A stretch of DNA of 34,237 nucleotides from Gemmatimonadales bacterium. GTDB lineage: Bacteria; Gemmatimonadota; Gemmatimonadetes; Gemmatimonadales; GWC2-71-9. The position numbers and the translations under genes are program-made. Numbering within the stretch: the first letter of the stretch is position 1; every line of letters begins with the position of its first letter. The stretch covers positions 1 through 34,237 of the forward strand of contig JACDHV010000008.1 in the NCBI GenBank assembly GCA_013820855.1, read 5' to 3'. A model generated the notes under the pieces. That model was not told the DNA's origin, did not search any database, and saw nothing but the letters and a program-made list of their open reading frames with translations. Of this stretch, positions 1-34,237 are shown one piece after another.

Positions 1-411
1 GCTCGCCAGATCCTCGCGGATGCGGACTTCGTGGGCCCGGGCCGGCAGCTCGCGCTCGAACCGGGCCGTGTCGAGGCCGATCTTTCGCGCGTGCCGCCGC
101 AGGTCGTCGTCGTCCAGCTCGGTCTGCCGCTGGTAGAGTCGGTCGTGCATCTCCCAGAAGCGGCCCTGCGCCGCCGCCGCCTCCGCCGCCTTGGCCGCGG
201 CGAGCGCGTGCGGGTGGGAGGAGCGCAAGGGAAAATGCCGGAACACGAACCGCAGGTTCCTGCCGAACGCCGATCGGGCCGACGGAATCACCCGATGGAG
301 CGCGCCGCAGTAGGGGCACTCGAAGTCGCCGTACTCCACCAGCGTGACGCGCGCGTCGGCCGGTCCGAGAGAGTGGTCGCGACCGCTCACCGGTGGCGCG
401 AGCCGGCTCAT
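1..411 (-). CDS. DsbA-family thioredoxin-fold protein (3' end runs off the window)
   Basis: Reverse strand reads MSRLAPPVSGRDHSLGPADARVTLVEYGDFECPYCGALHRVIPSARSAFGRNLRFVFRHFPLRSSHPHALAAAKAAEAAAAQGRFWEMHDRLYQ...; CPYC active-site motif in a typical DsbA context. Absent from the ORF track because it has no stop in the window. Confidence 0.88.
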   Translation of the reverse strand, partial: MSRLAPPVSGRDHSLGPADARVTLVEYGDFECPYCGALHRVIPSARSAFGRNLRFVFRHFPLRSSHPHALAAAKAAEAAAAQGRFWEMHDRLYQRQTELDDDDLRRHARKIGLDTARFERELPARAHEVRIREDLAS

Positions 412-415
412 GGGG

Positions 416-2623
416 CTACGCCAGGTCGGCCCGTACGCCCGTGTCCGCCACCATCTGGAGCACTCCGCGCACCGCCGCGGTGCTCTCGAGCCGGAAACGG
501 GCGCGGGTCGCGCCCGGACCCACCCGCGCGCTGATCGCGGTAGGCGGCAGCGACGCGAAGAGGTCTTCGTCCGTCCGGTCGTCGCCGATGGCGAGAATCG
601 TCGTCCTCGCCTCCCGTTCGGCGGACATCGGGGGGACGATCCGCCCCTTGTGCACGCCGTAGGGCCGGATCTCCAGGACGCGATTGCCGGCCAGGATCTC
701 CACCGGCTGGTTGCTCAGCAGCTGATTGAGGTGGATGCGCAGCTCGTTGGCGCGGCGGGCGCCGGTCTCCAGGTCCGCCAGCCGGTAATGCCACGCGATC
801 GCGACCGCCTTCACCTCGATGAGCGTGCCCGGCGTGCGCGCGGTGATGTCCCGGAGGATCTCCAGCACCGGCTCCCGCCAGGTGCCGTGGATGTCGGCGG
901 CCGGGGTCCACTCCGCTTGGCCGGGAGGCCGGGACCAGAAGCCGTGCTCCGCATGAAGCCAGATGGGAAGGCTGCCGACCCACTGCTCGAGCGCCTCCCG
1001 GCTCCGGCCGCTGACGATATGGACCTCGGTGTCCGGGCGGGCGGCAAGAGAGCGGAGAAGCCCCACCAGCGCCGCATCGGGCCTGGCCAGCTCCGGTGTC
1101 GCGGTGAACGGCACCAGGGTCCCGTCGTAGTCCAGGAGCAGCAGCAGCTCGTCGTTCTGCTCCAGCGCGCGGGTGAGCTCCTCGCGGAGCGCACCTTCGC
1201 CCGCCGTAGGCGAGAGGACCCGGACCGATGGTCCGCTGACCCGCTCGAGCTGGTCCAGGAACGAGGTGACCCAGCTATGCACGTCGAAGGTGGCGACACG
1301 CTGGCGAAGCGGGCCGAGGCGCGCGCGCCGCTCGTCGGGCTCCATGGTGAGCGCGCGGAAGAAGATCTCCGCGGTGGCATCGGTATCGTAGGGGTTCACC
1401 GGCAGGGCCTCGGGCAGCTCCCACGAGGCTCCCGCGAACTCACTCAGCACCAGCACCCCATCCCCGTCGGGCCGGGAGGCGACGAACTCCTTCGCGACGA
1501 GGTTCATGCCGTCACGGAGGGGAGTCACCAGCATCACGTCGGCCGCGCGGTAGAGCGCCACCAGGTCGGGCGCCGAGAGGCCGCGGAAGATGTAGTGCAC
1601 CGGCACCCAGCGCGGCGTACCGAAGACGCCGTTGATCCGGCCCACTAGGCCGTCCACCAGCGATCGGAAATCCTGGTACGCCCCGACCCCGGTGCGCGAA
1701 GGGACCGCGACCTGCACCAGCCGCACCTTCTCGCGAAGCTCGGGATGGGTCTCGAGCATCCGCTCGTAGGCCAGCAGCCGGCGCGGAATGCCCTTGGTGT
1801 AGTCGAGCCGGTCGACACCGACGAGGATGCGCACACTGCCGTCGCCGCGGAGCGCCGCGGCTTCGGCCTCGACCGCGGGATCCTGCGCCAGCCCCTGGAA
1901 GGCGGCCGCGTCGATTCCCATCGGAAAGACTCCCAGCCGAACCTCCCGGCCGGGAAGCTGCACCCGGTCGATGTCCACGGTCAGACCGAGGATGTCGGTC
2001 AGCGCGGTGGCGAAATGGCGGAGATAGGTGGGGGTATGAAAGCCGACCAGGTCGGCGCCGAGCATCCCTTCGAGCAGCCGTTTTCGTGCCGGCAGCGTAC
2101 GGAACAGCTCTTCGGACGGAAAGGGGATGTGAAGGAAGAACCCGATCCGGGCCTCGGGGAGCCGGCGGCGCAGAAGGCCGGGGAGGAGCAGGAGCTGGTA
2201 GTCGTGCACCCAGACCAGATCTCCCGGCCGATACTGCTCCGCGACGGCGTCCGCGAACAGCTCGTTGACCTCGACGTACGCGTCCCAGTCTCTCGCCTGA
2301 AGCGGAACCTGGTCCAGCAGATAGTGGAACAGAGGCCAGAGCACGCCGTTGGAATAGCCCTCGTAATACCGGGTCACCTGGTCCCCGGTGAGGGGGACGG
2401 CCACCAGCCGGAGCTCAGCGAGCTTGCGGTCGAGATCGGATTGCTGTTCGGGGGTCAGCTCCTCCTCGGTGCCGGGCCACCCGATCCAGAGCCCGCCCGA
2501 CTGCTCGTGGGGGCGCGACAGCCCGGTCGCCAGCCCCCCCAGGCTCCGCCCCACCTCGACGCCACCCTCGACGGGTCGAACCGAGACCGGCAGGCGGTTG
2601 GCGACGATCAGAAGACGAGACAT
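416..2623 (-). CDS. otsAB: Bifunctional trehalose-6-phosphate synthase / trehalose-6-phosphate phosphatase
   Basis: N-terminal GT20 signature ([17 protein letters not shown]..., [54 protein letters not shown]) followed by a HAD-type phosphatase domain ([37 protein letters not shown]). Start set at the MSRLLIV Met rather than the longer ORF start. Confidence 0.95.
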
Positions 2624-2635
2624 GAGCGAAAGGTA

Positions 2636-2669
2636 GCGGAACGGCGGGAGGGCGGAACGGCGGAACGGG
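2636..2669. repeat. Short GCGGAACGG-type repeat cluster upstream of otsAB
   Basis: gcggaacgg at 2636-2644 and 2652-2660, with an overlapping copy cggaacggg at 2661-2669. Confidence 0.5.
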
Positions 2670-2719
2670 GGTAAGGGATCGAAGGAGCAGGAGGCCGGCA
2701 AGAGGGAGCTTTGGCCTGA

Positions 2720-2758
2720 CCCCCCGTCATTCCTGGCTCAGCTCGGGATGACGGGGGG
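2720..2758. terminator. Perfect 11-bp inverted repeat (CCCCCCGTCAT...ATGACGGGGGG); terminator or REP-like element
   Basis: Arms 2720-2730 and 2748-2758 are exact reverse complements with a 17-nt loop; lies just past the M1 peptidase stop on the minus strand. Confidence 0.6.
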
Positions 2759-2793
2759 CCCCGGATCCTTCTACCCGCCCACCCGACGGGCTC

Positions 2794-4785
2794 CTAGCGG
2801 GGCCACATCCCGTTCCCCCGGTCGATGTCGGGGAACTCCCGGCCGGGGTCGATCTCGATCATCTTGATCGCCGGCTCGCGGGCGATGCGAACGGCCGTTC
2901 GCTTGGCACCCGAGAACCAGACGCTGACCGGAATCTCCACCCTCTGGGGCTCTCCCTCGGAGCGGGTGACGACCAGATGGACCGGCATGGGGGCCCGACC
3001 GCGATTGGCCACCACCACCTCGAGGGAGTCGCCCGCGGCCGCGACCGTGTCGATCGCCTGGTCGAGCTTCCAGGTCTCGAAGAACCAGGTGCGCCAGAAC
3101 CACGAGAGATCCCGGCCCGCCACGTCCTCGACCGTGTTGAAGAAGTCGTAAGGGGTGGGGTGCTTGTACTGCCAGCGGCGCCCGTACTCCCTGAACGCGC
3201 GCTCGAAGGTGTCCCGGCCGAGCACGCCGCGCAGCGCCACCAGGACGGTGGCGGTCTTGTAGTAGCTCGCGGTCCCGTACGCGTTGTAGTTGGGGAAGCG
3301 GTCGCCGTGGCGCATGAGCTCCACTTCGCCGCCTGCGATGGCCAGGTTGATGTACGGCTGCCGGTTGGCCGCCTCGTCGTCGTACCCCTTGAAGAAATCG
3401 GGCATGGCCTGCGACTGGGTGAACTGGGCGAACCCCTCGTCCATCCAGGCGAACCGCTTCTCGTCCGAGCCCACCTGCATCGGGTGCCACATGTGGGCGA
3501 TCTCGTGGACCACCACCTCGTACATGTTGAGGGTATCCCACTGGCCCCCGATGCAGGTCATCATCGGGTACTCCATGCCGCCGCAGGAGGTGGGCCCGTC
3601 CACCGCGGTCATGTGGGGATAGGGATAGGGCCAGAGGTACTCGGACAGGAACTCCACCGAGTGCCGCCCGTAGCGGGCCGCCTGGTCCCAGTGGCTGCTC
3701 CGCATCTTCGGCCGCCAGAACGCGTCCACCCGGGTCGTGTCGGTCGAGCCATCGCCGTCGGCATCGCCGACCACGGCATGGGTGGCGTCCCACAGATAGT
3801 CCTTCGAGGTGCCCCAGGCCACGTCCCGCACGTTTTCCGCCCGAAAGCGCCAGGTGAGCTTCCCGTCGCCCCCCCGGGCGGTGGCCTTCCCTGCACCGCG
3901 ATCGTTCTCCCCTACGACCCGGACCACTTCCCCGGCTGTCCTCGCCGAGTCGAGGCGAGCCCTGGTCTGCTCGGAGAGCACCTCAGCGGCGTTGGTCAGG
4001 GTGCCGGTGCTCGTCACCAGCCAACCCGCCGGAACGGTGAGGGCCACGTCGTAGTTGCCGTAGCCCATGTAGAACTCGGCATTGCCGTAATACTGGTCGG
4101 TCTGCCAGCCGTTCACGTCGTCGTACACCGCCATCTGGGGATACCAGTAGCTGATGTAGTAGACCTCACCGTCCTGACCGCCCCGGGGCGCCCCGTCCGG
4201 CGGAATGCGGATGCGGTAGGCGAACTCGAGGTCGGCGGTTCCCCCGGGGACCAGCGGCCTGGGAAGTCGGATCCGCATGATCGTGCCGTCCACCTCGTAG
4301 CCGGGACCCGCCCCGGCGCCCGTGCCGAGGGCAGCACCCTGGGCCGCCACTCTGGAGAGCTCGTATCCTTCGACCGCCCACGGAACGTTGGTGTTGCGGC
4401 GGCTGGACGGGGCGAAAATGTTGTGCAGCAGGTGGATGTAGACCGTCGCGAGGGTGTCGGGCGACCGGTTGTGGTAGCGGATAGCGCTGGTTCCGGTGAG
4501 CCGCTTCGAGACGGGGTTGAGCTCGGCCTCGAGCCGGTAGTCGGCCCACTGCTGCCAATACCCCGGGCCGGGGGCGCCGGACTCGACGCGGGTCCCGTTC
4601 GCCACGGCTCGATCGAACGCAACCATCGCCGGGACTTCCATCACTCGGGCTGCCGCGGTGCCGGCGCGGTCGGGGGCGGGCTGCGGTGCGGAGGAGCCCG
4701 TCCGGCCCGAGCCGCATCCCGCCAGGGCGAAGACGACAAGAAGCCCCGCCAGCCGGGTGCGTGCTGCCAATACCGTGCAATCCAT
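2794..4785 (-). CDS. M1-family (gluzincin) metallopeptidase, predicted lipoprotein
   Basis: HEIAHMW...E zinc motif (VVHEIAHMWHPMQVGSDEKRFAWMDEGFAQF), GGMEYPMM substrate motif, lipobox-like signal (LLVVFALAGCGSG). Start set at MDCTVLAARTRLAG. Confidence 0.9.
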   Translation of the reverse strand: MDCTVLAARTRLAGLLVVFALAGCGSGRTGSSAPQPAPDRAGTAAARVMEVPAMVAFDRAVANGTRVESGAPGPGYWQQWADYRLEAELNPVSKRLTGTSAIRYHNRSPDTLATVYIHLLHNIFAPSSRRNTNVPWAVEGYELSRVAAQGAALGTGAGAGPGYEVDGTIMRIRLPRPLVPGGTADLEFAYRIRIPPDGAPRGGQDGEVYYISYWYPQMAVYDDVNGWQTDQYYGNAEFYMGYGNYDVALTVPAGWLVTSTGTLTNAAEVLSEQTRARLDSARTAGEVVRVVGENDRGAGKATARGGDGKLTWRFRAENVRDVAWGTSKDYLWDATHAVVGDADGDGSTDTTRVDAFWRPKMRSSHWDQAARYGRHSVEFLSEYLWPYPYPHMTAVDGPTSCGGMEYPMMTCIGGQWDTLNMYEVVVHEIAHMWHPMQVGSDEKRFAWMDEGFAQFTQSQAMPDFFKGYDDEAANRQPYINLAIAGGEVELMRHGDRFPNYNAYGTASYYKTATVLVALRGVLGRDTFERAFREYGRRWQYKHPTPYDFFNTVEDVAGRDLSWFWRTWFFETWKLDQAIDTVAAAGDSLEVVVANRGRAPMPVHLVVTRSEGEPQRVEIPVSVWFSGAKRTAVRIAREPAIKMIEIDPGREFPDIDRGNGMWPR

Positions 4786-4969
4786 CAGCTTCTCCGGTCT
4801 CGGTGGTCCATTGGGCTCCGCCCGGGGGCGGATGATCGCCTGACTACGGTCCCCAGGCAAGGCTCGTTTCGGTCGGTGCGAAGGGAAACGTCGGCGCGCG
4901 ACGGCCGGGGCTGCTGGTGCATCTTGAGCTACACCAGGGCGGGATTCGCCCCGCCTCGGGTTCCCCACG

Positions 4970-6550
4970 ATGGAGATGCTCAAGATGCCTCAAGGTTCGC
5001 TGCGCCGGTTTCCTCTCGGCGGCGTCATCCTGGCTTTTCTCGCAGGTCTGCTGCTCGCCGGCCTGCTCAACCTGCCGGGGTTCTCCGCGGCACAGCAGCA
5101 GGACACCCGGTACGCTGCCGGAGGGACACCGCCACCGGCCGCGGCCATCGGCAGCCTTCAGGGCCTGAGCGAGGCTTTCGCCTCGGTGGCCGAGACCGTG
5201 AAGCCCAGCGTGGTCTTCATCAAGTCCGGCAAACGCAGTGACCAGGACCAGCGAAACATGCCGCGGCCGCAGCTCCCCCCGGGATTCGAGGAGTTCATGC
5301 CCCGGTTGCCGCAGATGCAGCCGCCCGAGTTCCAGGAGGCGGCCGGTTCCGGCTTCATCGTCTCGCGGGACGGCTACATCCTGACCAACGACCACGTCGT
5401 GAACGGCTCGGACGTCGTCACCGTCCGGCTGCTCGACCGGCGCGAGTTCAAGGCCAAGGTGATCGGCACCGATCCGGGAACCGACCTCGCGGTCATCAAG
5501 ATCGACGCGACCGGCCTCAGCCCCGCCCCGCTGGGCGACAGCGACGCCGCCCGGGTGGGCGAATGGGTCCTCGCGGTGGGAAACCCGCTGGGGGAGAACC
5601 TGACCTTCACCGTCACGTCGGGCATCATCAGCGCTAAGGGGCGGACCCTCGCCCTGCCGAACGTCAGCGACCGCAGCATCCAGGATTTCATCCAGACCGA
5701 CGCCGCGATCAATCCCGGCAACTCGGGCGGTCCGCTGGTGAGCACCGGCGGCCGGGTGCTGGGCGTCAACTCGGCCATCGCCAGCCGCACCGGTTTCTAC
5801 TCGGGATACGGCTTCGCCATCCCCATCAACCTGGCGCGCCAGGTGATGGACCAGATCATCGCTCACGGCGAGGTCCGCCGCTCGGTGCTCGGCATCGCCG
5901 TGCGCAACGCGTCGGCCAACGACGCGGCCTATGTCGGTTTGCCCGACATCCGCGGCGTGCTCGTCGAGGACTTCGGCACGGAGAGCTCCGCGGCGAAGCA
6001 GGCGGGGCTCGAGCCGGGCGACATCATCATCACGGTGGACGGGAAGCCGGTCGAGTACGTGGGACAGCTCCAGCAGCGGATCGCCTTCCGCAAGCCGGGC
6101 GAGACGGTCAAGGTCGAGGTCGCCCGGAAAGGCGGCGTCCGCAAGACCTACAACGTGAGGCTCCAGGCGTTGCCCGGCGCCACAGCGGTGGCCGGCCGGA
6201 GCGGCGGGACCGGGGGCAAGGCGGATGAGGCGGGCGCCGCGGTCGGCCGGTTGGGCGTGACGGTCGCACCCGTGACCCGGGACGACGTAGCGCGCTACGA
6301 GTTGACCGAGGAGCAGCGCGGTCTCCTGGTCACCGGCGTCACCGCCGGTGGCCCGTCCTGGGGCGAGCTGGTGGATGCGGGCCGCGGAGGTCCGGACATC
6401 ATCCTCGAGGTGGAGGGCAAGCCGGTGAAGGCCGTCGGCCAGTTGGCCGAGGCGGTGAAGGGGATGAAGCCGGGTGAGATCGTGAGCCTGAGGGTCTACA
6501 ACGCCCAGGCGAAGAACCGGCGGGTGGAGCGGATTAGACTCGGAGAGTAG
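4970..6550 (+). CDS. degQ: HtrA/DegQ-type periplasmic serine protease (trypsin-like domain plus two PDZ domains)
   Basis: Catalytic motifs TNDHVV, DLAVIKID, GNSGGPLVSTGGRVLGVN; PDZ regions (SSAAKQAGLEPGDIIITVDGKPVE; second C-terminal PDZ); N-terminal membrane/signal segment. Confidence 0.93.
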   Translation: MEMLKMPQGSLRRFPLGGVILAFLAGLLLAGLLNLPGFSAAQQQDTRYAAGGTPPPAAAIGSLQGLSEAFASVAETVKPSVVFIKSGKRSDQDQRNMPRPQLPPGFEEFMPRLPQMQPPEFQEAAGSGFIVSRDGYILTNDHVVNGSDVVTVRLLDRREFKAKVIGTDPGTDLAVIKIDATGLSPAPLGDSDAARVGEWVLAVGNPLGENLTFTVTSGIISAKGRTLALPNVSDRSIQDFIQTDAAINPGNSGGPLVSTGGRVLGVNSAIASRTGFYSGYGFAIPINLARQVMDQIIAHGEVRRSVLGIAVRNASANDAAYVGLPDIRGVLVEDFGTESSAAKQAGLEPGDIIITVDGKPVEYVGQLQQRIAFRKPGETVKVEVARKGGVRKTYNVRLQALPGATAVAGRSGGTGGKADEAGAAVGRLGVTVAPVTRDDVARYELTEEQRGLLVTGVTAGGPSWGELVDAGRGGPDIILEVEGKPVKAVGQLAEAVKGMKPGEIVSLRVYNAQAKNRRVERIRLGE

Positions 6551-6556
6551 GCCCGA

Positions 6557-7902
6557 TCAGCGCACCATCACCCGCGCGACGCGCGACGCGATCCCGGGCG
6601 ACGCGCTGTACGCAAGCCAGACCGCGCCGGCCCGCGGATCCACCGCCAGATGGCGCACCAGCGCCCCTCTGGTCGGCAGCGGAAAGGCATCGAACCGTCG
6701 CGAGCCGGGGTCGTACCGCAGCAGAGCGTCCGCCGCGGCGGTGCCCACCCAGAGGGCGCCGTCGCGCGGATCGGACCGCACCACGTACGGCAGCGCATCC
6801 CTGATCGGCAGCGGAATCTCGGTGAACTCCCCCGTCGCCGGATCGAGCCGCACCAGCAGGTTCCCCGAGTAAGCCGGGATCCAGACGATCCCCCTGGTGT
6901 CCACATCGAATCGCCGCGGCCCGCTATGGGCCGTCGGCATGGTGAAGGTCTGGAATTCTTGAGTCGCCGGGGTGAACGCGATCAGGCGGTTGCCCTGCAG
7001 CTCGCCCAGCCAGATGCGTCCGTCGGGCCCGGAGCGGATCTCGTAGGGAATCGGCCCGCCCGGCCGCCTGGCCAGGGTCGGGTGTGCGGCACCGGAAAGG
7101 TCCGCACCATGTCGCGGGTGGGATCCACGAACCCGATGAGCTCGGGGTCCCTGGTGAAGTGGCCGTTGAACCAGACCTTGCCGTCCGGCGCCGGAGCCAG
7201 GCTGTGCGGGTACATGCCGACATCCCAGCTCCGCCACTGGGTGTCGGCGACCATGGCGGCGAGCCGCTGGGGCTGTCCCAGTACTACCCATGTGCGCCCC
7301 GACCCATCGCGATCGATGGCACGCGGATTGGCGCTCTCCACCACCGGAATCGGGAGCTCGGTCAGCGCGCCACTCTCCGGATCCAACCGGTAGAGCCGGT
7401 GGGTGAACATTCCGGTGATCACCACCGCCCCGCCCGGCTCGACCACGAGATCGTGCGGGAGGTCGTGGGGCACCGGCATCAGGTACTCGCGCACGTCCGC
7501 CCGCTTCGAGCCGGCGACCGGGAGGTCGGGGACATCGCCCGGGGCGAGGTGCTTCGCCAGCCACGTCGCGGTGGCCGCGGCATCGCGGTCGGCGCCGATG
7601 ACGGGGAAACTCGTGGTGGCGCCGGCGTAGCCCAGCATTCGAATCACCGCCTCGGCCCACTGCGCCTCGGATCGCGGGGTGCCCCCAGGGCGGGCGATCT
7701 TCTCGTCGAACTGATGGCAACCGGTACAGTCGAGGATGAACTTCCGCTTGGCCTCGCCATCGGGGAGCCGCGCGAGCCAGGCGCTGGATCGGGCCGTCCC
7801 CATGGGAGCCGGACGGTGGGCCGGTGGGACCCATGCCCCCGCGAGGATCGCGGCCCCCGATCCGAGCGCGACGATCGCGCCGGCGAGTGGCGTCACCTTC
7901 AT
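6557..7902 (-). pseudogene. Monohaem cytochrome c / Vgb-like (streptogramin lyase type) beta-propeller fusion, interrupted by a frameshift near 7080-7090
   Basis: N-terminal part (MKVTPLAGAIVALG..., CTGCHQF haem motif, ...FPVPHT) and C-terminal part (HPTLARRPGGPIPYEIRSGPDGRIWLGELQGNRLIAFTP...) are homologous continuations in two different minus-strand frames. Confidence 0.82.
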
Positions 7903-8246
7903 CCCCCGGCTCCGGGCCTCCGCTCCCACAGCACGTTGACGATCACCCACCGGCCGTCCACCTTAGCCATCTGCATGTAGTCGATCCAGTCGGCCATCAC
8001 GGTCTTGACGCTGGCCGCGCCGCCGAATACGTCGAGAATCGTCACGTCCTTCTGCCGCCGGTCCCGGGGGGTCTCTCTGCCCCAGCCGTGGATCGTGCCG
8101 TTCACCAGCGCCGAGGCTCCCATGCTCTGGAACACGCTGCGCTTCGTGGCGGTGTCGCTCACGACGATGCGCTTTACCAGCTCGGGATGGAGCGCGCGGC
8201 GCATCCGCTCCGGGTCTCCGTCGTACCAGCCTTCGACATAGTCCAT
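7899..8246 (-). CDS. Nuclear transport factor 2-like / putative lumazine-binding family protein
   Basis: MDYVEGWYDGDPERMRRALHPELVKRIV...WIDYMQMAKVDGRWVIVNVLWERRPGAGG; stop overlaps the start of the downstream gene (ATGA). Start uncertain because homology-like sequence (SIRTTA) continues upstream without an ATG. Confidence 0.72.
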   Translation of the reverse strand: MDYVEGWYDGDPERMRRALHPELVKRIVVSDTATKRSVFQSMGASALVNGTIHGWGRETPRDRRQKDVTILDVFGGAASVKTVMADWIDYMQMAKVDGRWVIVNVLWERRPGAGG

Positions 8247-8299
8247 GGCGGTGGTACGGATCGACCGGCACGGGTCGTCGCTCTGTTTCGGCGCAATAC

Positions 8300-8315
8300 A
8301 GTGAGCGGCGTCACA
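8300..8315. promoter_or_regulatory. CRP/FNR-family-like palindrome AGTGAGCGGCGTCACA
   Basis: GTGA-N6-TCAC dyad upstream of the NTF2-like gene; near-identical copy at 15188-15203 and a related one at 25852-25867. Confidence 0.45.
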
Positions 8316-8419
8316 GAAATCCCGTGTCTTTCGGGCGTAGGGTGGGCCCATGGCACCTTTCCCTGCCCTCCTGGTCGTCGCTTCGGAGCGCTTGCCGTCG
8401 CCTGCGGCGGAGATGGAGG

Positions 8420-8597
8420 CGCGGAGGGTGCCGGTCGTCCCGAGGGCAATCTGACCGCCGAGGAGACGCGGCTGATCGCCGCCTATGTCTGGGCAATCAG
8501 TCAGACCCGCGGCGAGCCCTGGCCCGGCGGGCATACCAGTCACGGCGGCGAAGCGGCGCAGGGGCCGTCCTCCCGCCCGGATCAGCCGGGCTCCTGA
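8420..8597 (+). pseudogene. C-terminal remnant of a c-type cytochrome (cbb3 subunit III-like tail)
   Basis: Plus frame reads ...GRPEGNLTAEETRLIAAYVWAISQTRGEPWPGG..., resembling the final helix of mono-haem cytochromes c (LT/SxEExxxIAAYV); no CxxCH seen upstream in the frame. Confidence 0.5.
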
Positions 8598-8690
8598 TCT
8601 AGCGCCGCGGGTTCCTTGCGCACAGTTTAGGCTGGACGCTGCCACTCGCCCCCTCGATGAACCGAGGGGCCTCTGCCACCACATCAGACG

Positions 8691-11600
8691 GTGATCCACT
8701 CCCCAATGAGCCTCTCACGGCGGCAATTTCTCAAGCGATCGGGCCTGTCGGCCGGCGGCGGCACCCTGGGCGGCCTCGTCGCGCTCGGGCTCGACCCCGA
8801 GCGGGCCCGCGCCGCCACGGTGCCCCTCGAGTGGAAGATCGAGCGGACCAAGGTCGTCCCCTCCATCTGTCCCTACTGCGCGGTGGGCTGCGGCCTGCTG
8901 CTCCACGTGCGCGACGGGAAGCTGGTGAACGTCGAGGGTAACCCCGACTCCCCCATCAATCGGGGCACGCTCTGCCCCAAGGGCGCGGCGAGCTACCAGC
9001 TCACGGTCAACCCCAACCGCCCGACCGGGTGCCTCTATCGCCGCCCCGGCGGCACCGAGTGGGAGCCGATCGAGCTGAACCGCGCCATGGACATGGTGGC
9101 CGAGCGGGTGAAGCGAACCCGCGACGCCACCTTTCGCCGCACCGCCACGGTGGAAGGCCGCGAAGTGACGGTGAACCACACGCTGGGCATCGGGTCCCTC
9201 GGCGGGGCCACGATGGACAACGAGTGGAATTACACGCAGGCGAAGATGTGGCGGGGGCTCGGCGGGGTCTTCCTCGAGAACCAGGCCCGAATATGACACT
9301 CCTCCACGGTCCCCGGTCTGGGGACGAGCTACGGTAGAGGCGGCGCGACGACGTTCCAGCAGGACCTGCAGAACTCGGACGCGATCGTGATCATGGGCTC
9401 CAACTTCGCCGAGTGCCACCCGGTGGGCTTCCGGTGGGCGATGAAGGCGAGGGAGCGCGGCTGCAAGTTGATCCACGTGGACCCGCGGTTCACGCGGACC
9501 AGCGCCATGTGCGACCTGCACGTGGCCCTCCGTGCGGGCACCGACATCGCGTTTCTCGGCGGGCTCGTCAACCACATCATCAGCCACGACCGCTGGTTCA
9601 AGGAGTACGTCCTCCATTACACCAACGCGGCCACCATCGTCGCCGAGACCTTCCAGGACACCGAGGACCTCGATGGGCTGTTCTCGGGATTCGACCCCGA
9701 GAGCCGGCGGTACGACACGAAAGTGTGGGCGTACGAGGGCACGGTGGCCGGCCAGCCGGAGCTGGACAAGAGCGCCAACCAGCCCCCCGCCAAGGAGGGG
9801 CAGCCGGGCGTGGATTTCCGGCGCATGCCGCCGCGCACGGATCCGACGCTCCAGCATCCCCGCTGCGTCTTCCAGATTCTGAAGCGGCACTACGCCCGAT
9901 ACACGCCGGAGATGGTGTCGCGGATCTGCGGCTGCAGCGAGGCGCAGTTCCTCCAGGTGGCGGAGGCGCTCTGCGACAACTCGGGGCGGGAGCGCACCTC
10001 GGCCTTCGTCTACGCGGTGGGCTGGACCCAGCACACCGTCGGGGTGCAGTACATCCGCACCGCGACCATCGTCCAGGCGCTCCTGGGTAACGTCGGCCGG
10101 CCCGGCGGCGGCATCCTGGCGCTCCGGGGTCACGCCACCATCCAGGGCTCGACCGACATCGCCACGCTCTACAATCTGCTGCCCGGCTATCTCCCCGCGC
10201 CCAGCGCACAGGTGCGGGCCCACGACACCCTCGAGGGGTGGCTGGCCAACGAGATGCCGACCACCGGCTGGTGGGCCAACGGCCGGAAGTACATGGTGTC
10301 GTTCCTCAAGGCCTGGTACGGCGCCGCGGCCACGGCCGAGAACGAGTGGGGCTATCAGTTCCTTCCCAAGAACGTGGGCGATCACTCCCACATGCCGATG
10401 TTCGTCGCCATGCACCAGCGGGTGCTGCGTGGGTTCATGGCGATGGGGCAGAACCCCGCCGTCGGCGGGCAGAACGCGGTGTTCCAGCGGGGGGCGATGG
10501 CGCAGCTCGAGTGGCTGGTGGTGAAGGACCTCTTCGTCACCGAAACGGCCGACTTCTGGAACGCGCCGGACGTCGAGGACCCGTCCGCGATCGGCACGGA
10601 GGTGTTCTTCTTCCCGTCGGCCTCGGTGCCCGAGATGGACGGGTCGTTCACCAACACCCAGCGGCTGGTGCAGTGGCACGAGAAGGCGATCGAGTCGCCG
10701 GGTGATTGCCGGAGCGACCTCTGGTTCACGCACCAGCTGGTGAAGCGGCTCAAGAAGCTCTACCAGGGCTCGACCAACCCCAACGACGCACCCTTCCTCG
10801 CGATGGAGTGGAACTTCGAGGAGGTGGACGGCGAAGCCTCGGCCGAGAGCGTGCTCCGCGAGATCAATGGATACACGCTGCCGGACCGGAAGCTGGTGAA
10901 GTCGTTCGGCGACCTGCGGGACGACGGCTCGACCGCCAGCGGTGCGTGGATCTACACCGGCATCTATCCCGAGGAAGGGCGGAACCTCGCCGCCGCCCGC
11001 GACGCCGACGAGTACGTCTCGCTCGGCTGGGCGTTCGCTTGGCCGGCCAATCGCCGCATCCTCTACAACCGGGCCAGCGCCGACCCGTCCGGTCGGCCGT
11101 GGTCCGACCGCAAGCGCTACGTCTGGTGGGACGACGGGCGGCGCGAGTGGGTGGGCTACGACGTGCCCGATTTCCCCAGCACCAAGCCGCCGACGGCGAA
11201 GGGCGTCTGGGCGAAGGGGGGGATGGACGCGCTCGACGGCGACGCGCCGTTCATCATGAAGCCCGACGGGAAAATCTGGCTCTACGTGCCGAGCGGCCTG
11301 GTGGATGGGCCGCTGCCGACCCACTACGAGCCCTGGGAATCGCCGGTCGACAACGCGCTGTACCCGAAGCACCCCCGCAACCCCGCGGCGAAGACGTTCA
11401 ACGTCGTCGGCAACCGCTACATCGACCCCGGTGACCCGGCGTTCCCGATCGTCATCTCGACCTACCGGCTCACCGAGCACCACCTGAGCGGGGCGATGAC
11501 CCGCTGGCTTCCGTGGCTGGCGTCTCTGATGCCCGAGCTCTTCATCGAGATCTCACCCGAGCTGGCGGGCGAGCGAGGCATCACGAACGCGGGGTGGGTC

Positions 11601-12026
11601 ACCGTGGCCACGCCCCGCGGCGCGGTCGAGTGCAAGGCGCTCGTCACCCGCCGGATGCGGCCGTTCCAGGTGATGGGGCGCACGGTGCACCAGGTCGGCA
11701 TGCCGTTCCACTGGGGATACCGCGGCGTGGTCACGGGCGGCGTCACCAACGAGCTGGCCGCGCTCGTGGCCGACCCCAACGTCACCATTCACGAGGCGAA
11801 GGTGTTCATGTGCCAGGTGGAGGCGGGCCGCAACGCCAAGGCGGTCCTCGCGCGCCTGGAGGATGCGCCCCGCCCGGTGCCCCATGTCGGCCGCCGCGAG
11901 CGACAGGCCGCCGAGGCCAACATCGATCGTGCGATCGAGCTGGCCGAGGCCGCCGGGAGCCCCGCCGAGATCCTGGTGGAGCCGCCCTTCCCGCTCGACC
12001 AGCCGCTCGGAGTCTATCATGGCTAA
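8691..12026 (+). CDS. fdnG: Formate dehydrogenase catalytic subunit, Tat-exported, selenocysteine-containing (in-frame TGA at 9294-9296)
   Basis: Twin-arginine signal SRRQFLKRSG (start 8691 or 8706); N-terminal 4Fe-4S motif CPYCAVGC...LCPKG; frame continues through TGA as ARI-U-HSSTVPGLGTSYGRGGATTFQQDLQNSDAIVIMGSNFAECHPVGF, the FdnG/FdhF active-site context; ORFs 8691..9296 and 9387..12026 are in the same frame. Confidence 0.95.
9294..9326 (+). promoter_or_regulatory. Bacterial SECIS element (UGA plus downstream hairpin)
   Basis: TGA CAC TCC TCC ACG GTC CCC GGT CTG GGG ACG: stem GTCCCC (9309-9314) / GGGGAC (9320-9325), loop GGTCT; the GGU CUG codons occupy the same offset from UGA as in the E. 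coli fdhF SECIS. Confidence 0.9.
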
Positions 12027-13011
12027 GGGGTTCTACACCGATACCACTATCTGCATCGGCTGCAAGGCGTGCCAGACGGCCTGTCACCAGTGGAACGAGC
12101 TGCCGGCGGTGAACGACGGCCAGGTGGAGCTCACCGGCAATTCCTACGACAATACCGGCCGACTGAGCGCGCTGGACTGGCGCCACGTGCGCTTCATCGA
12201 GCAGTTCCCCGAGGACCGCAGCCAGGACGGTTTTCTTCACGGCTCGCGCTGGCTGATGATGTCCGACGTCTGCAAGCACTGCGTGAAGGCCGGATGCCTC
12301 GAGGTGTGCCCGACCGGCGCGATCATCCGCACCGAGTTCGACAGCGTCTTCATCCAGCAGGACGTCTGCAACGGCTGCCGCGCGTGCATCGCCGCCTGCC
12401 CGTTCGGCGTGGTGGACGTGGGCCAGGACGGCAAGGCGCACAAGTGCACCCTCTGCTACGACCGGCTGCAGCACGGCATGGAGCCGGCCTGCGCCCAGGC
12501 CTGCCCGACGGACTCCATCCGCTTCGGCGAGGTGAGCGAGCTGATGGTGCTGGCCGACCAGCGGGTGGCCGATCTCCGCGCCGAAGGTGTGCCGGCGTAC
12601 GTGTACGGCAAGGAGGAGATCGTCGGCGGCCTGAATTGTTTCTTCCTGCTGGTGGACAAGCCCGAGGTGTACGGCATGCCGGCGGACCCCAGGCTGCCGT
12701 CGGACAACGTGCCCGAGGGTCTCGGCCTCAGCGCGCTGACGGCGGCCGTCGTGGCCGCCGGCAGCGTGGTCGCGTTCCGGAAGGAGCGGATGGACGGCAT
12801 GGGAGGTGAGCCGCCGCCCGACACCGGTCCCGACACCGTCCCCCACACCGGCCCCGGCGGCGGATCCCCGGGCGGAGGCGGCCCGCCGCCGGGCGTCGAT
12901 CTCGTGGCGTTCATGAGCGCAGTGCACGGTGCCAACGAAACGGCGCGGGGCCGCCGCGCCGAGCCCAAGGCAGAGGGCGGTTGTGGCGGCGCCTGTGGGT
13001 GCCACGCGTGA
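12019..13011 (+). CDS. fdnH: Formate dehydrogenase iron-sulfur (beta) subunit with C-terminal Gly/Pro linker and Cys-rich tail
   Basis: Four Cys clusters (CIGCKACQTAC; CKHCVKAGCLEVCP; CNGCRACIAACP; CTLCYDR...CAQACP); starts 8 nt inside the alpha-subunit gene (ATGGCTAA overlap); tail ends PKAEGGCGGACGCHA. Confidence 0.93.
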   Translation: MAKGFYTDTTICIGCKACQTACHQWNELPAVNDGQVELTGNSYDNTGRLSALDWRHVRFIEQFPEDRSQDGFLHGSRWLMMSDVCKHCVKAGCLEVCPTGAIIRTEFDSVFIQQDVCNGCRACIAACPFGVVDVGQDGKAHKCTLCYDRLQHGMEPACAQACPTDSIRFGEVSELMVLADQRVADLRAEGVPAYVYGKEEIVGGLNCFFLLVDKPEVYGMPADPRLPSDNVPEGLGLSALTAAVVAAGSVVAFRKERMDGMGGEPPPDTGPDTVPHTGPGGGSPGGGGPPPGVDLVAFMSAVHGANETARGRRAEPKAEGGCGGACGCHA

Positions 13012-13985
13012 GCGCCGAGCTCCTGGCGCAGGTGGCCACACCGGTCGTCGGCCACGGCTTCGCGCCCCACTGGGGCTGGTACATCGTCCTCTATTTCTTC
13101 TTCGGCGGGCTGTGTGCCGGCTCGTACTTCGTCGCCACCCTGCTGCTCCTCCTGGGCGATCCCCGCGACCGGGACACGATCCGGCTGGGGTACCTCATCT
13201 CCTTTCCGCTGCTGATCCTCTGCGCGATCCTGCTGATCCTCGATCTCGGCGTGCCGTCCCGCTTCTGGCACATGGTCTTCCAGAGCAAGAACGTCCCCGA
13301 GCTCATGTTCAAGCCCTGGTCGCCCATCTCGCTGGGTACCTGGATCCTCTCCGCGTTCGGGCTCTTCTCCTTCGTCGCGTTCCTGGGGGCGCTGGTGGAC
13401 AGCGGCCGGCTGCGCTGGGCCCCGGTGCTCCGCCTGGCGGACCGGGTGCGCGGCCTTCCTCGCCAGGCGGTCGTGGCCTGGAACGTCCTCGGCAGCTTCT
13501 TCGGCTTCGGGCTGGCGGGGTACACCGGTGTCCTGGTGACGGCCACGACCATTCCGGTTTGGCAGAACGCGCGCCTGCTGGGCGGACTCTTTCTCACATC
13601 GGCGGCGTCGGCCTCCTACGCGCTGCTCGTGCTGCTGCTTCTGCGGCGGGGGCGCGCGCACTCGGACCCCTCGGTCGCCAAGCTCGCCCGTGCCGATCGC
13701 TTCACGGTGGTGCTCGAGCTCCTGCTCATCGTCGTTCTGGTGCTCACGCTGGGCCAGGCCTCGCGGCCGATCACGACCGGGGGGTTCGGGGTGCTCTTCT
13801 GGCTCGGGGCCGTCGGCCTCGGCGTGGTGGCGCCCCTCCTGCTGCATCGGACGGCGCTCGGCGGATGGGACGCGCACCGCCGGGAGGTGATCGCGGCGGT
13901 GTGCGTGCTGGTGGGCGGACTCATCCTGCGATTCGTGGTGGTGATGTCGCCGCAGTACCCGATGGTGCCGCTGTGGGCGCTCTGA
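13008..13985 (+). CDS. nrfD: NrfD/PsrC-type polytopic membrane subunit (quinone-interacting anchor of the formate dehydrogenase)
   Basis: GTG start overlapping the upstream stop (GTGA); HWGWYIVLYFFFGGLCAGSYFVATLLLLLG and several further hydrophobic helices typical of NrfD. Confidence 0.87.
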   Translation: MSAELLAQVATPVVGHGFAPHWGWYIVLYFFFGGLCAGSYFVATLLLLLGDPRDRDTIRLGYLISFPLLILCAILLILDLGVPSRFWHMVFQSKNVPELMFKPWSPISLGTWILSAFGLFSFVAFLGALVDSGRLRWAPVLRLADRVRGLPRQAVVAWNVLGSFFGFGLAGYTGVLVTATTIPVWQNARLLGGLFLTSAASASYALLVLLLLRRGRAHSDPSVAKLARADRFTVVLELLLIVVLVLTLGQASRPITTGGFGVLFWLGAVGLGVVAPLLLHRTALGGWDAHRREVIAAVCVLVGGLILRFVVVMSPQYPMVPLWAL

Positions 13986-14305
13986 GCCGGACGGCGCTCC
14001 CGCTCGCCCTGCTGGCGGCGGCCGCCTGCTCGCCCGAAGCCCGCCGGGTCCGTGACGGCGGCCCCGGGGCTGATCCCGGGAACAAAGTGCTGGTCGAGCA
14101 CCGGCAACCCGAGCCTCGCGCGGCGGATACCACGCTGTGGCCGGGGCTCGCCCCCGCCCCGGTCGAGCGCTTCGCGGCAGGCGACCTGGCGCCGGCCACG
14201 TTTCCCGCCGCCCCCCGCGACCAGCCGCCCACGGGCGCGCAGCAACGAACCTTCGACAGCGATCCATCCGTGGATCCCCGCCTGCCCTCCGACCAGGCGC
14301 GCTAG
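13973..14305 (+). CDS. Small predicted lipoprotein of unknown function embedded in the fdh operon
   Basis: GTG start inside nrfD; VGALSRTALPLALLAAAACSPEARRVRDGGPG... signal/lipobox-like N-terminus; ends 1 nt before the fdhE start. Confidence 0.68.
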   Translation: MGALSRTALPLALLAAAACSPEARRVRDGGPGADPGNKVLVEHRQPEPRAADTTLWPGLAPAPVERFAAGDLAPATFPAAPRDQPPTGAQQRTFDSDPSVDPRLPSDQAR

Positions 14306-14306
14306 A

Positions 14307-15182
14307 GTGGCTCGCCTCGCCTCGCGCCCCGCCGATCCCGAGATGGCCCGGGCGAGCGAGGTCCTCGACGTCCTCGCGGAGGTCTGGCGTGATCTGTCGC
14401 CGGCGCTCCCGCCGGGCGTACCGGCAGTCGAGGCGGCCGAGGTGCGGCTCGAGGGCGGGGTGCCCGCGCTCGCGGGAGAGCCGCTGATCGGCGGCCCGGC
14501 GCTGGTCGCGGGCGTCCGGGAGATCGGGCGCCGGCTTCAGGCGATCGAGGGGTACGGCGCGGCAGGCGCGGTCTCCGACGCGGTCGCCCGCCGCTCATCA
14601 ACCTTCGATACCGAGCTGTTCGCGGCGGCTGCCCTCGGCGGCATGTGGGACGAGATGGCGTCGCTCGCCGACGGCCTGGAGCTGGATGCCCACGCGCTGA
14701 TCACCCTGGCGGATTACGCCGCGAGGCCGGCGCTCAGGGCCGGCGCCCTGGTGGTGAAGCCCCTGGTGACCGCGTCGCGATGGGGCCGCGGGACCTGCCC
14801 CTCCTGCGGTGCGCCGCCGGCGCTCTCGGTGCGGTCCGGCAAGGAGGGGGACCGCACCCTCTTCTGCCCGCGGTGCGGCACGGGATGGCGGTACCCGTGG
14901 GTGCGCTGCCCCGCGTGCGGCGAGGACGACCACCGGCGGCTCGGCGCGCTCCACGCGTCCGGTGAGGGCGACTTCCGGCGCGCCGACGTCTGCGACACCT
15001 GCCGGAGCTACGTCAAGAGCGTGGCCGCGCTGGACCCGCCGAATGCGGACGGCGTGCTGCGCCTCGATCTCGACACGGCCGCGCTCGATTTCGCCGCGAT
15101 CGAGCTCGGATATCATCGTGACGGCGTCCCCGACGATCGGGGTGGGCCGCGCGAGACGGGGCCGGTCGAACACCGTCGCTGA
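14307..15182 (+). CDS. fdhE: Formate dehydrogenase accessory protein FdhE
   Basis: Four CxxC motifs in FdhE arrangement (CPSCGAPPALSV, LFCPRCGTGWRYPWVRCPACGEDD, ADVCDTCRSYVKSV); operon context with fdh genes. Confidence 0.9.
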   Translation: MARLASRPADPEMARASEVLDVLAEVWRDLSPALPPGVPAVEAAEVRLEGGVPALAGEPLIGGPALVAGVREIGRRLQAIEGYGAAGAVSDAVARRSSTFDTELFAAAALGGMWDEMASLADGLELDAHALITLADYAARPALRAGALVVKPLVTASRWGRGTCPSCGAPPALSVRSGKEGDRTLFCPRCGTGWRYPWVRCPACGEDDHRRLGALHASGEGDFRRADVCDTCRSYVKSVAALDPPNADGVLRLDLDTAALDFAAIELGYHRDGVPDDRGGPRETGPVEHRR

Positions 15183-15187
15183 AGCGG

Positions 15188-15203
15188 GTGAGCGGTGTCA
15201 CAT
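15188..15203. promoter_or_regulatory. CRP/FNR-family-like palindrome GGTGAGCGGTGTCACA
   Basis: GTGA-N6-TCAC dyad in the 91-bp gap between fdhE and the SDR gene; 14 of its last 15 positions match the site at 8301-8315. Confidence 0.45.
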
Positions 15204-15273
15204 CCTCCCGTTCCCCCTGCAAGCCATCATCCCTCCTCAATGCGCGATCGCTCAGACCTTCAGGAGGCACAAC

Positions 15274-16305
15274 GTGGCGGTGAAGAAGAAGGGGGCGCGG
15301 TGGTCCGGCGCCAAGAAGAGCGGCGGCGCTGCCGCCGGGAAGGCGAAGGCTCAGGCCGACCGAAAGCTCCAGCGGGAGGCCGAGCAGCGGCGCGAGAGCG
15401 CCCAGGAGAGCAAGCAGAAGAAGGGAGGCGCCGTCCAGACGGGGCAGCGGAAATACCCCGAGCCTCCCCAGCCCAAACAGACCCTTGCCAAGCCCGGCCT
15501 CGAGTCCGAGCTGGAGCCGCGGCCGCGCTTCATGGCCCCGGGGTATCGCGGCTCGGGTAAGCTCGAGGGGAAGGTCGCCATCATCACCGGTGGCGACTCC
15601 GGGATCGGGCGGGCGGTCGCCGTGCTCTTCGCGCGGGAGGGCGCCGACGTAGCCATCGTCTATCTGAGCGAGGACGAGGACGCCGAAGAGACCGCGCGCG
15701 CGGTCGAGGGTGAGGGCCGGCGGGCGCTCCTCATTCCCGGCGATGTCACCGATTCCGGCTTCTGCGACGTGGCGGTCGAGACCGCAGTCCGCGAGCTGGG
15801 GCGGCTCGACATCCTGGTCAACAACGCCGCCTACCAGGAGCACCTGCCGTCGCTGGAGGACATCAGCGACGAGCAGCTCGACCGGACCTTCCGCACCAAC
15901 ATTTACGGCTACTTCTACATGGCCCGGGCGGCGCTGCCGCACCTGGAGAACGGCGCGGCGATCATCAACAGCGGGTCGGTGACCGGCATCGAGGGAAGCA
16001 AGGAGCTGCTCGACTACTCGGCCACGAAGGGCGCCATCCACGCGTTCACCAAGTCGCTGGCGCAGAACCTGGTGGAGCGAGGCATCCGGGTGAACGCCGT
16101 GGCGCCGGGGCCGGTCTGGACCCCACTCAACCCCGCGGATCAGGATGCCGAGAAGGTGGCGGAATTCGGGCAGGACGTGCCGATGAAGCGGCCCGCACAG
16201 CCGGAGGAGGTGGCGCCCGCCTATGTGTTTCTCGCTTCGTCGATCTGCTCCAGCTACATCAGCGGCGAGGTCCTGCCGGTGCTCGGAGGCGAGACGGTCG
16301 GGTGA
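15274..16305 (+). CDS. SDR-family oxidoreductase with Lys/Ala-rich N-terminal extension
   Basis: GKVAIITGGDSGIGRAVAVLFAREGADV Rossmann motif, LVNNAA, YSATKGAIHAF; GTG start with AGGAGG at 15262-15267. Confidence 0.92.
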   Translation: MAVKKKGARWSGAKKSGGAAAGKAKAQADRKLQREAEQRRESAQESKQKKGGAVQTGQRKYPEPPQPKQTLAKPGLESELEPRPRFMAPGYRGSGKLEGKVAIITGGDSGIGRAVAVLFAREGADVAIVYLSEDEDAEETARAVEGEGRRALLIPGDVTDSGFCDVAVETAVRELGRLDILVNNAAYQEHLPSLEDISDEQLDRTFRTNIYGYFYMARAALPHLENGAAIINSGSVTGIEGSKELLDYSATKGAIHAFTKSLAQNLVERGIRVNAVAPGPVWTPLNPADQDAEKVAEFGQDVPMKRPAQPEEVAPAYVFLASSICSSYISGEVLPVLGGETVG

Positions 16306-16314
16306 CCGGCGCGG

Positions 16315-17100
16315 TCAGCGGAGGGCGATGCTGAGCTCGTATTCGGCGCCCTCCTCGGCGGGCACCACGCTGATCACGTAGTTCTGGGAGGCGGGCAGCC
16401 TCCCCGCCCACAGCCGGCGTCGCTCGGATAGGGGCGCCAGCTGCGTGCCGTCGTCCAGCCCGTACACGTGAAGGGTGGCAGGGTCGCGCTCGCGCAGCGA
16501 GGCGGCGAGGGTCCGTCCGCTCTCGCCGTCGATGATGTAGTCCACCGGGGCGCGTGACGGCGCGCTCCCCCTGATCGCCGCCGTCGGATGCTCGGCGCCG
16601 ACCGACAGCCGGCGGGGAATCTGCACCGCCAGCGTATACGCGGTGGCACCGGTGGCGCTCACCCGCACGATGACGTCGCCCGTGGCCGGCAGCCGCCCCG
16701 ACCACAGCGCGCCCGCTCCGAACGGAGCCGAAAGCTCGCTCCCATCCGGCACCGAGAAGACCCGCACCGTCGCCGCCGCCGGCGCCGATTCCCGCTCCCT
16801 GACCGGCCACGTGATCGCGTGCGCCATCATCACCTGCCCCTGCTCCGCACCGATCAGATAGCCCTGAGTCTCCCCGTCCCGCAGGCTGTCGTTCACGATG
16901 CCGGACGTCGTCCCGCGCGCAAACCGGACACGGAGGAGCCCGGTGGTGTCGCCGGCCGGCACCACGGTGGGCCCACTCTCGGCGGGCTGGTCCGCCGCGG
17001 GCGCCGCGCCCATCGCCGCGGGTCGCGCGCGTCCTCCACAGGCAGCTGCTACCACCGCCAGGGCGGCCACGGAGGCCGTGAGGCGATTCGGCGTTGACAT
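16315..17100 (-). CDS. Predicted secreted lipoprotein with two repeated beta-rich domains (PPC-like)
   Basis: MSTPNRLTASVAALAVVAAACGG lipobox; internally repeated pattern (VFSVPDGSELSAPFGAGALWSGRLPATGDVIVRVS / VYGLDDGTQLAPLSERRRLWAGRLPASQNYVISVV). Confidence 0.75.
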   Translation of the reverse strand: MSTPNRLTASVAALAVVAAACGGRARPAAMGAAPAADQPAESGPTVVPAGDTTGLLRVRFARGTTSGIVNDSLRDGETQGYLIGAEQGQVMMAHAITWPVRERESAPAAATVRVFSVPDGSELSAPFGAGALWSGRLPATGDVIVRVSATGATAYTLAVQIPRRLSVGAEHPTAAIRGSAPSRAPVDYIIDGESGRTLAASLRERDPATLHVYGLDDGTQLAPLSERRRLWAGRLPASQNYVISVVPAEEGAEYELSIALR

Positions 17101-17193
17101 GCGGCTCTCCCTGTTGAGCACCACGACAAGATAACTTGGGCGCTCAGCCCGATCGCCTGTCCCATCGCCCACCACCCCTGCTGGAGGGTCGCC

Positions 17194-17826
17194 ATGCGTG
17201 CGTACCTCACCGAGTTCATCGGGACGTTCTTCCTCGTGCTCACGGTCGGCCTCACGGTGATCGGCGGGACCCCCTTTGCACCGCTGGCGATCGGAGCGGC
17301 GCTGATGGTGATGGTGTTCATGGGTGGGCACGTCTCGGGAGGGCATTACAACCCCGCCGTGACCCTCTCGTGCGCGATGCGTCACAAGCTGACCTGGTCG
17401 GAGGTGCCGCCCTATTTCGCCGCCCAGCTGGCGGGTGCCCTGGCCGCGGCGCTCGTGGTCCGCGCGCTGCTGGGGCAGACGTTCACGCTGGCACCGGCCC
17501 AGGGGTTCGGGGCGACCCGGGCGACCGCGGTCGAAGCGCTCTACACCTTCGCCCTCTGCCTCGTGGTGCTCAACGTGGCGACGATCCAGAAGACCAAGGG
17601 AAACTCCTTCTACGGGCTGGCGATCGGATTCACCATCGTGGTCGCGGCGTTCGCCGGCGGGCCGCTGTCGGGTGGGGCGTTCAATCCGGCGGTCGGCTTC
17701 GGGCCGATCATGGTGCACACCATCTTCGGCGATGGGACGCTGGGGAACCTCTGGATCTACCTGGCGGGCCCACTGCTCGGCGCGGTCGCCGCGGCGGGGG
17801 CATTCGCGGTACAGGGAGAGGAGTAG
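17194..17826 (+). CDS. MIP/aquaporin-family channel
   Basis: Paired NPA motifs GGHYNPAVT and GGAFNPAVGF, six hydrophobic segments. Confidence 0.93.
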   Translation: MRAYLTEFIGTFFLVLTVGLTVIGGTPFAPLAIGAALMVMVFMGGHVSGGHYNPAVTLSCAMRHKLTWSEVPPYFAAQLAGALAAALVVRALLGQTFTLAPAQGFGATRATAVEALYTFALCLVVLNVATIQKTKGNSFYGLAIGFTIVVAAFAGGPLSGGAFNPAVGFGPIMVHTIFGDGTLGNLWIYLAGPLLGAVAAAGAFAVQGEE

Positions 17827-17828
17827 GC

Positions 17829-18326
17829 CTACTTCCCTCCCGTCGAGCCCGTGAGCGGCCGCGCGCGCCACGGCTGGGGCTGCCGCTCGAGGACGGCGAT
17901 GGCGACCGCATCGGCGGACGGCACCCCGATCACGCCAAGCGACTGCCGGCTGCCGTCCTTCCGGCGGAACAGCACGCCCGCCATCCGCTGGTCGCCCCGC
18001 TGGGCCATCGCGAGCACGCGCTCCAGTTCCTCGGGGGCGGCGAAGATGCCGATGACGTCGCCGAGCCGCTGAAGCTCGGCGGGAGAGTCGTACCCCAGCA
18101 GGCGCGCGAAGGGCAGGTTCGCGGCGCGCACGGTGCCGCCGGGACGCAGAAGGCAGAGGCCGGCGGGCACCGCGTCGGCGAGGGCGCGGAGCTGCTCGTC
18201 GGACTGGCGGAGGGCGTCCTCCACTCTGCGGCGCACGACCATCTCCGCCTTGAGGTCGGACACCTGCTTGCGCAGGGCCGTGAGCTCGTCGCACAGTTCC
18301 TGTTTCGGGCGGTGGTGATCGCGCAT
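17829..18326 (-). CDS. Coiled-coil plus PAS-domain protein
   Basis: Coiled-coil N-terminus (ELTALRKQVSDLKAEMVVRRRVEDALRQSDEQLRALADAVPAG) then PAS-like LLRPGGTVRAANLPFARLLGYDSPAELQ...FRRKDGSRQSLGVIG. Confidence 0.78.
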   Translation of the reverse strand: MRDHHRPKQELCDELTALRKQVSDLKAEMVVRRRVEDALRQSDEQLRALADAVPAGLCLLRPGGTVRAANLPFARLLGYDSPAELQRLGDVIGIFAAPEELERVLAMAQRGDQRMAGVLFRRKDGSRQSLGVIGVPSADAVAIAVLERQPQPWRARPLTGSTGGK

Positions 18327-18447
18327 CGTGACTGAAAGGACGGACGGCGGACGCCGGCTTGCACCGGGTGTCCGGGCCGCGGGTCCTCCAGTGCATTGTG
18401 CAACGGCGCGCGCGAGCGGTGCCCACCCTTCAGCACGGCAGGTCCCC

Positions 18448-18990
18448 ATGAGATTCGAGCTGGAATCCGCGATCGACGTGCTCCGCCGGACACCGCCCGG
18501 GCTCCAGGCCCTGCTCGGCGGGGTCGCCGATCCGTGGGCTCGCGGCACGGAGGGTCCCGAGGCCTTCAGTTCATTCGACGTCGTGGGCCATCTGATCGAC
18601 GGCGAGGAGACCGACTGGATTCCTCGCGCGCGCATCATCCTGGCGCGCGGCGCCGATGCCCGCTTCGAGCCCTACGACCGCTTTCGCCACCGCGAGCGCA
18701 ACCGGGGGCGGTCGCTGGAGTCGCTGCTCACCGAGTTCGCCGGGCTGCGTGCCGCCAACCTCGAGCTGCTTCGCTCGTGGCGCCTGGGAGACCCGGAGCT
18801 CGATCTCGCCGCTACCCACCCGAGTCTCGGCCGCGTCACTCTGCGGCATCTGCTCGCGAGCTGGGTGGTGCACGACCTGGGGCACATCGCTCAGGTTTCC
18901 CGCGTCATGGCGAAGCAGTACCGGGACGAGGTCGGCCCCTGGGTGGCATTCATGCCCGTGCTCACCGATCACGAGGCACCACGGTCCTAG
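18448..18990 (+). CDS. DinB-superfamily protein
   Basis: FDVVGHLIDGEETDWIPRARIIL and LRHLLASWVVHDLGHIAQVSRVMAKQYRDEVGPW; DinB-like His pattern. Confidence 0.82.
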   Translation: MRFELESAIDVLRRTPPGLQALLGGVADPWARGTEGPEAFSSFDVVGHLIDGEETDWIPRARIILARGADARFEPYDRFRHRERNRGRSLESLLTEFAGLRAANLELLRSWRLGDPELDLAATHPSLGRVTLRHLLASWVVHDLGHIAQVSRVMAKQYRDEVGPWVAFMPVLTDHEAPRS

Positions 18991-19210
18991 GTCCTCGCTC
19001 ATTCGATGGACACCGCGATCGGATCGCTCGCGGGGGAGGTCTCCTGAAGCGCCTCGTCCCGCCGCTCCTGCTCGTTGCGGCCCGGGTCCCCGAGCGGAGT
19101 GTCGGCGGCGCTCGATACGTCTCGGTCCCGGGGCCTGCCGTGATCTCCATCGCAAATTCCTAACGCTCCCCTCCGCCATTACGCTTCACTCACCAAGGAG
19201 AGGAGCCGAT

Positions 19211-19651
19211 ATGCGGCTTGAGGATCCGGCGGGTGAGGCGACCGGTGGCAAGGTGCCGCTGCCGGCGGTGGCGGAGCAGCCGACCGAGTCCCCACCCCCC
19301 AGGCGGACCCATCTGGTCACGGTCGTCACCCGGGCACTCGGCGGGCAGGACCAGTCGGATCCCGGCGCCACGCTGCGCGAGCGCTACTGGAATCCCCACG
19401 AGCGCCGCTGGAACGAGGCGGACTTCGATTCGATGGAGTCGCTGCTCCGCCGGCATGTCGAGGAGGCCGGATGGGAGCTGCTGCAGGAACAGAGGCTGGA
19501 CGCTCCCCTGGCCGTCGAGCTGATCTTCAAGGCCCACCGGGTGGACTTCACCCGCCCGAGCCGGGAGCAGATTCTCCGCGACATCGGCATGACGCCGGAC
19601 GACGTCAGCGACCTGCTCGAGCACGTAGATCGCGAGCAGGAGGAGACCTAG
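19211..19651 (+). CDS. Hypothetical protein
   Basis: ATG preceded by AAGGAGAGGAG; coherent charged C-terminal half (RERYWNPHERRWNEADFDSMESLLRRHVEEAGWELLQEQRLD...REQILRDIGMTPDDVSDLLEHVDREQEET). Confidence 0.65.
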   Translation: MRLEDPAGEATGGKVPLPAVAEQPTESPPPRRTHLVTVVTRALGGQDQSDPGATLRERYWNPHERRWNEADFDSMESLLRRHVEEAGWELLQEQRLDAPLAVELIFKAHRVDFTRPSREQILRDIGMTPDDVSDLLEHVDREQEET

Positions 19652-19722
19652 GAGGCTATCTTGCGCTACCCGGGACGCGGGAGGATTCGCCGCAGCCCCG
19701 GCCCTCACGACGGGAGCGTGCT

Positions 19723-19881
19723 TTGCCCAAGCGGAATTACGGCTTCGAGAAGCGGCAGAAGGAGCTGAACAAGCAGAAAAAGCGGGAAGAAAAGCAGCAG
19801 CGGAAGCTCGAGCGCAGGGAAACTGCCGATGATCGGCCCGCGGACGCCCCCGAGGAAGACGGACCCGACACCCGTCCCTGA
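19723..19881 (+). CDS. Small, highly basic conserved-type protein (52 aa)
   Basis: TTG start; PKRNYGFEKRQKELNKQKKREEKQQRKLERRE resembles a widespread family of short Lys-rich proteins. Confidence 0.6.
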   Translation: MPKRNYGFEKRQKELNKQKKREEKQQRKLERRETADDRPADAPEEDGPDTRP

Positions 19882-19896
19882 CAGGCCGATCCGCCG

Positions 19897-21117
19897 GTGC
19901 AGGGCACCGCCTACCCAGTTCTCTTCGCCATCAGCATCTGCCATCTGCTGAACGACATGATGCAGGCGCTGCTGCCCGCCATGTACCCGGTCCTCAAGAG
20001 CCGGTACGGGCTCGACTTCGGGCAGATCGGCCTCATCACCCTCACCTTTCAGCTCACCGCCTCGCTGCTCCAGCCGCTGGTCGGGCTCTACACCGATCAC
20101 CGGCCCAAACCGTACTCGCTCGTCACCGGGATGGGGTTCAGCCTGGTCGGCCTCCTGGTCCTCGCGGTCGCATCGAGCTATCCGGTGCTCCTCCTCTCCG
20201 CCGGTCTCGTGGGCCTGGGGTCTGCCGTCTTCCATCCGGAGTCGTCCCGCGTCGCGCGGATGGCGTCCGGCGGGCGCCACGGCTTCGCCCAGTCGCTCTT
20301 TCAGGTCGGCGGCAACACGGGGTCCGCGATCGGTCCGCTGCTCGCGGCATTCGTCGTGGTTCCCCGCGGCCAGCGGAGCGTGGCCTGGTTCTCGGCGGCG
20401 GCCTTCGCCGGCATGGTCATCCTGGCGAGGGTGGGACGCTGGTACCGGAGCCATCGCCAGGCTGTGGCCGCCTCCCGCGCCGGAGGCGCCCGCCACCACC
20501 TGCCCCGCGCCAGGGTGGTCGCGGCGCTCGCGATCCTGCTGGTGCTGGTCTTCTCCAAGAACGTGTATCTGGCGAGCATCAGCAGCTACTACACCTTCTT
20601 TCTCATCGAGAAGTTCGGCGTGTCGGTACAGGCCGCCCAGGTGCACCTGTTCGTCTTCCTGGGTGCGGTCGCGGCGGGGACCTTCATCGGCGGCCCCGTG
20701 GGCGACCGGCTCGGCCGGAAGTGGGTGATCTGGGTGTCCATCCTCGGGGTGCTGCCGTTCACCCTCGCGCTTCCCTACGTGAATCTGTTCTGGACCGGCC
20801 TGCTGAGCGTCGCCATCGGCGTCGTTCTGGCATCGGCCTTCTCCGCGATCATCGTCTTCGCGCAGGAGCTGGTGCCCGGCCGCATCGGGCTGGTCTCGGG
20901 CCTCTTCTTCGGCTTTGCGTTCGGCACGGCCGGCATCGGCGCCGCGCTGCTGGGCCGCCTCGCCGATCGGACCGACATCGAGTTCGTCTTCCGGCTCTGC
21001 TCCTACCTGCCCGCGCTGGGTCTCCTCACCGCGTTCCTTCCGGAGATCGAGCGCGGCAGCCCACGGGGGCGGGCGGCACCGCCGGAAGTGGAGGCGGAGA
21101 CGGTGCCGCTGGTGTAG
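19897..21117 (+). CDS. fsr: MFS transporter, fosmidomycin resistance (Fsr) family
   Basis: GTG start; ICHLLNDMMQALLPAMYPVLKSRYGLDFGQIGLI, GSAVFHPESSRVARMASGGRHGFAQSLFQVGGNTGSAIGPL are Fsr-like. Confidence 0.88.
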   Translation: MQGTAYPVLFAISICHLLNDMMQALLPAMYPVLKSRYGLDFGQIGLITLTFQLTASLLQPLVGLYTDHRPKPYSLVTGMGFSLVGLLVLAVASSYPVLLLSAGLVGLGSAVFHPESSRVARMASGGRHGFAQSLFQVGGNTGSAIGPLLAAFVVVPRGQRSVAWFSAAAFAGMVILARVGRWYRSHRQAVAASRAGGARHHLPRARVVAALAILLVLVFSKNVYLASISSYYTFFLIEKFGVSVQAAQVHLFVFLGAVAAGTFIGGPVGDRLGRKWVIWVSILGVLPFTLALPYVNLFWTGLLSVAIGVVLASAFSAIIVFAQELVPGRIGLVSGLFFGFAFGTAGIGAALLGRLADRTDIEFVFRLCSYLPALGLLTAFLPEIERGSPRGRAAPPEVEAETVPLV

Positions 21118-21125
21118 TCATCCAA

Positions 21126-21159
21126 TCGGGAAAGTCCCGACGGGGTTAGATTTACCCCG
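21126..21159. terminator. Two tandem hairpins after the Fsr-like gene
   Basis: TCGGGA-aag-TCCCGA (21126-21140) immediately followed by CGGGGT-N7-ACCCCG (21141-21159). Confidence 0.55.
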
Positions 21160-21234
21160 TGCGGCGCCGCCGCATCGGTGGCCGCCCGGCAGCCTGCGCC
21201 CACCGCCCGATCACGCCCAACACGCGAGTTCTCC

Positions 21235-21489
21235 GTGAGCAGCCATAAGGTCAAGCAGTGTCGCCTGTCCTACCGGGGACGCGACTTTCACTTCGTCTCC
21301 TATGAGGGCCACCCCGCCAACGAGCGGCGCGGTGAGTCGGCGATGCCCGCCATGTGGTACCTGATGGGTCCCAACAAGCGGTGGCCGGTCATGGAGCATA
21401 ACCCGGATCAGCCCGACGACGAGGTGGAAAAAGGCCTGCTGAAGTGGCTCGGCACTCAGGAACTGGGCCTGCCGCGGCGCGAGGCCTAG
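21235..21489 (+). CDS. Hypothetical protein
   Basis: GTG start; VSSHKVKQCRLSYRGRDFHFVSYEGHPANERRGESAMPAMWYLMGPNKRWPVMEHNPDQPDDEVEKGLLKWLGTQELGLPRREA. Confidence 0.6.
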   Translation: MSSHKVKQCRLSYRGRDFHFVSYEGHPANERRGESAMPAMWYLMGPNKRWPVMEHNPDQPDDEVEKGLLKWLGTQELGLPRREA

Positions 21490-21516
21490 GGGCGGAACGC
21501 CCGCCCCTCGCCAGGC

Positions 21517-22442
21517 TCACGGAGGCGTCGTCCGGAGGAAGCTCTCCAGGTCGCGGATGACCTCCTTCGGGCGCTCCCAGTGGGGCGCGTGACCGGTCTC
21601 CCGATACACCTTGAGACTCGCGACTGGAAGCGCCGCCACCAGCACCTCCTGTTCCGACCGCGGGAACATGCCGTCGCGATCGCCCCAGAGAAGGAGCGCC
21701 GGGACCCGATGCTCGCCCAGCCCGGTGAACCGCTCGGTCTCCAGCAGGCCCGCCAACGCAGCGCGCCACACTCGCGCCGGGGGCTTGCGGCTCTCCGCGA
21801 CCACCCGGTCCATGAACTCCTCGGGCACGGGCTGGTGGACGGTGCTCACCTGAAACTCCCTCACGACGTCCGCCGGAACGGTGTCGGGTAACGACGCCAT
21901 CGCCTGCTGCAGCTCCAGCGTCACCTCGTTGCGCACGGTGCTCCCCGACCCGATCAGCACCACTCCCACGACGCGCTCCGGCGCGGCGACGGCTGCCTGC
22001 TGCGCCACGAAGCTGCCCATCGAGTGCCCCACCAGCGTGGCGCGCCGGATGCCCATGGCGTCCATGAACGCGAGCACGTCCCCGGCCATGTCGCGAGGAG
22101 TGTAGCCGTCGGCCGGTCGGAGTCGCCGTGCCCCCGGAGATCGAGCGCGTACACCCGGTGCGACTTCGAGATGCCTGGCAGTACCCGGCTGAACGAGTAC
22201 CACGAGTCGGTGATGCCGTGGATCAGCAGCACCGGCCGGCCCTCGGGATCTCCCTGCTCGACGTAGCGGAGCCGTACACCGTTCGAGAGCCGCACCTCCG
22301 CGAACCCGGGGCCGTGCGGCACCGGTGCGGAGGCGACCACGGCGGGCCGGCCGTCGAACGGCACCACGGCGGGCGACGCGACCGCCAGCCCTGTCACGGC
22401 CCGTATGGCCGCACTGGGGCGCTGGGGACTTGACCTGCGCAT
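21517..22442 (-). pseudogene. Alpha/beta hydrolase with a frameshift near 22105-22118
   Basis: N-terminal half (GVRLRYVEQGDPEGRPVLLIHGITDSWYSFSRVLPGISKSHRVYALDLRGHGDSDRPT) and C-terminal half (ADGYTPRDMAGDVLAFMDAMGIRRATLVGHSMGSFVAQQAAVAAPERV...) lie in different frames. Confidence 0.85.
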
Positions 22443-22576
22443 CTGCCTTCCCCTCCTTGCGTAGCGGATTGCTGAAGACCGTCCACGGAGTATGCGCGGG
22501 GACCGCGCCTAAGCGGACACGACACGGGCCCCGCACCGCGGAGCTGTCCGCCAACCCGAGGCCCAGGAGGCATGTC

Positions 22577-23092
22577 GTGGACCCGCTCGTCATTCTGCTT
22601 CGGTTCGTTCACATCGTCTTCGGCTCGCTGTGGGTCGGGATGATGGTCTTCAGCACGTTCTACCTGATGCCTGCCGTTCAGGAAGTCGGGCCCGACGGAG
22701 GCAAGGTCATGGCCGTAATCCAGCGTCGCGGGCTGATGACCATGATGCCGGTGCTCGCGATCGGCGCGCTGATCTCGGGGGTTTGGCTCTACATTCGCGC
22801 GGCCTCCGGAATGCCCGCGGAGTTCGGGCGGTCGCCGGTGGGAATGGCGTACGGGATCGGGGGGCTCGCCGGGATCGTGGCCTGGATCCTCGGCATGGCG
22901 GTGCTGCGGCCGTCGATGATGAAGGCGATGGCGTTGGGGCAGTCGCTCGGCTTTTCCACCGGCGCGGAGGAACGGCAGAGAATCATGGGGGAGGCACAGC
23001 GGCTGCGGGGGCGCGCGACCGCGGCGGGCCGGGCGGCGGCCTACCTGCTCCTCTTCGCGGTGACCGCGATGGCCGTCGCCCGTTACCTCTAG
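22577..23092 (+). CDS. Four-helix integral membrane protein (DUF2269/CopD-like)
   Basis: GTG start with AGGAGG; LLRFVHIVFGSLWVGMMVFSTFYLMPAV and further hydrophobic segments. Confidence 0.7.
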   Translation: MDPLVILLRFVHIVFGSLWVGMMVFSTFYLMPAVQEVGPDGGKVMAVIQRRGLMTMMPVLAIGALISGVWLYIRAASGMPAEFGRSPVGMAYGIGGLAGIVAWILGMAVLRPSMMKAMALGQSLGFSTGAEERQRIMGEAQRLRGRATAAGRAAAYLLLFAVTAMAVARYL

Positions 23093-23112
23093 ACCGCTTC
23101 ACGCGTGGAGAA

Positions 23113-23542
23113 TCAGCGGCGCGCACGCGGCTTGGCCGTGGCGCCCTCTCCGAACATCTGCGGGCGGCCGTTGGAATCCACCGGCAGCGCCGTCTGGCCG
23201 CTGGCGATGAAGTGGTGGGTGTTCCGGGCGTCGGTCGGATCCTTCAAGGGCGGGGCGCTCGGATCGGTGCCCCGGTCCATCGTGCCGCTCAGCAGCAGGT
23301 TGACGGTGCAGGTCACCATCTCGATGTGGCTGTATTCCTCGGCCGCGATGCTGGAGACCAGGTCGTAGAAGGGACGCAACTTGGGCGCCCGCGGAAGTTG
23401 AACGACTGGAAAGTGTAGTTCATCAGGGTCGACATCTCCCCGAACTTTCCGCCCAACAGCTCCTGAACGGCGGCAGCGGAGTTCGGGTTGGATTCTTCGG
23501 CTTCGGAATGTCCCCCGGAAGCCGGTCTACGCGTATGATCAT
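23113..23542 (-). pseudogene. Manganese catalase remnant (two frameshifts plus C-terminal truncation)
   Basis: Three frames together read MIIRVDRLPGDIPKPKNP / PNSAAAVQELLGGKFGEMSTLMNYTFQSFNFRGR / LRPFYDLVSSIAAEEYSHIEMVTCTVNLLLSGTMDRGTDPSAPPLKDPTDARNTHHFIASGQTALPVDSNGRPQ, a Mn-catalase N-terminus; stops before the C-terminal metal-ligand helices. Confidence 0.85.
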
Positions 23543-23649
23543 CAGCGTCCTCGCTGGAGTGGGTCTGAAAAAGGGGCGCCCAACCTAGGAGCAGGCCCCG
23601 CGCGTGCACTGTGATCCAGAACCCCGTCGGACGAGGCGACTCTTCGGCA

Positions 23650-25304
23650 TGGTCGGTTGGCTCCCTTTCCTGGCCGCCTGCACGTCACCGCCCGCGCTCC
23701 ACGCGCCGGACCCCGCCGGCTCCCTCGCGGCCGCCGAGTCGGTCTACCATGATCTGCGGGATCTACGCGACCGCATCGACGTGGTGGGCTTCGCGGGGCG
23801 CACCAGTGCTCGAGACGGCACTCCGGTCGCCGTGCTGGCCCGCCGGCACCACGAGCTCCGCCGGCATCTGGTGGAGCGGCTCGGTGCGGTGGACTCCAGC
23901 GCGCTGGACGCCCACGATGCCCGTGCGTACGGGGCCATGCGGGCTGCACTGGCTCGCGATCTCGCTCCGCTTTCCGACTCAGTGCCCCACCCCTCACCGC
24001 CGGATGGGGCCCCGCCCCACTGCGACTACGTGCCCGCGACCATCGCCCGGGCGAGGAACGGCCTCGACTCGCTGCGCCGGCGGATGTACGCCTGCTACGG
24101 ATGGGCTCAGCGGCGAGTCGCCGTCGTCGGCGACACCATGGACCGCCTCTCGGTGCTCGGCGCACTGGGCCGCACCCGGAATCCACTGGCGCGCCGACGA
24201 CTCTTCCTTTCGCTGGAGCCCGTCTGGCACAGCATCAACGGCGAGAACGGGCCTGACAGCCCGTACCGCACGCTGCTCGCCCTCGAGGCGAGGGGGAGGG
24301 CCGGCGAGTCATCCCTAGCGAGGCAGGCGCGCCTCTCGGGCATTCCACCCGACTCGCTCGAGGGATGGCTGGTCGCCATTCTCGAGACGTGGCGCGACGC
24401 CAATCCGGACTCGACGATCGAGCCCTGGGACTGGCACTTTCTGACCGGCCGCCCGGGCCGTGTGCTCGGCGCGCGGATCCCACGCCAGCGGCTCATGGCC
24501 CTCAACGCGGAGGTGTATCGCGCGCTCGGCGCGGACGTCCGCAAGCTCAACGTCCGCTACGACCTCGAGCCGAGGGAGGGAAAGGATCCCGTGGCCTTCT
24601 GCACCTTCGGCGCACGACCCGGACTTCGAGAGGGACGGTGGACACCGGGCGAGCCCTCGGTTTTCGCGACCTACCGCTCCGGTGGGTTCGACAATCTGGC
24701 CGAGCTGCTGCACGAGACCGGGCATGCGGTCCACATCGCGGCCATCCGCACCCGGCCGGCGTTCGCCGACTGGCCCGACAGCGATCCCTTCACCGAGGCG
24801 GTGGCCGACTACGTGGCACTCGACGTCACCGAGCCGGTCTGGCAGCAGCGCTGGCTGGGCGACTCGGTTCCACTCGCCGATGGGCTCCGATCGCGATATG
24901 GTGGAATCGTCCTCGACGTCGCCTGGTCACTGCTGGAGCTCCGCATGCTGCGGGAGCCCACCACCGACCCCAACCGGGAGTGGAGCCACCTGACCCGGGA
25001 GTATCTCCGCATCCGACCCCATCCGGAGCTGTCCTGGTGGGCCATGCGCGGCCAACTGGTGGACTCACCCGGCTACATGATGAACTACGCCATCGGAGCG
25101 ATGATCATTGCCGCGCTGCGCGCGCGGACCGTCGAGCTGCACGGCCCGTTCGTCACCGGAGACGCCACCTGGTACGACTGGGTGTCGCGAAACCTGTTCC
25201 GGTACGGGCTCGAGCGGTCCACCCGCGAGGTGGTCGAGGAGTTCCTGGGCGGGCCGGTAACGCCCGCTGCCCTGCTGGCGGACATGCGGAGAATGAAAAG
25301 CTGA
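23650..25304 (+). CDS. Secreted gluzincin-type zinc metallopeptidase (M2/M3-like), predicted lipoprotein
   Basis: MVGWLPFLAACTSPP lipobox; zinc motif LAELLHETGHAVH with downstream DPFTEAVADYVALD. Confidence 0.78.
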
Positions 25305-25326
25305 GGGCGGGCTTTCGCCCGCCCTC
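25303..25326. terminator. Bidirectional hairpin between convergent genes
   Basis: GAGGGCGGGC-TTTC-GCCCGCCCTC: perfect 10-bp stem, 4-nt loop, overlapping the metallopeptidase stop. Confidence 0.8.
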
Positions 25327-25348
25327 GATGCAGCCAGCCGATCCGGCC

Positions 25349-25783
25349 TCAGTTCGTGGTATCGGCGATGCCCGCGCCGCCGGTGCCGACCGTGTCGCCC
25401 TTCGAAGTCACCGGCTCACCCTGATCCGGGGAGGTCCGGGTCACGTCACCGCCCAGCTCGGACTCGCCGGTTTCGGTGTTGGTGACGCCGGACTGATCCT
25501 GGTTCGGAGCGCTCGTGCCGCCGGTGTCGGTGCCCGCTGCGGTGTCGCCGGTCGTGATGGTGTCGCCCGCTGGTGCCGACATGTCGCTCCTCGGGGCGGT
25601 ATCCCCGTCGACGGACGGCGCCGCCGTGGTGTCGTCGAACCCGCCACCGGTGTACCCGGTGTCCGCCGGCAGGGTGCCCGTTTCCGAGCCTGCCGTCCCG
25701 GCACTCCGGTCGTCCACGCGGCCATCGCCGCAGGCGAGCAGGAGGGCCAGCATGCACGGTAGCGCCATCAGATTGCGTATCAT
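25349..25783 (-). CDS. Low-complexity Thr/Gly/Asp-rich predicted lipoprotein
   Basis: MIRNLMALPCMLALLLACGDG lipobox followed by DTGYTGGGFDDTT...GDTITTGDTAAGTDTGGT disordered sequence. Confidence 0.68.
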   Translation of the reverse strand: MIRNLMALPCMLALLLACGDGRVDDRSAGTAGSETGTLPADTGYTGGGFDDTTAAPSVDGDTAPRSDMSAPAGDTITTGDTAAGTDTGGTSAPNQDQSGVTNTETGESELGGDVTRTSPDQGEPVTSKGDTVGTGGAGIADTTN

Positions 25784-25851
25784 TTATTGTACCTCTCTGT
25801 AGAAGATCCCCCAAGGCAGCCTGCAACGTAACCGCGGGAGGAATGCGAAGT

Positions 25852-25867
25852 AGTGAGCCCAGTCACG
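25852..25867. promoter_or_regulatory. CRP/FNR-family-like palindrome AGTGAGCCCAGTCACG
   Basis: Third GTGAGC-N3-GTCAC dyad, just upstream of the 25882 start codon. Confidence 0.35.
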
Positions 25868-25881
25868 TCGGAGACGACATC

Positions 25882-26340
25882 ATGATTCGGTGGCTCTTCG
25901 CGTCACTTCATCTGCTTGGCCTGGGAGTGGGCTTGGGGGCGGTGTGGGCTCGCGCCCGCGCGCTCCGCGAGCCACTCGATGCCGCAGGACTCCGGCGGGT
26001 CTTCTATGCGGACAGCTGGTGGGGCGTGGCGGCGGCTCTGTGGATCGGAACCGGGCTCGTCCGCCTGATCGGCGGCCTCGAGAAGGGGATGGACTACTAC
26101 CTGCGGAATCACGTGTTCTGGGGCAAGATGACGCTCCTGCTCGCGGTTCTGCTGCTCGAGCTGTCGCCCATGGTGACCCTGGTGCGCTGGCGAATTCAGG
26201 CGCGCCGGGGCGAGATGCCGGACACGAGGCGGGCGGGGCGGTTCGCCAGCATCAGCTACGTTCAGGCGGCGCTGGTCCTGCTGATGGTGCTGGCGGCCGT
26301 CGTGATGGCCCGCGGCATCGGCACCGCTCCTCGGGGATGA
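25882..26340 (+). CDS. DUF2214-like integral membrane protein
   Basis: MIRWLFASLHLLGLGVGLGAVWARARALREPLDAAGLRRVFYADSWWGVAAALWIGTGLVRLIGGLEKGMDYYLRNHVFWGKM. Confidence 0.78.
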   Translation: MIRWLFASLHLLGLGVGLGAVWARARALREPLDAAGLRRVFYADSWWGVAAALWIGTGLVRLIGGLEKGMDYYLRNHVFWGKMTLLLAVLLLELSPMVTLVRWRIQARRGEMPDTRRAGRFASISYVQAALVLLMVLAAVVMARGIGTAPRG

Positions 26341-26717
26341 TGCCCCCGAGCCCACTCGCTCGACTGCGCAAGCTCTGCCTGGCTCTCCCCGAAGCTCACG
26401 AGGTGGAGGCCTGGGGCGAGCCGACGTTCAGGGTTCGCAACAAGCTGTTCGCCATGTACGCCGCTTCCGACAATCACCACGGCGGAGGGCGGCCGGCGGT
26501 CTGGTGCAAGGCCGGACCGGGCAACCAGTCGCTGATGGTGCGCGCGTCGCCCGACCGTTTCTTCGTGCCCCCTTACGTGGGGCCGAGCGGTTGGGTCGGC
26601 GTGTGGCTCGACGCGAATCCGGACTGGAGGGAGGTGCGCGACCTCCTCTGCGACTCCTACCGCCTCACCGCGCCGAAGAAGCTCCTGGCGGTGCTCGACG
26701 AGGGAAGGAAGTCGTGA
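26340..26717 (+). CDS. MmcQ/YjbR-like DNA-binding-fold family protein
   Basis: LCLALPEAHEVEAWGEPTFRVRNKLFAMY...WVGVWLDANPDWREVRDLLCDSYRLTAPKKLLAVLDEG; start at 26337 or 26340, overlapping the upstream stop. Confidence 0.82.
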   Translation: MPPSPLARLRKLCLALPEAHEVEAWGEPTFRVRNKLFAMYAASDNHHGGGRPAVWCKAGPGNQSLMVRASPDRFFVPPYVGPSGWVGVWLDANPDWREVRDLLCDSYRLTAPKKLLAVLDEGRKS

Positions 26718-27274
26718 GCGGCGCGATCGTGCCCGGGCGGGAGCTCAGGCTGGCGGATGGGCGGGTGGTGCTGATCCGCCGCGCCGTCCCGGGTGACGCC
26801 GGCAACGTGCTGGAATATCTCCGCAAAGTCGGCGGCGAGACCTCCAACCTGACATTCGGTGCCGACGGACCCGGCCTCACCGAGAGCCAGGAGCGGGAGT
26901 ATCTCGCGCGGATCGCCGCGTCGGACAACGGGCTCGCGATCCTCGCGCTGGTGGAAGACCGATTCGTGGGCGGTCTCACCTTCGATGGGGGCCAGCGGCC
27001 CCGGCTCCGGCATGTCGGCGAGTTCGGAATCAGCGTGGCGCAGGAGTACGCCGGGTTGGGCATCGGCCGTGCCATGATCGAGTACATGATCGCGTGGGCC
27101 GAGCGGAGCGGCGTGGTACGCAAGATCAATCTCAAGGTGCGGGCGGACAACGGCGGCGCCATCAGGCTGTACGAGCGGATGGGTTGGCAGCACGAGGGAA
27201 GGACCACCCGCGACGCGTTCATCGACGGGCAGTTTCACGACTGCCTGCTGATGGGCCGCACGGTGGATCCCTGA
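26714..27274 (+). CDS. GNAT-family N-acetyltransferase
   Basis: GTG start overlapping the previous stop; GEFGISVAQEYAGLGIGRAMIEYMIAWAERSGVVRKINLKVRADNGGAIRLYERMGW. Confidence 0.9.
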   Translation: MSGAIVPGRELRLADGRVVLIRRAVPGDAGNVLEYLRKVGGETSNLTFGADGPGLTESQEREYLARIAASDNGLAILALVEDRFVGGLTFDGGQRPRLRHVGEFGISVAQEYAGLGIGRAMIEYMIAWAERSGVVRKINLKVRADNGGAIRLYERMGWQHEGRTTRDAFIDGQFHDCLLMGRTVDP

Positions 27275-27296
27275 TGCGGCCCCTCGAGTGCCCGCC

Positions 27297-27857
27297 TTAC
27301 TTCAGCATCTTCGGGTCCTGGTAGATCATCAGGTGCTCGTAGGGGGTGCCCTCGAACATCACATAGGACCCTCCTGCATTTGGTTTAGTCGGCAGTCCCG
27401 TCGTGGCCGGATCCAGCGGCCACAGGATCATCCAGTGCGGCGGCTCCTTCACTTCTTTCGTCTGAGGCGAGGCCGCCATCACGATCTTGCCATCGGGCAT
27501 CGCGTGGTGAACCCCGCCTTTCGCCATGTAGGCGATGCCCGGTTTCGTGCTGGGCGGCTTGGGCCGGTTGGAGAAGGCCGCGGTCAGCCAGGCCCAACCC
27601 TGCTCGTCGGCGCAGACCGGCGCCAGGCTCGCGTCGGGAAAAAGTGCGCAGGTGAAGCCGTTGGTGCCTGTTCGGAGCTGGGACGTCTTGCCCCCCGGCT
27701 CGACCCGGGCGACCGCGGCCCGGTCGGAGACCCGCTCCGGCGCGCCCTCCACGGCGGCGCGGACGTACTCTTCGTTCTTGACCTGGCCCTGCAGCGGAAC
27801 AGCGGTGGAGCATGCGAGGGCGAGAGCGATGCCGTAAGGCGGGATTTTCCAGAGCAT
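27297..27857 (-). CDS. Hypothetical secreted protein
   Basis: Signal-like MLWKIPPYGIALALACSTAVPLQGQ; coherent ORF (TSQLRTGTNGFTCALFPD...PHWMILWPLDPATTGLPTKPNAGGSYVMFEGTPYEHLMIYQDP). Confidence 0.75.
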   Translation of the reverse strand: MLWKIPPYGIALALACSTAVPLQGQVKNEEYVRAAVEGAPERVSDRAAVARVEPGGKTSQLRTGTNGFTCALFPDASLAPVCADEQGWAWLTAAFSNRPKPPSTKPGIAYMAKGGVHHAMPDGKIVMAASPQTKEVKEPPHWMILWPLDPATTGLPTKPNAGGSYVMFEGTPYEHLMIYQDPKMLK

Positions 27858-27975
27858 ACGCGCGTCTCCTGGGGGGCGAAGCCCCGGGTTCCGGGTAGGT
27901 GTGGTGTAGCACTAGGGTGGGTACTGCGAACGGCGGCTGGTCAGCGGGGACCTCCTGGCTGCACGAACCTACCAT

Positions 27976-28013
27976 AAACAAAACGCCCGGCCGGTGCTAT
28001 GGCACCGCCGGGA
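27976..28013 (-). terminator. Intrinsic terminator downstream of the cold-shock gene
   Basis: Minus strand: CCCGGCGGTGC-CATA-GCACCGGCCGGG followed by CGTTTTGTTTATGG. Confidence 0.8.
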
Positions 28014-28093
28014 CGCAAGTCGAAGCAGGATTGTTCACCCAGGCTGCTCCACCCCTGGGGCCCGAAGGCTATGTCGTGTGTGTCAGAGCCGGC

Positions 28094-28306
28094 TTACTTG
28101 CCGACCTTGACGACGTTTTCCGCGGCCGGGCCCTTGGCGCCCTGAACCACGTCGAACTCCACCTTCTCGCCCTCGGCGAGGCTCTTGAAGCCCTGACCCG
28201 AGATGGCCGAGTGATGGACGAAGCAGTCCTTTTCGCCGTTTTCCGGGGTGATGAACCCGAAGCCCTTCGCGTCGTTGAACCACTTCACGGTGCCGGTGGT
28301 GCGCAT
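28094..28306 (-). CDS. cspA: Cold shock protein (CspA family)
   Basis: [73 protein letters not shown]1 and RNP2 present. Confidence 0.97.
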
Positions 28307-28411
28307 GCTGAGTATTCCTTTGTGTTCGTAATCGGGACTCGGCGTTCGCACGCGTACCGACTACCAGTTCGTCGTGATCGATGCCCTCACGCCGGGCTGC
28401 GACGGTGTACC

Positions 28412-28527
28412 AAGAAAAAGGGCCCCAGCGATGTCCGGGGGCCCTGAGCTCCTTGGATTTCGAATCGTGCCGAACCGGGCACGACCATCGCAGGCGGGAA
28501 TATAGCGACCGCGGGCTCTTCCTTCAA
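28412..28527 (-). ncRNA. Candidate ~80-nt small RNA or csp leader: promoter, hairpin and intrinsic terminator
   Basis: Minus strand: TTGAAG (28522-28527), 17-nt spacer, TATATT (28499-28504); hairpin TCGTGCC-N6-GGCACGA (28465-28484); terminator AGGGCCCC-N11-GGGGCCCT then TTTTCTT (28445 down to 28412). Confidence 0.5.
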
Positions 28528-28547
28528 GAGGGGCCTTCAAGAGGGGC
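28522..28547. repeat. Perfect tandem duplication of 13-mer CTTCAAGAGGGGC
   Basis: 28522-28534 and 28535-28547 identical; duplicates the TTGAAG -35-like hexamer. Confidence 0.85.
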
Positions 28548-28566
28548 GCGCCGGCACCCCGCGCTG

Positions 28567-28708
28567 CGTTCCATCCTGGAACTACTTGGCGTGCTGCACG
28601 CGTCTAGTCGTCATCCCCGGCGGCCCCCATTGCGTGAACTACAGCACGCCGCGCGCCTTCGCGCGGGTGGTGCGTGCGTTTCTCGGCATGCAGGCGGAGC
28701 GCGGGTGA
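28567..28708 (+). pseudogene. C-terminal remnant of an alpha/beta hydrolase
   Basis: Open plus-strand frame without a start: VPSWNYLACCTRLVVIPGGPHCVNYSTPRAFARVVRAFLGMQAERG*, matching the catalytic-His region of alpha/beta hydrolases. Confidence 0.55.
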
Positions 28709-28995
28709 CCGCCGGACGTGGGGACCGCCGCGATTCATTTCGTGACGAGCCCCGGCCCAAAGACAGTCGAACCGAGGGATATGGTGGATCCCTGCCCCGG
28801 AAGCAGCGATACGGAAGCGCCGATGTGCGCCGGATCAGTTCTGCCCTGGCACTTCGTCGCTGGTATGTTTCTCCGTCTTCCCGAGCCGCTTGCGTGCCCT
28901 TTCCTTCCCTCTCGTCCTCGCCTGTCCGGGCTCCCTCGATGAACCCCTGGCTCGGCTACCGCGCGAGACAGTCGACCTCGAACACCGGAGGAACC

Positions 28996-30297
28996 GTGAT
29001 CGACGTCACCCGCTGGCTTGCTGTCGCGCTGGTACTCGTCGCCGGATGCCGGCAGAGCCCACCCGTCCCTGAGGATGACGGACAGCTGGACGCGGTGGCC
29101 CACCGTTACGTCGTCCTGGGCCTGGGTCTGGGCCGACACGATGCGAACTACGTCGACGCCTACTATGGACCCGACTCCCTGCGAGCGCGGGCCGAAGGGG
29201 ATTCGCTTTCGGTGAAGGGCGTGCAGGCGACGGCCGAATCGCTGATCGCCGTCCTGGGCGACAGCGTTCCCGGCTACGGTGATTCGTTGGTCGCCATGCG
29301 CCACCGCTATCTCCGTGTTCAGCTGGGCGCGATGGCGGCGCGGGCTCGGATGCTGGGCGGCGAGCGATTCACCTTCGACGAAGAGGCGCAGGCCCTCTAC
29401 GACGTGCGGCCGCCCCGCTACTCGGAGGCCCACTTCGACTCGCTGCTGAGCCGGCTCGACAGCATGGTACCCGGCCCCGGACCGCTGACGGCACGCTACC
29501 AGCGCTTTCGCGACCGCCTCATGATCCCGGCCGGCAAGGTGGACACCGTCTTCAAGACCGCCATCGCCGCCTGCCGGGCGCGCACGCTGAACCACCTGGC
29601 TCTACCGGGGAACGAGCGATTCGACCTCGAGTACGTGAAGGGCACGCCCTGGAACGCCTACAACTGGTACCAGGGCGGTTACCGCAGTCTGATCCAGGTG
29701 AACCTCGACTTCCCCATCCCCCTCGATCGCGCAGTCGATCTCGCCTGCCACGAGGGGTACCCCGGCCACCACGTTTACAACGTATTGCTGGAGCAGGAGC
29801 TGGTCCGGAAGCGCGGCTGGGTGGAGAGCTCGATGTACCCGCTGTTCAGCCCCCAGTCCCTGATCGCCGAAGGGAGCGCCAACTTCGGAATCGACATGGC
29901 ATTTCCACCGGCCGAGCGGGTGGCGTTCGAGCGGGACTCGCTCTTCCCGCTGGCCGGGCTGGACACCGCGCTGGCGGAGCGGAACGCGGCGGTGCGTCAG
30001 GTGGTCGAGCGTCTCAACTACGCGAGAAACGAGGTCGCGCGGCGCTACCTCGATGGTGAGTTGGACGCGGCCGGTGCCCGGCGCATGCTGCAGCGCTACT
30101 GGCTGATCACGCCCGAAGCGGCGGCCAAGACGCTGCGGTTCATCGACACCTATCGCAGCTACGTGATCAACTACAACCTGGGACGCGACCTGGTGGCCGA
30201 TTGGATCGCACGAACCGCCGGGAACGACGAGAAGGCGCGCTGGAGCGCCTTCGGCGCGCTGGTGTCCGCACCGCACCTTCCGAGAGACCTGCAATGA
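28996..30297 (+). CDS. DUF885-like secreted putative metallopeptidase, predicted lipoprotein
   Basis: GTG start with GGAGG; MIDVTRWLAVALVLVAGCRQSP lipobox; LACHEGYPGHHVYN motif and downstream LIAEGSANFGIDM. Confidence 0.8.
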   Translation: MIDVTRWLAVALVLVAGCRQSPPVPEDDGQLDAVAHRYVVLGLGLGRHDANYVDAYYGPDSLRARAEGDSLSVKGVQATAESLIAVLGDSVPGYGDSLVAMRHRYLRVQLGAMAARARMLGGERFTFDEEAQALYDVRPPRYSEAHFDSLLSRLDSMVPGPGPLTARYQRFRDRLMIPAGKVDTVFKTAIAACRARTLNHLALPGNERFDLEYVKGTPWNAYNWYQGGYRSLIQVNLDFPIPLDRAVDLACHEGYPGHHVYNVLLEQELVRKRGWVESSMYPLFSPQSLIAEGSANFGIDMAFPPAERVAFERDSLFPLAGLDTALAERNAAVRQVVERLNYARNEVARRYLDGELDAAGARRMLQRYWLITPEAAAKTLRFIDTYRSYVINYNLGRDLVADWIARTAGNDEKARWSAFGALVSAPHLPRDLQ

Positions 30298-31109
30298 CAC
30301 TCGGCAGCGACCGGGTCCGGGCGTTCCACCGGCTCCACGCCTCCGGGTGCTTCGTGATCCCCAACCCCTGGGACGTCGGCAGCGCGCGCCTCCTCGCGGG
30401 CTTGAGCTTTCCCGCTCTCGCCACCACCAGCTCCGGCTTCGCCTGGTCGCTGGGCCGCCCGGACAACGGCGTATCCCTGGGAGAGGCCCTGGCCCACTTT
30501 CGATCGATCGCGGAGAGCGTGGACGTTCCGGTCAACGGCGACTTCGAGGGGGGCTTCGCGATCGAGCCCGCCGAGGTCGGCGCCAACGTGGCCGCGGCCG
30601 TCGCCACCGGGATAGCGGGTCTCTCGATCGAGGACTCCACCGGCGACCCGTCCACTCCCCTCTTCGACTTCGATCTCGCCGTCGAACGGATCAGGGCCGC
30701 CCGCCGGGCGATCGACGACAGCGGCACGGGAGTCCTGCTCACGGGTCGTTCCGAGGGATTCACCGTCGGGCGTCCCGACCTGGAGGAGACGATTCGCCGG
30801 CTCCGGGCGTATGCCGAGGCCGGCGCCGAGTGTCTCTACGCGCCGGGCTTTCGCGGCAGCGCGGACATCGCCGCGGTGGTCACCGCCGTCGCCCCCACGC
30901 CGGTGAACGTGCTCGTCGGGAGCGACTTCGCTACCGTGGAGGAGCTTGCCCGCCTGGGCGTCCGGCGGATCAGCGTCGGAGGCGCGCTCTCCCGCGCCGC
31001 CTGGACCGGGTTCCTCGCGGCGGCGAGGGAGATCGCGGAGCGAGGCACCTTCGGCGGCCTCGCCGGCGCCGTCCCGTTCTCCGAGATCGACCGGTCGTTC
31101 CCCAGATAA
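30294..31109 (+). CDS. Isocitrate lyase / PEP-mutase superfamily protein
   Basis: ATGA overlap with previous gene; VIPNPWDVGSARLLAGLSFPALATTSSGFAWSLG, VNGDFEGGFA, GIAGLSIEDSTGDP, LVGSDFATVEELARLGVRRISVGGAL. Confidence 0.9.
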   Translation: MTLGSDRVRAFHRLHASGCFVIPNPWDVGSARLLAGLSFPALATTSSGFAWSLGRPDNGVSLGEALAHFRSIAESVDVPVNGDFEGGFAIEPAEVGANVAAAVATGIAGLSIEDSTGDPSTPLFDFDLAVERIRAARRAIDDSGTGVLLTGRSEGFTVGRPDLEETIRRLRAYAEAGAECLYAPGFRGSADIAAVVTAVAPTPVNVLVGSDFATVEELARLGVRRISVGGALSRAAWTGFLAAAREIAERGTFGGLAGAVPFSEIDRSFPR

Positions 31110-31115
31110 TCCCAA

Positions 31116-31227
31116 CTGCAATGCCTGGCAGCTCGGACGCGCCCTGAAATGGCACGGGAGTCGCACCCTGCTCTCGGCACGAGCGGTTCTTCAGCGTCTC
31201 CCAATCAAAGCTGCAATTCCAGGCAGC
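31116..31227. repeat. Pair of imperfect 17-bp direct repeats (CTGCAATKCCWGGCAGC) upstream of the di-haem peroxidase
   Basis: 31116-31132 CTGCAATGCCTGGCAGC and 31211-31227 CTGCAATTCCAGGCAGC (15/17 identical), 95 bp apart; each has CTGC/GCAG dyad arms. Confidence 0.6.
31150..31165 (+). promoter_or_regulatory. Sigma54-like promoter TGGCAC-N5-TCGCA
   Basis: GG-N10-GC spacing preserved (31151-31152 and 31163-31164); one mismatch to TGGCAC-N5-TTGCA; 126 bp upstream of the 31291 ATG. Confidence 0.35.
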
Positions 31228-31290
31228 GCCGATCTACATGAAATGCGTCGGCGCACTTAGCAGCTGGCACCTTCCCGACAGGGGCATTCG

Positions 31291-32682
31291 ATGACGAGCA
31301 GAAACCCGACCATCGCGCTCGGCGTCTGCGTTACCTTGTGGCTCGCCGGCTGTAGCGACGACACTACGGCCCCTCGCTCCGAGATGGCGGCCGACAGCCC
31401 ACAGATCGCGGCCGCGACCGCCGAAGTCGCGGCCCTCGCCGCGGAGGTGCGTCAGCTCGCCGCCGCGGCCGGCATCTCTCCCTTGCAGCGTCCCGCACCG
31501 GTGCGGCCGGCGCTGTCGCTGCTCGGCCAGGCGCTCGCGTTCGACAAGGAGTTGAGCGGCAATCGGGACATCTCGTGCATGACATGCCACCTGGCGACCA
31601 TGGCGACCGTCGACGGCCACAGCACGGCCATCGGCCAGGGGGCGACCGGCCTCGGCCCCACGCGGGTGCATCCCCAGGGCAAGTTCGTGCACCGCAATGC
31701 TCCCCCGCTCTTCAATCTCCACGCACTGACGCCGCTCACCTGGGACGGCCGGGTGTTCGTGGATGCGAAGGGCGTCGTCCGCACGCCGGGCGCGCCACTG
31801 CGGACGGCGCAGCGGGCGGTGCTCGAGTTCGGCACGCTATCGGCGCTGCCCATGTTTCCGGTCTTGTCGCGGTCGGAGATGCGCGCCGACGGCGGCAACG
31901 AGCTGGCCGCGGTCTCCGACGATCAGCCGCAGCGGACCTGGAAATTTCTCATGCGCCGGCTCGGCGCGATTCCCGAGTACCGCACGATGTTCGAGAGCGC
32001 GTACCCGGGTCAGAGCTTCGACAACATGGATTTCGCGCACGCCGGGAATGCGATGGGCGGGTGGATTGCGGCGGTGTTCGCCTTCAACAACTCACCCTGG
32101 GACCGGCTGCTGGCGGGGAACGACGATGCCCTGACCGAAGTGCAGCTCCGCGGCGCGAGAGCCTTCCTGACCACCGCTAATTGCGCCCAATGCCACACGG
32201 GGCCCTTGTTCACCGACGGGAAATTCCACAACGTGGCCGTGCCGCAGGTGGGTCCCGGATTCGGTAACGGGCCCGACGGCCGCGACGATTTCGGACGGAT
32301 GCGCAAGACCGGAAACCCGGCGCACCAGTATGCCTTCCGCACGCCGCCGCTCCGGAATGTGGAGCTGACCGCTCCCTACGGCCACGATGGAGCGATCGTG
32401 AGCTTGCGGAGCTGGGTGGATCACTACAGTCAGTCGGACGTCAAGCTCCGGACCTACGATCCCAGCCAGCTCGAGCCGCTGCTGCGGGGCACGCTGCTCT
32501 CCACGGCGGATGCCATCCTCGCGACGCGGAGCGGAAAGCTGAAGAAGCTGGTCCTCGATGCGCAGACCGTTGACGAAATTACCGAGTTTCTCAAGTCGCT
32601 CACCGATCCGGGCGCGCGGAACCTCGGACGGTTCGTGCCGACGCGAGTTCCGAGCGGGCTGCCGGTGGACGGGCTGCCCTGA
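31291..32682 (+). CDS. Di-haem cytochrome c peroxidase / MauG-family protein, predicted lipoprotein
   Basis: ALGVCVTLWLAGCSDD lipobox; two CxxCH motifs (CMTCH, CAQCH), ALAFDKELSGNRDISCMTCH, TPPLRNVELTAPYGHDGAIVSL. Confidence 0.92.
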   Translation: MTSRNPTIALGVCVTLWLAGCSDDTTAPRSEMAADSPQIAAATAEVAALAAEVRQLAAAAGISPLQRPAPVRPALSLLGQALAFDKELSGNRDISCMTCHLATMATVDGHSTAIGQGATGLGPTRVHPQGKFVHRNAPPLFNLHALTPLTWDGRVFVDAKGVVRTPGAPLRTAQRAVLEFGTLSALPMFPVLSRSEMRADGGNELAAVSDDQPQRTWKFLMRRLGAIPEYRTMFESAYPGQSFDNMDFAHAGNAMGGWIAAVFAFNNSPWDRLLAGNDDALTEVQLRGARAFLTTANCAQCHTGPLFTDGKFHNVAVPQVGPGFGNGPDGRDDFGRMRKTGNPAHQYAFRTPPLRNVELTAPYGHDGAIVSLRSWVDHYSQSDVKLRTYDPSQLEPLLRGTLLSTADAILATRSGKLKKLVLDAQTVDEITEFLKSLTDPGARNLGRFVPTRVPSGLPVDGLP

Positions 32683-32683
32683 C

Positions 32684-32719
32684 GGCCCCGCCGGCCTCGG
32701 GCCGCTAGCGCTCGGGGCC
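32684..32719. terminator. GC-rich hairpin downstream of the di-haem peroxidase
   Basis: GGCCCCG (32684-32690) / CGGGGCC (32713-32719), without a clear T-tract. Confidence 0.35.
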
Positions 32720-32773
32720 CCTCCGACCGCAGCGCGCGAAACAGTTCCCGTGGACGTTGCGTACTGCGACGCC

Positions 32774-33515
32774 ATGCGACACTCCCGTACAATCAGGCGC
32801 GTCATCGGGGCCGCCGTCGGCGCCCCGGTGGCGACCGCGGCGCTGGTATGGCTCGTGGCCTGGCGGTCACCTCCCTACTACGACGACCCCCAGCTCACCA
32901 TGCTCCGGCACGAGTGGAGCACCTTTCGCCCGTCCGTCGCGCTGGTGGAAGGCAGGCTCGGCTTCGTCCTGCCGCCCTTGATGGATCCCGTCGAGGAATA
33001 CGGCGAGATGGGCGCCGCCGCGGCGCTGGCCCGCGCGGCCGACGTGCGGCTCTACAGCTGGGAGCCGCGCCGGGAGTGGGAGATCGGCCGGATGCTCGAC
33101 AGCGTTCCGGCGCCCAGGGTCGCGCTCTTCTACGTCTTGAGGCCTTACTTCAGTCAACTGCGGTTCGGACGGCCGGGGAACCCCGGAGCTGTTCGTAGAG
33201 GAGTTTCGGAGCAAGCGAACCAGGTATCCCGGGCTGGAGGGCACCTTGTCGAGCATGGCGGCGATAGACTCGATGTGGTCGCGCGACTTTCCGAATCTGC
33301 CCGACTGGCGGGAGACCTCGGACGAATACAGACTTCCAGGCTATCTCGGGGATCTCTCCGCCCGCTCGAACGCGCTCAGGGACGAGCATCTCGCGGCCGT
33401 CCTCCTCGACCTCGTCCGCAAGGGCGAGCGGGTCTTCGCGGTCTCCGGCTCGAGCCACGCCGTCAAGCTCGATGCGGCGCTGCATGCGGCGCTCGACCGT
33501 CGCCCCGGCACGTGA
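32774..33515 (+). pseudogene. ChaN/TraB-like hypothetical protein interrupted by a frameshift near 33165-33185
   Basis: N-terminal part (MRHSRTIRRVIGAAVGAPVATAALVWLVAW...VALFYVLRPYFSQLRFGRPGN) continues in another frame as PELFVEEFRSKRTRYPGLEGTLSSMAAIDSMWSRDFPNLPDWRETSDEYR...RVFAVSGSSHAVKLDAALHAALDRRPGT. Confidence 0.65.
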
Positions 33516-34021
33516 TGGGTGACCTGCCCGCCGCGCTCCTCCTCGTGAGCGCCTGCCTGGTCGGGCTGCTGCTCGTGCCTTTCGGGCTTCCGGGCCTGTG
33601 GGTGATGGTGCTCGGCGTGGCCGGGTACGGATGGCTCACGGATTTCCGGACGGTGACGCTCGGCCTCATGACGCTCGTCCTGGCCCTCGCCGTGGTCGGT
33701 GAAGTGGTCGAGGCGTGGCTCGGGTTTCGTTTCGCCCGCCGATACGGAGGATCGCGCCGGGCCGGCTGGGGTGCGCTCGTCGGCGGGCTGGTGGGTGCGG
33801 TGATCGGCGTGCCGGTGCCGCTGGTCGGCCCGGTGATCGGCGGATTTCTCGGAGCATTCGCCGGTGCCGCACTGTTCGAATACACCCGCGCGCGACAGAG
33901 GGGTGCCGCCGCCTGGGCGGGATGGGGAGCGGTGCTCGGCCGCGCGGCCGCGGCGGCGGCGAAGATGGCGCTCGGCATCGTGATCGCGGTCAGCGCCATC
34001 TTCGCGGCGCTGGGCGGTTAG
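33515..34021 (+). CDS. DUF456-family membrane protein
   Basis: MGDLPAALLLVSACLVGLLLVPFGLPGLWVMVLGVAGYGWLTDF... with Gly-rich helices (GALVGGLVGAVIGVPVPLVGPVIGGFLGAFAGAALFEY). Confidence 0.88.
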   Translation: MGDLPAALLLVSACLVGLLLVPFGLPGLWVMVLGVAGYGWLTDFRTVTLGLMTLVLALAVVGEVVEAWLGFRFARRYGGSRRAGWGALVGGLVGAVIGVPVPLVGPVIGGFLGAFAGAALFEYTRARQRGAAAWAGWGAVLGRAAAAAAKMALGIVIAVSAIFAALGG

Positions 34022-34237
34022 CGCCGGACGGGCTCTGGCCGGGTCCGCCGGGTTCGCGCGGCGATGACGCCGGCGACGCGCTTCGCGTCCCGCTCGACGC
34101 CATGGATCATGGTTCGCGAGAGCCGGTCCACGGCCGTGCCGGTGCGGACCGGCAGCGCGAAGCGGGCGGCATAGCTCTCGAGGTAGTCGGCCATCTCGTT
34201 CTTGGTGGGAAATGAGTGCGGCGGCGCCGGGCAGGGC
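34018..34237 (-). CDS. Flavin-dependent monooxygenase / NAD(P)-binding protein, C-terminal fragment (5' part outside the window; appears short)
   Basis: Reverse frame: SFPTKNEMADYLESYAARFALPVRTGTAVDRLSRTMIHGVERDAKRVAGVIAARTRRTRPEPVRR*, matching CzcO/FMO-like FPTKDEMADYLExYAxRFxLPVRTG, then ending unexpectedly. Confidence 0.55.
   Translation of the reverse strand, partial: PCPAPPHSFPTKNEMADYLESYAARFALPVRTGTAVDRLSRTMIHGVERDAKRVAGVIAARTRRTRPEPVRR

Follow-up and report, generated by a model that had tools for sequence, protein, structure and literature searches.

On the forward strand of the stretch of DNA analysed (34,237 nucleotides, hereafter the window), an ORF at 8691-9296 was found to be terminated by a TGA (9294-9296) and to share its frame with a second ORF at 9387-12026, with the 90 nt between them (9297-9386) being open. 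Reading through this codon from the GTG at 8691 yields a single protein of 1,111 residues, with the next stop being the TAA at 12024-12026. The initial annotation had described these ORFs as one split gene, and the shared frame, the open 90 nt and the read-through peptide it quoted were all reproduced exactly. Its division of an enzyme of approximately 1.1 kaa into pieces of 201 aa and 879 aa also stood, while its start at GTG 8691 was replaced. Translation most likely begins at ATG 8706, because the homology of most relatives begins at residues 6-8 and a twin-arginine signal (MSLSRRQFLKRSGL) lies downstream. The resulting gene, fdhA (8706-12026, forward strand), was assigned from profile matches and full-length relatives as encoding the alpha subunit of a Mo/W-bisPGD formate dehydrogenase (FDH) of 1,106 aa, in which the TGA is codon 197 (codon 202 when counted from GTG 8691). 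The twin-arginine (Tat) signal region (8706-8816, forward strand), with the motif RRQFLKRSGL, was read directly from the translation and suggests that FdhA would be exported to the periplasm. When the window was scanned for TGA codons at which the frame is open with coding-like GC3 on either side, 9294-9296 was the sole qualifying site, and no read-through TGA candidates were identified with this GC3 filter on the stretches of the four other contigs that carry selA, selB, selC and selD.

FdhA was found to score 1484 bits against NF041513 (cut-off 1400) and 1054.4 bits against TIGR01553, the formate dehydrogenase-N alpha model (curated cut-off 814.2). Its Pfam domains occur in the order Fe4S4 (PF04879, 76.8 bits), molybdopterin oxidoreductase (PF00384) and dinucleotide binding (PF01568), and the features by which formate dehydrogenase-N alpha is recognised, the active-site motif ARI-U-H and an N-terminal 4Fe-4S site (PF04879), were both present. 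Over its full length the protein is 75% identical to homologue L021 and 70% to L022, the only two to align with its C-terminal tail to the end, and in the tree it groups with the proteins of two Gemmatimonadota MAGs as a three-member clade. From its family membership, FdhA is predicted to have formate:acceptor oxidoreductase activity. The output of a standard ORF caller would instead give two separate proteins of 201 aa and 879 aa, with the second restarted at GTG 9387. However, this break would interrupt the molybdopterin domain at the residue that ligates the metal, with the PF00384 match spanning residues 166-685 across it, and the forms of the enzyme with cysteine at this site are single unbroken chains here, making two proteins highly improbable. 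The gene model, which the standard ORF track breaks precisely at the catalytic residue, was corrected accordingly.

Downstream of fdhA and on the same strand, fdhB (12019-13011) encodes a ferredoxin-type 4Fe-4S electron-transfer subunit (PF13247 and other Fer4 models), which scored 163 bits against the FDH-beta equivalog TIGR01582, under its cut-off of 334.7; this gene adjoins fdhA in relatives from other phyla too. It is followed by a gene for an NrfD/PsrC-type membrane anchor, the quinone-side subunit (12981-13985, start uncertain), identified by PF03916 (114 bits, cut-off 25.8) and its conserved position, and by a gene for an fdhE-like FDH accessory protein (14052-15182), identified by TIGR01562 (67 bits, below the cut-off of 188), PF24860 (28.0 bits, cut-off 27) and its conserved position. 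The true start of the latter is probably near 14340, and similarity begins at about residue 97-120. The order fdhA-fdhB-NrfD-like anchor-fdhE was found to be kept in Gemmatimonadota, Planctomycetota, Chloroflexota, Thermomicrobiales, Geomonas and Burkholderiales, among the loci that reach that far. Taken with the Tat signal, the operon would be that of a periplasmic-facing respiratory FDH passing electrons to quinone.

In comparison with E. coli FdnG (formate dehydrogenase-N alpha, a selenoprotein; PDB 1kqf), FdhA, which exceeds the TIGR01553 cut-off, is likewise a predicted Mo-bisMGD catalytic subunit, with an in-frame UGA before His in each (NQARV-U-HGPTV in FdnG, NQARI-U-HSSTV in the window). 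The operon differs from the FdnG system in having an NrfD-type anchor rather than the FdnI gamma subunit and in containing fdhE, and it was not classed as encoding an FdnGHI-type complex in view of this membrane subunit and the missed FDH-beta equivalog cut-off. The W-formate dehydrogenase of D. gigas and FdhAB of D. vulgaris are soluble periplasmic two-subunit enzymes. These were the best solved matches to FdhA (PDB 1h0h and 6sdr, respectively); unlike them, the window operon encodes an anchor, and its FdhA has an insert at about residues 360-381 in addition to the C-terminal tail. NF041513 and the NrfD-anchored relatives of Chloroflexota, Planctomycetota, Geomonas and Burkholderiales represent the same kind of enzyme, with the same operon order where it was read. 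These relatives share 51-60% identity with FdhA, and all of those covering the site have TGA except for L057.

Elsewhere in the window, a cspA-thermoregulator-like match (28064-28479, reverse strand) was obtained at 48.9 bits (gathering score 78). It overlaps a short coding-like frame (28094-28360) that is probably a cold-shock protein gene, and its score may therefore stem from the coding part.

The codon corresponding to the TGA was examined in relatives at 50 loci from species genomes, 46 of which cover it. TGA was found in 45 of the 46, with TGC in the remaining one (L057), and the phyla represented include Chloroflexota, Planctomycetota, Nitrospirota, Thermodesulfobacteriota, Pseudomonadota and Actinomycetota. 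In the set of Gemmatimonadota homologues read alongside these, TGA was present at the site throughout. In E. coli FdnG and FdhF, too, a TGA precedes the His codon at the equivalent position, and D. gigas FDH (1h0h) has a non-standard residue (X) in the same column, so that alignment bore out the proposed coincidence of the site with the selenocysteine (Sec) of known enzymes; 9294-9296 was annotated as a Sec codon (in-frame UGA, forward strand) from the TGA of relatives and from this alignment to the Sec of FdnG and FdhF. MAGs can hold single-base errors and TGC is the natural Cys alternative, meaning that the TGA might be a miscalled TGC or TGT, or else a nonsense mutation in a pseudogene. However, the same codon is TGA in independent assemblies from many phyla, the part 3' of it is wholly open with coding GC3, and the hairpin that follows is conserved; in practice this conservation refutes error or decay as an explanation, for which we retain only a minimal probability. 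A second Sec was also considered, many of the Gemmatimonadota homologues having two TGAs, and was rejected: in L090, L094 and L099, where alignments extended to the second TGA, it lies at position 1047, where homology ends on the C-terminal side, and is a real stop.

A bacterial SECIS element was identified directly at the codon (9294-9338, forward strand), with an apical hairpin at 9309-9325 and a GGUCU loop at 9315-9319. It matched Rfam SECIS_3 at 30.6 bits (E 0.004), under the gathering score of 63, and in a SECIS model search of the genome it was the only strong match (E 1e-10, versus 0.24 for the next), with no other convincing FDH-type SECIS being found by that search. Counting the UGA as +1, U lies at +17 and GGUCUG at +22 to +27, which is the spacing of E. 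coli fdhF; the register is the same as in the fdhF SECIS, but the stem of the window is GC-rich with a different sequence. Among 71 distinct TGA sequences compared, the Gly codon from +22 onward is GGT in 70 (AGT in the other) and the Leu codon ending at +27 is CTG in all 71. Within the N-terminal regions aligned from these genes, 13% of Gly codons are GGT and 44% of Leu codons are CTG, and in the window fdhA only 9 of 104 Gly codons are GGT. The GGUCUG loop is therefore nearly invariant at the DNA level, far beyond what codon usage would give. Compensatory changes were observed in the stem, where pair 18-30 is C-G in 51 sequences, G-C in 17 and U-A in one. The four inner pairs were formed in 280 of 284 cells, compared to a mean of 254 and a maximum of 267 in 2000 trials of within-column codon shuffling, a difference that is inflated by sequence kinship and is to be read as support rather than as a probability.

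The MAG to which the window belongs, as contig C89, comprises 3.49 Mb in 363 contigs and was estimated to be 94% complete and 0.5% contaminated. In this genome a tRNA-Sec was found on C117 (68.2 bits, cut-off 47; tRNA-SeC with anticodon TCA (UCA) by ARAGORN), selB on C7 (319.5 bits, both parts; cut-off 242), selA on C109 (524.7 bits, cut-off 268) and selD on C321 (380.9 bits, cut-off 125). The initial annotation had proposed a search of the genome for selA, selB, selD and selC, and all four were thus present above their family cut-offs. They lie on four separate contigs, none of which is that of the window, and in a MAG this fragmented their co-residence with fdhA depends on binning. The host was placed in Gemmatimonadota through the same-genus genome G049 and locus L042, which share an identical FDH row in the tree and one selA match at a single contig position. 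The binning of the window contig is supported by an SDR dehydrogenase (73% identity across an end piece of 55 residues) and by a PAS protein (64%), neighbours of the fdh genes that also sit on the contig of locus L042 in this congener. Across the genus sample, selA was identified in 9/9 genomes and tRNA-Sec in 8/9. Of the Trx7/PDZ (seleno)protein family, the genome gave partial matches only, below cut-off. The in-frame UGA with conserved flanks, the SECIS directly downstream and selA, selB, selC and selD, by which bacterial selenoprotein genes are recognised, were accordingly found together. The sequence taken alone would be compatible with the UGA being read as a residue other than Sec, such as Trp or, through a suppressor, Cys. 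Against this stand the complete Sec machinery, the SECIS in fdhF register and the failure to find the machinery where close homologues have TGC (described below), leaving readthrough with another residue very unlikely.

TGC was identified at the site in two congeneric genomes from the same order as the window, G033 (L109; 100% complete) and G313 (L110), and in the Chloroflexales MAG G398 (L057). Neither tRNA-Sec nor selB over cut-off was found in these three genomes; for selA, G398 gave no match, G033 was listed without one, and G313 was absent among the matches listed. The hairpin motif is altered in all three TGC homologues. The FDHs of G033 and G313 nest within a Gemmatimonadota TGA clade, for which reason Cys has most likely taken the place of Sec in them, and L057 is an independent case of Sec-to-Cys replacement in a genome where the machinery was not found. 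Of the genomes carrying the TGA form, 23 were tested, with tRNA-Sec present in 22 and selB over cut-off in 19. The exception for tRNA-Sec is the Chloroflexales genome G401 (L031), in which selB did not reach cut-off either and selA was limited to a fragment at the edge of a contig, probably owing to an incomplete MAG. Genomes G113, G204 and G310 have the TGA, tRNA-Sec and selB with no selA match, as expected from draft-genome gaps. Loss of the machinery is not a precondition for the Cys form: G234, in which selA and tRNA-Sec are present, has TGC in a distantly related FDH (46% identity, on a long branch).

The proposal that this catalytic subunit is a selenoprotein is supported by the decoding machinery, the conserved TGA, the SECIS and the joint occurrence of TGC with absent machinery. 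We consider it very probable (approximately 97%) that the locus encodes a Sec-containing, Tat-exported, membrane-bound respiratory FDH of a Gemmatimonadota bacterium, with UGA 9294 read as Sec. The gene, the UGA, the SECIS, the machinery and the operon were each established by computation. SelB with Sec-tRNA(Sec) would bind the hairpin just 3' of the UGA, leading to Sec insertion rather than termination, and selenium would thereby enter the active site, where Sec beside the active-site His is expected to ligate the metal of the bis-MGD cofactor, either Mo or W. Formate oxidation is the predicted physiological direction, with electrons passing from the 4Fe-4S cluster of FdhA, in a putative periplasmic location, to FdhB and then via the NrfD-like anchor to the pool of quinone as likely acceptor, while FdhE may aid maturation.

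Gemmatimonadota are poorly cultured and common in soil. The expectation that the Sec pathway would be encoded elsewhere in the genome was borne out, while the suggestion that the lineage is unusual for Sec was not, with Gemmatimonadota commonly decoding it. Among 395 sampled genomes of the phylum, selA was over cut-off in 280 and tRNA-Sec in 277 (approximately 70%), compared to matches to this FDH at E 1e-100 in 49 (12%), which indicates that Sec is widespread across Gemmatimonadota and has uses besides this FDH. In the genus of the window, this FDH was found in 5 of 9 genomes; four congeners (G066, G206, G231 and G384) have selA, three of them also with tRNA-Sec, and lack such an FDH, and probably contain other selenoproteins. 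Whether Gemmatimonadota are a largely Sec-decoding phylum with a selenoproteome that the papers searched do not describe and to which this FDH contributes only a part, most members using Sec in other, possibly undescribed proteins, is a proposition that we hold at even odds. The FDHs of the genus fall in four separate places in the tree (L107/L042, L085, L087 and L093, compared to that of the window), which suggests transfer or differential loss. On L042, the SDR and PAS neighbours of the window flank a different FDH, on its other side, suggesting exchange at the fdh locus.

A literature search returned nothing direct on Sec in Gemmatimonadota, and the phylum is not named in the main texts of PMC5029168, PMC9312934 and PMC5330540, a silence that is a weak sign of novelty. 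FDH alpha and SelD are described in the text of PMC5029168 as the two most widespread bacterial selenoproteins, and a selenoprotein FDH is for that reason ordinary in kind. For the organism, the locus extends the predicted capabilities of Gemmatimonadota to the oxidation of formate with a Sec enzyme, and for the family, the natural Sec-to-Cys swaps provide material on why Sec is kept or dropped.
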